This document shows positions 1-64,000 of a DNA stretch of 64,000 nucleotides, piece by piece; the stretch's first letter is position 1, and every line of letters starts with the position of its first letter. Source of the DNA: Candidatus Avelusimicrobium intestinale (GTDB lineage: Bacteria > Elusimicrobiota > Elusimicrobia > Elusimicrobiales > Elusimicrobiaceae). The stretch covers positions 62,001 to 126,000 of the forward strand of contig CACWYV010000004.1 of NCBI GenBank assembly GCA_902765225.1. Reading direction: 5' to 3'. The notes below the pieces were generated by a model that was not told the origin of the DNA, did no database searches, and saw nothing but the letters and a program-made list of their open reading frames with translations. Both the position numbers and the translations under genes were made by a program.

Positions 1-2
1 AC

Positions 3-719
3 ATGGGGATAAAAGTAGAAAATTTGAATGTGTGGTGGGATGAAAAACAACAACGCATTTTGCTCACGTTTGATTGCGACCAACCCGCCATTGTGATTGG
101 TAAAGAGGGTAAAACGTTGGAAGCCATTCAATACTTGTGCACCTTGTCGTTAAGCCGTCATTTTGATAAACCGATATCGGTCATCACGGATACGCAGAAC
201 TACTGGCGCAAAGCGGAAGACAAGTTGAACGAAGAAATTGAACACGGCATTTCGCTCATTAAAAGCGGCCACAGCGTGTTCCGTTTCCGCCCGATGCCGG
301 CGCAATTACGACGCTATATCCACCGTGCGTTGGAAGGAAATGAATATGCGGTAACGGCTTCGGAGGGGGAAGGAAAGTGGCGAAAAGTAACGCTTCGCCC
401 GACGGAAAAAGCAACTGAGTGCTTACAGGCCAATAAAGCCCCGGCCGATTTTGTTCCGGGTGTTATCGGGGAAGATAAGCCCGAAGAGCAACCGGCCGAG
501 TCAGCCGTTTCCGATGTGACAGTTACCGTAGATGCCGTAACCGCACAGGAAACTGTAAAAAACGGAGTAACGGTTGAAGAAACTTCCGTCGTAGAAACGG
601 TAACGCTACCTCAATCCTGTGCCGAAAAATGTACGGATAACGCTACCGACAAACCGCAAGAGAACGCGGCCGATTGCGGTCCTCTATTTGCGCAAACCCC
701 GAATACAGAAAGTAAATAA
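3..719 (+). CDS. jag: Jag/KhpB-like RNA-binding protein, left end possibly cut
   Basis: Jag (KhpB, SpoIIIJ-associated) proteins bind RNA and are usually encoded just before mnmE. Residues about 10-80 form a KH type II domain with the loop VIGKEGKTLEAIQYL, followed by an R3H domain at about 85-130 with the region RPMPAQLRRYIHRAL. The last ~100 residues are an acidic, Thr/Val/Glu-rich low-complexity tail with no visible fold. The usual N-terminal Jag_N domain is missing. The frame is open to the window edge, so the true start probably lies upstream and the ATG at 3 may be internal. The order jag-mnmE-mnmG-rsmG is the common bacterial arrangement near dnaA. A strong terminator follows, so mnmE is a separate transcript. 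Confidence 0.85.
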   Translation: MGIKVENLNVWWDEKQQRILLTFDCDQPAIVIGKEGKTLEAIQYLCTLSLSRHFDKPISVITDTQNYWRKAEDKLNEEIEHGISLIKSGHSVFRFRPMPAQLRRYIHRALEGNEYAVTASEGEGKWRKVTLRPTEKATECLQANKAPADFVPGVIGEDKPEEQPAESAVSDVTVTVDAVTAQETVKNGVTVEETSVVETVTLPQSCAEKCTDNATDKPQENAADCGPLFAQTPNTESK

Positions 720-741
720 CGTGTATTATTTGTTTGCTGGA

Positions 742-780
742 ACCGAGGATGCCCTCAATAATGGCATCCTCGGTTTTTTT
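742..780 (+). terminator. Rho-independent terminator after jag
   Basis: A perfect 12-bp stem (ACCGAGGATGCC at 742-753 with GGCATCCTCGGT at 763-774) has a 9-nt loop and runs directly into seven T residues. It ends the jag transcript. Confidence 0.93.
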
Positions 781-877
781 AGGGGGGATGAGCTTTGCGC
801 CGGTTCGGGGTATACGGCGTCAAAAAAGTATCCAAAAAACAGGTGCGTTCCCGCCCTAAAATTGATAAAATATTCGT

Positions 878-2227
878 ATGCAATCTACCATCTGTGCAAA
901 AGCCAGCGGACAGGGGGGAGCGGTGGCGCTTGTGCGTTTGTCCGGGCCTGATGCGCTCGTATTGACGCATACCCTTACTGCTAAAACGTTGATTTTGGAG
1001 CCCCGACGCCAAACTTTTTGTTCCTTATACGACGGTAAATCCGTGTTGGATAAGGCATTGGTCACGTATTTTAGGGCCCCTCATTCTTTTACGGGGGAAG
1101 ACGTGGTAGAATTTGCCCTGCATGCCTCGCCTTACATCGTAGGGAGATTATTGGAGCTTCTGTGCCGGGCCGGAGCTGTTCCCGCCAAACGGGGGGAATT
1201 TTCGCAACGGGCGTTTTTGAATGGGAAAATGGACTTGGTAGAAGCCCAGGGACTGTGTGATTTAATTGCGTCCGGCAACAAAGCCGCCCACCGGGTAGCG
1301 ATGGCTTCTTTGGACGGGAAATTGAGTGAAAAACTGGGTGAAGTTAAAACGAAATTAACGGACCTGCTCGCGCAAATTGAAGTGCGACTGGATGACGCAG
1401 ATGAAGAAATGCCGCCGCTTTGTTCCGATTCCATCCGTCAAACAATTGAGGATGTTCTCACCTCAATCAAAACTTTAACGGACACTTTTTCCGTCGGTCG
1501 TTTGATGAAAGATGGACTAAAAGTGGCGTTGGTCGGGGCCCCGAACAGTGGCAAATCCAGTTTGCTTAATGCGCTTGTCGGTTTTGACCGGGCAATCGTG
1601 ACCGATCAAAGCGGTACCACCCGTGATACGGTGGAAGAAGCCATAGAGATAAACGGTCATAAAATTGTGCTAACGGACACGGCCGGTATCCGTTCCCATG
1701 CGTTGGATTTGGCCGAACAGGAAGGTATTCGCCGCAGTCGGCGTGCCATGGAAAAAGCAGATGTGATTTTGTTTGTATTGGATGCTTCCCGGGAAATTAT
1801 AACGGAAGAACAAGCGTTGTGGACGGACATTCAAAAACAACAGAAACGTACAATCCTTGTTTTGAATAAATGCGATAAAGCCCCCGCTCCTGTTCCGGCG
1901 TTGGAAAATACGGCCACCTATACCCGGGTGGTTGTTTCTTGTAAAAAGGGTGAAGGGATGGACGAGCTAAAAAAGGTTCTTACTGCACCGTTGCAGGCGG
2001 TTGCAACGGACGGACTTTTGATTTCCCATTTACGCCACTACGAAGAATTGTTGCGCGCACAGACGGAATTGGAAGGGGCGTTATTGCAGATAGATCAGAA
2101 AGCCGGGGGCGAAATTTATGCTGAGCACATTCGCGGTGCTTTGGCGCATTTGAAAGATTTATTAGGGGAAGTAACACCGGATGATGTGTTGGATGTTATT
2201 TTTTCCAAGTTTTGTGTGGGGAAATAG
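878..2227 (+). CDS. mnmE: tRNA uridine-5-carboxymethylaminomethyl modification GTPase MnmE
   Basis: MnmE works with MnmG to place the cmnm5 group on wobble uridine of certain tRNAs. The N-terminal formyl-THF-binding domain starts QGGAVALVRLSGPDAL. The embedded Ras-like G domain shows G1 GAPNSGKSS near residue 220, G3 DTAG near 267 and G4 NKCD near 329. The protein ends FCVGK, the family's C-terminal CxGK motif that supplies the catalytic Cys. At 449 residues it has the usual length. The ATG at 878 has no clear Shine-Dalgarno. A TAAAAT box lies 6 nt before it, so the mRNA may be leaderless, but no good -35 is visible. mnmG follows 3 nt later. Confidence 0.97.
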   Translation: MQSTICAKASGQGGAVALVRLSGPDALVLTHTLTAKTLILEPRRQTFCSLYDGKSVLDKALVTYFRAPHSFTGEDVVEFALHASPYIVGRLLELLCRAGAVPAKRGEFSQRAFLNGKMDLVEAQGLCDLIASGNKAAHRVAMASLDGKLSEKLGEVKTKLTDLLAQIEVRLDDADEEMPPLCSDSIRQTIEDVLTSIKTLTDTFSVGRLMKDGLKVALVGAPNSGKSSLLNALVGFDRAIVTDQSGTTRDTVEEAIEINGHKIVLTDTAGIRSHALDLAEQEGIRRSRRAMEKADVILFVLDASREIITEEQALWTDIQKQQKRTILVLNKCDKAPAPVPALENTATYTRVVVSCKKGEGMDELKKVLTAPLQAVATDGLLISHLRHYEELLRAQTELEGALLQIDQKAGGEIYAEHIRGALAHLKDLLGEVTPDDVLDVIFSKFCVGK

Positions 2228-2230
2228 AAG

Positions 2231-4018
2231 ATGTTTGTCTGTAGTAAACAGTATGATGTGATAGTAGTCGGTGGAGGACATGCCGGGTGTGAGGCCGCTT
2301 TAGCCGCGGCTAAATTGGGGGCTTGCACATTACTGCTGACCCAAAATTTGGATACGATTGCCCAAATGTCCTGCAATCCGTCTATTGGTGGAATTGCCAA
2401 AGGTCAAATCGTGCGGGAAATAGATGCTCTCGGCGGGGCCATGGGCCGCGTGACCGACCGGGCTGCCTTGCACTATCATATGCTTAATACGGGTAAAGGG
2501 CCGGCCGTTCACTCCCCGCGTGTCCAGTGTGACAAAAAAATCTACCAGTTTACATTTAAACACCTTTTGGAATTACAACCGAATTTGGATATCATGCAAG
2601 ACGAAGTGGTCCGTGTTACGACGGCGAACGGAGCCGTCAACGGAGTGGATACTTTGCGGGATACCCATTATCAAACTAAAACAGTTATTTTAACGACGGG
2701 GACATTCTTAGGTGGCACCATTCATATCGGTACCGTGATGACGCCCGGCGGTCGTTACAACGATATGCCGGCGGTTTTGCTTTCTAAGAATTTAAGTGAA
2801 GAATTGGGCTTGCACCTCATGCGTTTTAAAACGGGGACGCCAATGCGTATTAATGCACGCGGGTTAGATTATTCTAAATTCCGTTTGCAACCCTCTGATA
2901 ATCCGTTGCAGCCGATTTCTCACTTTACGGATGAGCGCGAACAGCAAAAAAGAAAATTTTTAAGTTGTTACATCACGCATACTACGCTGGCTACGGATAA
3001 AATTCTGCGCGAAAATTTCCAACGTTCGGCGATGTATGGCGGCAATATCCATAGCCAAGGTCCGCGCTATTGTCCGTCGGTGGAAGACAAAATTAAAAAA
3101 TTCCCGGAAGTCACTTCCCACCCGCTCTTTTTAGAGCCCGAAGGGGCCCATACCGAGGAGTATTATATTCAGGGATTTTCTACCAGTATGCCCGAAGATG
3201 TCCAACGTGCGCTGATTGCTTCCGTGCCGGGGATGGAAAATGCTTCCATTACTCGTGTAGGATATGCCGTAGAGTACGACTGTGCCGATCCGAAAGATTT
3301 ATACCCGCACTTGGAAAGCAAAATTGTTTCCGGATTATTTTGTGCGGGACAAATTAACGGTACCACCGGTTACGAGGAAGCTGGCGGACAGGGGCTTATG
3401 GCCGGGATCAACGCAGCCCTCCGGGTGCAAGAAAAGGAGCCTTTTGTGTTGCGCCGGGATGAAGCGTATATCGGCGTACTGATTGATGACTTAGTCACTA
3501 AGGGAGTCAATGAGCCGTACCGGATGTTTACTTCTCGGGCCGAATACCGCATTTTACTACGTAACGATAATGCAGACTTGCGTTTGATGCCGCATGCGTT
3601 TGCTTTGGGGTTGTTAGATAAAAAATACCAATCCGCTTTTGAAAAATACCGTGCTTTAACGGAAACGCTTAAAAAGGGGGCGGATACCGGGGAAGTGGGG
3701 GAGACCTTGCGGCCTTGGTCGCTTGAAAAAGCACGTGCTCACGCGGATATTCACCGCAAATACGAGGGTTATTACGAACGTAACCAAAAAGAAGCCGAGA
3801 AATTGGCCGAAGTGGATGCTATCAAAATTCCCGAAGGGTTTGATCCATCTTCCGTGCGCGGATTGTTGTTTGAAAGTGCCCAAAAATTGCGTATTGTGAA
3901 ACCCCAAACGTTGGGGCAGGCCAGCCGGATTCCGGGGGTTACTCCGTCGGATATTCAATTGTTGGCCGTACATATTGAGCGGTTTAGGAGGCTGAAACGT
4001 GTCCAAAAAACTGCTTGA
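2231..4018 (+). CDS. mnmG: tRNA uridine modification enzyme MnmG (GidA)
   Basis: This is the FAD-dependent partner of MnmE in cmnm5U34 synthesis. The N-terminal dinucleotide-binding fold shows VVGGGHAGCEAALAAAKLGA at about residues 12-31. The family motifs MSCNPSIGGIAKGQIVREID and GLFCAGQINGTTGYEEA are both present. It has 595 residues, slightly shorter than the typical 620-630. The C-terminal helical MnmE-binding region is kept and ends near GVTPSDIQLLAVHIE. The gene begins 3 nt after mnmE and its end overlaps the rsmG start by 20 nt, so the three are translationally coupled. Confidence 0.97.
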   Translation: MFVCSKQYDVIVVGGGHAGCEAALAAAKLGACTLLLTQNLDTIAQMSCNPSIGGIAKGQIVREIDALGGAMGRVTDRAALHYHMLNTGKGPAVHSPRVQCDKKIYQFTFKHLLELQPNLDIMQDEVVRVTTANGAVNGVDTLRDTHYQTKTVILTTGTFLGGTIHIGTVMTPGGRYNDMPAVLLSKNLSEELGLHLMRFKTGTPMRINARGLDYSKFRLQPSDNPLQPISHFTDEREQQKRKFLSCYITHTTLATDKILRENFQRSAMYGGNIHSQGPRYCPSVEDKIKKFPEVTSHPLFLEPEGAHTEEYYIQGFSTSMPEDVQRALIASVPGMENASITRVGYAVEYDCADPKDLYPHLESKIVSGLFCAGQINGTTGYEEAGGQGLMAGINAALRVQEKEPFVLRRDEAYIGVLIDDLVTKGVNEPYRMFTSRAEYRILLRNDNADLRLMPHAFALGLLDKKYQSAFEKYRALTETLKKGADTGEVGETLRPWSLEKARAHADIHRKYEGYYERNQKEAEKLAEVDAIKIPEGFDPSSVRGLLFESAQKLRIVKPQTLGQASRIPGVTPSDIQLLAVHIERFRRLKRVQKTA

Positions 4019-4613
4019 TTTTGCGCGCAGCCTGAATTTACCGCTTTGTGCCCAGCAGGTAGCGCAATTGGAACAGTATGCCCAGTGTATATGGGAGAAA
4101 AAGGAAATGTTGAATTTAACCAGTGTAGCAGACCGGAACGAAATTCTGCTACGGCACATTTGTGATGGCCTGCAGGGGGCAGCGCTGGTACGGGAGTTGG
4201 CCGCCCGGCGGGAAATGGAAGAATTTTCACTGCTAGATGCCGGGAGTGGCGCCGGATATATCGGTTTGACCATGGCGGTGGCACTTCCTGCTGCCCAGGT
4301 GATGTTGGTGGAGAGTTTGGAGCGGCGTTGTGCTTTTTTAAACTGGGCGGTCATGCGTTTGGGAGTTCAAAACGTGGCGGTGAAACGGGTGCGGCTGGGC
4401 GAGAATAAGCAATTGCAATCCGATTTCGTGACCGAGCGGGCGATGGGCCCGTTGGAAGAAATTTTTCCCGTTTGTTGGGAGGCTGTTAAACCCGGCGGTG
4501 CTTTTGTGGCCTATCAGGGAGCATCGGCTCAAGCCGGAAATGAACGGTCCTATACACTGCCTTGGGATGAAAAAGAACGGTTTTTGGTCGTATTTGAAAA
4601 GAACGAAAAATGA
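3999..4613 (+). CDS. rsmG: 16S rRNA (guanine-N7) methyltransferase RsmG (GidB)
   Basis: RsmG methylates N7 of a 16S rRNA guanine (G527 in E. coli) using SAM. The SAM-binding motif I reads LLDAGSGAGYIGL near residues 75-87, followed by an acidic strand end (VESLERR) as in this family. At 204 residues it is of normal size. It starts with GTG at 3999 inside the end of mnmG, with the upstream AGGAGG-like stretch (GGAGGCTGAAAC) as ribosome binding site. Its stop overlaps the start of the next gene by 4 nt (ATGA). Position in the mnmEG-rsmG cluster supports the call. Confidence 0.93.
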   Translation: MSKKLLDFARSLNLPLCAQQVAQLEQYAQCIWEKKEMLNLTSVADRNEILLRHICDGLQGAALVRELAARREMEEFSLLDAGSGAGYIGLTMAVALPAAQVMLVESLERRCAFLNWAVMRLGVQNVAVKRVRLGENKQLQSDFVTERAMGPLEEIFPVCWEAVKPGGAFVAYQGASAQAGNERSYTLPWDEKERFLVVFEKNEK

Positions 4614-5893
4614 AGGGAAATACTTTTTTTAAATTTCTGCTAGTTTTGTTGTTAGTGGGCGGCGTAGGGTTAGCCGCGGCTAACGCCTGGGATTTAAAAA
4701 GCGTGATGAAAGCGTTGTTTGCAGATAAACCGCGCGTTTCGCGCCGGATACCTGCTGCGGCCCCGCAAGAGTTGCGTGGCCGTGCGCAAGAATTGCGTCC
4801 CGATATTTCTGTGCCGCCGCCGGCTAATCAGCCGGACAAAAAGGAAGTTTCGCAGCCGAAAACTACTTTGGGGGATATGATAGCCGGCCTGGAACGAATT
4901 GCCGGAATCGCTTCCAAGAACAGTATCGGGGAAATTCCTGCTCAGGCATTTCGTCCGCAGGATTCTTTTCAGAAAGTACGCTGGGCCCCGCCGCCGGCCG
5001 GTTTTTTTACGGCAGATACGTTTAATTATTTAATCTACCGTGAAAAAAATCCCGTGACGGCCAGTATCAAAAATGTGTTGGATACCATTCACGGCAATTT
5101 GATGTTGGATTTAACGCCGTTTACGGTGGTTGTCAAACCGAATAAAATCTTGGTTATGTTGTTTGCCAGTAAAGACAGTTACCACCAGTTCACTCATTTG
5201 CCTTCCTGGTCCGGAGCCTCGTCAGATTTGCGGTCGGATACCATGTATGTGACGGAAGGAAATAGTTTCTATCCGTTATCGGTGCACGAGTTAACCCATT
5301 TGTATTTTGACGGATACTTTTTGCCGACGATTTCCCCGTTGTGGTTATCCGAGGGAATGGCGGTGTATATGCAGATCCATGCCTCTAAACAAAAACCCAG
5401 CTGGATTGACAACAGTATGCAGCGTATTTTGGCCGGGGAGATTATCCCTATGGAAGAAATGGCCGCTACGACCGATTTAAACTCTTATAGTACGGATCGG
5501 GCCGAATTGTGGTACACGCAGGCCTATAGTTTAGTGGATTTTCTGCTCAACCAGCGTACGCGCGACGAGTTTTACAAATTTTGCAACGAACTGAAAGCAA
5601 ATACACCTATTTACCAGGCGTTATATCGTTCGTACGGTATGCCGTTTAACCGTTTAAGTGTATTGCAAAATGTGTGGTTACATGATTTGCACAAAACGTA
5701 CGCGCAGCAGCTGACGGCCCAGGCAGTTCAACCGGTTGCCGTTCGGCAACCGGCCAAGAAAGTCCTGCCGTCCTCTGCACAAACAACGGCTCCGCGCCCG
5801 CCGGTAACAACCAAACCAACAGCCACCAAAACAAAAATTAACCAACTGCAGCGGGTAGATCCTGCTACTTTATGGGGGAACACTTTCCAATGA
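4610..5893 (+). CDS. membrane-anchored or secreted MA-family zinc metallopeptidase (gluzincin-like)
   Basis: A hydrophobic segment at residues 6-25 (FKFLLVLLLVGGVGLAAANA) is a signal peptide or membrane anchor, so the catalytic part is outside the cytoplasm. A Pro/Lys-rich linker follows. The active site HELTH lies at about residue 225 and is followed 18 residues later by WLSEGMA, which supplies the third zinc-ligand Glu, as in peptidase MA-like proteins. The tail after about residue 380 is Pro/Thr/Gln-rich and disordered-looking. The substrate is unknown; placement between rsmG and the cell-wall cluster suggests an envelope role. It is coupled to rsmG (ATGA) and its TGA overlaps the rsmH ATG. 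Confidence 0.8.
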   Translation: MKGNTFFKFLLVLLLVGGVGLAAANAWDLKSVMKALFADKPRVSRRIPAAAPQELRGRAQELRPDISVPPPANQPDKKEVSQPKTTLGDMIAGLERIAGIASKNSIGEIPAQAFRPQDSFQKVRWAPPPAGFFTADTFNYLIYREKNPVTASIKNVLDTIHGNLMLDLTPFTVVVKPNKILVMLFASKDSYHQFTHLPSWSGASSDLRSDTMYVTEGNSFYPLSVHELTHLYFDGYFLPTISPLWLSEGMAVYMQIHASKQKPSWIDNSMQRILAGEIIPMEEMAATTDLNSYSTDRAELWYTQAYSLVDFLLNQRTRDEFYKFCNELKANTPIYQALYRSYGMPFNRLSVLQNVWLHDLHKTYAQQLTAQAVQPVAVRQPAKKVLPSSAQTTAPRPPVTTKPTATKTKINQLQRVDPATLWGNTFQ

Positions 5894-6774
5894 CGACGAC
5901 CTGGACACATATTCCCATTTTGGCACAACAAATTGCAGATTTGTTGTTAGTTAACCCGGACGGTGTGTACGTGGACGGAACGCTGGGGTTGGGGGGGCAT
6001 ACGCGGTGTCTGTTAGCCCGACTGGGTGCGTCCGCGCGGATATTCGGGCTAGATAAAGACGCGGAAGCCCTGGAAATCGCACGGACCCGCGTCAACGACG
6101 ATCGGTTGAAACCGGTACATGCCAGTTATACAGAGGCGGCTAACGTGTTACACGCGGCCGGCATATCCTCGGCTGACGGCCTTCTGTTGGATTTGGGGTT
6201 GAGTTCCTACCAGTTGGATAATCCCGCCCGCGGATTTAGTATGTTGCAAAACGGTCCGCTGGATATGCGGTTTGATTTGAACGGACCGTTGAAAGCGGCC
6301 GACATTGTTAACACGTGGCCCCTACACGAAATCACCCGGATTTTACAAGATTACGGGGAAGAACACCACGCCGAAAAAATCGCACGGGCTATTTTGGAAG
6401 CACGCAAACAGGCACCGATCCAAACCACGCAGCAATTAGCCCAAATTGTGGAAGAGATTTTACCCCGTTATGGGAAAAAACATCCGGCTACACAGACGTT
6501 TCAGGCCCTGCGTATTGCGTGCAACGGCGAGTTAGAAAGTGTGGAACGCGTGTTACACTTGTTGGGCCAAATTGTACACCCTGGCGGACGGGTGGCGGTG
6601 CTGACGTTTCATTCGTTGGAAGACCGTTTGGTCAAAAATAATTTTAAAAAGTTAGCACAAAGCGGGTCTTGGCGGTTGGTTAATAAACACGCGCTGGCTC
6701 CCGATTATGAAGAAGTCCGTCAAAATCATCGTGCCCGTAGTGCCAAATTGCGTGTGATAGAGAGGGTGTTATAA
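5890..6774 (+). CDS. rsmH: 16S rRNA (cytosine1402-N4)-methyltransferase RsmH (MraW)
   Basis: RsmH methylates N4 of C1402 in the 16S P site. Diagnostic motifs are DGTLGLGGHT near residue 25, LLDLGLSSYQLD, RGFSMLQNGPLDMRFD and the C-terminal VLTFHSLEDRLVKNNF. I chose the ATG at 5890 because it overlaps the previous gene's TGA (ATGA) and gives the canonical N-terminus (THIPILAQQ). An upstream in-frame ATG at 5872 lies inside the preceding gene. It has about 294 residues, slightly shorter than usual. It opens the division and cell-wall cluster here, and mraZ, its usual first gene, is absent. Confidence 0.96.
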   Translation: MTTTWTHIPILAQQIADLLLVNPDGVYVDGTLGLGGHTRCLLARLGASARIFGLDKDAEALEIARTRVNDDRLKPVHASYTEAANVLHAAGISSADGLLLDLGLSSYQLDNPARGFSMLQNGPLDMRFDLNGPLKAADIVNTWPLHEITRILQDYGEEHHAEKIARAILEARKQAPIQTTQQLAQIVEEILPRYGKKHPATQTFQALRIACNGELESVERVLHLLGQIVHPGGRVAVLTFHSLEDRLVKNNFKKLAQSGSWRLVNKHALAPDYEEVRQNHRARSAKLRVIERVL

Positions 6775-7028
6775 TGTCTACCTTCAAAGTAGTATGTTTA
6801 ATTGCGTTAGTGGCTTTTTTTGTGTTGTGGGTACGTACGGAGGTGAACCGCTCCGGACGGACGATTAGCCAGTTGCAAAACGAAGTCGGTATCAAAAAAG
6901 CGCGAAACCAATATTTAAAATTGGAAATTTTACGTCTGTCCGGGCCGGAAGTAATTATTCCGCAAGCACAGGAAAAATTCGGCCTGGTACCCATTGAACC
7001 CCAGCGGGTTGTTGTGGTGGAGGAGTGA
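6774..7028 (+). CDS. FtsL-like small bitopic division protein
   Basis: This is an 84-residue protein with one transmembrane helix at about residues 5-20 (VVCLIALVAFFVLWV). A heptad-like coiled coil follows (ISQLQNEVGIKKARNQYLKLEILRL), then a short conserved-looking tail with IIPQAQEKFGLVP. This is the FtsL/DivIC pattern, and the position between rsmH and ftsI is where ftsL sits in most bacteria. FtsL proteins bridge FtsB/FtsQ and FtsW/FtsI in the divisome. Sequence similarity is weak in this family, so the call rests on architecture and position. It overlaps the rsmH stop by one base and is 1 nt from ftsI. Confidence 0.82.
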   Translation: MSTFKVVCLIALVAFFVLWVRTEVNRSGRTISQLQNEVGIKKARNQYLKLEILRLSGPEVIIPQAQEKFGLVPIEPQRVVVVEE

Positions 7029-7029
7029 A

Positions 7030-8730
7030 ATGTTATTGCGGAAACGGGCTCCTATAGCGCAAGGATTTAACCTCAAAAGACGGATGAGTATCTTGGGGTT
7101 TTTAGCGTTGATGGCTCCCGTAATTATTTTTGCACGCCTGTTTTACATGCAAACTTTTTTGCATGAAGAGTTTTCCTCCCGGGCGGAGCGGGCTATTTAT
7201 AACTACCTGGCCGAAGACCGTTTACGCGGTACAATTTGGGATACCAACGGACGACCGTTGGCGCAATCGGTGCGGACGCACTCGTGTGGTATTAGCAAGA
7301 AATACGTACAAGATAAAAACAAAACCGTAGATTTTTTATCCCAAACGTTGGGTATTCCCAAAAAACAAATTTTAGACAAATGGAAACGGGCCGGACACTT
7401 CTTTTTTGTGGCTAAAAAAATTAAGCCCGATGTCTATATCCAACTGGCCAAAGTCTTGCGTACGCCGCTGGGCCAGGGAATAGAATTGACACCGGAATAT
7501 GAGCGCATCCATCCGTACGGTTCCAGTGCGCTGGATCTGGTGGGGGCAGCCAATTCAAAAAATTGGGGGTTGTCCGGTATTGAACAAATGTATAACGGGC
7601 AGCTGAGTCAGGATATCAGCCGTAAACGGGCCAAGCACGCCCGTCGCGGCGAAGTCATTTATGACCGTTCCCTCAAAGAAGAAGTGACGGTCGGGGACGT
7701 GTATTTGACGATAGATGAAGTCGCCCAGTATTACACCGAAAAGGCCTTGCGTGCGGCCGCCGAAGAAGTAGGAGCAGAGCACGGCATTGCCCTCGTGCAA
7801 GACCCCAAGAACGGGCGGATTTTGGCGGCGGCTTCTTATCCGGTAGTGGACGGGCAGTCGTTGGCTTTTCAGTTTACTTATGAGCCGGGGTCCACTTTTA
7901 AAACGATTGCGGTGGCTTCGGCCTTAGATGCCGGGAGCGTTCACGTGGCGGATAGTATAGATATGGAAGGCCGGCGTTGGGAAGTAGCTAAAGGATTTGT
8001 TGTGCGCGATAACCAACACAAAAAAGATTTTTTATCTATCCCGGAGATTATGCAACTTTCTTCTAATATCGGGGCGGGGAAAATTGTGCTTGACCTAGGG
8101 GCTAAAAACCTGTTTTACTATATCAAGGCTTTTGGGTTTGGCTCTAAAACCGATATCAATTTTAACGGGGAATCCAAAGGCAGTGTGCCACCGTATCATA
8201 CATGGCGGAAGGTGGACCTGGTGACGAAAGGATACGGATACGGAGTTGCCGTAACGCCTGTGCAGCTGATTAACGCCTATTCGGCCATTGCCAATGGCGG
8301 GATATTAATGCAACCGCACTTAGTGGACCGGATTGAATATGCGAACGGCGAAGTGGAAAAATTAGCCAAACCCATTAAAATCCGGCGGGTGTTGAAAGAA
8401 GAGACGACCGTCGTAATGAAAAAAGTATTGCAAAGTGTGGTGGAAGCCGGTTCGGGTAAGCGGGCGCGGATTACCGGTTATCAGGTAGCCGGCAAGACCG
8501 GAACGGCGGAAAAGCTGGGCAAAGAAGGGGGATATGGCAAGCGCAGTCACGTGGTTTCATTTGCCGGATTTGTACCCGTGTCAGACCCGCAATTTACGAT
8601 TTTGGTTATTTTGGATAATCCGTCTAAGTACTCCTTTGGCGGAACGGCGGCAGCCCCCGTGTTTAAAGAAATTGCCGAGCCGTTACTGGCCCATAAGGGA
8701 GTCAAGCCGGACCAATTAGATTTTGAATAA
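7030..8730 (+). CDS. ftsI: class B penicillin-binding protein, division transpeptidase FtsI (PBP3-like)
   Basis: This enzyme cross-links septal peptidoglycan in the periplasm. One transmembrane segment lies near residues 20-40, followed by the class B dimerization domain. The transpeptidase motifs are SxxK as STFK near residue 288, SxN as SSN near 344 and KTG as KTGTAEK near 489. It has 566 residues, normal for FtsI, and no obvious PASTA domain, which argues against a SpoVD/PBP2x type. The ATG at 7030 follows GGAGGAG with good spacing; a longer frame from 6994 would overlap the ftsL-like gene. Downstream comes murF, with murE missing from its usual place. Confidence 0.95.
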   Translation: MLLRKRAPIAQGFNLKRRMSILGFLALMAPVIIFARLFYMQTFLHEEFSSRAERAIYNYLAEDRLRGTIWDTNGRPLAQSVRTHSCGISKKYVQDKNKTVDFLSQTLGIPKKQILDKWKRAGHFFFVAKKIKPDVYIQLAKVLRTPLGQGIELTPEYERIHPYGSSALDLVGAANSKNWGLSGIEQMYNGQLSQDISRKRAKHARRGEVIYDRSLKEEVTVGDVYLTIDEVAQYYTEKALRAAAEEVGAEHGIALVQDPKNGRILAAASYPVVDGQSLAFQFTYEPGSTFKTIAVASALDAGSVHVADSIDMEGRRWEVAKGFVVRDNQHKKDFLSIPEIMQLSSNIGAGKIVLDLGAKNLFYYIKAFGFGSKTDINFNGESKGSVPPYHTWRKVDLVTKGYGYGVAVTPVQLINAYSAIANGGILMQPHLVDRIEYANGEVEKLAKPIKIRRVLKEETTVVMKKVLQSVVEAGSGKRARITGYQVAGKTGTAEKLGKEGGYGKRSHVVSFAGFVPVSDPQFTILVILDNPSKYSFGGTAAAPVFKEIAEPLLAHKGVKPDQLDFE

Positions 8731-8752
8731 AAGGCAGGAAGGAGAGAAATAC

Positions 8753-10099
8753 ATGCAGTTAGAATTAACACTTTGTGAATTGGCCCAAGTGATGCAGGCG
8801 AAATTAATTTCTCAAACGCCGGATGAGGTCGTTACGGCGTTTGTGACCGATAGCCGCAAAGTAGTTGCGGGCAGTGCTTTTATTGCCTTAAAAGGTCAAC
8901 AATACGATGCCAGGTGTTTTATCCCCGAGGTGTTGCAAAAAGGAGCGCGTGTCATCGTAGCCCAAGAAGAAGGAGAAACGTTTCCGCAGACGCCGGGAGT
9001 TTCGTGGTTACTGGTAAAGGATCCCTTACGGGCTCTTCAAAACTTGGCCCGTTTTCACCGCTTGCACAGTTCGTTAAAAGTGGCCGCCATTACCGGTTCT
9101 AACGGTAAAAGTACCACCAAACAGATGCTTTGTGCCATTTGCCAAACGGCCGGAGAAACGATTGCCAATACCGGTAATTTCAATAATCAATTCGGGGTGC
9201 CTTTTTCTTTATTGGAAATTTTACCTAAACACCGTTTTGGCGTATTTGAATTGGGAGCTTCGCACCCGGGCGACATTGAAGAAACCGCCCGGTTGGCGGT
9301 TCCGGATGTGGCGGTGATTACCAATGTATCTGCCGCTCACTTGGAATTTTTTCACGATTTGGAAACAGTATATCGGACCAAAACTGAAATCGCCCGTTGT
9401 TTGCGTGAGGGCGGAACGTTGGTGTATAACGCCGACGATACCTACCTTTCCCGCCTACATACGGAATTTTCCGGTCCGAAGATTTCGTTTGGTTTTTGCG
9501 AGCAAGCCGACGTTCGGGTACAAGAAACCGATTTGTTTGCGTTTACTTACCGGGGGAAACACTGTCAAACCCAATTGCGTTTAGAGCGTCATGACAAACT
9601 CAATGCGGCGGCGGCGGCCTCGGCGGCGCTGGCGCTGGGGCTTGCGTTTTCCGCCATTGAGGAGGGACTTGCTCACTTTACGCCCATGCCCATGCGTTTG
9701 GAACGTATTACTAAAAAAGGTGTGCATTTCTTGCTAGATTGCTATAACGCCAATCCGGCCAGTATGAAAAATGCCTTGGAAATTTTAGGCCGTGAAAAAA
9801 TTACCCCGCGCATAGCTGTGGTGGGGGATATGAAAGAATTGGGGGAAAACTCACCGGAATATCACCGGCAGGTAGCCCGTCAAATTTTAGATAATAATAT
9901 AGAAACGGCTTTTTTAGCCGGGCCGAATATGCAGCCAGCCTATGAGGTGCTGCGGGCGGTTGCCGGTATGCAGGTCTATTATGCTGCCGAACCTGCCGGT
10001 TGGATGGATTCGTTGCGCCAAACGCTGGCCCAGGGCGGGAGTTGTTTGGTCAAGGCGTCACGTTCTATGCACTTTGAACGTGTTTTTGATGAATTTTAA
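8753..10099 (+). CDS. murF: UDP-N-acetylmuramoyl-tripeptide--D-alanyl-D-alanine ligase MurF
   Basis: MurF adds D-Ala-D-Ala to the UDP-MurNAc-tripeptide in the cytoplasm using ATP. The Mur ligase P-loop ITGSNGKSTTKQM lies near residue 110. NTGNFNNQFGVPFSLLE and the C-terminal motif DCYNANPASMKNALE are typical of MurF rather than MurC, D or E. The start at 8753 follows the strong Shine-Dalgarno AGGAAGGAGA; an upstream in-frame ATG at 8723 lies in the ftsI end and before that site. About 448 residues, normal for the family. Confidence 0.96.
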   Translation: MQLELTLCELAQVMQAKLISQTPDEVVTAFVTDSRKVVAGSAFIALKGQQYDARCFIPEVLQKGARVIVAQEEGETFPQTPGVSWLLVKDPLRALQNLARFHRLHSSLKVAAITGSNGKSTTKQMLCAICQTAGETIANTGNFNNQFGVPFSLLEILPKHRFGVFELGASHPGDIEETARLAVPDVAVITNVSAAHLEFFHDLETVYRTKTEIARCLREGGTLVYNADDTYLSRLHTEFSGPKISFGFCEQADVRVQETDLFAFTYRGKHCQTQLRLERHDKLNAAAAASAALALGLAFSAIEEGLAHFTPMPMRLERITKKGVHFLLDCYNANPASMKNALEILGREKITPRIAVVGDMKELGENSPEYHRQVARQILDNNIETAFLAGPNMQPAYEVLRAVAGMQVYYAAEPAGWMDSLRQTLAQGGSCLVKASRSMHFERVFDEF

Positions 10100-10113
10100 C
10101 GAGGAGAATCTCC

Positions 10114-11199
10114 ATGTTGTATTATTTATCCCTACTTAAAACAGATGTCAGTTTTTTAAATATCTTTGGTTATATTACTTTTCGCACGGGAGCGGCTATT
10201 TTTACTGCTTTTTTCCTCACCTTACTGATGGGGCCGCGTGTGATTGCCAAGTTGCGTTCGTACAAAGTACAACAGATTGAGCGCGAATACGGTCCGGCTT
10301 CCCATTTGTCCAAAAGCGGTACACCGACGATGGGTGGAATATTGATTTTTATCAGTTTACTGGTCAGCGTACTGCTTTGGGCCCAATTATCCAGCGGATA
10401 TATTTGGTTGTTAATTTTTACGACGGTTATGTTGGGTTTTGCCGGCGTGTTGGATGATTACACAAAATTAGTCAAAAAAAATCCCGAGGGAATGAAATCC
10501 TCCGTTAAATTAATCATCCAATTGGTTACGGCATTTGTGGTAGTAGCGTATTTGGCGATTAACCCGCCCAATCCGGAATATGCCATGGCAGTGACGGTTC
10601 CGTATATGAGTAAAATGTTCATCAATTTATCGGTTTTTTACTTTGCCTTTTCTATGTTGGTAATTGTGGGTTCTTCCAACGCGACGAATTTAACCGATGG
10701 ATTGGACGGTTTAGCCAGTGGGTGTATGGTGTTTGCAGCCGCTACCTACGGTATTTTTGCTTATGTGGCAGGAAATATCCAGTTCGCAGACTATTTAAAA
10801 ATAGCTTATGTTCCCGGAGCGGGGGAAATTTGCGTGTTTATGGGCGCGCTTATCGGGGCCTGCTTGGGTTTTTTGTGGTTCAATGCGTATCCGGCCCAAG
10901 TGTTTATGGGGGATACCAGTTCGCTATTTTTAGGCGGGGTTATCGGTACGGCGGCTCTGTGTGTCAAGCAAGAATTGCTTTTACCTATTGCCGGCGGTAT
11001 TTTTGTGATGGAAACGGTTTCGGTCATGTTACAGATGGGATATTTTAAACTAACTCACGGCAAACGGTTATTTAAAATGGCACCGATTCACCACCACTTT
11101 GAATTATGCGGTGTGCCGGAGCCCAAAGTGATTGTGCGCTTTTGGGTGGTGGGGGTAATACTGATGTTGTTAGCATTGGCCTCGCTAAAAATTAGATAA
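10114..11199 (+). CDS. mraY: phospho-N-acetylmuramoyl-pentapeptide transferase MraY
   Basis: MraY transfers phospho-MurNAc-pentapeptide to undecaprenyl phosphate in the inner membrane to form lipid I. The protein has about ten hydrophobic segments and the family motifs SKSGTPTMGGILI near residue 67, the catalytic Asp pair in GVLDDYTKLVKKN near 115, NLTDGLDGLASG near 195 and the Mg/substrate-binding MAPIHHHFELCG near 325. At 361 residues it is full length. A GAGGAG site precedes the ATG. The next gene is ftsW, so murD, which normally lies between, is absent. Confidence 0.98.
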   Translation: MLYYLSLLKTDVSFLNIFGYITFRTGAAIFTAFFLTLLMGPRVIAKLRSYKVQQIEREYGPASHLSKSGTPTMGGILIFISLLVSVLLWAQLSSGYIWLLIFTTVMLGFAGVLDDYTKLVKKNPEGMKSSVKLIIQLVTAFVVVAYLAINPPNPEYAMAVTVPYMSKMFINLSVFYFAFSMLVIVGSSNATNLTDGLDGLASGCMVFAAATYGIFAYVAGNIQFADYLKIAYVPGAGEICVFMGALIGACLGFLWFNAYPAQVFMGDTSSLFLGGVIGTAALCVKQELLLPIAGGIFVMETVSVMLQMGYFKLTHGKRLFKMAPIHHHFELCGVPEPKVIVRFWVVGVILMLLALASLKIR

Positions 11200-11201
11200 T
11201 T

Positions 11202-12410
11202 ATGGTACAATTGTTTACAAAAAAGCCCCGCCGGGCCAATACATTTTTACGCCCCCGGAATTCCGGTTTAACCCCTTCCTCTCCCCGGGAGGAAGGTCCG
11301 TTGCGGTTAGACCGACGTTTGGTTTTAGTGACGTTGATTTTTGTGATGGCGGGACTGTTGTTTACCTACTCTTCCAGTGCGTTTGACTCGGTGGGGTATT
11401 TTAAAAGGCAGTTATTGTTTGATGCAATCGGGTTGGTCGTTGCGTTGGTACTGGCACGTACATACGATAAATTACAGCGCCTTAAAATTTTTCGTCCGAT
11501 GAATTTGATGATTGTCACGTGGGTGCTGTTGGTGATTGTGTTATTTACGCGTACCCAAGCCCATGTGCACCGATGGATTGATTTAGGAATTTTTAAGTTG
11601 CAGCCGTCGGAAATTGCCAAAGTAACCTTAGTTATTTATATGGCAGATTATCTGGGACGTATGGCCGGGAAAATCGGGAAAGATTGGCATCTGTTGATTC
11701 GTCCGGCGGTTGTGGGGGGAATTACGTTAGGGCTGATTTGGGCCGAACGGGATTTGGGAACGCCCTTTTTGATGGCGTGTGTGTTGGGGGCGATGTTGTT
11801 TGCGGCGGGATTGCGGCTCAAACAGGTGTTTATCCCGGGGATTTTGGGCCTATTGTTTTTACTGCACCAATTGTTTTTTGTGAGTTACCGGCGGGGACGC
11901 ATCCTATCGTTTTTGGATCCGTTTGCTACGGAAGGAACAACGGGGTACCAGTTGTCCCGTTCGTTTTTAGCGGTGGGTAGCGGCGGATGGTTTGGAAAAG
12001 GATTGGGAAACAGTGAGCTGAAATTGGAATATCTGCCGGCGGCGCATACGGACTTTATTTTTTCGGTCATGTGTGAAGAATTGGGGCTTCTGTGGGCCGG
12101 TTTTATTTTAGGTGGGTTTTGTTATATCCTCATACGTGGCGTTCAGTTGGCGCGTGTAGGTAAGACCTATACCCACAGTTTGCTTGTTTTCGGCTTGACA
12201 CTAACCATCTGTTTGCAAGCTTTTTTAAATATGGGAATGGCCATCGGCCTGTTACCGACAAAGGGTATAGCCTTGCCGTTCTTTTCGTATGGGGGATCTT
12301 CGGTCATTATGACGCTGGCTATGATGGGTATTATTTTGAACACGGCTGCGGTGGACCGTACCCCCGCGCAGTTGCCGCGTGAGGGACGTTTAACCTCTAA
12401 AATCAAATAG
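11202..12410 (+). CDS. ftsW: SEDS-family lipid II polymerase, division type FtsW
   Basis: FtsW is the SEDS glycosyltransferase that works with FtsI at the septum. Hydrophobic segments begin near residue 45, and the protein shows SEDS signatures such as HRWIDLGIFKLQPSEIAK, the loop AHTDFIFSVMCEELG and the C-terminal GIALPFFSYGGSS. RodA is possible from sequence alone; position between mraY and murG favours FtsW. The ATG at 11202 lies 2 nt after mraY and lacks a clear Shine-Dalgarno. An in-frame TTG at 11301 has GGAGGAAGG just upstream and could be the true start, leaving a 369-residue protein that would still contain all membrane segments. Confidence 0.94.
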   Translation: MVQLFTKKPRRANTFLRPRNSGLTPSSPREEGPLRLDRRLVLVTLIFVMAGLLFTYSSSAFDSVGYFKRQLLFDAIGLVVALVLARTYDKLQRLKIFRPMNLMIVTWVLLVIVLFTRTQAHVHRWIDLGIFKLQPSEIAKVTLVIYMADYLGRMAGKIGKDWHLLIRPAVVGGITLGLIWAERDLGTPFLMACVLGAMLFAAGLRLKQVFIPGILGLLFLLHQLFFVSYRRGRILSFLDPFATEGTTGYQLSRSFLAVGSGGWFGKGLGNSELKLEYLPAAHTDFIFSVMCEELGLLWAGFILGGFCYILIRGVQLARVGKTYTHSLLVFGLTLTICLQAFLNMGMAIGLLPTKGIALPFFSYGGSSVIMTLAMMGIILNTAAVDRTPAQLPREGRLTSKIK

Positions 12411-12420
12411 GAAGGAACTT

Positions 12421-13503
12421 ATGAACAGACGTTATATTATTGCTTCTGGCGGAACCGGCGGACATTTTTACCCGGGATTTGCTTTGGGCAAAGCGTTGCG
12501 TAAGCAAGGTTGCCCTGTGTTGTTTATTGTGCGTAAAAATGATCCGGCTATTCAAGTATTACAAGCCAAACGTTTACATTACAACGAAATTGATTTTACG
12601 GGTTTACCCCGTTCTATCAATCCCTTGCGTCACATTGCTTTTGTGACCAAATTTTTCAAATCGCTTTCCCAAACGCGGCGCATTGTGCGTCGTTTCCGCC
12701 CGGATGTGGCGGTAGGAATGGGGGGATATATTTCCTTTCCGCTTATTGTGATGGCTCATTTTATGGGTATTAAAACGGCTGTCCACGATTCTAATGCCCG
12801 GTTGGGATTGGCCAATCGTTGCAGTGGGCTATTTGCCGACTTATTTATGTTGGGGCTTCCTATTCCTAAAAAAATGAAGAAAGCCGTATTAACCAGTACG
12901 CCTATCCGTGCGGAATTCGTTTCCCGGGCCAACCGGAACGGATTACTTAAAGAATTGGGGTTGGACCCGGCCCGTAAAACGGCCTTGGTGGTGGGCGGCA
13001 GCCAAGGAGCTAAAAATTTAAATTTGGCTGTTGTAGAGGCGGCCCGGCACAGTAAACAGTGGCAGTTTATTCACATTACAGGGGAAAGATGGTATAGTAC
13101 CGTACGCGGTATGCATGAATTAAACCCCCGGGTGGCGGTATTGCCTTACAGCCATGAGATTTACGCTTTGATGCAGGTGGTAGATTTGGCCATTTGCCGC
13201 AGCGGAGCCAGTACGCTGGCCGAGTTAATTTACTGCCGGTTACCGGCAGTACTGGTACCGTTTCCGCATGCGGCGGCTAATCATCAGTATTATAACGCAC
13301 GCATTTTACAAGAAGCGGGCTGTGCACTCCTGCTGCCGGACGACAAACATTTGGCAGAGCATTTGCAGCAAACTATGTTGCTGTTGGACGGGGCCGGCGC
13401 GGCGGCTAAATTATCCGCTATGAGCAAGGCCTACCGGCGGTTGGAAGTTCCCAATCCGTTGCAGGCCGCCCAAAATATCGCTAAGTTATTAGGGCAGCTG
13501 TAA
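12421..13503 (+). CDS. murG: UDP-GlcNAc:lipid I N-acetylglucosaminyltransferase MurG
   Basis: MurG (GT28) converts lipid I to lipid II at the inner face of the cytoplasmic membrane. The N-terminal glycine-rich loop SGGTGGHFYPGFALG lies near residue 10, VGMGGYISFPLI near 98 and the donor-binding region CRSGASTLAELIYCRLPAVLVP near 258. At 360 residues it is full length. GGAAGGAAC gives a good ribosome binding site 10 nt after ftsW. It is the last gene of the block: a terminator follows, and murC, murB, ddl, ftsQ, ftsA and ftsZ are not here. Confidence 0.97.
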   Translation: MNRRYIIASGGTGGHFYPGFALGKALRKQGCPVLFIVRKNDPAIQVLQAKRLHYNEIDFTGLPRSINPLRHIAFVTKFFKSLSQTRRIVRRFRPDVAVGMGGYISFPLIVMAHFMGIKTAVHDSNARLGLANRCSGLFADLFMLGLPIPKKMKKAVLTSTPIRAEFVSRANRNGLLKELGLDPARKTALVVGGSQGAKNLNLAVVEAARHSKQWQFIHITGERWYSTVRGMHELNPRVAVLPYSHEIYALMQVVDLAICRSGASTLAELIYCRLPAVLVPFPHAAANHQYYNARILQEAGCALLLPDDKHLAEHLQQTMLLLDGAGAAAKLSAMSKAYRRLEVPNPLQAAQNIAKLLGQL

Positions 13504-13522
13504 GAAGTTTGGTGAGATAAAA

Positions 13523-13552
13523 AACACCCCGGGGATTTTTCTCCGGGGTGTT
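13523..13552. terminator. bidirectional terminator between murG and a convergent pilin gene
   Basis: AACACCCCGG (13523-13532) pairs with CCGGGGTGTT (13543-13552). The stem is preceded by A-rich and followed by TTT sequence, so it can serve murG on the plus strand and the pilin gene on the minus strand. Confidence 0.85.
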
Positions 13553-13569
13553 TCACGAGTACGCACTAA

Positions 13570-14121
13570 TTAGATATTACCTATAAAGGTGCATAGAGGT
13601 TCGCTTACAGATTCATCTGACAATACTTCGCAGTCGCGGTGACCGTTGATGTGCAGATTATAGTGGTACAAATCCTCTCCGCTATTAGAATCCGTGCGGG
13701 TTACATGAATATCTCCGGCCGTACAGGTTCCCGTATTACATCCCAAATCATACTTAAAATTTCGGGTAACATAGGATTCGCAGGTGGTAGTGGTGGTGTT
13801 TCCCGCTGCATCAGTCTGTTGAGAGGTAAAGTTGTTTGGTTGCCAGCAATTCTCTGTTACACCGGCTGAGCATATTTGGTCACCGCCGCTTTCCGTTAAA
13901 TCCACATCTGCCACGTGCTGACGGGTGCAAGCAGACGTACGGTTCGGGTCGGCCTGAATGTAGCGTTTCTGCGCATCTAACAAGGCCTTGGACACGATAA
14001 AAGATTCGCTGGCCCGGGCTTTTTCAATAGCAATTTCAAACTGCGGGATGGCAATGGCGGACAAGATGCCGATAATCAAGACCACTACCAGTAATTCAAT
14101 AAGCGTAAAACCTTTTTTCAT
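13570..14121 (-). CDS. type IV pilin-like protein (class III N-methylation signal)
   Basis: The 183-residue product begins MKKGFTLIELLVVVLIIGIL. This is a type IV prepilin leader, expected to be cut after Gly4 by PilD, with Phe methylated and Glu5 of the mature chain present. The long N-terminal helix is followed by a Cys-rich globular domain with NTT-rich and SDESVSEPLC segments and about eight Cys. It could be a major pilin, a minor pilin or a pseudopilin. No pilus-assembly genes are near. The start was set at 14121 because GGAGAT lies just upstream on the minus strand. It has its own promoter (see 14151-14178). Confidence 0.9.
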   Translation of the reverse strand: MKKGFTLIELLVVVLIIGILSAIAIPQFEIAIEKARASESFIVSKALLDAQKRYIQADPNRTSACTRQHVADVDLTESGGDQICSAGVTENCWQPNNFTSQQTDAAGNTTTTTCESYVTRNFKYDLGCNTGTCTAGDIHVTRTDSNSGEDLYHYNLHINGHRDCEVLSDESVSEPLCTFIGNI

Positions 14122-14150
14122 AATATCTCCTTTTTGTTTCCTACTCCTAT

Positions 14151-14178
14151 AGTATACCAATTTTGTAGTTTTTCTCAA
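14151..14178 (-). promoter_or_regulatory. sigma-70-type promoter of the pilin gene
   Basis: On the minus strand, TTGAGA (14173-14178), a 16-nt spacer and TATACT (14151-14156) precede the pilin ATG by about 30 nt, leaving room for the AAGGAGATATT ribosome binding site. Confidence 0.65.
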
Positions 14179-14223
14179 GTCCTTTTTGTAACCATTCGGT
14201 TAAGTACGGCTGAAATACAGGAA

Positions 14224-14253
14224 AAACTCCGCAGACTTATGCCCGCGGAGTTT
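14224..14253 (-). terminator. terminator of the aaxABC operon
   Basis: On the minus strand a 9-bp stem (AAACTCCGC / GCGGAGTTT) continues into TTTTTCC. It lies about 26 nt after the antiporter stop codon. Confidence 0.85.
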
Positions 14254-14279
14254 CACAGAAAGGAACCTCTATGAGTGCC

Positions 14280-15734
14280 TTACACGTGTATATGTCCGCG
14301 GCACATCATGCAGAGGGCCGCCAAGGCAAATAGGACCAGTAGTGTAACGACAATCTTTTCCTCAGCGGAAAAAATAGCTTTTCCCGGGGCTTGTTCCCGC
14401 CGCGCGCGCATAAATACCGGAATACCCAAGGCCAAGAAAATGACCGCCATAAATAAATATTTTACACTGGCTGCATAGAGGAGCCATACGGCATATCCTG
14501 TTCCACAAAGAGAGGTAAACAGCGCGGCCGCACGCCCGGTGGAAGAAATTTTAGTGTATTCGCCGTCCTCCACTAATTTCCACAAATACCCGGTACTGGC
14601 TAAGTAAGCAGGCAATACCATGACTCCCGTGATAGAAAGCATGGTGTTCCACGCATTATTGGAAAAATATACCATTAAAATCGCCAGTTGCATCAGCGCA
14701 CTTGTTATCCACAAGGACACGCACGGGGCGCCCGCTTCATTTTGTTTAGCAAAGATTTTTGGGAAGGTGCCGTTTTCGGCGGCAGCTGCCGGTATTTCGG
14801 CCGCAATCATCGTCCATGCCAACCACGAAGACAATACCGCAATCAACAGCCCGCAATTCATAAATACGGCTCCCCACGGACCGACTACTTTAGCCAATAC
14901 GCCTGCAGTGGACGGATTGGCCACGGCCGCAATTTCCGCTTGAGACATAAACCCAAACGGTAACACCGAAAGCCCGATGTAAATGACCAAACACCCTAAA
15001 AAGCCCCAGAAAGTGGCTTGGCTGACAGCCGCCTGGCTTTTGGCCCGGTTGGATAAAACCACCGCGCCTTCAATGCCGATGAAGGCCCATAAAGTGACCA
15101 GCATAGTACTTTTCAGTTGCGTCGGCAAACTGCCCAGCGATTTACCGTTTTCCACCAAACGCCCCCAGAAGTTTGTATCAAATTTCTCCCAGTGAAAGGC
15201 GAGCAGCATAATCAGGCAGAATAAGAGCAACGGTACCAGTTTGCCAATCGTACCGATCATATTGAGGACGGCCGCCTGCTTGACGCCGCGTAGGACTACC
15301 CAGTTAAATCCCCAAATTAACACCGAGCCGCATACGATAGACAGCAAATTATTTCCACCCGCAAAGTGCGGAGGGAAAAAATAATTTAAAGCGTCCATGG
15401 TAATGACGGCATATCCTACGTTCCCAAAGATTTGGCATAACCAATATCCCCAACCGATTGTAAAACCTACGTACGGTCCGAATCCTTCGCGGGCATACAT
15501 GTAGATGCCCGAAGTTAAATCCGGCTTGACACGGGCTAGCACACTAAACGTATTGGCTATAAAGTACATTCCAACACCTGTAATGATCCAGGCCAATAGT
15601 ACCGCCCCCGCGCTGGCCCCGGCTGCCATGTTTTGGGGCAGGGAGAAAACTCCGCCCCCAACCATGGAACTAATCACAATACACGCTAAACCCATCACAC
15701 CCAGTTTGGCGGCAGCTTGTTTTTTTTCTCCCAT
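14280..15734 (-). CDS. aaxC: arginine/agmatine antiporter, APC family (AaxC-like)
   Basis: This 484-residue polytopic inner-membrane protein has about 12-13 hydrophobic segments. TM1 carries SSMVGGGVFSLPQNMA, matching the broken-helix substrate motif of basic amino acid/polyamine antiporters such as AdiC, ArcD and AaxC. Family members exchange arginine for agmatine or ornithine. The neighbours decide the substrate pair: it lies 19 nt after a pyruvoyl-dependent arginine decarboxylase and an OprB-like porin, in the same order as chlamydial aaxABC. I therefore infer import of arginine in exchange for agmatine. A GGGGGG stretch precedes the start. It is the last gene of the operon. Confidence 0.85.
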   Translation of the reverse strand: MGEKKQAAAKLGVMGLACIVISSMVGGGVFSLPQNMAAGASAGAVLLAWIITGVGMYFIANTFSVLARVKPDLTSGIYMYAREGFGPYVGFTIGWGYWLCQIFGNVGYAVITMDALNYFFPPHFAGGNNLLSIVCGSVLIWGFNWVVLRGVKQAAVLNMIGTIGKLVPLLLFCLIMLLAFHWEKFDTNFWGRLVENGKSLGSLPTQLKSTMLVTLWAFIGIEGAVVLSNRAKSQAAVSQATFWGFLGCLVIYIGLSVLPFGFMSQAEIAAVANPSTAGVLAKVVGPWGAVFMNCGLLIAVLSSWLAWTMIAAEIPAAAAENGTFPKIFAKQNEAGAPCVSLWITSALMQLAILMVYFSNNAWNTMLSITGVMVLPAYLASTGYLWKLVEDGEYTKISSTGRAAALFTSLCGTGYAVWLLYAASVKYLFMAVIFLALGIPVFMRARREQAPGKAIFSAEEKIVVTLLVLFALAALCMMCRGHIHV

Positions 15735-15753
15735 AATAACCCCCCAAATTTTC

Positions 15754-16353
15754 CTATTTCAAATGTACCGGTTCGGCAAATTTGAAATTTAAGAAACCCA
15801 TACACGTCAAGCAATACGCAAACGGTTGGGTAATGTTGATGTAGTTGTGCCAGATTTGGAAATCGCTGTGCTTTCCTACACCCCGTATTTCCAACTCGTG
15901 ATTGAGAGACTTATTGAGCCACATTCGGGCGTGTCCTTCGGCAATTTCATCATTGATGGGCGTGTCAAAATACTCCACATATTCGGCGGCCCACCCACCG
16001 ACGAGTTTACCCTGGGCATCTTTTCCCCAGCACACGCCTACCCCCGTGGCGATGGCTTTATGTTCCTCTATACGTGCTCCGTTCCCGGCGATAATTGTTT
16101 CCAGTACGGCCCCGTGTTTGAAATACGGTGTCACTTTGTCTACCGGCATGATGTTACCGTGTAGTTCTTTCGGTAACACCGAAGTATACGGTACAATATT
16201 GAAGTTTTCTATCCTTGCCTGTAAGAGGGCCGAGTCGTAGCAGAATGTCTCAAACGGCTGCGGCGGGATTCCGTCGCTCGCCTGCCCGGCACCGCCCGTG
16301 ATAAAGGCAAGCGTCGGGTAGCGGGTTCCCAATACTAATTCATTTTTTTCCAT
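15754..16353 (-). CDS. aaxB: pyruvoyl-dependent arginine decarboxylase (AaxB-like)
   Basis: The enzyme converts arginine to agmatine and CO2, consuming a proton, and needs no PLP. Members self-cleave to form an N-terminal beta chain and an alpha chain starting with a pyruvoyl group made from Ser. The site here is [10 protein letters not shown] with Thr57-Ser58; the Thr-Ser form is the one known from chlamydial AaxB. Other family features are [20 protein letters not shown] near residue 18 and ATGVGVCWG near 107. It has 199 residues, the usual proenzyme size. It is preceded by AAGGAGAAAATAGC, starts 24 nt after the porin gene and is followed 19 nt later by the antiporter. Confidence 0.93.
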
Positions 16354-16377
16354 GCTATTTTCTCCTTAGTTTAAGTA

Positions 16378-17619
16378 TTACAACATAATCGTCGTGCGAA
16401 GGCTGACCACCGTCACGTTATCCCGGTGGGAGTTTAACCCCGCTTTGGGATAGAACTGCAAATCCGGCGTGAGGGTGAACCAATTCCCAATCCCCCAGAT
16501 CCATTGCATTTCTAAGGCCATTTCGTTGTTGCGCATATCCGGTAAATAGCCGTAGGCACTTTTGCTCAGGTGGTTGTAGGCCACGGCCGCTATAAGTGCA
16601 TCGTTGGCATTGCGGTGAAGCGGATTTAACATCGCCAGTCCCAAGGCGTACGAATTCTTGATGCCGCTAAGGCCTTTATTATTTCCGTTGGCCCGGCCGA
16701 AAAGTGCCCATTTTTCACCCATATTTTGTTGCATATTAAACGACCAGCCGTTTACGTTTTCCGGTTGGGCGGATACGGAAGGTTGGTAGTAATACAGTAC
16801 GCTGTATTGGCCTGCTCCCCACGCAAAATTCGGGTTCCACGCTACGGAACCAAAGAGGGTATATTTACCGTCAAAGGCGTCTTTCAAGCGGATATCTTGA
16901 CCGGAAATATTGGTACCGTCCTGATACCCGGCCGAGAAAGTCCAACCGTGCGTTTGGGCTTGTAAGTAACCGCCAAAAGAAGCAGACGGATATACACTGG
17001 TGGCATTTTGTGAAAGCGCATAATTCATAAGAGCCGTCTGTTGGTTGGAAATATAGGTTGTTCCGTCAAAATTATAGAGCGGAAATTGTCCCACGGTTAG
17101 CGAAAGCCAATTCCAGCAACCGGGCAGCGTATGCGTGTAGGAAAACTGAGAAAAAATTTCCTGATTGGCCGCATAATCGTTAAAGGCCACCGCCGTTTTT
17201 ACCCGGTTTTGCAACGTAGTAGCTGTCGTTCCCCAGTAGCGTACCAGGGTATAGTTTACATTTAATTGCCCGGAACCGAGTGCACGGTCTTTAAACAAGT
17301 TCCACGTTATATACGGATAGTAAACCCCTTGTATGGCGGTTTGTTTCCCGCCGGGGGCAGCCCGTTGTGCCAAATACGAAATATCAGCACCTATTTCTAT
17401 TCCGGCTTTATGTAGTTCTTTTTTTCCGGTACGGATGATTTCTTCCAATGCATCGGAAGGCGCTTGCCGGGAAATGGCTTTTTGCCGCTCCAAACGTTGT
17501 TCGTGTTTTACCGGCGTAAGCCGTATGATTTCCACTTCTTCTGCATAGGATTGTGCCTGAACTGCCGGCGGTAACCAACAGACCGCTAACAAGGCCAGGA
17601 TGATTTTTTGTAGGTTCAT
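16378..17619 (-). CDS. aaxA: OprB-like outer-membrane porin (AaxA-like)
   Basis: A signal peptide ends AVQA at about residue 22. A short helical region (residues 30-75) precedes a long beta-barrel with alternating aromatic strands, including GIEIGADISYLAQRA, and LSLTVGQFPLYNFDGT in the middle. The tail ends in an amphipathic strand (VTVVSLRTTIML). This fits the carbohydrate-selective porin OprB family, to which chlamydial AaxA belongs. As the first gene of a porin-decarboxylase-antiporter operon it probably lets arginine cross the outer membrane. It has 413 residues. Shine-Dalgarno AAGGGAGAG lies 7 nt before the ATG. Confidence 0.85.
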   Translation of the reverse strand: MNLQKIILALLAVCWLPPAVQAQSYAEEVEIIRLTPVKHEQRLERQKAISRQAPSDALEEIIRTGKKELHKAGIEIGADISYLAQRAAPGGKQTAIQGVYYPYITWNLFKDRALGSGQLNVNYTLVRYWGTTATTLQNRVKTAVAFNDYAANQEIFSQFSYTHTLPGCWNWLSLTVGQFPLYNFDGTTYISNQQTALMNYALSQNATSVYPSASFGGYLQAQTHGWTFSAGYQDGTNISGQDIRLKDAFDGKYTLFGSVAWNPNFAWGAGQYSVLYYYQPSVSAQPENVNGWSFNMQQNMGEKWALFGRANGNNKGLSGIKNSYALGLAMLNPLHRNANDALIAAVAYNHLSKSAYGYLPDMRNNEMALEMQWIWGIGNWFTLTPDLQFYPKAGLNSHRDNVTVVSLRTTIML

Positions 17620-17643
17620 ATTTTACTCTCCCTTGTTTCAATT

Positions 17644-17693
17644 AGACGTTGTCACGTCTTATTTAAAGTAGCAATCTGGCTGTCCCCGCTCAA
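17644..17693 (-). promoter_or_regulatory. putative aaxABC promoter with downstream palindrome
   Basis: On the minus strand TTGAGC (17688-17693), a 17-nt spacer and a weak -10 TACTTT (17665-17670) are followed by the palindrome AGACGT-4 nt-ACGTCT (17644-17659). The palindrome falls at the expected start of transcription, so it could be an operator or a 5' hairpin. The regulator is unknown. Confidence 0.45.
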
Positions 17694-17790
17694 CCTAAAA
17701 AATGGATTATAAATTATTTGCCGACGGGGAACGGAAAAACTAATCTTTTTTAAAGGGATTTAAAGGAAGGCGGGAAAAAGACATAAAAAA

Positions 17791-17815
17791 ACGGAACGCT
17801 TTTTAGACGTTCCGT
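17791..17815 (-). terminator. terminator after the second pilin gene
   Basis: On the minus strand the stem ACGGAACG / CGTTCCGT (17808-17815 with 17791-17798) is followed by six T residues. A second, imperfect hairpin lies at about 17823-17850. Confidence 0.85.
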
Positions 17816-17853
17816 TCAAAACCGATTCCCGAAGAATTTTCTCGGGGAATGTT

Positions 17854-18369
17854 TTAGATGTTACAGCGTTTCCAACTACCACTTTGTTGATGCGGGCTAG
17901 TGGCACTGGACATGGTACTGATGGCGCACGGCACTAAGTTAAAACATTCATCCATATCGGTAGTTTTGCAATAAATACGGTTAGTACCGTCCGACTCAAT
18001 GGAAAACAAAAAGTGCACATCATTCATACCGCCGCCTTCCCCATCCATTTTGAGGTAAAAGACGGAGGCATTTTGAACGACGAGTCCGTTGTTAGGAATT
18101 TTAAAATTCTTGAAATTAAACGTGGTGCTTCCCTCTCTGGTAATCGTAGGAAACCGGATACGTAACTTGTTTGCATCGTTGGTGTATTGGCGGGTTTCCA
18201 TAAAATACAATTTTTCCGCCTCCAGGAATTTTTTACCGATTTGCCACGCTTCCGCCGCGCGGGCACGCCGCACGGATTTTTGGTACTGCGGCAACGCTAC
18301 ACCGGCCAAAATGCCGATGATCAACACAACTACTAATAATTCAATTAAGGTAAACCCTTTCCGGTTCAT
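17854..18369 (-). CDS. type IV pilin-like protein
   Basis: The product begins MNRKGFTLIELLVVVLIIGIL, a PilD-type leader with cleavage expected after Gly5, followed by PQYQKSVRRARAAEAWQIGK and a globular domain of about 130 residues with a C-terminal Cys pair (CNLVPC-like region and a final CNI). The mature N-terminal helix is nearly the same as in the other two pilins of the window while the globular parts differ. 171 residues. GAGGAG precedes the chosen ATG. A promoter TTGAAT-17 nt-TACAAT lies about 50 nt upstream. The gene is monocistronic, with a terminator at 17791-17815. Confidence 0.9.
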   Translation of the reverse strand: MNRKGFTLIELLVVVLIIGILAGVALPQYQKSVRRARAAEAWQIGKKFLEAEKLYFMETRQYTNDANKLRIRFPTITREGSTTFNFKNFKIPNNGLVVQNASVFYLKMDGEGGGMNDVHFLFSIESDGTNRIYCKTTDMDECFNLVPCAISTMSSATSPHQQSGSWKRCNI

Positions 18370-18514
18370 ATATTTTCTCCTCATGTAAAGAATCAGACAC
18401 TTTTATTGTACTTAAAAATCAACGGATATTCAAATAATTTATTTAGTATGTCGGAAAAATACGCGGCCGGCAGTTGTTTCTGCCGGCCGGAATTACGTCC
18501 AGAAAGGCAAGGAA

Positions 18515-19378
18515 TTACCGGGCCTCGTGAAAGATGTGGCTAAAAGAGAACGAAACCCCTATGTATACATTTTCTCCGCGCGGGCCCACATATTTGCCCT
18601 GAGCGGTATAATAGCTGATAAACGGCGCCGCGTACAAGTTTTTGTACAGTTGTACATCCAAACGGGCATTGGTTTCAAATTCCCAATCCAAATCGGTGGA
18701 GTGTTTTTCGGTGGTGCTGAGGTACTTGCGGTACAAGGCATCCCATTTAAAAGAAACTCCTTCCCGGACAGGCAACTCCAATTTGAATCCGGTTTCCCAA
18801 GCCAGTTTGGAAGCATACGGTTCATACGTAAAATCACGTTCGCCGACCAAGGCGGTATATAAGCTTTTGAGGTATTTCCCTTCAAATAATTTACCGCCCG
18901 CCATGGCACGTACGATGCGTTTGCGGGGGGCCAGGTCGGGTTTGGTGAATTCCGTCTCGTAACCGAGACTGGCAAACGGACCAGCTTCAAAGCCGCCTAA
19001 AAAATCTTCCACATGCCAAATGCGTTGGGTATAACCGGTGGTAAATAAAATTTTATCGGCGTTTTCGTTGGTTAAGCGATCACCGGTAACAGGTCTGATT
19101 TTAGTACGCCCGTAATCCATCGTTAATTCATTATTCCACAAAAAATGTTCGGCGTGGTAGTCTGCGATGGAATCCCAATGGCCGCGCACGGTGGTTTGCG
19201 AATCGGACGTTAAGCGTGCATCGGAAAACCCAAGGTACGCATCGGCATTTTTAACCTCGGTGGAAGTAATATCCAACGCGAGCTTTTTCAATTCTACCTG
19301 CCAGCCCTGTTTGCCGTCTTGGGCGAAAGCAGTAGCGGCGCACAAAGCGCATACAGCGGTTAATACTAGTTTTTTCAT
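18515..19378 (-). CDS. secreted beta-barrel protein, probably outer membrane
   Basis: The start at 19378 follows CCAGGAGTC and gives a classical signal peptide (KKLVLTAVCALCAATAFAQ, cut after AFA). The rest is rich in alternating polar and aromatic strands such as HFLWNNELTMDYGRTKIRP and AAPFISYYTAQGKYVG, and the chain ends in an amphipathic strand (VYIGVSFSFSHIF). This suggests a barrel of about 12 strands, like DUF3078- or DUF481-type outer-membrane proteins, but I cannot name the family with certainty. 287 residues, flanked by a pilin and the adenylate-forming enzyme, each on its own transcript. Confidence 0.7.
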   Translation of the reverse strand: MKKLVLTAVCALCAATAFAQDGKQGWQVELKKLALDITSTEVKNADAYLGFSDARLTSDSQTTVRGHWDSIADYHAEHFLWNNELTMDYGRTKIRPVTGDRLTNENADKILFTTGYTQRIWHVEDFLGGFEAGPFASLGYETEFTKPDLAPRKRIVRAMAGGKLFEGKYLKSLYTALVGERDFTYEPYASKLAWETGFKLELPVREGVSFKWDALYRKYLSTTEKHSTDLDWEFETNARLDVQLYKNLYAAPFISYYTAQGKYVGPRGENVYIGVSFSFSHIFHEAR

Positions 19379-19519
19379 AAGACTCCTGGAAAGAAAAATA
19401 AAGACCACCCGGTGGGTAATCTTACTTATTATTGTAGCGGATTTGGAGACTCTCTTCAACCGGCCCGTAAAAATCCCCGCCGTTGAGCGGGGATAAAAAA
19501 AGAAATACAGGGGGGATGA

Positions 19520-20653
19520 TTACCAATCATAATCTTGTTCCGTAGCGGAAACCGGAAGTTTTTCTCCGAATGTAAACGCACGCGGCATTTCCTGCAGACT
19601 GAGGCGTCTGGCCAAAAAAGTGCGCAAGATACCCAAGTGTTGTTGGGTATATCCGTCATTAAATACAATAAAGGCCTTGAGCCGTCCGCCTTCCTCGGGG
19701 CGCATCATACGCACGCGGCAGGCTTTGACGGCCGGGTGAGAAGAAATAATCTGTTCCACTTGTTTGGGATAAACGTTAATTCCGGCTACGGGTACGCACG
19801 TGTCCTGGCGGGTGATGGGATAAAAAGCGCGGTCATTTTCCATAGATACCATATCCGGTAAGGTAAGCCAATTTCCGCCGCTTTTTCGCCGGATTAGCGG
19901 AGTTTTATTTCGCAGATTAATATCCCAAAATTGGAAAACTTCAAACGGCATCCCGGCGTGTGTACGCCAGGCGATGGCTCCCGTTGGACCGGAGCCGTAA
20001 ATTTCCGTAAATCGTGCGGCGCCGCAAATTTTTAAACCGGTGATGGTTTCATCTTTACACGGGGCGGTGGAAGAAAGGACGTGTACTCCGCGCGGAAATT
20101 GGTTATCGCAACGCAGCCAATAATTCCAAAACAAAGGTACACTCACCAGTAAATCTCCTTCTTGCAGTAAATTATTCCACGATTGTGCAGGCAAAGCCGG
20201 CCGGGTAATGACCGGTACCTCTAAAATATGAGGTAACATCATGGTAAATGTAAAACCATACCAATGTGTGGACGGTACTAGCGATACAATGCGTTTAATA
20301 CCTTGAAACAGATGGGATACGCCGCGGGCTTCCTCGCGCAACATAGCTGCCGTATGCAGACAGGGCCTGGGTTGAGCGGTGGTTCCGGCTGTAAAAAAAG
20401 TGAGGTGTCGGTTTTTTAAAAAAGAAGCGTAGGCGTAGTCTACCATTAACGCAAAGGAGGAAAATATCCGCGAATCGTAGCCAAATAACACGGCGGCTTT
20501 CTGGCTGGCGGCTTGTTTGATGTCGGAGGGAATCCGTTGCCACAGATCACTAATGGTATTATCAAACACAGCTAAGGCTTCCGGTTGGCGGCGGGCCAAT
20601 TCCGTACGGAACAAATCGCTAATCAAACGGATGACGTCGTTACGATTTAGCAT
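19520..20653 (-). CDS. short adenylate-forming (acyl-CoA synthetase-like) enzyme with altered C-terminus
   Basis: The ANL-superfamily ATP loop appears as FTAGTTAQPRP near residue 85 and the second motif as EIYGSGPTGAIAWR near 220. A conserved-looking Asp/Arg region (LTLPDMVS, YPITRQDT) follows. The chain is only 377 residues against about 500 for normal family members, because the N-terminal lobe is very short. The C-terminal A10 motif that should carry the catalytic Lys (PxxxxGK) reads LPVSATEQDYDW, so the Lys is replaced by Gln and the protein ends there. It may adenylate but not finish the usual thioester step, or act on an unusual substrate. It has a long structured leader. Confidence 0.7.
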   Translation of the reverse strand: MLNRNDVIRLISDLFRTELARRQPEALAVFDNTISDLWQRIPSDIKQAASQKAAVLFGYDSRIFSSFALMVDYAYASFLKNRHLTFFTAGTTAQPRPCLHTAAMLREEARGVSHLFQGIKRIVSLVPSTHWYGFTFTMMLPHILEVPVITRPALPAQSWNNLLQEGDLLVSVPLFWNYWLRCDNQFPRGVHVLSSTAPCKDETITGLKICGAARFTEIYGSGPTGAIAWRTHAGMPFEVFQFWDINLRNKTPLIRRKSGGNWLTLPDMVSMENDRAFYPITRQDTCVPVAGINVYPKQVEQIISSHPAVKACRVRMMRPEEGGRLKAFIVFNDGYTQQHLGILRTFLARRLSLQEMPRAFTFGEKLPVSATEQDYDW

Positions 20654-20830
20654 ATTTCCCCTGCGGCGCAGGAGAAGAGGAAATAATGCTTGGAACGGCT
20701 ACCGCACCGACCAAGTGCGGCTGCGAACTGACCGGTTCGCGGGCTGCTGGTTTGAAGCATGAGACCTCTCCTATCACACCCAAAAAATTTAGTGACCAAA
20801 GGACGCCGGGCTAAACAACTCCCCGACATA
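20654..20830 (-). promoter_or_regulatory. structured 5' leader, riboswitch-like
   Basis: On the minus strand, ATGCTT (20755-20760) pairs with AAGCAT (20686-20691) around two 6-bp hairpins: GCGAAC/GTTCGC (20723-20740) and CCGCAC/GTGCGG (20702-20720). Both loops contain GGTC. GGAGAGG just 5' of the outer stem can pair with CCTCTTCTCC just 3' of it. That same CTCC can instead pair with GCAGGGG (20658-20674), the ribosome binding site of the adenylate-forming enzyme. The two pairings exclude each other, as in a translational switch. I do not recognise the ligand class. Confidence 0.5.
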
Positions 20831-20833
20831 AGT

Positions 20834-20862
20834 ATTGTATACAAATTTTAGCTTTCCGTCCA
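20834..20862 (-). promoter_or_regulatory. promoter of the adenylate-forming gene
   Basis: On the minus strand TGGACG (20857-20862), a 17-nt spacer and TACAAT (20834-20839). Transcription would start near 20828, giving a leader of about 175 nt. Confidence 0.5.
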
Positions 20863-20950
20863 GTACTTTTTGATTTCTATAGGACGTAACGGTTTGTAAA
20901 GCCGCTATAAATAACATAAAATATAAATATAAACCCGAGGAGACAACCGC

Positions 20951-21010
20951 TTGTCCGGCAATAGCCAAGTCTACGCAATATATGCATTTAAAAGCGCCTC
21001 ATTTGAGTAA
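20951..21010 (+). CDS. possible 19-codon upstream ORF overlapping the MFS start
   Basis: GAGGAG at 20937-20942 lies 8 nt before TTG at 20951, which opens a 19-residue frame ending at TAA 21008-21010, 29 nt inside the MFS gene in another frame. The MFS ATG itself has no ribosome binding site nearby. This could be a leader peptide with translational coupling, or chance. Confidence 0.25.
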   Translation: MSGNSQVYAIYAFKSASFE

Positions 21011-22364
21011 AAAGTGGATGATATTTTCCGTAACGGCCAACGGGACGTTTATGGCTACCTTGTCCGCCGGAATTGTGAATATCGCCTTGCCTACGATGTC
21101 TGAGCAGTTTGGCGTATCGCTGGAAAGCATTCAATTGGTGGTCAGTTTGTATCTGTTGGTATTAACCTGTTTATTACCTGTATTTGGTAAACTAAGCGAT
21201 ATTTACAGCCGCAAGTGGATGTATTTGGGCGGATTTATTACTTTTGGTGCGGGGGCTTTGTTTGTGGCGTTATCCCACTCGCTGACGGCTATGTTGCTGG
21301 CCCGGGCGGTGCAAGGAGTGGGTTCTTCTGCCATGATGGGCACTTCGCAAGCATTGATTGCCCAAGTATTTCACGGAAACTCACGCGGTAAAGCCTTTGG
21401 AGCGATTGGAGCCGTTGTGGCGTGCGGGTCGCTGGCGGGGCCGGCTATCGGTGGGGCCTTGGTACAGGCGTGGGGGTGGCGGTCCATTTTTTGGCTGACG
21501 ATTCCCATTTGTATCTTGGGGGTATGGCGGGGGATTTATTTAATTCCGCGTTTCAAAGCAGTTAAGAAAGTCAAAATGGATTATGTCGGCGCGGCATATT
21601 TTTTTGGGATGAGTTTTGCGTTTCTTTACGCACTGAATACGGCGGCCGATAAGGGATGGGCGAACCCGTTTATTTTGGGAATGTTCGGTTTGTCCGTTGT
21701 TCTCTTTTACTTTTTTTTCCGGCGCGAGCAAACCAGCAAATACCCTTTTATCGGGTTTTCTATTTTTAAAATACGGGCTATTTCCTACGGCTATTTGGTA
21801 GCCGTGTTGGGGTTTACGGCCTTGTTTACCAATTCGGTACTCTTGCCGTTTTATTTAGCCGACATCATGCACTTAGACCCGATTCATATTGGGCTTCTCG
21901 TACTACCTTTTCCCATCACGTTGGCCGCGGCATCTACGGTGTCGGGCGTACTGTGTTCCCGGTGGCCGGCCCGGATTATTACGACAGTGGGTTTCGTTTT
22001 TTTGTTAATTTCTACGTTGATGTTTGCGTTTATGGACGTTTCGCCCAGTTTCTCGTACATTGTGTTGGCCCAGTTAATTATGGGAGTAGGAAGCGGAACC
22101 TTTCAGGTGCCCAATAATACAACGGTCATCAGTGCTTCCCCCAAGGGGAAATTAGGTGTGGTGGCCAGCGTCAACGCATTGGCGCGTAATGCGGGAACCA
22201 TTTTGGGCATTGCACTCTCAGTGGCGGTTTGCGTGGGCATACAACACGGGTTGGAAATGCATGGTATGCTTCATGCACCGGCGTTTATCTGGGGATACCG
22301 GGCAGCTATGTTGTTGGGCGCACTGTGTTCGGTGGCGGGGGGAATAATTTCTTTCCGAAGGTAA
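20982..22364 (+). CDS. MFS drug/metabolite exporter, DHA2 (EmrB/QacA-like) type
   Basis: This 460-residue inner-membrane protein has about 14 hydrophobic segments. The DHA family signatures include ATLSAGIVNIALPTM in TM1, the loop 2-3 motif GKLSDIYSRKWMYLGG, motif B LLARAVQGVGSSAMMG and motif C GPAIGGALVQAWGWRSIFW. Family members are proton-driven exporters of drugs or small metabolites; the substrate here is unknown. It is divergent from the adenylate-forming gene across a 328-bp region holding the leader described above and an AT-rich plus-strand promoter area. The ATG at 20982 lacks a Shine-Dalgarno; the in-frame ATG about 14 codons later is an alternative. Confidence 0.85.
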   Translation: MHLKAPHLSKKWMIFSVTANGTFMATLSAGIVNIALPTMSEQFGVSLESIQLVVSLYLLVLTCLLPVFGKLSDIYSRKWMYLGGFITFGAGALFVALSHSLTAMLLARAVQGVGSSAMMGTSQALIAQVFHGNSRGKAFGAIGAVVACGSLAGPAIGGALVQAWGWRSIFWLTIPICILGVWRGIYLIPRFKAVKKVKMDYVGAAYFFGMSFAFLYALNTAADKGWANPFILGMFGLSVVLFYFFFRREQTSKYPFIGFSIFKIRAISYGYLVAVLGFTALFTNSVLLPFYLADIMHLDPIHIGLLVLPFPITLAAASTVSGVLCSRWPARIITTVGFVFLLISTLMFAFMDVSPSFSYIVLAQLIMGVGSGTFQVPNNTTVISASPKGKLGVVASVNALARNAGTILGIALSVAVCVGIQHGLEMHGMLHAPAFIWGYRAAMLLGALCSVAGGIISFRR

Positions 22365-22366
22365 TT

Positions 22367-23317
22367 TTATTTCACTTGCCACAAGCGGCGGAGCCCTTCT
22401 TCCAGTGAGACGGTTGGCAAAAATCCGATTTCTTTTATTTTAGTAAGATTGGCCGCAGACAAGGGAACATCTCCCGGCCGGGCCGGGCCGAATTGCCTTT
22501 CCAGTTTTTTTCCGGTTATTTTTTCCAGTGAGTCGGCCAACTCCAACAAAGAATACGCTTTCCCGCCCGATACGTTATATACTTCACCGTTTTTTCCATG
22601 GGCGGCAACAAGCAGATTGGCCGTTACTACGTCTTCTACAAATACAAAATCGCGTTGTTGAGTACCGTCCCCGTAAATGGATAGCGGGCGGTTTTCCCGC
22701 GCGGCCTGCAGGAACGCAGCGATTACGGCTGCGTAGGCCGCTTGTGGGTTTTGCCCGGGACCGAATACATTAAAACGGCGCACGATTACCGTGGGCAGAC
22801 CGAATACTTCGGTGTAGTGGCGGCATAATTTTTCGCCCAGGTATTTGGATAGAGCATACGGGGATTGAAAATCAAGGGGGGCTGTTTCCGCATAAGGCAG
22901 ATCGGTCCCGTTTCCGTACACGGCACTGGAAGAAGCAAAGACTACTTTTTTTACGCCGCATAACCGAGCGGCTTCCAATACATTTTCCGTACCGTTGACA
23001 TTGATTTGGTAGGTGTGTTGCGGATTACGTACGGAATTCGCTACCGATACCTGGGCGGCTTCGTGCAAAACGATATCGGCCCCTTGTAGGGCGCTACACA
23101 CGTCGTTTAAATGGCATACATCTGCCTGTATGAACCGAATTTTATCTTGAACCTCGCGCAAATTATCCAAGGTCCCGTTGGATAAATCATCCAATACCGT
23201 GACCCGGTGGCCACGTTGAACCAGTTCGCGCACCAGGTGCGAGCCGATAAATCCGGCTCCGCCGGTAACCGCCCAGCACAAAGGCGAGGGGAAAATATCA
23301 TTTTTGACAAGCGTCAT
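22367..23317 (-). CDS. NAD-dependent sugar epimerase, UDP-glucose 4-epimerase-like
   Basis: This extended SDR enzyme carries the NAD-binding [13 protein letters not shown] near residue 17, an Asp-ended second strand (VLDDLSNG), ASSSAVYG with the active Ser near 115, and the catalytic YxxxK as [10 protein letters not shown] near 140. Sequences of this type interconvert UDP-glucose/galactose or their N-acetyl forms, or make related nucleotide sugars for LPS. The start at 23317 was chosen because a strong promoter lies directly upstream, and the ATG is only 7 nt beyond its -10 box, so the mRNA is probably leaderless. It is divergent from rmlA; the -35 boxes of the two promoters nearly touch. Confidence 0.87.
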
Positions 23318-23324
23318 CTTGTAT

Positions 23325-23353
23325 ATTATACTGCATTTTTGGGGGGCGGCCAA
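23325..23353 (-). promoter_or_regulatory. strong promoter of the epimerase gene, leaderless arrangement
   Basis: On the minus strand TTGGCC (23348-23353), a 17-nt spacer and the consensus TATAAT (23325-23330). The ATG begins 7 nt after the -10 box, where transcription itself is expected to start. Confidence 0.7.
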
Positions 23354-23354
23354 C

Positions 23355-23384
23355 TGTACATACAGGGTTTAAAATGAGTATAAT
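23355..23384 (+). promoter_or_regulatory. promoter of rmlA
   Basis: TGTACA (23355-23360), an 18-nt spacer and TATAAT (23379-23384), followed by a normal leader with AGGAGAG before the ATG at 23416. Confidence 0.6.
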
Positions 23385-23415
23385 AAAAGCAACAGACACT
23401 TTTAGGAGAGAACGC

Positions 23416-24285
23416 ATGAAAGGAATTATTTTAGCCGGTGGTGCCGGAACGCGGTTGTATCCCGCTTCTCGTCCGATTTCCAAAATCTTGCTACCGGTGT
23501 ATGATAAGCCTATGATTTATTATCCGCTTTCTGTGTTGATGCAAGCGGGTTTGCGTGAAATTTTAATTATCACTAATCCGGAAGATGATGCAAATTTCCA
23601 AAAATTATTGGGTGATGGACGGCGGTGGGGGATACAAATTTCTTACAAAATGCAATACGTCAAACGCGGGATTGCCGATGCGTTTGTGTTGGGGGAAGAT
23701 TTTATCGGAAAAGACGGTTGTGCCTTAATTTTGGGGGACAACTTGTTTTACGGAAATGGGTTTGACCGGCTTTTAAAGGCCGCGCGTCTGCGTAAAACGG
23801 GGGCTACGGTATTTGCGTACGAAGTGGCCGATCCGCAACGTTTCGGGGTGGTAGAGTTTGACGAAAACCGACGGGCTCTTTCTATAGAGGAAAAACCGCC
23901 ACAGCCCAAAAGCCGTTTTGCCGTGACAGGGCTTTACTTTTACGATAACAAAGTAGTGGAATATGCCAAACAACTCAAACCTTCGGCCCGGGGCGAATTG
24001 GAAATTACCGATTTGAACAAAATGTATTTGCAAGCAGGAAAACTGCACGTAACCACATTAGAACGCGGTTTTGCGTGGTTGGATACCGGCACGCACGAAG
24101 CGGTATTGCAGGCCGCTAACTTTGTGCGCAGTATGCAGATTAACCAGGGGCTGGAAATTGCTTGTCTGGAAGAAATTGCCCTCAAGCAAGGGTTTATTAC
24201 TCCGCTGGAACTGCAAACGCAGTTGGTAGGCCAACCTGATAACATCTACTACAATTTCGTGCGGGAATTAGTCAACGGAAAATAA
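23416..24285 (+). CDS. rmlA: glucose-1-phosphate thymidylyltransferase RmlA/RfbA
   Basis: RmlA makes dTDP-glucose from glucose-1-phosphate and dTTP, the first step toward dTDP-rhamnose and other deoxysugars for surface polysaccharide. The N-terminal loop [21 protein letters not shown] is nearly intact, and the catalytic Asp lies in [13 protein letters not shown] near residue 110. [16 protein letters not shown]-like and [11 protein letters not shown] regions match, as does [20 protein letters not shown] near 220. It has 289 residues, full length. The start at 23416 follows AGGAGAG. The other dTDP-rhamnose genes (rmlBCD) are not adjacent. Confidence 0.95.
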
Positions 24286-24305
24286 AAAATTTATCTGTAG
24301 AGAAT

Positions 24306-24326
24306 CCGCCCGAAGTGGCGGCTTTT
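24306..24326 (+). terminator. terminator after rmlA
   Basis: CCGCC (24306-24310) pairs with GGCGG (24317-24321), followed by CTTTTT. Confidence 0.7.
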
Positions 24327-24339
24327 TAAATGGGTAATA

Positions 24340-24861
24340 TTATTTGATTTCGCAACCAGAACTGGCACTGCCCCACACTTGTGTTAACGTATTCGTTTTA
24401 CAAAGCGTTTTGCACAGTTGGGCCGATCGGGAAGTATCGTTATTAACGCCCGTATTGCAAGTAAGGCCGCGAGTTCTAAATACGGCACTACCATTACCGT
24501 TTCGGAAAGTCAGGGAAATCATATAATTGTTAAACCGGGATGAATTCCTGCGTATAGCCCCAATGTAAACAGAATTGTGTTTAAAAATCCTAAATTCCGG
24601 AAGGTCTGTGATTTCCACGTCTAATGCTTCATTGAGTGTGTCTAAATTGGATTCGTGGTCGGGATCGGGGTAAGCACCGTTAGCCATGTAATATCGCTCA
24701 GCCGCTTCCGTCAAGGCCTTAACGGCTACCACAGCTTTCATAGCGCGGGCTTTTTCAACGGCCATTTCGTATTTCGGCACCGCCAACGCCGCCAAAATAC
24801 CAATGATGAGTACCACCACCAATAATTCAATGAGCGTAAACCCTTTTCTTTCCTTTTTCAT
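24340..24861 (-). CDS. type IV pilin-like protein
   Basis: This 173-residue protein opens with MKKERKGFTLIELLVVVLII, so prepilin cleavage is expected after Gly7. The signature helix continues IGILAALAVPKYEMAVEKARA. The globular part contains a Cys pair spaced for a C-terminal disulfide loop (LCKTLCK and a final C). It resembles the pilin at 13.6 kb most closely in the helix region (AVEKARA against AIEKARA). A convergent rmlA lies downstream; the hairpin at 24306-24321 may also stop this transcript. Confidence 0.9.
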   Translation of the reverse strand: MKKERKGFTLIELLVVVLIIGILAALAVPKYEMAVEKARAMKAVVAVKALTEAAERYYMANGAYPDPDHESNLDTLNEALDVEITDLPEFRIFKHNSVYIGAIRRNSSRFNNYMISLTFRNGNGSAVFRTRGLTCNTGVNNDTSRSAQLCKTLCKTNTLTQVWGSASSGCEIK

Positions 24862-24929
24862 GAAGAACCCCTTTTCCGTATGGTATCAAAAACCGCGCAG
24901 GCAGCGCAAGTTTTATACCCGCTAAAAAA

Positions 24930-24961
24930 CCCGGCCCCAAACAAATCTGTTTGGGGCCGGG
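24930..24961 (-). terminator. strong terminator after rubrerythrin
   Basis: A perfect 14-bp stem (24930-24943 with 24948-24961, sequence CCCGGCCCCAAACA on the plus strand) has a 4-nt loop and is followed on the minus strand by TTTTTTAG. Confidence 0.93.
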
Positions 24962-24994
24962 TGCGCTAACGAAAGATAACTAAGCCGCTACTTA

Positions 24995-25534
24995 TTAATA
25001 ATTTTCTGCGCGGACCATGAAGTAGGCCTGCGGATGGTTGCACACCGGGCAGACTTCCGGAGCTTTTTCGCCAATGACCACGTGGCCGCAGTTGGCACAT
25101 TCCCACATCACAATACCGGCTTTTTTGAACACGGCATTTGTTTCCACATTTTTGAGCAATTTGCGGTAGCGTTCTTCGTGCATTTTTTCAATCTTGCCTA
25201 CGGCTTCAAACATATAGGCCAGTTTGTCAAAACCTTCTTCTTTGGCTTCTTTGGCAAATTGGGCATACATATCGGTCCATTCGTAGTTTTCGCCGTTAGC
25301 CGCGTCTAACAGGTTGTCCGTGGTGGCGGGAATGGTATCACCGTGCAAGGCCTTGAACCACAATTTGGCGTGTTCTTTTTCGTTATTGGCGGTTTCTTCA
25401 AAAATTTTGGCAATTTGAACAAACCCTTCTTTTTTGGCTTTGGAGGCGTAATACGTATATTTGTTGCGGGCTTGGGATTCCCCGGCAAACGCCGTCAGTA
25501 AGTTTTTTTCGGTTTTTGATCCTTTCAGTTCCAT
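24995..25534 (-). CDS. rbr: rubrerythrin
   Basis: Rubrerythrin is a cytoplasmic non-heme iron peroxidase that removes hydrogen peroxide in anaerobes. The N-terminal four-helix ferritin-like domain shows the diiron ligands in [33 protein letters not shown] and [16 protein letters not shown]. The C-terminal rubredoxin domain has the two Cys pairs CANCGH and CPVCNH near residues 147 and 164. It has 179 residues, the usual form. It follows the PerR-like gene by 39 nt on the same strand, so it is probably under its control. Ribosome binding site GGAGATAAC. Confidence 0.96.
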
Positions 25535-25573
25535 GTGTTATCTCCTTAATATATACTCAAAAAATCCGGTGGG

Positions 25574-26023
25574 CTAATGGCGGCACCGGTTACAAATTCC
25601 TTTAAATTGGATATTGACGCGCTGGGTTTTTCCGCAAGCAAGCGGACCTGTTTGAATATGACAGGGAATTTCCGGCGGGAAAATATCGTACACTTCTCCG
25701 CAGATATTGCAAATAAAATGGGCGTGCGACCGCATATCTGCATCAAAACGTTCCTTTTCCGGCGTGCCAACACGTACCAATAAGCCCATCTGTTCTAACG
25801 CGGCTAACGTGCGGTACACAGTATCTAACGAAAGATTGGACGTTTGTTTTCGTACCGTTTTCCATACGGATTCTGCGCTCGGGTGTTGCCGTGAAACAGC
25901 CACCGTCCGGAAAATTGCCCGGCGCTGTTGCGTCACCCGCAAACCACGGCGGCGGCAAGCGGTTTCAAAATCCGCCAGCCGACGGGCTATTTCTTGGGAA
26001 GTAGGAACAGTTTCCGGTTGCAT
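25574..26023 (-). CDS. perR: Fur-family regulator, PerR-like
   Basis: A winged-helix DNA-binding domain (residues about 20-85, LSLDTVYRTLAALEQMGLL) is followed by a metal-binding dimerization domain with RFDADMRSHAHFICNICGEVYDI. Aligned with Bacillus PerR, the five regulatory metal ligands are all present: His in HPSAESVW, Asp in RFDAD, the HAH pair, and Asp (not the Glu of Fur) eleven residues after the second His. Structural zinc sites are CNIC and CNRC. This pattern plus the downstream rubrerythrin supports peroxide sensing rather than iron sensing. 149 residues. Confidence 0.85.
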   Translation of the reverse strand: MQPETVPTSQEIARRLADFETACRRRGLRVTQQRRAIFRTVAVSRQHPSAESVWKTVRKQTSNLSLDTVYRTLAALEQMGLLVRVGTPEKERFDADMRSHAHFICNICGEVYDIFPPEIPCHIQTGPLACGKTQRVNIQFKGICNRCRH

Positions 26024-26163
26024 GGTTTTTATCCGTAATCTTTCCTAAAAGTATATCATATTTTCCGGCAGACAAGGCCGTTTTTTTGCTATACTGCAAA
26101 GTAGTTGTATTTATAATTTGGAAAGGGTCGCTTTTTTGTTATAATAAAAACAGGAAGAGTATT

Positions 26164-27258
26164 ATGGATATCAGAGAACCGCATTCGTTATTTTCTTTGT
26201 TTATAGAAAGTTTCCGCTTGGCCAACCGTTCCTTTGGGATGATTTTGGGTTGGTTAGTGTCTGGTGTGTTGTTATATGCTATTCAGGGAGCACTTCTTCA
26301 TTTTTTGTCTCTCGGACTTTTCCAACTATTCCTACAGTTGTTAAGCATACCGATAAACGCCCTGTTGTTTGCTGTCTTGATTAAAATTTTGGCTAGCCGG
26401 GCGCTGAACGATAACACCAATTTGTCAGATCTGTTTTCTTCTTCCATCCTGTCTTCCATTTATTTGTTGATTTTTGGCTTGCTGTGTTACGGCGCCTTTT
26501 TTGGCGTTTCTGTGGTGATGTGGATGACCCAGATGGTACCGTGGTATTTTGCTTTTACTATCGATTTATTCCTACTTGTTTTATTCGTTCGCTTGTACTT
26601 TGTGGCATTAGCGATTGTTTTGCGCGACCAAGACCCTATCACTGCGTTTCGTTATAGTTGGGATATGACGAGCGGTTTCTTTATTCGTTCTCTTTTAACG
26701 TTTGTGTTATCCTATTTATTCCCGATTGTGGTTGTAGCGGGAGTGGGATACGGATTATATGTGGGCATTCCTACTTACTTTGCCGACAGTTTTGATTTAG
26801 CCAATTTGTCACCCGTTTGGTGGGGGGTATTGGGAGGACTTGCTTTCTGTTGGGCTTTTGTCTGTTTGTCTATGTTGGCATTCCGGATACTTGTTTTCCT
26901 CAATATGGATTTGGGCGAGACGGCCACGGCGCGTGTAGATTCGCTACCGGACGTACAAGCGGTTACGGAAACGACGCAACTGGAGGAAGGGGTTCCTCTG
27001 CAGTTATCTAAGACGTCTGTTAAGACGCAACCGGATACCACTTTTTCCCAAGAGTTGGACCAGGTGTACACTCCCATGAAAGAAGATGTCAATCCGGAAG
27101 CTCCGGAAGAAGACCGTATGCCTACGATTGTGTTTGATAATGATGTGGCCCAAGAAATTGAAAGAAATCGCGCCTTGTGGGAGCAGGAAAAGGCAAACGC
27201 ACGCAATAAGAAATTTCCGGACGAAGAAGAACACTCTTCTATCAAAATATCCCGTTAA
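26164..27258 (+). CDS. polytopic membrane protein of unknown function
   Basis: The 364-residue product has about six hydrophobic segments between residues 20 and 250, then a hydrophilic cytoplasmic-looking tail of about 110 residues rich in Glu, Thr and Asn. The region LRDQDPITAFRYSWDMTSGFFIRSL resembles stretches in DUF4013-like and glycerophosphodiesterase-membrane-domain proteins, but I cannot assign it. The start at 26164 was chosen over an upstream frame because TATAAT (26140-26145) with TTGGAA at -35 lies between them and AGGAAGAG precedes the ATG. A strong terminator follows, so it is a single-gene transcript. Confidence 0.7.
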   Translation: MDIREPHSLFSLFIESFRLANRSFGMILGWLVSGVLLYAIQGALLHFLSLGLFQLFLQLLSIPINALLFAVLIKILASRALNDNTNLSDLFSSSILSSIYLLIFGLLCYGAFFGVSVVMWMTQMVPWYFAFTIDLFLLVLFVRLYFVALAIVLRDQDPITAFRYSWDMTSGFFIRSLLTFVLSYLFPIVVVAGVGYGLYVGIPTYFADSFDLANLSPVWWGVLGGLAFCWAFVCLSMLAFRILVFLNMDLGETATARVDSLPDVQAVTETTQLEEGVPLQLSKTSVKTQPDTTFSQELDQVYTPMKEDVNPEAPEEDRMPTIVFDNDVAQEIERNRALWEQEKANARNKKFPDEEEHSSIKISR

Positions 27259-27288
27259 GGCGGGAAACGTGTGACGGGAACTCTTTTT

Positions 27289-27319
27289 AGAGAGCGACGT
27301 AGGAACGCTCTCTTTTTTG
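27289..27319 (+). terminator. terminator
   Basis: AGAGAGCG (27289-27296) pairs with CGCTCTCT (27306-27313), followed by a run of T. Confidence 0.88.
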
Positions 27320-27352
27320 ATAAGGCGAAGTTATTTGGGGGGGAGCGTTTTT

Positions 27353-27664
27353 ATGAAATATCCTCGTATGGTTATCCGTGATATTGGTACGTTTTTTCCC
27401 ATGTGTTGGGCAATTCTGCGCGGTCAGTATAAAATGCCGTGGGGAACGTTGCTATGGGGTATTTTGTGGGTGATATATTTAATCAGCCCGATAGATACGT
27501 TTCCGGATGGGATACCCATACTGGGGATTACGGATGATGGGGCGTTCGCGGCGTTGGTGTTGATGAAGATTCACCGGGATTTGGAGGCTTTCCGCCAATC
27601 CAGAGAGCCAAGACGTGTGATTTTAGATGCGGAGGTTGTACCGACGGACCAGGAACACAAATAA
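27353..27664 (+). CDS. YkvA-family (DUF1232) membrane protein
   Basis: This 103-residue protein carries the DUF1232 core: WGTLLWGILWVIYLISPIDTFPDG, then PILGITDDGAFAALVL and a charged tail. The family's SPIDLIPD-like motif is conserved as SPIDTFPDG. Two short hydrophobic segments flank it. The function of the family is not known. The start at 27353 follows GGGGGGGAGCG. Its stop is 22 nt before the AsmA-like gene, with which it is probably cotranscribed. Confidence 0.85.
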   Translation: MKYPRMVIRDIGTFFPMCWAILRGQYKMPWGTLLWGILWVIYLISPIDTFPDGIPILGITDDGAFAALVLMKIHRDLEAFRQSREPRRVILDAEVVPTDQEHK

Positions 27665-27686
27665 AACCCGTCGGAAAAGGAAAATT

Positions 27687-29861
27687 ATGAAAAAATGTAT
27701 CAAGTGGGGTAGTAAAATTTTAGGAGTGCTGGTTTTGTTGGCTGTGGTGGGACTGGTGGCTTTGCGGATTATGTTCCCGCCGGAAAAAGTAAAACAATTG
27801 GTGTTGGATTATGCCCAAAACACTTTACACCGTGAAGTGACTTTTGAGTCTGTTTCGTTTAATCTTATCGGAGTGACACTCAATCAGTTTGCTCTTTCGG
27901 AAAATTCCTCGTTTGCCCAGGGAACTTTTGTGAAGGCGGACCGTTTGTCGGTAAAAGCAGCCCTATGGCCGCTATTTAAGAAACAAATAGAAATTGCTTC
28001 CGTTTACTTGGACGGTTTAGAAGTTAATATTCAAAAAAACAAAGACGGTTCCTTTAATTTTGATAGTTTGGTATCCGCCGATTCCACAACTACGGAAAAA
28101 GAAAAACCGCAAGAGGATTCCGGGATGGCTTTTGCGTTTACGGCGCGTCGCATCCGGGCTACCGATTGCAGTTTTAACTATAAAGATTTACAAACGGGCC
28201 TTGCCACCGGCGTAGACAAATTAAATATAGAGATAAATAACGGAACGTTAGACAAACCGTTCCCGGTTACCCTTTCGTTTACCAGTCAAACACAAGACGG
28301 AAACGGGCCTGTTTTGTCCGTACCGGTGGATATTGCCCTCAACGTGTTTTTAGCCGGATTGGATTTGCCCAAAGCCTATGTGGAAATTGCTTCAGCCCGT
28401 GCTTCGTATAAACATATCCAACTGGATTTGCAAGGGAAGGCGGAGAATTTTAAAAATCCGCATGTAGATTTGACGGGTTCTATTTCCGGGATAGACAATA
28501 CGGCCCTAACGGATTTTTTGCCAGACTTACCGCCTTTTACGTTGGGCACGATTCGTTTGGCGGCTAAAGCTGATGCGGATTTGGATGCTTCTTCCTTACA
28601 GCTTCATCACGCATCTTTACAGATGTTAGATAACTCGCTTTCTGCCCAGGGAAAGGTGAATTGGGGGGGAGCGGCCGCTACCTACCAGGTGAGCGGAAAG
28701 TTGCAGGCTGATATTGCCCAATTGGTGAAAATGACGGAAGATACCGGTTTTTCACCGCAGGGTGTCATCAGCGGATCGTTTACCGCCACCGATAAAAAGG
28801 ACGGTAAAGATGTGCGCGGACAACTTGTGCTGAAAAATTTAAGTGCTCTTTATCCGCCGTTTACGCTTTCCCAAACCAACGGTACGATTCAAATGGCTTC
28901 CCTGGATGATATTTCTTGTGCTTCCTTGACGGGGCTTTTCAACGGGGAGAAATTTACCTCGTCATTTGCCTATAAAAATATTAAAGAGGTATTAGACCTT
29001 ACGTTGCGTTTGCACTTGGATAAATTGATTTTATCGTCTTTCCCGTCGTTTGACACGCCGGCCGAAAACAAAACGGAACGCTCCGACAAACCCGCGGAGC
29101 CGGCTTCTGCGGCCCCGCATACGGCGCAAACTTATTTTAATGTCCGTGCCGATATTACCTCCGGCGAAGTACGGGTGCCGTATTTCCGCACCGACGGAAT
29201 TTCGGTACAGGCGGCCCTGACAAATTTAAGCGAAAATATGCAAAAAGCAAACGGAACCGTATCGTTTGCTTTGCAACCCGGTGCCATCACCGATATGGAT
29301 ACATTACTTAAACAAAGTAAAATGGTACGGATTTTACTGTTGCCGTTGGGGTTATTAAATAAAGTAAGTGAGAAACTGCATTTAAATCTCTTTTCTCCTT
29401 CCGAACAAAGCGGTAAAGGAGAAATCTCGCTCACAAAAGCCGAAGGAAAATACACGTTTACTAACGGACTGATGACGATTGATTCCACTACTTTTGAGTC
29501 GGCTGTGACAAATTTAAATGCCGGCGGTACGGTTAATTTTGCGGACAACACCCTCAACATGAAAGCTTCGGCTACGCTGCTAACCAAACAAACCCCGCTC
29601 GTGCTGAAAATTACCGGTACGTTGGATAATCCGTCCGGCAAGGTGGACGTGGTTAATACGGTGGGTTCGGTAGTCGGTGGAATTTTGAATTACAAAACGG
29701 CCCAGTCCGCCGTGACCGGTACTGCCAAAACAGCTGCTGGGGTGGCCACCGGCGCCGCCAAAGGGGCCGGAACGGCTGCTCAAGAAACGGCCAAAGCAGC
29801 TAAAGAAACGGTGAAAGCATTAGGCGGTTTGTTTAAAAAGAAATCATCTAACGAAGAATAA
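27687..29861 (+). CDS. AsmA-like large envelope protein
   Basis: One N-terminal transmembrane helix (residues 10-28) is followed by a large periplasmic part. The beginning matches AsmA: PPEKVKQLVLDYAQNTLHREVTFESVSF, then the repeated beta-strand pattern with ADRLSVKAALWPLF and DGLEVNIQKNKDGSFNFDSL. AsmA/TamB-related proteins are thought to bridge the periplasm and help lipid transport or outer-membrane assembly. The C-terminal part has the conserved NAGGTVNFADNTLNMKASATL and a final Ala/Thr/Lys-rich tail (AKAAKETVKALGGLFKK). It has 724 residues. AAAGGAAAA precedes the ATG at 27687. Confidence 0.85.
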   Translation: MKKCIKWGSKILGVLVLLAVVGLVALRIMFPPEKVKQLVLDYAQNTLHREVTFESVSFNLIGVTLNQFALSENSSFAQGTFVKADRLSVKAALWPLFKKQIEIASVYLDGLEVNIQKNKDGSFNFDSLVSADSTTTEKEKPQEDSGMAFAFTARRIRATDCSFNYKDLQTGLATGVDKLNIEINNGTLDKPFPVTLSFTSQTQDGNGPVLSVPVDIALNVFLAGLDLPKAYVEIASARASYKHIQLDLQGKAENFKNPHVDLTGSISGIDNTALTDFLPDLPPFTLGTIRLAAKADADLDASSLQLHHASLQMLDNSLSAQGKVNWGGAAATYQVSGKLQADIAQLVKMTEDTGFSPQGVISGSFTATDKKDGKDVRGQLVLKNLSALYPPFTLSQTNGTIQMASLDDISCASLTGLFNGEKFTSSFAYKNIKEVLDLTLRLHLDKLILSSFPSFDTPAENKTERSDKPAEPASAAPHTAQTYFNVRADITSGEVRVPYFRTDGISVQAALTNLSENMQKANGTVSFALQPGAITDMDTLLKQSKMVRILLLPLGLLNKVSEKLHLNLFSPSEQSGKGEISLTKAEGKYTFTNGLMTIDSTTFESAVTNLNAGGTVNFADNTLNMKASATLLTKQTPLVLKITGTLDNPSGKVDVVNTVGSVVGGILNYKTAQSAVTGTAKTAAGVATGAAKGAGTAAQETAKAAKETVKALGGLFKKKSSNEE

Positions 29862-29871
29862 TCTTCTCTGC

Positions 29872-29897
29872 AAGTACCCTGCGCGAGGCGGGTACTT
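29872..29897 (+). terminator. hairpin after the AsmA-like gene, probable terminator
   Basis: AAGTACCC (29872-29879) pairs with GGGTACTT (29890-29897). The T tract after it is interrupted (ACTCCCTTCTCTTCTCGCTTTTT), so its strength is uncertain. Confidence 0.55.
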
Positions 29898-29928
29898 ACT
29901 CCCTTCTCTTCTCGCTTTTTATGTAAAG

Positions 29929-29997
29929 GGGCCAAAAGACCTAGACGGTACTGGGTCTTTTGGCCCATTGACGTGACCAATGCATCCTTTTTATAAT
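29929..29997 (+). promoter_or_regulatory. inverted-repeat promoter element, copy A
   Basis: A perfect 13-bp inverted repeat GGGCCAAAAGACC / GGTCTTTTGGCCC (29929-29941 and 29954-29966) ends one base before the -35 TTGACG (29968-29973). An 18-nt spacer leads to TATAAT (29992-29997). The same arrangement occurs at 34274 and 59078, each ahead of a large secreted protein. It could be an operator, an activator site or an upstream hairpin. Confidence 0.7.
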
Positions 29998-30031
29998 TTA
30001 AAAGTGAATTTTATACATAAGGTAAATAATC

Positions 30032-32662
30032 ATGAAAAATAGAATGAAATGTTTAAAATGGATGTCAGTAAGTTTTTTATTGATCGGTTGTTACACGGGT
30101 TCGGTATTTGGCCAACTACCCCTAAAGGCCGTTGTGCGCATAGCGCGCATAGGGGAGGAGGCCGTTGAGAAATCGCTTACGCAACCTGTTTTTGTCCGGA
30201 TGGAAAAAATGCTTTTTAACGGTGTGGAAAGTGTAGTGGCCAGCGAACCCGCGACGCAGAAAACAATTTGGCCCATGGATAAAGGGGCCACAGCTGTTGG
30301 AAGGTATTGGTCGCGGTTTTCGCCGGACGGACGTAATTTATCCAATGAAACTTGGCTCGCCCGTACTCGGCGGGCCGGCATTGTGCCCCCTTCCTCCATG
30401 GGGGAAGGAAAAGCCTTGGAACTTATACAAAAAAACGTGGACGTAAAACAGCTTCCCGCCGAAGAATTGCAATCTTTTTATATGCAGACGTTTCCGGCTC
30501 TTGTATTGGAAGATCGGTTGGTTCCAACAGAAAAACAAATGCGAGATGCCCTTTCCTATTACAAACGCATTATCACAAAAAAATTTAATGAAAAGACTCC
30601 TCTGACTTTGGAAAATTGGGGGGAAGTAATTGCGGCAACTACCTATATAGGCTGGTTTGGAAAGCCTGAAGACGGCGAGTTTGTTGGATATGTGGCTCGG
30701 ATGACTTTTCCGGGTGATGTGAACGATTGGGTGGATTTACCGTTAGCTCGCGCGTTGCTGAGCATGAGAGCGTACGGCGAACTGCGTGATTTGCTAGATT
30801 ACCGGTTGCATACACAGCCTGCGGTGTCAGCTGTTTGGAAAAATATCGCACGTTATGCGGATATATACGGTATTGGATTAAAAGTGCCGATGGAACGGGT
30901 CCGCAAGTATGGTACTATGCTGACAATGTCGGACGAAATCCAACGGCAGATGGGTTCTTGGAACCCCTACAATTTGTTTCATACCGACGTGTCGGTAGAA
31001 ATGACGGAAGCCTGGGTGGAAATTGGCCAACGGATCAAGGATATGTATGTGCGCGAAAGCCTTCGGGAAGCTTTACGTCCGTCCCAATGGGAAAAATTTA
31101 TGACACAGGAAACAGCTCAAGCGGCCGCCGTGGCTATGACCCGTTTCCCCGAAGTGTGGAATTCCCTACCGGTAAAACCGGTATTTTCTCCGGTTCCCTC
31201 TGCGGAAGAAATAGCTCGGGATCAAAAACGTTTGTTTGACCATGCTTTGAGAAGTTTGGATCTCACGTGGCAAAGGTATCACCGCTTGGAAGTGAAACCA
31301 GAGGGCGGTTTTCAACATGCGGCTACACCGTCGGATGAGAATATAATTAGGGACGGCAATAATGATGCACTTTGGGAAAAGTTATACGATCTCCAGCAAG
31401 AAGCCCGAAATGAAGATGCTCGTTTTCAGGTAATCAAACAGAAAATAGAAGAAGGTTGGACGGCCGACAGGATTTCCTGGTTGGTAAACGGATACCCCTA
31501 TTCACATCCTGACCTTAGCGATTTTACATTTACCAATGTGGAAGTAAAGGACGGACGGTTGGAATCGTCGGGACCTCGCCTTTTTACTGCTCCGACTCCC
31601 GGTGGCCATGGGGAAAGAATTGTTAAACAAACTTTCTTGGACCAGAGTGCCCGGAATTACAAACAAGCCATCCGGGAATTATGGATGACTCAATACGAAC
31701 AGTTCCAATATCAAAGTCGGGCTTTTTATCAATCCGCTTTGCAACGTGCCGGGGAGGAACAGCATCAGCAAGCGGTGGAAGCAGCTCAAAAACAAGTAAC
31801 CAGTGCTTATAACCAGTATAATTATGTCAAACGGGAAGTCTTACGCGGTACGCCGGTAGAAGAAATTTATGAGGCCGTGTATGCACACGCTCTCAAACCG
31901 GGGGAAGTGTGGGAGCTGCCACCGCTAGTAGTTGGCTTTCAAAGTATAGGGGATCGCCCTGCATTTGAAGCTCCGGTCCAGTCGTTGGCAGACAAACGGG
32001 AAAAACAGGAGTTGTTGGATTATGCCACTGCCGATTATTTGGCTAGCAAAAAATCGGCGGCTGCGGACCAACGGGCTGTTGACCGTTTTATCCCGGTAAC
32101 CAAAAAAATGCCGGTTGATCCTTATAAAAGTGCCTTGTGGAAGGCCGAGAGAGCAAAGAATTGTTTGGCGGACCGGTTGTCTAAATTGCAACGGATAGAA
32201 GAAGGCATCCAACAAGGGCATGATACGAGCACAATTATTGCGGATGTATATGGTTATGCGCCGCTTGCAGAGAGAACCCGCATGAGGTTTTTGGGGCCTG
32301 AAAGATCTTATTCGTGGCGCGGAGGGGCCCCGCTTGAAGGTGAAATTTCCACTAAATGGGAATACCATGTCAAGCAACGCATGTTAGATAAATTCTTGAA
32401 TGAGTACGAAGCGGCCCAAGCCAAGCATAGGGAAATAGAGGAAAATATTGCCCGCTTGAGTAAGAAAACAGGGTTTATTGGTCAACATAAACGGAAAAAA
32501 CAGTTGGAAAATTACCTTGAGCAAAACCGTGAAGCCAGGGAGAATCTATCAACATGCGAACAGAATCTCAAAATTCTTTGTACGGCATTGGGGCAAGGAA
32601 AGACTCTCCAGGAGATATATAGTATATTGCACATAGATGTAACGTATATTTTTGAAAAATAA
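30032..32662 (+). CDS. large secreted protein of unknown function, paralogue of the 34.4-kb gene
   Basis: A signal peptide ends VFG before QLPLK; a lipobox-like LIGC at Cys20 is an alternative. Residues about 130-340 match the 34.4-kb protein closely, with shared patterns such as SFYxxxFPxxLxE, a tyrosine-rich YYK helix, and SPYNLL/NPYNLF. The C-terminal half is charged, probably coiled helical. It contains four copies of a ~20-residue motif ending xGxxxxxIxxxVYGYA-like: KIEEGWTADRISWLVNG, EVLRGTPVEEIYEAVYAHA, GIQQGHDTSTIIADVYGYA and GQGKTLQEIYSIL. 876 residues. I recognise no known domain. It is followed 38 nt later by another secreted protein in the same operon. Confidence 0.75.
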   Translation: MKNRMKCLKWMSVSFLLIGCYTGSVFGQLPLKAVVRIARIGEEAVEKSLTQPVFVRMEKMLFNGVESVVASEPATQKTIWPMDKGATAVGRYWSRFSPDGRNLSNETWLARTRRAGIVPPSSMGEGKALELIQKNVDVKQLPAEELQSFYMQTFPALVLEDRLVPTEKQMRDALSYYKRIITKKFNEKTPLTLENWGEVIAATTYIGWFGKPEDGEFVGYVARMTFPGDVNDWVDLPLARALLSMRAYGELRDLLDYRLHTQPAVSAVWKNIARYADIYGIGLKVPMERVRKYGTMLTMSDEIQRQMGSWNPYNLFHTDVSVEMTEAWVEIGQRIKDMYVRESLREALRPSQWEKFMTQETAQAAAVAMTRFPEVWNSLPVKPVFSPVPSAEEIARDQKRLFDHALRSLDLTWQRYHRLEVKPEGGFQHAATPSDENIIRDGNNDALWEKLYDLQQEARNEDARFQVIKQKIEEGWTADRISWLVNGYPYSHPDLSDFTFTNVEVKDGRLESSGPRLFTAPTPGGHGERIVKQTFLDQSARNYKQAIRELWMTQYEQFQYQSRAFYQSALQRAGEEQHQQAVEAAQKQVTSAYNQYNYVKREVLRGTPVEEIYEAVYAHALKPGEVWELPPLVVGFQSIGDRPAFEAPVQSLADKREKQELLDYATADYLASKKSAAADQRAVDRFIPVTKKMPVDPYKSALWKAERAKNCLADRLSKLQRIEEGIQQGHDTSTIIADVYGYAPLAERTRMRFLGPERSYSWRGGAPLEGEISTKWEYHVKQRMLDKFLNEYEAAQAKHREIEENIARLSKKTGFIGQHKRKKQLENYLEQNREARENLSTCEQNLKILCTALGQGKTLQEIYSILHIDVTYIFEK

Positions 32663-32700
32663 AAGATTGTTTAATTCTATCAGGAAGGAAGCGTGAAAAA

Positions 32701-34182
32701 ATGAAAAAGAAAACAGTTCTGTTGTTAGGTGTGTTGAGTGTCTTAGTAGGAATTAATCCTGCTTGGGGACAAGTTCCGCAAGTTGGCAGAGGTCTTGTGC
32801 GGGCGGGGGAAGTTCTCCCCGAAGTAGGGAGTCAGAGCTCCCGAACCGGATTGGGACGGGCGTTGTTGAATAAAGTGAACCCTGCCGGTATTTCGCGAGT
32901 GCCCCCTTCTTTTCCGCTGCAGATTTCAAGCGGTATGATTCCGCCCAATTCTCGGGTAATTGTTAAAGATCCGATGTGGACCAACCTGGATTTTCCCTCG
33001 GGGATTCCGCTGACGGCCCGGGTGGATTCAGCTAGCGAGGCCCTGGGTAAACAACTTTTGATTAACAAATTGAGTTTAGGAGTACGGGAGCAGACCCCTT
33101 CCATAGGGATGTTACCCATCATCAATAATTGGTTTGATGTTTCTGAAACGGCTTTCTCCACGGTGTGGCAATCGTTTGCCAAAAGCGTTTTACGCCAAAA
33201 TCAATATTTATGGGCGTTGACTCAGGTGCGTCACGGAATTATCAGGCAAACGCCTGTGTCTACCTTGCGATCTTTGACGGAATCAGCGGGGGAACTTACC
33301 CAGGAAATTCAGTTACCGTCGGGGATAGAACCCGAATCTTTGGATACTAAGTTGTATGTGTTCCGGGATAGCGTATTTCCCCGGGAGACGGTTATTTTCG
33401 GCGCTCCGGCGTTTTCCGCGGCTGATGCGGCGACCAAGCAGGCACTCCTCTTGCAAGAAAGAAACCGTTGCATGAGTGCTTCCCAGTTGGTAAAACGTTA
33501 CCAACAGACACTGGAATACTTACAACAAAAACAGGCCCCGGCCGAGCAAATCAACCAATACCAAACGGCATTGAATGATGCTTTTGTCTACTACGCAGAA
33601 ACGGTAGCTCGCTGGTTGGCTGTGCGTGAAGCGATTGTGGGAGTGTGGCCTGCAGAAGGGATTAAAACACATTTGAAAGAAGCGCTTAGTTTGACGGATT
33701 TATCTTTTCCCAGTTTACGGCCGATGGATGTTCTTTCGTATGAAGATAGTATCTTTCGTTTTTCCTCGCAAGATGGTTTGTTGACGGGAGATTACCCCGT
33801 GGCCTCTATGGAAGAAGGGATCCGCAAACAGAAATTATATGAACAGGTTGTGTCTTTTGAAAGAACGCAACGACAAGTCCTGGAAGATAAAATAAATAAA
33901 CTGAAAACATTGGAAAGTCGGGCGCAGGATCCCATGTATCGGTCGCAGTTGTTTAGTTTATCTTCCCTGACAGAAATAGAGGAAAATATACCCGATGGTT
34001 GGATGGCCCTGGCGGACATTCAAAATGAAATAGACCGGTTGACGCAAGATATTCAAGTTATTTCGCAAGATTTGAAAAATACTCCGGGAGCGCTCCTGTA
34101 TATACGGGAAGAAATTAAAAAGGGAACCCCACTGGCAGAGATTGAAGAGACTGTACGGGGAAAATACCAACTTAATTATTAG
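32701..34182 (+). CDS. secreted protein of unknown function, second gene of the operon
   Basis: The 493-residue product has a signal peptide cut after AWG (then QVPQVG). The middle is unlike the neighbours, but the C-terminus carries the same short motif found four times in the upstream protein (REEIKKGTPLAEIEETVRG). Residues about 270-330 and 420-480 are strongly helical and coiled-coil-like. There is an early Pro/Ser/Arg-rich stretch after the signal. AGGAAGGAAGCG precedes the ATG. No known domain is recognised. A paralogous fold and joint secretion with the 30.0-kb protein suggest a shared surface or periplasmic function. Confidence 0.72.
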   Translation: MKKKTVLLLGVLSVLVGINPAWGQVPQVGRGLVRAGEVLPEVGSQSSRTGLGRALLNKVNPAGISRVPPSFPLQISSGMIPPNSRVIVKDPMWTNLDFPSGIPLTARVDSASEALGKQLLINKLSLGVREQTPSIGMLPIINNWFDVSETAFSTVWQSFAKSVLRQNQYLWALTQVRHGIIRQTPVSTLRSLTESAGELTQEIQLPSGIEPESLDTKLYVFRDSVFPRETVIFGAPAFSAADAATKQALLLQERNRCMSASQLVKRYQQTLEYLQQKQAPAEQINQYQTALNDAFVYYAETVARWLAVREAIVGVWPAEGIKTHLKEALSLTDLSFPSLRPMDVLSYEDSIFRFSSQDGLLTGDYPVASMEEGIRKQKLYEQVVSFERTQRQVLEDKINKLKTLESRAQDPMYRSQLFSLSSLTEIEENIPDGWMALADIQNEIDRLTQDIQVISQDLKNTPGALLYIREEIKKGTPLAEIEETVRGKYQLNY

Positions 34183-34193
34183 TTGCTTTTATA

Positions 34194-34260
34194 ACCGGAC
34201 GGGTCCCCTCCTCAGCATACACGCCGTCCGGTTGAATACGCCCTTTACCAATAAGGGCGT
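34194..34260 (+). terminator. two hairpins after the operon, probable terminator region
   Basis: ACCGGACGG / CCGTCCGGT (about 34194-34202 and 34223-34231) is followed by ACGCCCTT / AAGGGCGT (34238-34245 and 34253-34260), then ACCTTTTA. The second stem is the likelier terminator. Confidence 0.55.
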
Positions 34261-34273
34261 ACCTTTTAGAATA

Positions 34274-34339
34274 GCCAAAGGACCTAGATGAATCTGGGTC
34301 TTTTGGCCCTTGTGAAAAAGGATGATAAAGTACTAGAAT
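34274..34339 (+). promoter_or_regulatory. inverted-repeat promoter element, copy B
   Basis: GCCAAAGGACC (34274-34284) pairs with GGTCTTTTGGC (34297-34307) with one mismatch. The motif GGTCTTTTGGCCC runs directly into the -35 TTGTGA (34310-34315), then an 18-nt spacer and TAGAAT (34334-34339). Confidence 0.7.
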
Positions 34340-34399
34340 CGTGAAGTAGGTAAGTTGTTTCGTTTCAAATAATTCGGCAAGTCTTAGGAAGAGAACATT

Positions 34400-35923
34400 A
34401 TGAAGAAACGATGGCAGTTGTTCATTATTTGCAGTTTGTGGGCCGTAGGTTCCATACCGGCTTTTGGACAAGGAGCGTTGGGAGATGCCTTGGTTAAAGC
34501 CGTGTTTAGCCAGGGAGCCGTGAAACAAATTCCCACTGCTACCACTACTCAGCAGGCATTTCGTTCCCTGGTAAGAACATGGGAACGAGGCCATAGCCGT
34601 TGGGCGGCTGGTTTCGTGGCCCGTAAGTACTTGGATCAGCCAACAAAAAAAGCGGTGTTTGTAGACCCGTTGTGGTATAAAGCAGCGTACGAGGCAAAAA
34701 TTACGGGATTGCCTTCCATGGCCAGGGCGCAGGCATTGGCTATTTCCCAGGGGAAAAAAGCATTGGATAGATCTTTTTCTCCCGCAGATGTTTCTTCCTT
34801 TTATTTATCTCTTTTTCCGCAAACCCTTATAGAAGAGGGGGCTGCCCCTACCATGGAACAATTTGATAAAGCCCTTTTATTCTATTACAAAGAGTCTGAA
34901 AAATTAATCCAGCAGACTTCTTTTACGCAAGAGGATTGGGCACTTGGCGTTTCTTTAATCAATAACATCGGACTTTTCGGTTCTTTGTTGGACGGGGAAT
35001 TGATCGTTCAAATAGCTAATCTTCCCTTTGCCGAAAATTTGCTTCCGTGGACGGAGTACACGGCTGCGTTGGCTTTGTTAAATTTGGGGCGTTACGAGTT
35101 ATTGGAAGAGTTTATCGTCGTTCGTTTGGAACGGGATCTGTTGCAAGAGGGTGATTCTGCTTTGGCTGCTACTTTTGCCAACATCAAGGCCTTGGTGGAT
35201 GAAAAAAATATCCCGGTTTATATTCCTCAATTGGAGGAATATAAAGGGGCGGTAACTCCTTTGCCTATTGAACTGCAACGGCAATTGGCGCGGGTTAGCC
35301 CGTATAATTTGCTGCAAGGCACCCTAGACGCTGACCGCCAATGGATAGCGTTGCGGCGGGCTTTAGAAAAGGATTTTAGAGACCTTTACGTCACTCAGCG
35401 GGAATTGCGCCGGGTGCGTTATTCCCTGCACCAGGAACAATTGGAACGTATAAGGCAACAAACAAGGGAACCGGTATCACCCCCGAATTGGAAACAGACT
35501 GTCCGGGACGGGGTGCGTACTTTGGTTTACGGAATAGAGCCGGAAGAATTGCCCCCGCCGACGTATTCCCTTTTGCTGTTTCAATTAGCCAGAGAAACAG
35601 CAGCCGCAGAACGGGTCCATGATCCGGCGCTCATTGGCCCCAATAATTTGGAGGATCCCGCCAGCTGGAATCCTGCAACACAACGTTATGAATATCCGTC
35701 CGGTATGGGGGGGCCTTGGGCACAGATTCCTATGGAACCCAAGTATTTTCCGTTCTCGCAATTCCAGCAAGAACCTTTTAACAACCTGGGGATCAGTCGG
35801 GAAGAATTGGAGAGATTGTTGGGAATTGACGATTCTGTTTCGGATGTTCGTCTTCTATTAGAGGTCGCGAGAAATCATTTAAAAACCGGCTTGCGCAACC
35901 TTACCCGCAGCAAGAAAAAATAA
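34400..35923 (+). CDS. large secreted protein of unknown function, paralogue of the 30.0-kb gene
   Basis: Signal peptide cut after AFG (then QGALGD). Residues about 115-340 align with the 30.0-kb protein: FSPADVSSFYLSLFPQTLIE, FYYKESEKLIQ, a helix pair with GLFGSLLDGELIVQIANLPF, ALALLNLGRYELLEEF and RVSPYNLLQG. The C-terminal third is short and Pro-rich and lacks the repeated motif of the paralogue. The region looks all-helical, perhaps TPR-like, but no canonical repeat is clear. 507 residues. It has its own promoter element and terminator, so it is a single-gene transcript under the same control as its paralogue. Confidence 0.75.
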   Translation: MKKRWQLFIICSLWAVGSIPAFGQGALGDALVKAVFSQGAVKQIPTATTTQQAFRSLVRTWERGHSRWAAGFVARKYLDQPTKKAVFVDPLWYKAAYEAKITGLPSMARAQALAISQGKKALDRSFSPADVSSFYLSLFPQTLIEEGAAPTMEQFDKALLFYYKESEKLIQQTSFTQEDWALGVSLINNIGLFGSLLDGELIVQIANLPFAENLLPWTEYTAALALLNLGRYELLEEFIVVRLERDLLQEGDSALAATFANIKALVDEKNIPVYIPQLEEYKGAVTPLPIELQRQLARVSPYNLLQGTLDADRQWIALRRALEKDFRDLYVTQRELRRVRYSLHQEQLERIRQQTREPVSPPNWKQTVRDGVRTLVYGIEPEELPPPTYSLLLFQLARETAAAERVHDPALIGPNNLEDPASWNPATQRYEYPSGMGGPWAQIPMEPKYFPFSQFQQEPFNNLGISREELERLLGIDDSVSDVRLLLEVARNHLKTGLRNLTRSKKK

Positions 35924-35942
35924 TATCTTCTCTTACGATTGT

Positions 35943-35967
35943 GCCCCCTGTCCGCAGGGGGCATTTT
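35943..35967 (+). terminator. terminator
   Basis: GCCCCCT (35943-35949) pairs with AGGGGGC (35956-35962), followed by ATTTT. Confidence 0.8.
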
Positions 35968-36058
35968 GATGGGTTATCCATTTATTTTGCTGGATATTAT
36001 CCGCAAAGGTTTCCAAATTTATTTCAACCCCCTGCAGAAATTTCATATAATTAAATAT

Positions 36059-37339
36059 ATGGGTCTATTATTACTGTTTTTGACCAATTTGATTTTCCCA
36101 TTGGCGGGTATAGGGGTCATACTGGGTTTCTTGTTTTCCAGCCGTCGGGGGCTACTTAAACATTTAATACCGGAGATGCGGGAACGGTTTGGCTTGGAAG
36201 AACCGGGTACGCTTATTGAGCAAGCCGTCTGGTTGCACTGTGCCAGCGTGGGTGAGGTCCGTTCTATTGCGCAAATTATCCCTGCCCTGAAGGAATTGTA
36301 TAACCGGGATATTTTAGTCACTACGACCACCCAAGCCGGTAAAGAAACGGCATTAAAAAATAAACAAATTTCCCAAGTGGTATTGGTGCCGCTTGATTTT
36401 TATCCGTCTTGCCGCCGGTTTATCCGGTTGGCTAATCCCTACCGGTTGTTTTTGGTGGAACGCGAAATTTGGCCTAACCTGCTGGAAGCCGCCCACCGGG
36501 CAGGCGTGCCGACGGCCGTTATCAACGGGCGTATCTCCAAAAAGTCAGTTCGTTCGTATCTATTGGTAAAACCTCTTTTTAAGCGGGTATTAAATTACTT
36601 GCGTTTTGCCGCGTTGCAAACGCCGGAGGATCGGCACAGTTATCTTAAGTTGGGCGTGGCGAGTGAAAAACTGTTGGTTTGCGGTAATATCAAATATGAC
36701 ACACTCAACGAAGCACCTGCCCAATTGGACCGGGTGGATAAAATACTGACTGCGTTGGGTTGGAACACGCATCCCATTCTGGTGATGGGTAGTACGCATC
36801 CGCGGGAAGAAACCATGATGTTGCGGGCCATGCCGGATTTTATTAAGCAAAATCTTAAAGTCATTTTTGCGCCGCGCCACTTGGAACGGTTGCCCGAAAT
36901 TTGCGAGACGTTGCGCCAAAGCGGTTTGGCGCATGCGTTTGTCAGCGATAACAATTTTCCCAAAAGCGCGGACATCCTTTGTGCAGACGTGATGGGTTTG
37001 CTGCCGGCATTATATGCACGTGCTACACTAACGTTTGTGGGGGGATCTGTCGTTGCGCGCGGGGCACACAACTTGTTAGAGCCGGCTATTTTGGCCAAAA
37101 CGGTTTTATTCGGAGAACACTTTTACAATACCGCCCAACCTGCCTTAGCGTTATTGGAAAGCGGAGGCGGGGTATTGGTTAACGAGTATGATTTTAAAAC
37201 CATCGTGTGCCGGTTATTGGCGGACCCGGTCCAGTTAAGTAACATGGCCGATAAAGCCCGTCAAACCGCACTGACTTTTAAAGGAGCAACCCAAAAAATT
37301 TTGGATGGAATACAAACTTATGAACGAACAACAACCTAA
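36059..37339 (+). CDS. waaA: 3-deoxy-D-manno-octulosonic acid (Kdo) transferase WaaA/KdtA
   Basis: WaaA adds Kdo to lipid A precursor at the inner membrane, showing that this organism makes LPS. An N-terminal membrane anchor (GLLLLFLTNLIFPLAGIGV) is followed by the GT30 motifs WLHCASVGEVRS near residue 60, TTTTQAGKETA, LVEREIWPNLL near 140 and the C-terminal FVGGSVVARGAHNLLEPA near 325, including the sugar-binding region. 426 residues, normal length. The ATG at 36059 lies 7 nt after TATAAT (36046-36051), a leaderless arrangement. A longer frame from 35939 would start inside the upstream terminator. Confidence 0.95.
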   Translation: MGLLLLFLTNLIFPLAGIGVILGFLFSSRRGLLKHLIPEMRERFGLEEPGTLIEQAVWLHCASVGEVRSIAQIIPALKELYNRDILVTTTTQAGKETALKNKQISQVVLVPLDFYPSCRRFIRLANPYRLFLVEREIWPNLLEAAHRAGVPTAVINGRISKKSVRSYLLVKPLFKRVLNYLRFAALQTPEDRHSYLKLGVASEKLLVCGNIKYDTLNEAPAQLDRVDKILTALGWNTHPILVMGSTHPREETMMLRAMPDFIKQNLKVIFAPRHLERLPEICETLRQSGLAHAFVSDNNFPKSADILCADVMGLLPALYARATLTFVGGSVVARGAHNLLEPAILAKTVLFGEHFYNTAQPALALLESGGGVLVNEYDFKTIVCRLLADPVQLSNMADKARQTALTFKGATQKILDGIQTYERTTT

Positions 37340-38867
37340 TATATTAGTAATCCGTTTATCTTCGCTAGGCGATATTGTTTTATCTTCGCCTGTTTATAAA
37401 AATATCAAAGCTGCTTGGCCCAAGGCCCGCATTACGCTTTTGGTAAAGCCGCAATTCGCCCAAGTACTGGCCGGACACCCCGATATTGATGAAATTATGG
37501 TGGCTAAACCGGGCCTGTGGGCCAATATCAGCCAAATTCGGGCGGGGGGATTTACGCATTTATTGGATTTGCACGGCACGTTAAAGACCATTTTAATGAG
37601 CTTTTTTAGCCGCGTTCCCAACCGCATCCGCTACGATAAAAATACGCTGGACCGTCGGTTGTTTGTGCATTTCCGCCGGATGTCCCCGGTGTTGGAGCGT
37701 CACACTTTGGACAAATATCTTTCGGTTTTGTCGGCGTGGAACATTCCCGTCAAATACCGTGAGCCGAAACTGGACGATTGGGCTTATAAACACGTGGAAA
37801 ACAGCGGACGAAAAATTAATACGATTGCTATTTTCCAAACCTCATTTATCGGCGATAGTGTGCTGACAACACCGCTGATACAAAAAACGGCAAAATTATT
37901 TCCGGAGGCCAAAATTGTAGTGATTACCCGGCCACAAACGGAGGATATTTTCCGCCCGATGAAGGAAGTTTCCCAGGTTATTTTAAACGACAAAAAAGGG
38001 TGGAATAAAATTGCCGGTATTTGGAAAACAGCCCATGCGATCCGGGCCACCCATGCGGATATTTTACTTGTGCCGCACCGCAGTTTCAGAAGTGCACTTA
38101 TCGCGTGGCTTTCCGGGGTGCCGATACGTATCGGGTTTACCTCCAGCGAAGGCCGATGGTTTTACACCAAGACGGTGCCATTCTCTTGGATGATTCACGA
38201 TGCGGAGCGCAATCTTTCCTTGTTACAGGGGATTGCCAAAGAGAAATTTACCGCTGAAAAATTAAATATGCGCTATGCCCCTTCCGCCGAGGAAAATGTG
38301 GCACGGTTGATGCAGGATTTTAATTTAAACGGTAAAACATTGGTCGGTATCAATGCAGGTAGTGCCTGGCCTACCAAATGTTGGCCGATGGAGTATTTTG
38401 TCAAGCTGATCAGCCGGTTGCAAACGGAATTGGGGGTACAAGCGGTATTGATTGGCGGTGATAAACAGGATGCTGCCTTAGGGGAGAAAATTTGCCAACT
38501 TTCTACCGGGCATGCTGCCAGTTTGTGTGGCAAAACCAGTTTGGCCGATTTGATGGCGCTAATGAAACATTTTAAACTGTTCATTACCAACGATTCCGGG
38601 CCGATGCATATTGCCACGGCTTTTGAAGTGCCGACTTTAGCCATTTTCGGCCCCACCACGCGTGAGTTAGGTTTCTTCCCGTACGGAGAAGGGCACCGCG
38701 TGATGGAAGTGAAAGGATTGGAATGCCGTCCGTGCGCTCTGCACGGAGGAAAGAAGTGCCCCAAGGGCCATTTTAAGTGTATGCGGGATATTTCGCCGGA
38801 CGTGGTGTTTGATAACGCCAAAGAAATGTTGGAGAAGGCCGGCGTAGTCGCAAACGCAAGTAAATAA
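37320..38867 (+). CDS. double-headed family-9 glycosyltransferase (heptosyltransferase-like)
   Basis: ADP-heptose:LPS heptosyltransferases (GT9) are normally about 350 residues. This protein has 515. Residues about 7-160 form a GT9 N-terminal Rossmann domain (NILVIRLSSLGDIVLSSPVY, LVKPQFAQVLAGHPDIDEI). A second, complete enzyme begins near residue 167 with NTIAIFQTSFIGDSVLTTPL and continues to the donor-binding NDSGPMHIATAFEVPTLAIF near 423. The Cys-rich end CRPCALHGGKKCPKGHFKCM resembles WaaF. The first acceptor-side domain is thus duplicated without its C-terminal partner. The gene overlaps waaA by 20 nt, so both serve LPS core synthesis. Confidence 0.87.
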   Translation: MNEQQPNILVIRLSSLGDIVLSSPVYKNIKAAWPKARITLLVKPQFAQVLAGHPDIDEIMVAKPGLWANISQIRAGGFTHLLDLHGTLKTILMSFFSRVPNRIRYDKNTLDRRLFVHFRRMSPVLERHTLDKYLSVLSAWNIPVKYREPKLDDWAYKHVENSGRKINTIAIFQTSFIGDSVLTTPLIQKTAKLFPEAKIVVITRPQTEDIFRPMKEVSQVILNDKKGWNKIAGIWKTAHAIRATHADILLVPHRSFRSALIAWLSGVPIRIGFTSSEGRWFYTKTVPFSWMIHDAERNLSLLQGIAKEKFTAEKLNMRYAPSAEENVARLMQDFNLNGKTLVGINAGSAWPTKCWPMEYFVKLISRLQTELGVQAVLIGGDKQDAALGEKICQLSTGHAASLCGKTSLADLMALMKHFKLFITNDSGPMHIATAFEVPTLAIFGPTTRELGFFPYGEGHRVMEVKGLECRPCALHGGKKCPKGHFKCMRDISPDVVFDNAKEMLEKAGVVANASK

Positions 38868-38882
38868 GACCATTTGGAAAAA

Positions 38883-38916
38883 ACAAACGCCCCGCTTTAA
38901 GCGGGGCGTGTTTGTT
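38883..38916. terminator. bidirectional terminator
   Basis: The stem AAACGCCCCGC / GCGGGGCGTGTTT with loop TTTAA is flanked by A-rich and T-rich sequence. It ends the waaA operon on the plus strand and the convergent membrane-protein gene on the minus strand. Confidence 0.85.
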
Positions 38917-38938
38917 TACAAATCTGCTGCGTTTAATT

Positions 38939-39556
38939 CTACTTTTCTACAAATATAGTAGCCACATAACCTACTAGTAAGGATGGCATAAAGATATAAG
39001 TAGTTATATTGGCCCACAAAAAGGCCTTTTTAATTTTAGGGAGTTCATAATCCGCTAACAGATTTTTCTGCGCCACCTTATACTCAATTACATAAGATAA
39101 GTAAAAACAGACTAAATGATAAAGCAACCAGGTATATAGACCGCCAAATCCCCAAGGGCCCAACAGACCCGTTTCCAAACGGTGCAAATCGACCCACGGG
39201 GCGGGAATAAACAGTAAAACTGCACCCACAAGCGTAGATATAATATTGGCTTTAAGCGTAACCCAACACGCCCTTTTCCACTTGATGCCCTTAAGGATAT
39301 ACTTTATGATTCCCGTTTCCAAAGCTACTACGATAATAAGAAAAATCAAAGTTGCTAAAAGAAAACCCAACGAAAGAGCAAAACAGCTTGCTAGCATCCT
39401 ATTTCGCAAACACCAATCCAAATCCCCAAATCCAACCCAACCCGTTACTCCTAATGTGGAAGAAACCGTCAGCCCCCATAGCGGGACACCTCCGTCGGCA
39501 AATGCCAAACAAGGCAGACACAACACAGATAAACCGGCCAATATATATTTTTTCAT
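38939..39556 (-). CDS. polytopic membrane protein with signal peptide, unknown function
   Basis: The 205-residue product starts KKYILAGLSVLCLPCLAFADGG, a signal peptide or first helix, followed by four to five further hydrophobic segments: MLASCFALSLGFLLATLIF, TLKANIISTLVGAVLLFIP, WLLYHLVCFYLSYVIEY and FLWANITTYIFMPSLLVGY. No family is recognised. Base composition looks more AT-rich than the neighbours. The start at 39556 is 16 nt after the PC4-like gene, so they probably share an mRNA. Confidence 0.65.
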   Translation of the reverse strand: MKKYILAGLSVLCLPCLAFADGGVPLWGLTVSSTLGVTGWVGFGDLDWCLRNRMLASCFALSLGFLLATLIFLIIVVALETGIIKYILKGIKWKRACWVTLKANIISTLVGAVLLFIPAPWVDLHRLETGLLGPWGFGGLYTWLLYHLVCFYLSYVIEYKVAQKNLLADYELPKIKKAFLWANITTYIFMPSLLVGYVATIFVEK

Positions 39557-39572
39557 TTCCGTTATTTTCCTA

Positions 39573-40034
39573 CTAAAAATCATCTATGGGTTGTTCGTCC
39601 AGTGCTTCGCGCGTTTGCTGGAATAATTGTTTAATCTCTTTCAGTTGCGTTAGCGGTAGTCCGATCCCTTTTTGGGTCCAGCCCTTCTCTTCTTCCCACT
39701 GGCGCAAGGCAAGCGCGCGCTGCCCTTTTTGAGAGCAGATTTCGGCTATGATACAAATACCCGGCCGCTTGGCAAATTTGCCCAGCGGTCCGTTCGGCAC
39801 CGCGGCGGGGTCGTCGGCCAAACCCATTATTTTGGGCGCTAACACGCGCAGAATTTCCGGCGTGAGGGTCACGCCGTCCATCGTCGGGCCGGAAAAACCG
39901 TCCGTTTGTACGTAGCGGCGGATGGAAACGTACCTAAATCCGCGGTATACGTCAATACTAAAGCGGATTTCTTCTCCGTTACCCAGGGGGAGTGCCCCAA
40001 TATCGCGTAAAATGCTAAAACTGCTTTCACTCAT
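39573..40034 (-). CDS. PC4-like (p15/Sub1) ssDNA-binding domain protein
   Basis: Residues 18-65 match the PC4 fold: EEIRFSIDVYRGFRYVSIRR followed by PTMDGVTLTPEILRVLAP, close to the bacterial consensus of rGk.yvdiRkyy...G...PtkkGisLt. Bacterial PC4-like proteins bind single-stranded DNA or RNA. A second, longer region after about residue 90 (GICIIAEICSQKGQRALALRQW...GIGLPLTQLKEI) looks like a divergent second half-repeat. 153 residues. Its start is at 40034, on the minus strand and divergent from the kinase gene. Confidence 0.75.
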   Translation of the reverse strand: MSESSFSILRDIGALPLGNGEEIRFSIDVYRGFRYVSIRRYVQTDGFSGPTMDGVTLTPEILRVLAPKIMGLADDPAAVPNGPLGKFAKRPGICIIAEICSQKGQRALALRQWEEEKGWTQKGIGLPLTQLKEIKQLFQQTREALDEQPIDDF

Positions 40035-40162
40035 AATTTCCCCTATTCCTAACGCGTAAAATATGTTATGATAAGGTATCTCTTATATTGTAGTGTTTGA
40101 ATAGCATAAAATCAAGCAGTTTTTGTATAATATACAAGTAGGTTTGTTGGTGGTAAAAAATT

Positions 40163-42511
40163 ATGAGCGAAACAACCCCTTCTTTAGTCGGGCAAGTCAT
40201 TTCCGGATGTGAAATATTGCAAAAAACAGCCGAAGGCGGCATGGGTTCCGTGTACCGGGCCCGCCATAAGGCCTTGAATCGGCAAGTCTGTATTAAAATT
40301 TTGTCTCCCTCGTTGGCCAAAGATAAAAAGGCCGTGGAACTTTTCCTCACCGAAGCGCGCGCCATTGCCGAATTGGACCATCCCAATATCGTTAACGTGT
40401 ACGATGTAGGCAAGGAAAACGGCTATTATTTTATCGTCATGTCTTTTATTGAAGGACAGACACTCTCGTCGCTTCTCAAAAAACAAAAAATACTTCCCAT
40501 CAGCCAAGTGCTGGATTTGTTTGACGGAGTATTACAAGGATTAGCGGCGGCGCATGCCAAGGGAATCATTCACCGGGATATTAAACCTTCCAATATTTTA
40601 ATCAATCCGCAGGGTCAACCGAAACTGGTGGACTTTGGTATCGCTAAAAAAGTGGATAAAGACACCGGTTCTACCAAGACAACCGAGCTGGCCGGTACGG
40701 CGTATTTTATCGCGCCGGAGCAAGCACTCGGGCGTCGGTTGGATATCCGGGCTGACTTGTATTCCATCGGGGCCAGTATGTACTACGTGCTGACAGGGCA
40801 GTTTCCGTATAATGGCAAAAACACGGTGGAAATTATTCAGAAACACATCAACGAACCCGTACCGAACCCGGCTAAACTGCGCAAAGAAATGCCGCCGTGG
40901 TTGGCGTTAGCCATTCAAAAGTTGATGAACAAAAATCCCGATGATCGTTTTCAAACTGCTAAAGAAGTGTGTGATCATTTCCGCAAAATGCGTGCGGAGG
41001 ACCAGTTGCGTTTCAAATCCGGCGCGACGGGAAAAGCCGTTGATTTGGGAAACGAAGGATCTCTCAAAGTCAAAGAAGAAAAACACGGCACCACTACGTT
41101 GCGCACGCCACGTTTCAATCGCACACCCTCGGCCTCATTTACTAACCCGGCCGATCACCCCACCAGTCGTTCGTTGATGCCCCAAATCAAAATAGATGAA
41201 ACGTTGTCCAATATTGATTTGCCGAAAGGACGTACAAACGCCGGAACGACGGATACTTTATCTGCCCGTATGCTAAATGCAACCGACGTTAAACCGGTGG
41301 ACGTGTTCATCCCCGTGCGCAAAAAACCGCGCCGCGGTCGCGGACGGATGGCGGCTCTGGCCGGAAGCGGGTTAAAAAAATTACTGAATTTTATGTTGTT
41401 GGTGCCGTTATTCGCACTTTTCTCGGCGGTGGTAGTGTATATGTTTTACACGTTGGGAACCGTGTGCGCCCCGGCGGCTGCGGAGGCCTCCGGCGGTATT
41501 ATTCACCAAATTGTTTCGCCTTTTTTGGCACCTGCCTACGGTTCTAATCAGTTGCTGTTAATGGGACTGGGTGTAGTGATGGTAGCTTTGATTTTTGCTT
41601 CCTCTATCGTGAAGGCATTTTCCCGTTCTACCACGGTATTGTTGTTCCTGGCGTTTGTATCATTCCTAAGCGGATTATTCACGCCGGATGTGCCTTTTAT
41701 GCAACTGACAGAAGTTTCCCGGTTTATCTTCTCGCCGGAATATTATTTCTGTTACTTGGTGGTAGCCGTTACGTGGTGTATTTCCTTGTGTTGGCGGTTG
41801 AACCGGTCCGTAGCGCAAGGGGTATTTGGAGCGGTGTTGGTTATTTTTGCCATGAGTATGACCTTTTTATCCGCCCACGTTTCTATCCCGCCCTGTAACC
41901 AGGATATGTTTTTTATGGTCTTGTTTTACAGTTCCCTATTCTGCGGAATCGTGTCTACGTATTACTTGATTTCCCGCAATTACAAGGATACGATTTTGAT
42001 GCCGTGTGTTTTGTTCCTCTTAGCCGTAGCCGGTATTTGGACGTATACCCTTTCCGGGGTCGTTGTTTCCGTTAATACGACGATGGAAGTTGTTATCCCG
42101 CGGGTAGAGGTCAGCAAGTCTCTTTCCGCTAAGCGACGGCAACAATTGGAAGAGAGTTTAAATTCACAAGATACCCGCGAAGTATTTAAAGGGTTGGATA
42201 AATCAAACGAACTCACCGGGATGACCGAGGATGAAGCCTTTGAGGTATTAGCCCCGCGGGTGGAAAAAGCCTTCCCTAAGGTATTTAATGAAGAGGTAAA
42301 ACCGCTTTTTGTGAGTTTTTTAACGAACTACCACCAAGGAGGAAGACAACGCATGAAAGCTGCTATTTGGGAATATGCGTTGGCCATTCCTATCTATAAC
42401 TTTAACCGCCTGGCCCAAACAAACAATGCCTATTTCTTTATGATAACCATTCTGTTTATGTTGGGGGTTGTGAACTGTATCGGTATGGTGTTGTTTGGAG
42501 ATGAATTATGA
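40163..42511 (+). CDS. serine/threonine protein kinase with polytopic membrane C-terminus
   Basis: A Hanks-type kinase domain spans residues about 10-275: glycine loop AEGGMGSVY, Lys in VCIKIL near 46, catalytic HRDIKPSN near 137, DFG as VDFGIAK near 157, and APEQ. A basic, Thr/Ser-rich juxtamembrane linker (to about 395) may be phosphorylated. Unlike PknB-type kinases it has no PASTA domains; instead the C-terminal half has about seven or eight transmembrane helices, with a soluble stretch near residues 650-740. Signals are probably sensed in or near the membrane. 782 residues. The stop overlaps the PP2C start (ATGA). Confidence 0.93.
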   Translation: MSETTPSLVGQVISGCEILQKTAEGGMGSVYRARHKALNRQVCIKILSPSLAKDKKAVELFLTEARAIAELDHPNIVNVYDVGKENGYYFIVMSFIEGQTLSSLLKKQKILPISQVLDLFDGVLQGLAAAHAKGIIHRDIKPSNILINPQGQPKLVDFGIAKKVDKDTGSTKTTELAGTAYFIAPEQALGRRLDIRADLYSIGASMYYVLTGQFPYNGKNTVEIIQKHINEPVPNPAKLRKEMPPWLALAIQKLMNKNPDDRFQTAKEVCDHFRKMRAEDQLRFKSGATGKAVDLGNEGSLKVKEEKHGTTTLRTPRFNRTPSASFTNPADHPTSRSLMPQIKIDETLSNIDLPKGRTNAGTTDTLSARMLNATDVKPVDVFIPVRKKPRRGRGRMAALAGSGLKKLLNFMLLVPLFALFSAVVVYMFYTLGTVCAPAAAEASGGIIHQIVSPFLAPAYGSNQLLLMGLGVVMVALIFASSIVKAFSRSTTVLLFLAFVSFLSGLFTPDVPFMQLTEVSRFIFSPEYYFCYLVVAVTWCISLCWRLNRSVAQGVFGAVLVIFAMSMTFLSAHVSIPPCNQDMFFMVLFYSSLFCGIVSTYYLISRNYKDTILMPCVLFLLAVAGIWTYTLSGVVVSVNTTMEVVIPRVEVSKSLSAKRRQQLEESLNSQDTREVFKGLDKSNELTGMTEDEAFEVLAPRVEKAFPKVFNEEVKPLFVSFLTNYHQGGRQRMKAAIWEYALAIPIYNFNRLAQTNNAYFFMITILFMLGVVNCIGMVLFGDEL

Positions 42512-43332
42512 GCAGTTTCGTCATTGAATTTGCTGCTGTAACCGACATAGGTAAGATCCGCGAAAAAAACGAAGATAATGTGCTCATTTCATCCTCTTTA
42601 GGACTTGGAATTGTAGCCGACGGTATGGGGGGGCACAGTTCCGGTGAAGTAGCCAGCAATATTGCAGTGTCCGTCCTGGCAGAAACTGTGCGCAAAGTAA
42701 ATATGGGCCAGTTGCAAATTCCGGCTTCGTTCTTGCCCAAATTGGACGATACGGAGCGAAAAATTCTAATGGCGGCCAATCTAGCCAACGCGGCTATCTA
42801 CTCAACGGCGCAATCTTCCGATATTTATAAAATGATGGGGACAACGCTGACCGGTGTTATTTTTGATAAAGACTTTGCAACCGCTGTCCACGTGGGAGAT
42901 TCCCGTTTGTATTTATTCCGAGACGGAAAAATTGTTCAAATCACTACCGATCACTCCTTGGCGATGGAGCACGTCCGCCGGGGCCTGTTAAGCCGCTCCG
43001 AGGCAGATCATTCCAAAATCCAAAATGTGTTGACGCGTGCCATGGGCGTTAAAAAGAATATTGAATTTGATTTATTAAAATTCCCCGTCAAAGTAGGGGA
43101 TATTATCTTGCTCTGTTCGGACGGCTTGTACAAAGGGCTGGAAGAAACCGATTTGGCCGATATCCTGGGTAAAGGGCATGATCTGCCGATTGTAAAACTC
43201 TGCAAACAATTAGTGCGTGCTTCCAATGATAAGGACGGGCAAGATAATATATCGGCCGTACTCATCAAAATTCTGCCGCCGCATCCGCTGACTTTTCGCC
43301 AGCGCGTACACCGTTTTTTCACCAGTAAATAA
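42508..43332 (+). CDS. PP2C-family protein phosphatase
   Basis: Metal-dependent Ser/Thr phosphatase expected to reverse the upstream kinase. Conserved motifs are TDIGKIREKNEDNVLI near residue 12, GIVADGMGGHSSGE near 34, a central AVHVGDSRLYLFRDGKI near 128, and the C-terminal LCSDGLYKGLEE and DNISAVLIKI with the metal-binding Asp residues. 274 residues, with no regulatory domain. The ATG overlaps the kinase stop (ATGA), so the two are translationally coupled. Confidence 0.95.
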   Translation: MSSFVIEFAAVTDIGKIREKNEDNVLISSSLGLGIVADGMGGHSSGEVASNIAVSVLAETVRKVNMGQLQIPASFLPKLDDTERKILMAANLANAAIYSTAQSSDIYKMMGTTLTGVIFDKDFATAVHVGDSRLYLFRDGKIVQITTDHSLAMEHVRRGLLSRSEADHSKIQNVLTRAMGVKKNIEFDLLKFPVKVGDIILLCSDGLYKGLEETDLADILGKGHDLPIVKLCKQLVRASNDKDGQDNISAVLIKILPPHPLTFRQRVHRFFTSK

Positions 43333-43384
43333 TCTCTTTTTTAGACGGTGTAGCTTTCCTTTTTTTAGCAGTCAAATAAAAAGG

Positions 43385-43438
43385 TTGACAATTATGTTCA
43401 GATATGCTAAATTAGCATTATGCTTATGCGAGTGCTAA
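43385..43438 (+). promoter_or_regulatory. groESL heat-shock promoter with CIRCE operator
   Basis: TTGACA (43385-43390), a 17-nt spacer and TAAATT (43408-43413) form the promoter. It overlaps a CIRCE element at 43412-43438: TTAGCATTA, 9 nt, GAGTGCTAA. The right arm is perfect; the left differs from TTAGCACTC at two positions. CIRCE is bound by HrcA, which is not in this window. Confidence 0.88.
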
Positions 43439-43493
43439 CAACCGCGTGTGGGCAAATCCAATTTAAATTCCGCAAAAAAGGAGTGTATGGAAT

Positions 43494-43787
43494 ATGGCAG
43501 AAGTAAAAATTAAACCTTTGGGTGATCGTGTAATCGTGAAACCCATTGAAAGAGAGACGATGAAGGGGGGAATCATCATTCCTGACACCGCCAAAGAAAA
43601 ACCAATGGAAGGCGAAGTATTGGCCGTTGGTCCGGGGAAACTCAGTGACAAAGGCGAACGGGGCACCATGGACGTTAAAAAGGGTGACCGCGTGTTGTAC
43701 GGCAAATATTCCGGCACGGAAGTGAAATTAGATGACGAAACGTATTTAATCATTCACCAAGATGAAATCTTGGGTATTTTGGGGTAA
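43494..43787 (+). CDS. groES: co-chaperonin GroES
   Basis: The 97-residue GroES ring subunit caps GroEL and helps protein folding. It has KIKPLGDRVIVKPIERETMKGGIIIPDTAKEKP with the mobile loop ETMKGGIII at about residues 22-30, and ends with the usual DETYLIIHQDEILGIL strand. It is preceded by AAAAAGGAG and lies 18 nt before groEL, downstream of the CIRCE-containing promoter. Confidence 0.98.
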   Translation: MAEVKIKPLGDRVIVKPIERETMKGGIIIPDTAKEKPMEGEVLAVGPGKLSDKGERGTMDVKKGDRVLYGKYSGTEVKLDDETYLIIHQDEILGILG

Positions 43788-43805
43788 ATGAGAGGTTAAT
43801 AACAT

Positions 43806-45443
43806 ATGGCAAAGCAAATTGTATATGGCGATGAAGCCCGCGCCAAAATGAAATCGGGCATTGAAAAAGTAGCCAATGCAGTCAAAGTAACGTTGGGGCC
43901 CAAGGGACGCAGCGTAGTATTGGAAAAGAAATTTGGTTCTCCGCTCATTATTGATGACGGTGTAACGATTGCCAAAGATATTGAGTTAGATGATAAGTTT
44001 GAAAATATGGGCGCGCAGTTAATCCGCGAAGTTGCCTCTAAGACCAACGACGTAGCCGGTGACGGAACCACTACAGCCACCGTACTGGCTAATGCGATGC
44101 TTACAGAAGGTATCAAAAATATCACGGCCGGCGCCAACCCGACTTTGGTCAAGAAGGGAATTGAAATGGCGGTAGAAGCCACGAAAGAACAACTCAACAA
44201 AATGCATAAACCGGTCAAAACGAAAGAAGAAAAGGCACAGATCGCCACGATTTCTTCTAACGACCGTGAAATCGGCAATATGATTGCCGAAGCCATTGAA
44301 AAAGTCGGCGCGGAAGGGGTCATCACGGTAGAAGAAGGCAAAACAGCCACCACCCAATTGGATGTGGTGGAAGGGATGCAGTTTGACCGCGGCTATATTT
44401 CGCCGTACTTTGTGACGGATTCCGAGCGGATGGAATGTGTATTGGAAAATCCGTATATCATCATTACGGATAAGAAAGTATCTTCCATGAACGAATTGTT
44501 ACCCGTGTTGGAAAAAATCGTGCAAAGCGGTAAACAATTTTTAATTGTAGCCGAAGATGTAGATGGTGAGGCTTTGGCTACGTTAGTGGTCAATAAATTG
44601 CGGGGTACCTTGAAAGGCTGTGCCGTGAAAGCCCCCGGCTTTGGCGATCGCCGCAAAGAAATGTTGGAAGATATCGCCATTTTGACGGGTGGAGAAGTAT
44701 TGGCCGAAGAACGCGGTATTAAGTTGGATAAAGCCGAATTGGCTATGCTCGGTCAGTGTGCCCGCGTCGTGATTGATAAAGAAAATACGACGATTGTCAG
44801 CGGGAAAGGCAGCAAGGAAGCCATTGCCGCACGGGCTGAACAAATCCGCAAACAAATTGAAAATTCCAAAAGCGAATACGACAAAGAAAAACTCCAGGAA
44901 CGCTTGGCTAAACTTTCCGGTGGTGTAGCCGTTATCAGCGTCGGTGCTGCTACGGAAACGGAATTAAAAGCCAAAAAAGCCAAGGTGGAAGATGCCAAAA
45001 ACGCTACCAAAGCCGGCGTGGAAGAAGGGATTGTACCCGGTGGCGGTGTGGCGTTGGCCCGTTGCCAAAAAGCGTTGGATGGCCTCAAGGCCGATAACGA
45101 TGACGTACGCACCGGTATTAACATTGTACGCAAATCATTGACGGCTCCGCTAACCCAAATTGCAGTCAATGCCGGTTTGGACGGTGCTGTTGTAGTGGAC
45201 AAAGTGCTAGCCATGAAAGGAGCAGCCGATGGTTACGACGCTGAGAAGAATGAATATTGCGATCTATTGAAAGCAGGGGTGGTAGACCCGGCTAAAGTGG
45301 TGCGCACGGCGTTGGAAAATGCGGCGTCTATTACAGGCACGGTACTCTTGACGGAAGCCCTCGTGGCCGATGCTCCGGAAAAGGAACATAACCACGGTGG
45401 CCCGGCTATGGGTGGCATGGGCGGTATGCCCGGTATGATGTAA
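43806..45443 (+). CDS. groEL: chaperonin GroEL
   Basis: The 545-residue Hsp60 subunit starts [20 protein letters not shown]. It carries the ATP-binding [18 protein letters not shown] and [16 protein letters not shown] (catalytic Asp in GDGTT), an intact apical domain, and the C-terminal GGM repeat tail ([10 protein letters not shown]). It is full length with no visible defects. It is cotranscribed with groES, and a terminator follows 32 nt after the stop. Confidence 0.99.
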
Positions 45444-45474
45444 AATCATCCGTTCAACCAGTCTTAAATAAACG

Positions 45475-45505
45475 GGGTGGATAAAATCAATTTTTATCCA
45501 CCCTT
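45475..45505 (+). terminator. terminator of groESL
   Basis: GGGTGGATAAA (45475-45485) pairs with TTTATCCACCC (45493-45503), followed by TTTGTTGT. Confidence 0.85.
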
Positions 45506-45526
45506 TGTTGTGTCCCAAAACAGACG

Positions 45527-46831
45527 TTATTTATCTATCGGTAAGGTTGTAGCCTTGGAGCCGTCGTAGTGGTAGCCCGTCCGCTTGAGCAGGCGGGTGT
45601 TTTCTTTACTCACGGGTACCTCATAAATATCCGCAATCCGTTGGGCAACGGGTAACAACGCACCCTTATTCCCATCAATATGTCCGCGGGCAATTTTGAC
45701 GGCTTCTGCCGCGTTGGAAACGGCTTGTTCCGCTTTGGCAAAATTGACAAGAAAATCATTAAATTTTTCCATCAATTTCAAAATATCCTCTTTTAATTCG
45801 TCCATGTATTCGTGTTGCTTATCAATATCCCACAATTTAGACACCATTTTTAATGTGCTCATCAACGAGGTAGCCGATACGAGCGCAATGTTGTTTTTCC
45901 AGGCCTCGCTTAAAATATCCGGGTCTGCCTCTACAGCGGCCAACAGCGCACTTTCGGGATAGACGAACATCAAGGTATAATCGGGCTGAATTTTATCTCC
46001 TTGGGTTTGAAATTTCTTGTAGTATTTTTTGGCACTTAAGTCTTTGATTGTCTTTTTAACTTCTTTAACGTGTTCTGCCAAGGCCGCCTGTTTTTCTTTG
46101 GGGTCTTGGGTGTTAAAGTAATGAACATAGTGATTAAAAAGCGTCTTGGAGTCCACCACAATCCACCGGCCGGCCGGTAAGGCAATTTGCACGTCTACCC
46201 GTTTATTTTCATCGGATACCTGTTGAAAATAATCCAGCCCTTCTTTCATTCCGGCGGCATCTAAAATACGTTTTAAGGTTTCTTCGCCCCAACTGCCGCG
46301 CACAATGGCTTCTCCCTTAATGGCGTTTGTCAGGTGAACGGCACTTTGGTCCACTTTTTCGGTAGATTTCATTACGTCCACCAGCCCCTTTTCTAGCCGG
46401 GCCTGTGCCGCTGTGTGTATGCGTTCCATATCGGCCACTTTTTTGGAAAAATTTTCTAAATCTTGGCGCAGCGGAAGTAATACTTCGGCATTTTTGACTT
46501 CCAGTCCTTTTGTTTTTTCCTCTAAAATCTTCCCTGCCAGTTCACGAAATTGGGCCTGGTAAGTGGCCGACAAATCGGTAAAATTCTTTTCAATTAATTC
46601 TTTTTCCCGCCGCAAACTGCGGTTTTCTTCTTCTAAACGGGCTTTATCAACGGCCAAAGAAGATTTATCCGTTATTAAAGTTTGTTGTACCGTGCGCAAC
46701 TGCGCCAATTCCTGTTCGGCCGGTCCTAACCGTTTGGCATTTTGCTCGGCTGTTTTCACCCGGGCCGATTGCCACAAAAAGACCATACCGCCGCCAACAG
46801 CTACCCCAATTAATAACGCAAAAATAGTCAT
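45527..46831 (-). CDS. rmuC: DNA recombination protein RmuC
   Basis: RmuC proteins limit DNA inversions at short repeats and carry a nuclease-like core. Here an N-terminal membrane helix (FALLIGVAVGGGMVFLW) is followed by a coiled coil at about residues 20-140. The RmuC core then follows with VRGSWGEETLKRILDAAGM near 175, VDSKTLFNHYVHYF and PESALLAAVEADPDILSEAW near 290. 434 residues, normal size. It starts after GGAGGAAAAC and is convergent with groEL. Confidence 0.92.
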   Translation of the reverse strand: MTIFALLIGVAVGGGMVFLWQSARVKTAEQNAKRLGPAEQELAQLRTVQQTLITDKSSLAVDKARLEEENRSLRREKELIEKNFTDLSATYQAQFRELAGKILEEKTKGLEVKNAEVLLPLRQDLENFSKKVADMERIHTAAQARLEKGLVDVMKSTEKVDQSAVHLTNAIKGEAIVRGSWGEETLKRILDAAGMKEGLDYFQQVSDENKRVDVQIALPAGRWIVVDSKTLFNHYVHYFNTQDPKEKQAALAEHVKEVKKTIKDLSAKKYYKKFQTQGDKIQPDYTLMFVYPESALLAAVEADPDILSEAWKNNIALVSATSLMSTLKMVSKLWDIDKQHEYMDELKEDILKLMEKFNDFLVNFAKAEQAVSNAAEAVKIARGHIDGNKGALLPVAQRIADIYEVPVSKENTRLLKRTGYHYDGSKATTLPIDK

Positions 46832-46929
46832 ATTTTGTTTTCCTCCCGTATTTCTTATTGTACAAACTTTTTTTCATTAAAAAATTTTTATAAAATAAAA
46901 AAGTAGCTTAAAAAGGAGGAAAACCTTAC

Positions 46930-47250
46930 ATGAAAAAATTAACCCTATTCATTTTAGGAGCATCCGTTCTGGCGGCTTGTGCAACCTCCGGTAACACCGG
47001 CAATACGGCGGCCAATATGGTAACCAATCCACCGATCACGTTTGAACAAGCGTTGCAGAAATCGGCCGAAACACGTCAAAAAGTATTAGATGCCAAAAAA
47101 CAATACGAACAAGCCCAGACCGCTGCGGCTGTGGCCAACGGACAAAAAGACATTGGGGATGCTATCAAGGAAACGGTCCAGCAACAGTTGGACACGGCAA
47201 AAGGCCAGTTAAAACAGGAAAGAGACGCCTGGAAGGAAGTGTTAAAATAA
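46930..47250 (+). CDS. small lipoprotein with coiled coil
   Basis: This 106-residue product has a signal peptide ending in the lipobox LAAC near residue 17, so it should be lipidated and anchored in the envelope. The mature part is Asn/Thr-rich at first, then almost entirely helical (ALQKSAETRQKVLDAKKQYEQ, IKETVQQQLDTAKGQLKQER), suggesting a coiled coil like that of Lpp or small outer-membrane tethers. No enzymatic motif is seen. A strong AAGGAGG ribosome binding site precedes it, so expression may be high. Divergent from rmuC. Confidence 0.8.
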   Translation: MKKLTLFILGASVLAACATSGNTGNTAANMVTNPPITFEQALQKSAETRQKVLDAKKQYEQAQTAAAVANGQKDIGDAIKETVQQQLDTAKGQLKQERDAWKEVLK

Positions 47251-47351
47251 AGCAGGCTGTGACTTTGATGGGATGCTCCGGACGTGCATACGGGGCATCC
47301 CATTTTTGTATAATATAAGAGAGGTTTTTACTTCATATGGAGGAAATAAAA

Positions 47352-49037
47352 ATGTCCACCCAAAAATGTGTTTGTTCCCCGTTGCAGCGGCACCGGGCTA
47401 AATTTCAACCCGTTTTGCCCGCTATTTTGAAAAAAGGTCCGGCTTTTGTAAAACCCAAATTCGGTAAGGCCACTCGCTCGGTAGCCGATCAAGCCGCCGT
47501 CAAAAAAATGTTTCCCAATACCTACGGTCTTCCGGCGGTTACGTTTGTTAAAGGTTCAAACCCGGCGGTTTGCAAAAAATCGGTTCGGGTGGGAGTCGTA
47601 CTTTCCGGCGGACAAGCGCCGGGAGGGCACAACGTCATCGGGGGTTTATTGGATGGCTTAAAAAAAGCAAATGCCAAAAATAAACTGTTCGGTTTTTTGG
47701 GCGGCCCCAGCGGAATCGTGGAAAATAAACTCATTGAAATTACCCCGGCTTTGATGCAGCAATACCGTAATACGGGCGGTTTTGATCTCATTCAGTCCGG
47801 CCGTACCAAAATTGAGACGGATGAACAATTAGCTGCTGCTAAAAATAATCTTCTTAAAAACAAAATGGACGCGCTCGTTGTAGTAGGGGGGGATGACTCC
47901 AATACCAACGCGTGTGTTATTGCCGAATACCTCAAACAGCAGGGGGTAGATATCAGTGTAATCGGGGTGCCCAAGACAATTGACGGGGACCTCAAAAACG
48001 AACACATTGAGGCCTCTTTTGGTTTTGATACGGCTACTAAAATCTATGCGGAGCTCGTCGGCAATATTGAACGCGATATGAATTCTGCCCGGAAATATTG
48101 GCACTTTGTACGTTTGATGGGGCGCAGTGCTTCGCATATTACGTTGGAAGTAGCGCTCAAAACGCACCCCAATGCCGTGTTAGTAGGGGAAGAAGTGTTG
48201 GCTAAAAAAATGACCTTAGGCCAGGTCGTAAAAAACTTGGTGGCTTTAATTGTCAAACGGGCCAAAGCCGGTAAAAACTACGGAATTGTGCTCGTTCCGG
48301 AGGGGTTGATTGAATTTATTCCGGAAATGAAAGAATTAATCGGTGCGCTAAACGATTCGTTGGCTGACAATGAAGCTGCTTTAAATAAATTGGCAACTGC
48401 GGCAGAGAAAAAAGAATTTATCTTGGCCAAACTACCCAAGAAATTAGCCGATTTAATGCGTTCTTTACCCGACGGGATTGCCCGCCAGCTGATGTTGGAC
48501 CGCGACCCGCATGGAAATGTGCAGGTATCCCTTATTGAAACGGAAAAACTACTGGTGGAAATGATTCGTACGGAACTGGCAAAACTGAAAAAAGCAGGCC
48601 AATATACGGGTAAATTTGCCGCAATCACCCATTTCTTTGGCTATGAAGGCCGGTGCGGCGTTCCTTCTACCTTTGATGCCACCTATACCTACGCTCTTGG
48701 CTATAATGCGGCGGTACTGGCGTTGAACAAATGCAGTGGGTATTTATCCTCCGTACGCAAACTGACTCGTAAAGCCCAAGATTGGGAGGTCGGCGGAGTC
48801 CCGCTTACCATGATGATGAATATGGAGCGCCGGAAAGGGAAAGAAAAACCGGTTATCAAAAAAGCCTTGGTTGAACTAACCGGAAAGCCTTTTAAATATC
48901 TGGTGGCTAACCGGATATCTTGGGCAGAAAAGGACTTGTTTGTATTTCCGGGTCCGATTCAATTTTTCGGTCCCGCCGAAGTAACAGATGTAACAACCTA
49001 TACCTTGCTGTTGGAACAAGGGAAAAAAATAAATTAG
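47352..49037 (+). CDS. pfp: pyrophosphate-dependent 6-phosphofructokinase, long type
   Basis: This enzyme reversibly phosphorylates fructose-6-phosphate using PPi instead of ATP, saving ATP in glycolysis. The phosphate-donor loop reads VVGGDDSNTN near residue 178; GGDD in place of GGDG marks PPi use. PKTIDGDLKN and the fructose-6-phosphate-binding MGRSASHITLEVAL region follow. At 561 residues it belongs to the long clade shared by plants, spirochaetes and other anaerobes. The start at 47352 follows GGAGG at 47340; the ATG at 47337 lies before that site. It has its own terminator. Confidence 0.95.
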   Translation: MSTQKCVCSPLQRHRAKFQPVLPAILKKGPAFVKPKFGKATRSVADQAAVKKMFPNTYGLPAVTFVKGSNPAVCKKSVRVGVVLSGGQAPGGHNVIGGLLDGLKKANAKNKLFGFLGGPSGIVENKLIEITPALMQQYRNTGGFDLIQSGRTKIETDEQLAAAKNNLLKNKMDALVVVGGDDSNTNACVIAEYLKQQGVDISVIGVPKTIDGDLKNEHIEASFGFDTATKIYAELVGNIERDMNSARKYWHFVRLMGRSASHITLEVALKTHPNAVLVGEEVLAKKMTLGQVVKNLVALIVKRAKAGKNYGIVLVPEGLIEFIPEMKELIGALNDSLADNEAALNKLATAAEKKEFILAKLPKKLADLMRSLPDGIARQLMLDRDPHGNVQVSLIETEKLLVEMIRTELAKLKKAGQYTGKFAAITHFFGYEGRCGVPSTFDATYTYALGYNAAVLALNKCSGYLSSVRKLTRKAQDWEVGGVPLTMMMNMERRKGKEKPVIKKALVELTGKPFKYLVANRISWAEKDLFVFPGPIQFFGPAEVTDVTTYTLLLEQGKKIN

Positions 49038-49048
49038 TTATCTAACCG

Positions 49049-49080
49049 TAAAGCCCAAAAGTGACGACTTTTGGGCTTTA
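49049..49080 (+). terminator. terminator after PPi-PFK
   Basis: TAAAGCCCAAAAGT (49049-49062) pairs with ACTTTTGGGCTTTA (49067-49080), an almost perfect 14-bp stem. Confidence 0.85.
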
Positions 49081-49120
49081 CTTTGCTTATACAGCTGGTT
49101 ATTAACACAGAGATTTAAAA

Positions 49121-49270
49121 ATGAGCAAAGATTCAGCTACGGGCACCTACTTGTACGATAAAAAATTAGGGAAAATGGTAAAAGTGTCTACCCGGATTCC
49201 TTCCGTTCATAAGCATACGGGGCATACGTGCTGCGGTTGTTGCGGTCATTGTGGGTGTCATGACGACTAA
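49121..49270 (+). CDS. 49-residue Cys/His-rich microprotein
   Basis: The frame starts ATG at 49121. The sequence has a charged N-terminal part (YLYDKKLGKMVKVSTRIPSV) and ends HTCCGCCGHCGCHDD, with six Cys and several His in the last 18 residues, a likely metal-binding tail. It resembles small zinc-ribbon or FmdB-like proteins, but I cannot name a family. Its last 11 bases overlap the start of the next gene in another frame, so the two are probably translationally coupled. No strong Shine-Dalgarno is seen. Confidence 0.6.
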   Translation: MSKDSATGTYLYDKKLGKMVKVSTRIPSVHKHTGHTCCGCCGHCGCHDD

Positions 49271-49928
49271 TTTTTCTTCGGCCGTTTCCGGTGGCATTCG
49301 GTTATTCTTGGAATTGCTGCGCCGTATTTTGTTGCCCCATTTAACAGCAGGGCTTGTATTGTTTATTTTAACGGCTTATTGGGCTTACCGGGGAATATAT
49401 ATTCCCAGCGTTCTGCCATCCGCTTTAAAAGGGATAATGGCCGGTGTGACAATAGGGGTGTATGGCGTGGTGATTTTTGGATATGTGTTGCTGGCCGCGT
49501 GTGTATATGCTATAACGGTGGCGTGCGGGTATTGGGAAGATTTCACCGCCCAAATGTTGGACGCTGTCAAAGAAAAAATGATAGAAAAATTGCCCGATAC
49601 GGCTGACGGAATTGCCAAAAAACAAGCCCGCGTTGCGTTGAATGGCAGTGTGCGGGAAGTTTTTACGGCAGCGAAGCATCAATCATTTGGCAAAGGCGTT
49701 GCACTCGTTGGAATGGGGGCTTTGCTGCTGGCGGTTCGGGCCGTGTTGGCTGCCCGGTTGCGAAAATGGCCGGGGGCCGTTATTCACACCAGTCAATTAT
49801 TCGCCGGACAGGCCGTATTAGTTGGAGCCGTGTTTTTGAATTTGCGGCTATTTTCCCTCATGCTGCTAGGCCTGATTTATGCAGGCGGAGCCGTCATGGC
49901 AGGATTATTGTTATATGGACTGTGGTAG
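49260..49928 (+). CDS. polytopic membrane protein of unknown function
   Basis: The 222-residue product has about five hydrophobic segments: LLPHLTAGLVLFILTAYWAY, GIMAGVTIGVYGVVIFGYVLLAACVYAI, then a cytoplasmic-looking amphipathic stretch (MLDAVKEKMIEKLPDTADGIAKKQ), and ALVGMGALLLAVRAVLAA plus two C-terminal helices. No family is recognised. The ATG at 49260 overlaps the Cys-rich microprotein. An alternative start three codons earlier lies inside it as well. Confidence 0.65.
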   Translation: MTTNFSSAVSGGIRLFLELLRRILLPHLTAGLVLFILTAYWAYRGIYIPSVLPSALKGIMAGVTIGVYGVVIFGYVLLAACVYAITVACGYWEDFTAQMLDAVKEKMIEKLPDTADGIAKKQARVALNGSVREVFTAAKHQSFGKGVALVGMGALLLAVRAVLAARLRKWPGAVIHTSQLFAGQAVLVGAVFLNLRLFSLMLLGLIYAGGAVMAGLLLYGLW

Positions 49929-49941
49929 GAGGATGGGGTGG

Positions 49942-49971
49942 TTGAGCCGTTCTGCGGGGCTTTGCTACAAT
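49942..49971 (+). promoter_or_regulatory. promoter of the LTA-synthase-like gene, leaderless arrangement
   Basis: TTGAGC (49942-49947), an 18-nt spacer and TACAAT (49966-49971). The ATG follows 7 nt later at 49979, so the transcript probably begins at the start codon. Confidence 0.6.
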
Positions 49972-49978
49972 ACATAAT

Positions 49979-51973
49979 ATGAAAGAAACCCGTTACTCGT
50001 TATTTATCCGCAATGTAGTACAAGACGCGCTACTGTTCGTCTTTTTGCTGATGGTTTTGTCCGTCTTTCGGGGAATTTTTATATGGATTTTTGCCGATAC
50101 CTTAATTCCCGGTACTTCGTTTAATGAAATCGGGCTTACTTTGTGGTATGGATTGCGGCTCAGTTTAAAAACGGCCGGCGCGTGCGTATTGCCGGTGTTT
50201 GTGTGTGCTACACTTGTGCAGGCCGGGTGGACGAATTGGCCGGCCGAGAAAATACGGTTCGGGTGGGCTTGTTTTGTACTCTTGTTGTTGTCTTTACTTT
50301 TTCAAACGCGTATTCCGTATTATCAGGAATTTCACCACGCTTTCAGTCCGTTTATTTTTAATACATTTAATGACGACGTAGGTGCTATTGTCAGTACGTC
50401 TATTGACCAGTATCACGCCGTTTGGCGCACGCTGGTCGGCCTGGGATGTACGGCTGTGTTGATTATCTTATTACGCGGGTGTTTTTCCCGGTTAACTCCG
50501 TGGATAGCGAAACCATTATGGCAAGTCCGCCGCCGCAGCATGGTCGTTACCCTATTCGTGTGTTGTTTGGTTCCGCTTTTTGTATTTATACGATTTGGGG
50601 GAAGTTTTACTTTTAACGGCTCTATATACTGGAAGAATGCCGCCCGCTTAAACCAGCATTTACTCAACGAAGCCGTACTGGATGACATCCAATCGCTTTA
50701 CAAAGCAAGCCGTCTTTATAAAAAATTGCGTAAGAGTGCTGTTTCTGTGCGGGCAGAAGACGTCCGTCTGGCAGCGGCACGGCTAATGGGACAAACCCAT
50801 TACACGGCTGACACATTACGTCCGTTGTTAGAACGAAAGGCGAAACAGTTTTTAGGTAAAAAACCGACGCATATTTTTGTCATTGTGGCAGAAACCTATA
50901 TGATGTGGCCGCTATTGGAAGAATACCAAGCGTACCCTATTGCCAATGGAGTCAGACGGCTACTCACCCGGCCCGATTCCGTATTAGTGAAAAATTTCTT
51001 GCCGGCTTCCAACGGTACTATGTTCGGCGTTACTTCCGTACTGTTGGGGATTCCCGAACTGAATTTACAAGCGTCCAATCGTCCTACCGCGTTGGAACCC
51101 TACGAAACGGCCCTCTCGGTTCAATTGCGTAAGCAAGGATACCGGACCCGGTTTTTCTACGGAGGATTCCCTTCTTGGGAAAATATAGGTCCGTTTATGC
51201 AGCATCAACAGTTTGACCAGAGTTTTTACGCGGCTGACTTTGGGGGGCAAGGCGGCGTATGGGGCGTAGCGGACCGTGAATTTTTACAAGGAATTGAACA
51301 GAAAATAACAAAGGATCCTTCGCTTAATTTTATTTTAACCAGTTCCAATCACCCTCCCTATAAAGTAAATACCGAACCGGAAAACGAACTGCCTCGCATA
51401 GAACAACTGGAAAGTTTACTGCCGGCCCAAACGGCCGATAAACCGCTTGTAGCTGCCCGGATGTGGCACTTTGCCTACGCCGATAAATACCTGGCAGAAT
51501 TTGTAGAAAAAATGATTTCCAAATATCCCAATAGTTTGTTTGTCATTACCGGAGATCACGCCGACCGTTGGACGCTGAAAAATTCACCTACGGACTATGA
51601 ACGGACGGCTGTCCCCTTGATCTTAATCGCGCCTTCCCTGCGTTCAAAAAAGGTAAATCCGCAATATGCTGCCAGTCATATGGATGTGGCGGCTACCGTG
51701 TTGGATCTCGTCTTGCCGCCGGGAACGCCGTATCAGGCCCTGGGAACCAGTATTTTTACTCCTGCCGCGGACAAGATACCCGTTGGGATAGCGGCTTATT
51801 CGTGGATTACACCATACGAACTGGGGCGCTTGAATGAAGAAAAGGCGGAACGCTTGCCGCAATCCGACCGTTCCTTGTCCGCGCAAGAACGTCAACAGGT
51901 CTTACAGCGCGTGCAAGACATCCAAACGGTTACGGCTTGGCGAATATTAAAGGGAGTAGAATTACCCCAGTAA
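49979..51973 (+). CDS. LTA-synthase/OpgB-like membrane phosphotransferase (sulfatase fold)
   Basis: The 664-residue protein has five N-terminal transmembrane helices (to about residue 210) and an extracytoplasmic alkaline-phosphatase-type domain. The catalytic Thr sits in ASNGTMFGVTSVLLG near residue 345; metal-binding residues appear as ETYMMW (Glu), GDHADRW and ASHMDVAATVLDL. Relatives transfer phosphoglycerol or phosphoethanolamine to lipid, glucan or LPS acceptors. In this LPS-making diderm a role in modifying LPS or periplasmic glucans is likelier than lipoteichoic acid synthesis. The acceptor cannot be read from the sequence. Confidence 0.88.
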   Translation: MKETRYSLFIRNVVQDALLFVFLLMVLSVFRGIFIWIFADTLIPGTSFNEIGLTLWYGLRLSLKTAGACVLPVFVCATLVQAGWTNWPAEKIRFGWACFVLLLLSLLFQTRIPYYQEFHHAFSPFIFNTFNDDVGAIVSTSIDQYHAVWRTLVGLGCTAVLIILLRGCFSRLTPWIAKPLWQVRRRSMVVTLFVCCLVPLFVFIRFGGSFTFNGSIYWKNAARLNQHLLNEAVLDDIQSLYKASRLYKKLRKSAVSVRAEDVRLAAARLMGQTHYTADTLRPLLERKAKQFLGKKPTHIFVIVAETYMMWPLLEEYQAYPIANGVRRLLTRPDSVLVKNFLPASNGTMFGVTSVLLGIPELNLQASNRPTALEPYETALSVQLRKQGYRTRFFYGGFPSWENIGPFMQHQQFDQSFYAADFGGQGGVWGVADREFLQGIEQKITKDPSLNFILTSSNHPPYKVNTEPENELPRIEQLESLLPAQTADKPLVAARMWHFAYADKYLAEFVEKMISKYPNSLFVITGDHADRWTLKNSPTDYERTAVPLILIAPSLRSKKVNPQYAASHMDVAATVLDLVLPPGTPYQALGTSIFTPAADKIPVGIAAYSWITPYELGRLNEEKAERLPQSDRSLSAQERQQVLQRVQDIQTVTAWRILKGVELPQ

Positions 51974-52028
51974 ATATCTTTTAAACATTTGCATAAGAAA
52001 GGGAGCTACCGTAAAAAGGAACTCCCTA

Positions 52029-52331
52029 TTATTTTCCCGGTAAAATCCAGCCGTTTTTCACACCACCTGCTATAAGGGGAAGGCAAGGAAGTGGCGGAGT
52101 AAATGCTTCTCCAAAATATTCGTTGTAGAGATAAATACTGACTTGCAGATAGGGCTCCAGGCAAGGAGTGGCCAGTTGACCGCCTATGCTATCTATCGGA
52201 GCTGCCAATTGGGCGGCCCGGAAAAAGATAAAATTTTCTAAAAATAATTTTTTTCTATTCAAGAGAAACATGGCAAAAAAGAGCGAGTAAAGCAAGAAGG
52301 CCCCTCTTAACAAAATCCAGTCGGGCCGCAA
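52029..52331 (-). CDS. doubtful 100-residue membrane ORF
   Basis: This frame uses a TTG start and contains one hydrophobic helix (GAFLLYSLFFAMFLL). No Shine-Dalgarno, no family and no homologous neighbour is seen. The rest is Pro/Leu-rich near the end (TPPLPCLPLIAGG). Kept only because it is the sole long frame in a 690-bp stretch. A stem GGGAG / CTCCC at about 52001-52027 lies just beyond its stop. Confidence 0.25.
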   Translation of the reverse strand: MRPDWILLRGAFLLYSLFFAMFLLNRKKLFLENFIFFRAAQLAAPIDSIGGQLATPCLEPYLQVSIYLYNEYFGEAFTPPLPCLPLIAGGVKNGWILPGK

Positions 52332-52431
52332 AGTTAATCCCGCACGCCGATATCGTGTATGAATAATCTAGGCCTCCTTGCGTATTAACTTTGCTAACCC
52401 AACCGGCCTTTTATTTGCTACAATAAAACTA

Positions 52432-52600
52432 CATAGTTCCTGGCAGAATTATGCAGTTTTGCGCATAACGAAGCACGCCTCACCGCTGGCGCGGCGATTG
52501 CCGTTGTTGTACGACTTCTCCGTTTGAGATGTCCTGTTGTGAAGGATATTTCAAATGCGCTGGCAAGATGAAAAATAAGAAGCCGCCTTATTTTTCACAA
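52432..52600 (+). other. gene-free stretch with hairpins, possible small RNA
   Basis: No frame is convincing here. TACAAT (52419-52424) is a possible -10. TTATGC / GCATAA forms a hairpin near 52455-52474, and an 11-bp stem TGAAAAATAAG / CTTATTTTTCA (about 52568-52597) ends the stretch and could act as a weak terminator. I could not match it to a known RNA. Confidence 0.3.
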
Positions 52601-52601
52601 T

Positions 52602-52627
52602 GTTAGTATAGTAAGTATTGTTAGTAT
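52602..52627 (+). repeat. three iterated 9-bp repeats, possible operators
   Basis: GTTAGTAT, GTAAGTAT and GTTAGTAT begin at 52602, 52611 and 52620, exactly 9 bp apart. They lie just upstream of a possible -35 TTGTCA (52628-52633) and -10 TATTTT (52652-52657) of the regulator gene. Such arrays often bind an autoregulator. Confidence 0.5.
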
Positions 52628-52661
52628 TTGTCAAGTACTTTTTTAAAAATGTATTTTCCTT

Positions 52662-53330
52662 ATGGAAACGACGATAAATAGATTTGAAAAACAATTAGAA
52701 AAGTGGAATCAGGGCGTTTTGCGCGGTGCACAGGCCAAGTTAGCAAAATGCTTGCGGGTTTCCACAGCCACTGTAGCTCTGTGGACTACCGGCCAACGTC
52801 ATCCGTCAAAAGGGTATTTGGCTCAGATGGCCCGGCTTTTTCATTTGGAAATTGCTCAAGTGGAACGTCTATTCCGTCCGTTTCCGACTTCCGTCGTTGA
52901 ACCTTCTTTCCCGGTGAAACAACCGTTTATGTTGCGGGATGCTCCGGGAGATGGGGTAGAATATGGCCCTTCTCTCAGGACCGTGTCCTTGCCGGTATTT
53001 ACCCATGTGCCGGTTTCCTATCCGTATTATACCCTCGGTGAAACAAAAGGTTGGTGGACTGTACCGCAAACGGCGGTCCGGAAAGCCCGGTTTTTATTTG
53101 CCCTTCCCGGAAAGAACGATCCCGATCGGTTGCTTTTTATTGAACCGTCTTCTACGTGGAGGGCAGACCGGGTGATGCTCGGGAAGAAAGGTTCCACGTA
53201 TAAACTGGTTCGGGTACGACGGGAACAAGGAAAAATTATTTTGCAAACAACACCGGGCAAGAGGATTGCTTTATCCGAAATATGTCCAGTGGGAATTGTG
53301 GTACGCCAATTGACGGATATTTCTTTTTGA
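52662..53330 (+). CDS. helix-turn-helix regulator with S24-like C-terminal domain
   Basis: Residues about 20-70 form a Cro/XRE-like HTH: LRGAQAKLAKCLRVSTATVALWTTGQRHPSKGYL, with the recognition helix around VSTATVALW. After a linker, residues 120-215 look like a LexA/CI-type (S24 peptidase) beta domain (FLFALPGKNDPDRLLFIEPS, ADRVMLGKKGSTYKLVRVRR). The catalytic Ser that would lead MxPT or GDSM is not evident, so it may not self-cleave. Such proteins are phage-repressor or stress-type regulators; no phage genes are near. The ATG sits very close to the possible -10. 222 residues. Confidence 0.8.
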   Translation: METTINRFEKQLEKWNQGVLRGAQAKLAKCLRVSTATVALWTTGQRHPSKGYLAQMARLFHLEIAQVERLFRPFPTSVVEPSFPVKQPFMLRDAPGDGVEYGPSLRTVSLPVFTHVPVSYPYYTLGETKGWWTVPQTAVRKARFLFALPGKNDPDRLLFIEPSSTWRADRVMLGKKGSTYKLVRVRREQGKIILQTTPGKRIALSEICPVGIVVRQLTDISF

Positions 53331-53337
53331 TACCCCC

Positions 53338-53365
53338 TTGACTTACGCCGAAAAATCCCTATACT
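53338..53365 (+). promoter_or_regulatory. strong promoter of the structured RNA
   Basis: TTGACT (53338-53343), a 16-nt spacer and TATACT (53360-53365). The expected start, about 53372, coincides with the 5' end of the pairing described for the RNA. Confidence 0.7.
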
Positions 53366-53372
53366 ATGAATA

Positions 53373-53696
53373 ACCCCGTAACACCGTACAGAAAAAAGCC
53401 GGGAAGAACCGGCAGGCCGCTGTGTGCGGCTGTTGTGTTCGGTGTCTCGGTAACTGTCTTGGGTGGTGAATGAAGCCACGGGCCGATCGGTGCGGAGGCT
53501 GTATTTGCAGGCGGGACAGAAAACAAAAATCGGCTGCTCTTAGGCGGTACAGCAGGACAGGATGGATGCGGTTTCTTGCTCACGAGCTTCAAGCCCGTTG
53601 TTTGAGGACAGCGGGAGTACTTGGAGATATGGGCCGGAGCACCCAACTTCAGGCGGTATGCGGCACGGCGCGGTTTTTGACTGTACGAAACGGGGT
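53373..53696 (+). ncRNA. unidentified structured non-coding RNA, about 324 nt
   Basis: The ends pair: ACCCCGT (53373-53379) and CGTACAG (53385-53391) match CTGTACG (53681-53687) and ACGGGGT (53690-53696), giving 14 bp around a small internal loop. Inside are further stems: GCCGG/CCGGC (about 53398-53413), GGCCGC/GCGGCT (about 53416-53432), a GCTGCT/AGCAG hairpin, and CCCGTTGT/ACAGCGGG (about 53615-53636). The pairing starts exactly where the strong promoter should begin transcription. No Shine-Dalgarno or plausible coding frame is present. RNase P, tmRNA, SRP and 6S core sequences were looked for and not found. Confidence 0.6.
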
Positions 53697-53794
53697 ACAT
53701 GCTAAGAGAGGGGTTTTTTGCACGTTGCGTGCGTAATGACTGCCTCCAATGCAGCCCTAGGCTTTGCCGGGGGGATGTATGTTATACTACCTAC

Positions 53795-53829
53795 GATAAC
53801 CACGGACGCGGGTCCGTGGTTATCCTTTT
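53795..53829 (+). terminator. strong terminator
   Basis: A perfect 13-bp stem GATAACCACGGAC (53795-53807) / GTCCGTGGTTATC (53812-53824) is followed by CTTTTG. It stops plus-strand transcription from the structured RNA; it lies just beyond the convergent dut stop and may act there too. Confidence 0.75.
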
Positions 53830-53839
53830 GTTGGTAAGA

Positions 53840-54265
53840 TTAGTGAGTACCGGTACTTCCGAATCCGCCGCTGCCGCGGCCTGTTTGGGTGAGTTGAGTG
53901 GTTTCTTCAAAGGATGGGTATAACGTGGGTAAAACGACCAGCTGGGCAATTTTTTGGCCGGCTTCAAATACAAATTCCGTTTCATTGAGATTATACATAC
54001 AAACCAAAATTTCTCCGCGGTACGGGGCATCCACCAACCCCGCCATGGTTTTAATACCCTTGCTTTCCACCGAACTTTTTCCCCAAATCACACCGGATGT
54101 ATTATCGGGCAGTTCCAAACAAATGCCTGTGCGTATGTTAGTTACAGCACGCGGCGGTAAAACAGTACGTGTTAGCGCAAACAAATCAGCTCCCGAATCA
54201 GTTGGGTGTGCGCGTTGGGGGAGTTTGGCCTGCGGATCTAACTTTTTAACTTTTATAAATTGCAT
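53840..54265 (-). CDS. dut: deoxyuridine 5'-triphosphate nucleotidohydrolase
   Basis: dUTPase splits dUTP to dUMP and PPi, keeping uracil out of DNA and feeding thymidylate synthesis. The five trimeric dUTPase motifs are visible: PTDSGADLFAL (1), WGKSSVESKGI (2), GLVDAPYRGEI (3, with the catalytic Asp), GQKIAQLVV (4) and GRGSGGFGSTG (5, the C-terminal lid). 141 residues, normal for the family. Its ribosome binding site GGAGTAA lies in the last codons and stop region of the upstream HEAT-repeat gene, 5 nt away, so the two are coupled. Confidence 0.96.
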   Translation of the reverse strand: MQFIKVKKLDPQAKLPQRAHPTDSGADLFALTRTVLPPRAVTNIRTGICLELPDNTSGVIWGKSSVESKGIKTMAGLVDAPYRGEILVCMYNLNETEFVFEAGQKIAQLVVLPTLYPSFEETTQLTQTGRGSGGFGSTGTH

Positions 54266-54270
54266 AAAAA

Positions 54271-55314
54271 TTACTCCATTAATTTTTCAATTTGACGCAG
54301 TGCGTTTGTCGCATACGTTTTTTCCGCGCCAGAACCTGTTTGTTCCAGCGTGGTGAGGGCGGGAATTAATCCCTTGAGTAAATGAATATCAAATACACGG
54401 TCGGAGGAATAAGCAAAAGCTTCCGGATTGGATAAAACACTCGCCATATAAGCTGCGGCGCGGGCCGCATTGATACGGGCATGGACATTTTTATGAGCCA
54501 AATGCTGTCGCACGGTAGTTACTCCGTTTCCGGTCATAAAACCAAGAGCCAATGCACAGGTAGTAGCATAAGGGGAAGTATATTTGCGCTGGAGAGCTTT
54601 TTCCACGGTTTCCAATGTATATTCCCGTTGTGCGGCCAATCCGTTTGCAATGGCGGCTTGTACTTCGGGTTCCTTCTCTTTTTTGGCCATTTTAAGAAGT
54701 TGTTGTGCCGTTTGGGAGGAATGATGCTTGGCTAACCACGTGGCAGCCGCCGCCCGAACCTGCTTATCCGAAGAGCCGGCCGCTTTTTTAACCGTTGTAA
54801 AAAGGGCTTGCGGCGTATGGGTCAATTTATCCAACGCCCGTTCGGCCAACGGCCCGTCAAAAATATATAACCGGACGACATCATCCGTTAGGATAGAAGC
54901 TTGCGGTTCAATCAAAGCCGTAGCCGACGCCGCATACGCTCGCAAAACGGGATCTTGCCCGGCCATGCCGGCTTGTAACACCGGTAATAATTCGTTGTGT
55001 CCGGAGCCCATAGCTGTTAAAATAACGGCCGCAAAAGTTTGTTTTAAGACATTTTCCGAACGGAGCACCAAATTCCACAGGGCGGGTTCTTGGGTTTTGG
55101 CGGGGGGAATTTTAACTAAACTGGCCCCGGCGGCAAAAATGACATCCGGGTTTCGGGCCGTGCGGAAGACCTGCAACACCTGTTGTGTTTCTTCCGTCGT
55201 GCGCGCGTATTTTTGCAGTAACGGCAACACTTGGGATAATTCCTGTTGGGCCAACGCGGAGCCGGTTGGTAAAAGACTTACGAAAAGTACGAGAGCATAT
55301 AACTTGATTTTCAT
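54271..55314 (-). CDS. secreted HEAT-repeat protein
   Basis: A signal peptide ends SALAQ near residue 24. The remainder is a run of roughly seven or eight helical repeats of about 35 residues, with phrases such as DPVLRAYAASATALIEPQ, SDKQVRAAAATWLAKHHSSQ, KEPEVQAAIANGLAAQ and KNVHARINAARAAAYMA, which are HEAT-like. Such proteins act as protein-binding scaffolds; in this case in the periplasm. No catalytic residues are seen. 347 residues. GGAGGAAGC precedes the ATG. It is the first gene of an operon with dut. Confidence 0.8.
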   Translation of the reverse strand: MKIKLYALVLFVSLLPTGSALAQQELSQVLPLLQKYARTTEETQQVLQVFRTARNPDVIFAAGASLVKIPPAKTQEPALWNLVLRSENVLKQTFAAVILTAMGSGHNELLPVLQAGMAGQDPVLRAYAASATALIEPQASILTDDVVRLYIFDGPLAERALDKLTHTPQALFTTVKKAAGSSDKQVRAAAATWLAKHHSSQTAQQLLKMAKKEKEPEVQAAIANGLAAQREYTLETVEKALQRKYTSPYATTCALALGFMTGNGVTTVRQHLAHKNVHARINAARAAAYMASVLSNPEAFAYSSDRVFDIHLLKGLIPALTTLEQTGSGAEKTYATNALRQIEKLME

Positions 55315-55400
55315 GTTTGCTTCCTCCGCTTGTTATTATAACTTATTTGCCACATTCTCCGCCGTAGCATTCCAACCCGCGCAAATGCTACAATACAATT

Positions 55401-56363
55401 ATGAAAAAATGGTTTTTATGCATCAGTGTGTGTTTGTGGGCCTCCTTTCTTTCTGCTCAAGAAGACGGCCGCATTTTTATTCATCCGGGGCGGGAAACCT
55501 TTGTACATTTTCCTTCGTCCTCTTTAGGCAATTCCTATACGGTTACTTTTTTCCTGCCTGAGGAATTTGTGCCGCTTTCCAAAAACTACCCGTTGGTTGT
55601 TTTACTGGGGGTAACCGCTAACCAGGCCGAGCAGGTGGCTGCTTTTCAACAGAAAACCCCGGCTATCGTTGTTGGTATCAATTTTGAGGAAAAAGATTAC
55701 ACGAAGCACGCCGATAAATTGGTCCGTTTTTTGACGAAGGAACTATTACCCTATGTGGATACTAACTACCTTACCTTAGCGGATCCCGAACACCGTCTGT
55801 TGGCGGTACAAGGGCCGCTTGCCGCCCAAATCGCCCTGCGGGTTACCCAAAATGAACATTTATTTGGTGCACTGGGGCTTGTATCTCCCGGAGATACTTG
55901 GAAACAAATACCCGCCCAGGGCGTACGCACACTCGTGATCGGAACACAAGCCGAACTGGCGCATGCCCAGACCATGTTGGAAAATAATGCCCGCACGTAC
56001 GGTCCCGATTTTGCCCTACGCTATATTTCCGCTGATGATCCTTGGTTTTCCGCCTTAAACACTTCTTACTTATGGGCCCCGTCACAAGCGGTACAAGTCA
56101 AATCATTGCAGGCCGCTACGTCTTCTGGTGCCGTATCACTCCGGGCAAAAACTCCCATATATTTACGTGTATGGGCTATTTTGCAAAACAAGGAAGTATT
56201 CCACTACGTGCCGTCCGTTATTCGCATGGGACCTCCGTATTTAACGTGGGATCCGGCGCAAGGGACGCTGTATCCTGTTCCCGGGGCTGAAAAAGCAACG
56301 GTAAAATTGCGTAACGGAACAGATAATCCGAATTTTCTACTTAAGATTCGGTTAAAGAAGTAA
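55401..56363 (+). CDS. secreted esterase-like protein lacking the catalytic serine
   Basis: A signal peptide (KKWFLCISVCLWASFLSAQ) is followed by an alpha/beta-hydrolase-like region of the Fes/esterase D type: VTFFLPEEFVPLSKNYPLVVLLGV, then LVRFLTKELLPYVDTNYLTLAD with the usual strand-helix order. The nucleophile elbow that should read GxSxG is AVQGPLAAQ, so Ser is absent. The C-terminal ~80 residues form a beta-rich extra part. It is probably a binding protein rather than an enzyme. 320 residues. TACAAT (55389-55394) lies 6 nt before the ATG, suggesting a leaderless mRNA. Confidence 0.72.
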   Translation: MKKWFLCISVCLWASFLSAQEDGRIFIHPGRETFVHFPSSSLGNSYTVTFFLPEEFVPLSKNYPLVVLLGVTANQAEQVAAFQQKTPAIVVGINFEEKDYTKHADKLVRFLTKELLPYVDTNYLTLADPEHRLLAVQGPLAAQIALRVTQNEHLFGALGLVSPGDTWKQIPAQGVRTLVIGTQAELAHAQTMLENNARTYGPDFALRYISADDPWFSALNTSYLWAPSQAVQVKSLQAATSSGAVSLRAKTPIYLRVWAILQNKEVFHYVPSVIRMGPPYLTWDPAQGTLYPVPGAEKATVKLRNGTDNPNFLLKIRLKK

Positions 56364-56660
56364 AAATAACGCGAAAAAACTGTTTTTTATGCAAAAAAAG
56401 AGCGACTTGTCAACAGTTTTTTAAAAAACCCTAAAAAATAAGGGATTTTACGCATAATACCAGTTTCTCGTCGTAAAAAATAAAATTTTCGTTTATTTTT
56501 CAGCTCAAAATTAAAAGTTATCCACAAAAAAAGGGAGTTATCCACAGCCCCCTGCCTAAATAATCCCTCTTTTTAAAAAGGGGGGCATAAAAAGGGGGAA
56601 AATTGTAGAGTAAAAGGAGGGTTATCCACAAGTTGTCCACAGTATGTGGATAACTGGGAT
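56364..56660. other. AT-rich region with five DnaA boxes, origin-like
   Basis: Perfect boxes TTATCCACA start at 56518, 56538 and 56622; TTGTCCACA lies at 56633-56641 and an inverted box TGTGGATAA at 56645-56653. To the left is about 150 bp of very AT-rich DNA (TTTTTTAAAAAACCCTAAAAAATAAGG), suitable as an unwinding region. This matches the layout of a bacterial oriC. It lies 56 kb from jag-mnmEG, where oriC is often found, so it may instead be a DnaA-titrating site or a regulatory site for the pal-like gene. Confidence 0.6.
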
Positions 56661-56724
56661 AAAATTAATTTTTACGCGCAGACAGCGCATCTTTTGCTAT
56701 AATACTAACACAGGAGAGCCAACT

Positions 56725-57255
56725 ATGAAATTAAAAACTTTTTTCTTATTTATCGGTGCTTTTTTATTGGTGGCCTGTGCCACTACTCCGAATTACGACG
56801 AAGAACTAGAGGCCCCCAAACGGGAGGACCCGGCGATTGAACGCCAGCAGAAAGAAAACGAGCGATTAGGCCGGCAAACGGCTGCCCAAATGGGCCAGAC
56901 GTTAAAAGTTCCCTCGGTTACGTATGAATTTGATTCCATCCGCCCGCCGGATGAAGCTTATCCCATCTTAGATAAGGTGACCGAAGTTATGTTGCAAAAT
57001 CCCACGTTACACCTCGTGTTGGAAGGCCATACCGATTTAATCGGCTCGGATGATTACAACTATTGGTTGGCTGCATCCCGGGCGGCGGCTATGAAATCAT
57101 ACCTTGTCAGCCGCGGTATTAACGCGGAACGCATCCGCATTCATTCCTTTGGAAAAACGCGTCCCATTACGCGCGATACCACTCCCAAAGGACGTACGGC
57201 TAACCGGCGTGTGGAATTCCGTTTCACCACCCGCAAATGGCAAGCGGTGTATTAA
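56725..57255 (+). CDS. pal: Pal/OmpA-family peptidoglycan-binding lipoprotein
   Basis: The lipobox LLVAC near residue 18 shows an outer-membrane lipoprotein. After a charged linker, residues about 65-170 form an OmpA C-terminal domain: TYEFDSIRPPDEAYPILDKV, LVLEGHTDLIGSDDYNYWLA (with the peptidoglycan-binding Asp), ASRAAAMKSYLVSRGI and GKTRPITRDTTPKGRTANRRVEF. It is probably a Pal-like link between the outer membrane and the cell wall. 176 residues. The ATG at 56725 follows AGGAGAG. An extended -10 TGCTATAAT (TATAAT 56698-56703) gives the promoter; DnaA boxes lie just upstream. Confidence 0.85.
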   Translation: MKLKTFFLFIGAFLLVACATTPNYDEELEAPKREDPAIERQQKENERLGRQTAAQMGQTLKVPSVTYEFDSIRPPDEAYPILDKVTEVMLQNPTLHLVLEGHTDLIGSDDYNYWLAASRAAAMKSYLVSRGINAERIRIHSFGKTRPITRDTTPKGRTANRRVEFRFTTRKWQAVY

Positions 57256-57277
57256 GATCGGTCATATCTTTTGACTA

Positions 57278-57315
57278 AATAGCGGGAGTAAACGAATGGG
57301 TTTACTCCCGCTATT
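57278..57315. terminator. long hairpin between convergent genes
   Basis: AATAGCGGGAGTAAAC (57278-57293) pairs with GTTTACTCCCGCTATT (57300-57315), a perfect 16-bp stem. T tracts on either side are short, so it may be a weak terminator or act by structure. Confidence 0.7.
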
Positions 57316-57333
57316 ATGTCGGATAACTTCCGT

Positions 57334-57936
57334 TTACAAATACGATTTTATCCCTTTATATATGCGTTGGGCGACAATTTGGTATCCGGCTGCGTTGGGG
57401 TGTACCATGTCGGCCTTATATTCCCGTTTATGGAAAATATTTCGCAATATTCCCGGTACAAACACGGCCTGTTTTTCTTTTGCTAATTTCTGGTAGGAGG
57501 ACGTGTACGCTCCCATGCCGGGGGCTCCGGTATCTACAATCACAGCAATGGCTCCGGCTTGCTGAACGGCTTCCACGATGCGTGCCACCGATTCTACGGC
57601 TTCTTCTACGCGCAAAGACTGCATGTAATCATTTCCGCCGAACTCAATAAGTACCATATCCGGCCGGGCGGCCAACACATCCGGCAACCGTTGGGGGGCA
57701 TTTAGAGCCGTATCTCCGGATACACCTAGATTTATTACTTTCTTCCCCGTCCATTGTTCCAGCAAGGCCGGATAGGCCTTTTGGGGACCGCCGGCTCCTT
57801 TGCCAAAAGTCAAACTATCCCCAAAAGCGACGATTGTTTGCACGGGTCGCCCGGCATTTTTGACGGTCGGTTTCCCGGGCCAAAAATACCAAATTCCCAG
57901 GCCTGCTAATATTAAAATAATGGGTTTTTTCATCAT
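57334..57936 (-). CDS. GDSL/SGNH-family esterase, TesA-like
   Basis: An N-terminal hydrophobic segment (IILILAGLGIWYFW) anchors or exports the protein. The four SGNH blocks are present: block I IVAFGDSLTFG with the nucleophile Ser near residue 42, block II INLGVSGDT, block III IEFGGNDY near 98 and block V DMVHPNAAGY near 175 with the catalytic Asp and His. TesA-like members cleave acyl esters, thioesters or acetyl groups on polysaccharide. 200 residues, normal for the family. Substrate unknown; convergent with pal. Confidence 0.92.
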   Translation of the reverse strand: MMKKPIILILAGLGIWYFWPGKPTVKNAGRPVQTIVAFGDSLTFGKGAGGPQKAYPALLEQWTGKKVINLGVSGDTALNAPQRLPDVLAARPDMVLIEFGGNDYMQSLRVEEAVESVARIVEAVQQAGAIAVIVDTGAPGMGAYTSSYQKLAKEKQAVFVPGILRNIFHKREYKADMVHPNAAGYQIVAQRIYKGIKSYL

Positions 57937-58055
57937 TTCCTTTCATTATACCGCATTTTTCGGGGAGATATTTAAAAAATCAATTGGACTTTTTCTCGCT
58001 TTATTATAAAATAAAAATAGGGAGAGTTGTAAACTACAAACGGTGCGAGGTTTTT

Positions 58056-59009
58056 ATGACGGATACTTACAAAGGAATTGCCGCAAAAGAGTTGGAAAAC
58101 GATGTGTTGCGTTTGACGTTTCTGCCTAAGTACGGTTGCAAACTGGTCAGTTTGATTTTTAAGCCGACGGGGCGGGAATTTTTGTTTCAGTCGGAGGCAG
58201 ACACGCTGGAGATACCGCCGTACGGGGCCAATTTCGCCCAGTACGATGCCAGCGGCTTTGATGAGGTTTTTCCGTCTTTGAATGCTTGTCCGTATCCGGA
58301 AGGACCTTTTGCCGGAACTCCGGTACCCGACCATGGTGAATTGTGGACACTGCCTTGGAGCAGTGCTTTCTCACCCGATAATACCAGTGCACGTTCTTTT
58401 GTGCAAAGCGACCGTTTTCCATATACTTTTTCCCGGGCGATTCAGTTGAAAGGGAACGAAGTTCTTTTTGAATATACGGTAGAAAATTTATCGGATGCCT
58501 CCTTCCCGTTTATTTGGATGCCACATTGTTTGCTTGCTTGCTCCCCGTACACCCGGTTATTGGTGCCGCCCCATTTAAATCAAATTATCAATGTTTCCCA
58601 CACTTCTCATCACTTGGGGCAGTGGGGAACCCACCACCCGTATCCCGTTACCATAGACAGCAACGGGCAACAGTTTGATCTCTCCCAACCCGAACCACCC
58701 AGTGCCCAAAATTGCGAGGATTTTTATTTTACCATGCCTAATACCGAAGGTTGGTGCGGTATAGAACATACAGACACCGGTGAAAAACTCCTTTATGCCT
58801 ACGACGCCGAACAAGTACCGTATTTGGGAGTATGGAAGTCGCACGCGGGTTTCCGTAGTGATTATAACTTGGCGTTGAAACCGTGTACCGGCCTGTATGA
58901 TGATTTATACATTGCCCATAAGACTTGCCAGTGCCGCACGATACCGGCCCAGGGGAAATATTCCTGGAATTTCAAAATCACGTTGGAAGGGCCCGCGCAG
59001 CCTAACTAA
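58056..59009 (+). CDS. aldose 1-epimerase (galactose mutarotase-like)
   Basis: The 317-residue product has the all-beta mutarotase fold, with motifs LTFLPKYGCKLVSLIFKPTG near residue 20 and PDHGELWTLPWSS near 93. FPFIWMPHCLLACSP near 148 contains a His in the usual catalytic context, and the C-terminal LYDDLYIAHKTCQCRTIPA fits the family. Family members interconvert alpha and beta anomers of aldoses, but close relatives act on sugar-phosphates or unknown sugars. The ATG at 58056 was chosen over an upstream frame because that frame runs through AT-rich promoter-like DNA. Confidence 0.83.
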   Translation: MTDTYKGIAAKELENDVLRLTFLPKYGCKLVSLIFKPTGREFLFQSEADTLEIPPYGANFAQYDASGFDEVFPSLNACPYPEGPFAGTPVPDHGELWTLPWSSAFSPDNTSARSFVQSDRFPYTFSRAIQLKGNEVLFEYTVENLSDASFPFIWMPHCLLACSPYTRLLVPPHLNQIINVSHTSHHLGQWGTHHPYPVTIDSNGQQFDLSQPEPPSAQNCEDFYFTMPNTEGWCGIEHTDTGEKLLYAYDAEQVPYLGVWKSHAGFRSDYNLALKPCTGLYDDLYIAHKTCQCRTIPAQGKYSWNFKITLEGPAQPN

Positions 59010-59030
59010 AGTTTGTTTACGGATAAACAG

Positions 59031-59061
59031 ACGGCCTCCGCCAAAAACGGGGGCCGTTTTG
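59031..59061 (+). terminator. terminator after the aldose epimerase
   Basis: ACGGCCTCCG (59031-59040) pairs with CGGGGGCCGT (59048-59057), with one mismatch, followed by TTTGT. Confidence 0.8.
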
Positions 59062-59077
59062 TGTGTAGAAAGCACTA

Positions 59078-59143
59078 GGTCTAAAGACCTAGTAGATTTT
59101 AGGTCTTTTGACCCTTGTGCGGTCGTTACTAAACCCTTAGAAT
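59078..59143 (+). promoter_or_regulatory. inverted-repeat promoter element, copy C
   Basis: GGTCTAAAGACC (59078-59089) pairs with GGTCTTTTGACC (59102-59113) with one mismatch; the left arm also forms the palindrome CTAGGTCT-AA-AGACCTAG. GGTCTTTTGACCC runs directly into the -35 TTGTGC (59115-59120), then a 17-nt spacer and TAGAAT (59138-59143). Confidence 0.7.
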
Positions 59144-59162
59144 AACTATAAGGAGCAAAAGC

Positions 59163-59333
59163 ATGAAGCATGGGGTCTATCGGTGGGTAGCCATTTGTTT
59201 GGGTTTATGTATATTTACGGCCGCGCCTGTGCGGGCGGGCATTCCGCCTGCCTTAGTGGAACAGACTGTACGGGTACTCGTCAGCCGGGGGGCCACGCGC
59301 TCTCCTGCGCTGGTAAAAGCGGTCACGGACTAA
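59163..59333 (+). pseudogene. signal-peptide fragment of repeat-protein copy 1, cut by an in-frame stop
   Basis: The frame encodes a signal peptide (cut after VRA, then GIPPALVEQTVRVL) and ends after VKAVTD at TAA 59331-59333. The following codon is ATG in the same frame and the long body of the protein continues from there. The paralogue at 63.6 kb reads straight through this region with about 20 more codons, so copy 1 is a shortened, interrupted gene. Alternatively the TAAATG junction lets ribosomes restart and make an unexported body. AAGGAG precedes the first ATG. Confidence 0.65.
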
Positions 59334-61643
59334 ATGGTTGTATTAGAACATGCCAAACAGTTTGTAACGTCTGATCCCGGCTTATTTACTGCCGCAGAAG
59401 CCAAACAATTACAAGATAAACTGACTAATGATTTAAATCGGGCCCTTTCTACACGGCAGGAAGTCTTGCCACTGGGGACTGCGTTGGAACGTGCCGCACA
59501 GCAGGCAACGGTAGGAGCGGAATTTAAGCTTTCGGTACCGGACCATATGATAACGGGGGAACAGCTAATCAATCAATTTGCGCCGCATTGGCGGCAGGAG
59601 TTATTTGGGTTATTTACCAAGGAGCAACTGGACGCTGTAGAGAAAGCATTTATCAGTATGGATAAACAGTTCTTTAAGGTAGCAGGGGAAAAGGTTACGT
59701 ACATACCGAGCGAAAAGTGGAATTACGAGGAGCAATTTGGGATAGAACTGCGTGCGATATTGGAAGAAAGCGGGTTGTCGTTTACAGAGCGGCAGTGGAA
59801 ATTCATTTTTGGTGGGAGCGGAATAAGAGTGGCGCCGTTGGCTGTTCCGCTAAAAATGCTGTCCACGGAGTGTTACGTAGCCGCTTATGGGAAGATTCCC
59901 GCGGCAAACGCGGCTGACGAGGCAGAAAAGTCTTTGGGACAGTGGAATGCCAATTTTAAGATACGCGGAAAGGCATCCGACGACCTGTTTGTGCAAAATT
60001 ATATTAAGTTTTTAAAAGACAATACGAAAATACAACGTACTCCGCAGGAAAACTTGTTAGAATTACAAGCGTTTTTAGACAAAGGCGGGGAACTTTCTAC
60101 CAATCGTTCTACTCCGGGATATCGGTTTTATCCCGTATACCAACGTTATCAAGATGGGTTGGAAAGAGGTACCTACACCGGACAAGAAAAAGAAACCGTT
60201 CAAGCATTTGTAAAATTATTTGAGGAAAACTGGGACCGTCAGATACTACATACTCCGTCAGAGAATTTAGACAAAGGAGAGGAACTGTCTGCCACTAAGT
60301 CTGCTCCGGGATATCGGTTTTATCGCGTATACCAACGTTATCAAGATGGGTTGGAAAGAGGTATCTATACTGAACAAGAGAAAGAAGCCGCCCAAGCCTA
60401 TGTAAAATTATTTGAGGAAAACTGGGAGCGGCAAAACCATACTCCGCAAGAGAACTTGGCAGACCTACAAGCGTTTTTAGAAGAAGGCGGAGAACTTTCT
60501 TCCAGTTCGGCTGCTTCGGGTTACAGGTTTTACAACACATACCAACGTTATAAAAAAGGGTTGAAAGCAGGTACCTACAACGGGGAAGAAGAAAGGGCAG
60601 TCAAGAACTTTGTGAAATTATTTACGGAAAACTGGGAGCGGAAAAGATCTGTTCCTAAGACGTTGGAAGAAGTGTATGACGCCTTCCTCAATTGCCTTAA
60701 AAAGTTTAAAACGTATCCTAAAAGCGCCGGGGACACAAAACCTCTTTATCACGCTATTTATTATCGGCTTGTTGAAAATCAACAACCGGGAAACCCTACT
60801 TGGCAAAAATTAAAACGGTTGGACGATTTGGCCCGTGCCGCCCAACGCGGGGAAAAGCCGTGGGAAAGGTTTGACCAAGCAGAGCCGTTAAAACGTCCTC
60901 GCGTTGGCGCAAAACAGGAAGTACAGATAACACCGGAAGAAACACAAATCCTTCAGGAAGTAGAGAAAAACTACGAGGAATTGTACGAACACTTCCCCGA
61001 TTGGGTACAAACGAACCACCGTTACTTTGTTACTACATACAATACCGTTGCGGCGTTTAACACGTTGGAACGCCAAGCAAGAGTGGAACGAATGACGGAA
61101 AACATGTCCGATATATTGGATACCCTAAACGAAATGGACTTGGGACCAACTGAGGAAGGTTTTAACCGGTTGATTTTCCGCGGGGCCAATCCCAATAACC
61201 CCAAACCGACGGACTTTCACTTGGTAAGTGAATCGGTTGGCATACCCGCAGCACTCAGCCGCCGAGCGGTGGCCTCTATGCCGCAGCATATCCAGGTGCG
61301 GTTGAATGATAAGACAGGCGATTTGGACACGCTGTTTTTACAACCGGGGGCCACCCAAGAAGATATCCGAACCGTGATAGGAAATATCCGTGTGCCGGAG
61401 AGGTGGCAAATCCGTATGGGGAACCACGAAATCGGATTTACAGCTAATGGCGGTTTGACGGAAAAAGCCAAAAGCGGGTGGGTACACCTGCATATAGAAA
61501 CGGTTGCCGCGGAAACGGAAGAGGAAATGTATGATTTGAGTTACATCCTGCAAATAAACACGCAAGCGTTGATAGAGGGGATGAATGAGGCCCAAATTCG
61601 CGCGTTGTATAAGCGATTGTTCCGCGATTATTACCGGTACTAA
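59334..61643 (+). CDS. body of repeat-protein copy 1, unknown function, cut off from its signal peptide
   Basis: The 769-residue frame begins at the ATG directly after the TAA of the leader fragment. Residues 1-235 form a helical N-domain shared with copies 2 and 3 (ALERAAQQATVGAEF, SVPDHMITGEQLINQF, WRQELFGLFTKEQLD). Residues 236-440 are three 63-71-residue repeats. After a divergent linker (LEEVYDAFLNCLKKF) comes a C-terminal domain of about 240 residues with FHLVSESVGIPAALSRRAVA and RMGNHEIGFTANGGL, for which I recognise no family. Copy 2 lacks this C-domain. Without the signal peptide the product would stay in the cytoplasm. Confidence 0.7.
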   Translation: MVVLEHAKQFVTSDPGLFTAAEAKQLQDKLTNDLNRALSTRQEVLPLGTALERAAQQATVGAEFKLSVPDHMITGEQLINQFAPHWRQELFGLFTKEQLDAVEKAFISMDKQFFKVAGEKVTYIPSEKWNYEEQFGIELRAILEESGLSFTERQWKFIFGGSGIRVAPLAVPLKMLSTECYVAAYGKIPAANAADEAEKSLGQWNANFKIRGKASDDLFVQNYIKFLKDNTKIQRTPQENLLELQAFLDKGGELSTNRSTPGYRFYPVYQRYQDGLERGTYTGQEKETVQAFVKLFEENWDRQILHTPSENLDKGEELSATKSAPGYRFYRVYQRYQDGLERGIYTEQEKEAAQAYVKLFEENWERQNHTPQENLADLQAFLEEGGELSSSSAASGYRFYNTYQRYKKGLKAGTYNGEEERAVKNFVKLFTENWERKRSVPKTLEEVYDAFLNCLKKFKTYPKSAGDTKPLYHAIYYRLVENQQPGNPTWQKLKRLDDLARAAQRGEKPWERFDQAEPLKRPRVGAKQEVQITPEETQILQEVEKNYEELYEHFPDWVQTNHRYFVTTYNTVAAFNTLERQARVERMTENMSDILDTLNEMDLGPTEEGFNRLIFRGANPNNPKPTDFHLVSESVGIPAALSRRAVASMPQHIQVRLNDKTGDLDTLFLQPGATQEDIRTVIGNIRVPERWQIRMGNHEIGFTANGGLTEKAKSGWVHLHIETVAAETEEEMYDLSYILQINTQALIEGMNEAQIRALYKRLFRDYYRY
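60039..60653 (+). repeat. protein-coding tandem repeat array in copy 1, three units
   Basis: Units begin at 60039 (213 nt), 60252 (189 nt, internal deletion of 7 codons plus one) and 60441 (213 nt). Consensus elements are TPQENL, GGELS, YRFYPVYQRY, GLERGTYT and FVKLFEENW. Conserved aromatic residues suggest a helical repeat domain. Confidence 0.8.
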
Positions 61644-61645
61644 GG

Positions 61646-63565
61646 ATGAAAATAGGTAGATTATTTATTGTATTAACTGTATTTTGTATGTTTTCGGCCG
61701 CGCCCGTGCAGGCGGGCATTCCGCCTGCCTTAGTGGAACAGACTGTACGGGTACTCGTCAGCCGGGGGGCCACGCGCTCTCCTGCGCTGGTAAAAGCGGT
61801 CACGGACTATTGTATTAGAACATGCCCAAAAGTTTGTAACGTCTAACCCCGGCTTATTTAGTCCCGCACAAGCCAAACAATTACAAGACCAACTGACTAA
61901 TGATTTAAATCGGGCCCTTTCTACACGGCAAGAGGTTGTTCCGCTGGGGACTGCGTTGGAACGGGCCGCTCAGCAGGCAACGGTGGGAGCGGAATTTAAG
62001 ATTTCTGTGCCGGACCATATGATAACGGGGGAACAGATAATCAATCAATTTGTACGGCATTGGCGGCAGGAGTTATTTGGGTTATTTACCAATGAGCAAT
62101 TGGACGTTGTAGAGAAAGCATTTATCAGTACGGATAAACAGTTCTTTGAAGTAGAAGGGAAAAAGGTTACGTACATACCGGGCGAAAAGTGGAATTACGA
62201 AGAACAATTTGGGATAGAACTGCGTGCGATATTGGAAGAAAGGGGATTATCGCTCACAGAGCGGCAGTGGAAACATATTTTTGGTGGCAAAGGGCCAATT
62301 TTTGCGCCGTTGGCTATTCCCTTAAAAATGTTGTCCACGGAGTGTTACAAAGCCGCTTATGGGAAGATTCCCTCGCAAAAATCGACTGATGGGGTGGTTA
62401 AATCCTTGGGTAGGTGGAATGCGAAGTTGAAGGAAAATAGACGAGAAACCAATGACCCGTTTCTGTTGGGTTACATTCATTTTTTAGATGATAACAGAGA
62501 GAAGATACGCCATAATCCGCAAGAGAACTTGGCAAAACTACAAGCGTTTTTAGAAGAAGGTGGGGAACTTTCTTCCAATCGCGCTGCTTCAAATAATAGG
62601 TTTTATTCTGTATACCAACATTATCAAGAAAGGCTGAAAGCAGGTACCTACACTGATCAAGAGAAAGAAGCCGCCCAAGCCTTTGTGGAATTGTTTGAGA
62701 AAAACTGGGAGCGGCAATTACATACTCCGCAAGAGAACTTGGCCGATTTAAAAGCATTTTTAGAAGAAGGCGGAGAACTTTCTACCAATCGTTCTACTCC
62801 GGGATATCGGTTTTATCCCATATACCGACGTTACAAAAAAGGATTTGAAGCAAGTATCTATACCGAACAAACAAAAAAGGACGTTCAATCCTTTTTAGAA
62901 TTGTTTGAAGGAAACTGGGACCGTCAAATACAACAATATACGCCGCAAGAGAACTTGGCCGATTTAAAAGCATTTTTAGACAAAGATGGAAAACTTTCTT
63001 CCAATCGCTCTACTCCAAATGATAGGTTTTATCCCGTATACCGACGTTACCAAAAAGGATTGGAAGCAGGTACCTACACCGGACAAGAAAAAGAAACCGT
63101 TCAAGCATTTGTAAAATTATTTGAGGAAAACTGGGACCGTCAGATACTACATACTCCGTCAGAGAAGAAGGCGGAGAACTTTCTTCCAGTTCGGCTGCTC
63201 CGGGTTACAGGTTTTACAATGCATATCGGAATTATCAAAAAGGACTGGAAAGAGGTATCTATACCGAACAAACAAAAGAAACCGTCCAAGCCTTTGTAGA
63301 ATTGTTTGAGAAAAACTGGGAGCGGCAATTACATATTTCGCCGGAGAACTTGGCCGACTTAAAAGCGTTTTTAGACGAAGGCGGAGAACTTTCTACCAAC
63401 CGTTCTACTCCGGGATATCGGTTTTATCCTATATACCAACGTTATAAAAAAGGGTTGGAAGCAGGCATCTATGCCGCAGAGGAAAAAAGGGCCGCCCAAG
63501 CCTTTGTGGAATTGTTTGAGGAAAACTGGCAGACCAAGATAAATAACGGGCGAAAAGACAAATGA
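61646..63565 (+). pseudogene. repeat-protein copy 2, broken by two frameshifts
   Basis: The leader (61646 to stop 61846-61848 region) has the signal peptide cut after VQA and is nearly identical to copy 1 up to VKAVTD. Five bases fewer than copy 1 then shift the frame, so the body (open from about 61794) lacks an ATG until 61956. The body has the N-domain and repeats, then a deletion near 63165 shifts the frame again; the last repeats continue in a third frame to TGA 63563-63565. The C-terminal domain of copy 1 is absent. It follows copy 1 after 2 nt and overlaps copy 3 by ATGA. Confidence 0.72.
62514..63548 (+). repeat. protein-coding tandem repeat array in copy 2, five units
   Basis: Units begin at 62514 (210 nt), 62724 (216 nt), 62940 (213 nt), 63153 (182 nt, with the frameshifting deletion) and 63335. 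The junction sequence ACTCCGTCAGAGAA at unit 4 is the same as at unit 2 of copy 1, where a different deletion begins, pointing to recombination between copies. Confidence 0.8.
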
Positions 63566-64000
63566 CGAATATGAAGAAACTATCTATTGTTTTAGCGGTG
63601 TTCTGTATCGGCTTATTCACGCATGTGCAGGCACAGGTGCCGGCCGAAATCGTGGCGCGGACGGTAGATTTGCTGGTGAAAAACGGAGCTAAAGCTACCC
63701 CGCAATTAAGATACGCCGTTAGTCATTATTATGCAAAAACAATCCGCAAATCAGGCCCTCTTCCGGCGAACGCAGAAGACTCTTTTATTATAGAACATGT
63801 CCAAAAGTTTATATCGGCAAGTCCCCGTTTATTTACAACCAAAGAACTGAAACAGTTGCAACAACAATTGACGAATGAACTAAAACGCACGGTTCCCAAG
63901 CAACCAAAAAAGCAAACCGTTGGGACTGCGTTGGAACGGGCCGCGCTGGAAGCAACGGTGGGGGAAGAACTAACGATTTCGGTGCCGGACCATATGATAA
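63562..64000 (+). CDS. repeat-protein copy 3, N-terminal part, cut by the window end
   Basis: The frame is open from ATG 63562 (overlapping the copy 2 stop; a second ATG at 63571 is also possible) to the window edge. A signal peptide is cut after VQA (then QVPAEIVART). The following residues align with copies 1 and 2 but contain about 20 additional codons (YYAKTIRKSGPLPANAEDSF) across the point where those are broken, then IIEHVQKFISASPRLF, ALERAALEATVGEEL and SVPDHMI. It is thus the only copy here in which export signal and body are joined. Confidence 0.8.
   Translation, partial: MTNMKKLSIVLAVFCIGLFTHVQAQVPAEIVARTVDLLVKNGAKATPQLRYAVSHYYAKTIRKSGPLPANAEDSFIIEHVQKFISASPRLFTTKELKQLQQQLTNELKRTVPKQPKKQTVGTALERAALEATVGEELTISVPDHMI

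Follow-up and report, generated by a model that had tools for sequence, protein, structure and literature searches.

A new structured RNA family of gut Elusimicrobiaceae with a five- to six-codon reading frame at its terminator

What is made from the strongly promoted stretch at 53338-53829 of the window, that is, of the whole 64,000 nucleotides of Candidatus Avelusimicrobium intestinale DNA analysed here? A first-pass annotation had proposed a structured RNA of about 324 nt that starts at about 53372, is closed by a 14-bp pairing with 53681-53696, is followed by a perfect 13-bp terminator at 53795 and lacks any coding frame that has a ribosome-binding site. Either a new large non-coding RNA (ncRNA) or a divergent known one was envisaged, and an Infernal search of Rfam and covariation among homologues were named among the ways to decide. 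The promoter and start hold: a -35 box TTGACT (53338-53343) and a -10 box TATACT (53360-53365) place the start at ~53372/53373, and all 63 homologous loci share this promoter, its boxes always exactly 16 bp apart. The terminator stem (53795-53824, then CTTTTG) is confirmed in the sequence, and both halves of the closing pairing, P1 (53373-53379 with 53690-53696) and P1b (53385-53391 with 53681-53687), are recovered in the minimum-energy fold. The length needs revision, as 53696 only closes the folded domain and a conserved 3' tail extends the RNA, which most likely reaches the terminator at about 53830; the predicted transcript is ~455 nt in this species and ~300-415 nt in relatives. The absence of a coding frame does not hold either, since GGGGGG precedes a six-codon open reading frame (ORF) in the tail and a comparable mini-ORF is present at every one of the 63 loci.

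Table 1. Features of the locus, in coordinates of the window.
Feature	Position	Strand	Basis
Second structured transcript (RNA2), conserved; apparently a long leader	52200..52598	-	Cross-clade sequence conservation; 3' end approximate
Divergent, almost invariant promoter TTGACAAATACTAACAATACTTACTATACT, predicted to drive RNA2 leftwards	52605..52634	-	Conserved in every clade
Regulator gene (222 aa): HTH, with a diverged LexA/CI-like S24 domain at the C-terminus	52662..53330	+	Directly upstream of the RNA, 62/63 loci
RNA promoter, sigma70-type, TTGACT-16-TATACT	53338..53365	+	Sequence; 16-bp spacing the same in 63/63 loci
Predicted full ncRNA	53372..53830	+	Promoter, terminator, homologues in 63 genomes
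P1 and P1b, 5' strands (53373-53379, 53385-53391)	53373..53391	+	Fold; compensatory changes across clades
P2 hairpin, varies between clades	53398..53451	+	Fold; per-clade consensus folds
P3 arm	53454..53518	+	Fold; alignment fold
P4 long arm, most conserved part	53523..53680	+	Covariation on 46 sequences
P1b and P1, 3' strands	53681..53696	+	Fold; covariation
Mini-ORF ATG TTA TAC TAC CTA CGA TAA (MLYYLR, stop)	53779..53799	+	5-6-codon ORF here in 63/63 loci
Intrinsic terminator: 13-bp stem, GCGG loop, CTTTTG	53795..53830	+	Sequence; overlaps mini-ORF stop; juxtaposition kept

The homologues delimit the family. BLAST searches of 100 related genomes located the core in eight genomes of the same genus, with two more weak matches confined to the terminator, and the aligned homologues have promoter, core and 3' end in common. 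A first covariance model of the P4 arm, built from nine sequences, retrieved 46 genomes of the genus with one copy each, and a second model, based on these 46 sequences, retrieved 52 of the 66 genus genomes (one per species; gut and rumen Elusimicrobiaceae). In 12 further genus genomes a profile search identified the regulator gene that lies upstream of the RNA, and 11 of these carry the identical promoter, again with a 16-bp spacer, and the RNA downstream. The RNA is thereby found in 63 of 66 genomes (52 by covariance model and 11 by synteny), as a single copy in each. One genome (G040, locus L097) retains the regulator and has lost the RNA together with its promoter, a natural loss, and in two others, with an estimated completeness of 83-89%, neither regulator gene nor RNA was detected. 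Among 275 genomes from the rest of the phylum the covariance model matched nothing, and at a relaxed E=1 it matched none of 24 genomes from other genera of Elusimicrobiaceae. A pattern scan over GTDB genomes returned Elusimicrobia/Elusimicrobiales metagenome-assembled genomes (MAGs), further MAGs and isolated matches in unrelated genera, the last of which we take for chance matches. Across the genome sequences searched, the RNA is restricted to one genus of gut Elusimicrobiaceae, at one copy per genome.

The folded domain is markedly more stable than its composition predicts: the minimum free energy of 53372-53696 is -138.8, compared with -117.5 +/- 5.2 in shuffled sequences (z -4.1; 0/100 shuffles as good). 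Covariation is strongest in P4, which carries a TTCAC[AG]AGC ... GATATGG internal loop and an apical hairpin. In the 46-sequence alignment, which was fitted to the covariance model and is hence biased towards it, 46 of 52 P4 pairs have changed on both sides, a number reached in 0/500 shuffles; 92.1% of P4 cells are paired against 74.0% after shuffling, and covariation scores 0.529, compared with 0.211 in shuffles and 0.07-0.11 in slid structures. These slid controls and separate MAFFT/RNAalifold folds agree with the P4 model, and, at the level of comparative sequence analysis, covariation proves the arm. When the complete domain was folded clade by clade, the consensus structures contained 87-130 pairs, of which 26-62 had changed on both sides in each of clades I, II, IIb, III and IV; clade IIc, with five close relatives, had just 6. 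Outside P4 the sequence turns over fast while the structure is kept. In nearly every clade, the 5' end of the RNA pairs with a segment that directly precedes the ribosome-binding site, and the sequences involved differ (UAUCCCC/GGGGAUA, ACGCUU/AGGCGU, CCCAAG/CUUGGG and CCUUAGU/ACUAAGG). The mean P1 stem score is 16.8 for cognate partners, 13.0 for partners from other clades and 11.7 for shuffles; by the same simple test, P1 is not clear in some members of clade IIb.

Comparison with Rfam 15 (4227 families) by cmscan gave nothing at gathering score over the RNA in the window, and relaxed E-values of up to 10 gave nothing credible in this stretch and no match in 22 homologous loci. RNase P RNA (RF00010) has a full-length match elsewhere, on contig C6 of genome G000 (E=1e-71), as does tmRNA (RF00023) on contig C2 (E=2.6e-56). 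Because covariation is strong, the RNA is genus-wide and single-copy, no Rfam family matches and these two RNAs are encoded at other sites, the comparative evidence identifies a new structured RNA family, and the choice left by the first-pass annotation falls on its first alternative.

At the other end of the transcript, the mini-ORF is joined to the terminator. In the window, GGGGGG is followed by 4 nt (ATGT) and by the ATG at 53779, with ~80 extra nt between P1 and this ATG, and the frame enters the terminator at 53795. All 63 loci have an ATG, 4 or 5 further codons and a stop between P1 and the terminator; those of G051 and G030 were assigned by hand, the automatic pick having missed or misread both. 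A comparable ORF occurs in 1.3% of dinucleotide shuffles of the same stretches, a large contrast, from a test devised after the ORF had been seen. Shine–Dalgarno (SD) strength varies: clade III has a AAGGAAGG-like sequence, clades I and II have a weak GAGAG, and the SD of clade IV lies partly within P1. The encoded peptides are always 5 or 6 residues long and otherwise variable: there are 37 different ones (for example MEESTR, MNECT, MNKPVK, MEKAIS, MKKAK and MRIEK), with no conserved core among them. What is conserved is the position of the stop, which is at most a few nucleotides away from the base of the terminator stem and usually inside that base. All three stop codons occur; their second and third bases form pairs with the 3' arm of the terminator, which changes in step (TGA with CT 25, TAG with TC 21, TAA with TT 9), the stop always being preserved. 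Since stop codon and terminator arm covary and the stop is always retained, stem and stop are both under selection.

Immediately upstream, a co-directional regulator gene accompanies the RNA at 62 of 63 loci, a count made up of 50 of the 52 covariance-model loci, a contig-edge case showing the end of the gene and the 11 synteny loci. The exception, G060 (L056), has RNA, promoter and minigene without the upstream gene, and the RNA can thus exist without the regulator. The window copy gives only a weak, sub-threshold Pfam HTH_3 match and no S24 match, and it aligns along its full length with its relatives; in clade IV, the protein matches Peptidase_S24 at E=1e-12, with a Ser-Lys dyad (GDSM ... 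IKRI, the Lys lying downstream). In an alignment of the regulator proteins, the HTH part is almost invariant and the remainder diverges. The S24 catalytic motif occurs in one clade only (for example in G036, G058, G114 and G027) and has been lost elsewhere, with the gene kept. The domain order is that of the LexA and phage CI family (HTH plus Peptidase_S24), but the window copy and most relatives examined are without the S24 motif and the partner is an RNA rather than phage genes; the protein may be a LexA/CI-like one turning into a non-cleaving regulator. A phage origin was rejected, the sole viral contig with a relative of the regulator having 29% identity. Second, more distant HTH/S24 regulators occur in ten genomes (G113, G029, G115, G010, G116, G005, G007, G049, G051 and G042), and the two of these copies that were inspected (L112 and L113) have no RNA promoter downstream. 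The spacer of the RNA promoter itself contains a degenerate dyad, in which symmetric T-A/A-T swaps compensate for one another across relatives; by this symmetry argument alone, the dyad may be an operator.

On the opposite strand, upstream of the regulator gene, lies a second promoter, TTGACAAATRCTAACAATACTTACTATACTAAC, which holds ~9-nt repeats, ATACTAAC/ATACTTAC. Its motif was considered as the operator of a larger regulon and rejected, since there is a single site in the genome. The promoter would drive RNA2, a hairpin-rich transcript and apparently a long leader, whose elements include CGGAG...CTCCG, a GCATAATTCTGCCAGGAACTATGT hairpin and a GGGTTAGCAAAGTTAA...TTAACTTTGC stem. RNA2 has no Rfam match. 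What follows it varies by clade between a small ORF and a transporter gene, and clade II has an ORF for a membrane peptide of ~35 aa there, with its SD at the end of the stem.

Downstream of the RNA, the gene content changes from clade to clade and includes dksA, msbA, a pilin, a PLP-protein, a GTPase and dut (names read from translations, except for dut, which was assigned by Pfam). The downstream gene is often on the opposite strand or convergent, as in the window, and no co-directional one is conserved across clades. Because of this variation in identity and orientation, we regard the RNA as an independent unit that is not a cis leader and that would act in trans.

How, then, might it work? 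The closest known parallel to its 3' end is mccA, a gene of 7 codons that can be translated repeatedly without the ribosome leaving and at which ribosome binding induces termination; repeated translation without ribosome release is possible for ORFs of 2-8 codons (PMC6495379). At all 63 loci an ORF within this range, of 5-6 codons, stands right before the terminator hairpin, and because of this analogy we read the minigene as a ribosome handle. Our preferred reading, to which we give a probability of about 0.4, is that the RNA works in trans and uses its minigene to dock on ribosomes, its timing being set by the neighbouring regulator. The minigene would be translated and hold the ribosome on the RNA; a ribosome at the mini-ORF stop would have to open the terminator stem, and next to the mRNA exit of that ribosome would sit the folded domain, which P1 closes ~10-14 nt ahead of the AUG. 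Such an arrangement could serve to anchor, stabilise or deliver a structured RNA on ribosomes, for sequestration or for signalling of the state of translation, and the regulator probably sets when the RNA is expressed, through the promoter dyad. Translation of the minigene, docking and control by the regulator are what we infer, docking by analogy with mccA. Counting against this reading are the uneven SD strength across clades and the absence of a conserved peptide. We put forward only tentatively the fuller picture of a throw-away 5-6-codon minigene as a ribosome-loading handle, a domesticated LexA/CI-type control and, with RNA2, an unprecedented switch of two RNAs and one regulator.

The same linkage of regulator and minigene at 62/63 loci would also fit a peptide signal, in which the fold is a long leader or sensor governing production of a formyl-peptide of 5-6 residues, for which the adjacent S24-type regulator serves as receptor, with a logic like that of arbitrium or a minigene peptide. 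The SD is covered by P1 or lies right at its end, which could let folding gate translation, and the C-terminal domain of the regulator and the peptides both diverge beside a near-invariant HTH. That co-divergence is, however, also predicted by shared descent alone; the peptides diverge freely around no common core, the neighbourhood has no conserved genes for export or import, and we consider this explanation unlikely. It is likewise doubtful that the RNA is a base-pairing antisense small RNA (sRNA) acting in trans, its mini-ORF only coupling translation to termination and stabilising the 3' end. We found no conserved unpaired seed stretch, and the rapid turnover of sequence outside P4, with structure kept, speaks against such a mode of action, even though the RNA has its own promoter, its own terminator and a trans arrangement, and ribosome-induced termination at a minigene is known from mccA (PMC6495379).

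Descent from a housekeeping RNA (SRP RNA, 6S RNA, RNase P RNA or tmRNA) is very improbable. A single copy per genome and a strong promoter are what such an RNA would have, and the models for 6S RNA (RF00013) and for small (RF00169) and large (RF01854) SRP RNA match nothing in the RNA's own genome, the small SRP model matching nothing in any of the 66 genus genomes; the SRP and 6S RNAs of this genome are either very divergent or lost. Against this, RNase P RNA and tmRNA sit elsewhere, the fold is multi-branched, unlike the single long hairpin with a central bubble of 6S RNA, the GGAA-loop motif of SRP helix 8 was not seen by eye in the RNA (RNA1) or in RNA2, and the universal mini-ORF fits neither. 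A cis attenuator or riboswitch-like leader, in which the mini-ORF is a leader peptide controlling the terminator, is scarcely credible: a stop in the base of the terminator is the expected look of such an attenuator, but the downstream gene differs by clade and is often on the opposite strand.

How new is this combination? With mccA (PMC6495379) the RNA shares a very short ORF followed by a terminator hairpin on a short monocistronic transcript, but mccA lacks a folded domain of ~300 nt, makes a peptide that is itself the product and has the processing genes mccB-E behind it. The peptides of the present family are not conserved, no processing genes follow, and no peptide-modifying or export genes of the mccA kind are adjacent, the downstream genes varying by clade. 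OLE, ROOL and GOLLD (PMC12286853) are likewise large, intricate and lineage-restricted RNAs from comparative genomics, one of them from the rumen, but the RNA matches none of them in sequence or structure (Rfam negative) and has a conserved mini-ORF and an HTH/S24 neighbour. The family is thus unlike the classes found: a closed folded domain, a minigene, a stop inside the terminator and a LexA/CI-like neighbour form a new combination, and it is in the combination that the novelty lies, the tail alone resembling mccA. The dual-function sRNAs SgrS/SgrT, RNAIII/hld and SR1 encode peptides of ~25-45 residues. They too combine an ORF with a structured or regulatory portion on one RNA, whereas here the ORF is always of 5-6 codons, is fused to the terminator and encodes no conserved peptide. 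A literature search, which left most subscription journals outside, found nothing on ncRNAs of this bacterial group, and a prior description is possible.

Time and again, large structured RNAs of bacteria have proved to act as ribozymes or riboswitches or as partners of large machines. The present one is fixed throughout a genus, and the coevolution of its minigene stop with its terminator provides an anatomical clue to a mechanism that is directly testable. A minigene that yields a signal peptide would rank with the shortest known genes; if it is a ribosome handle, it would represent a new way of attaching an RNA to the translation machinery.
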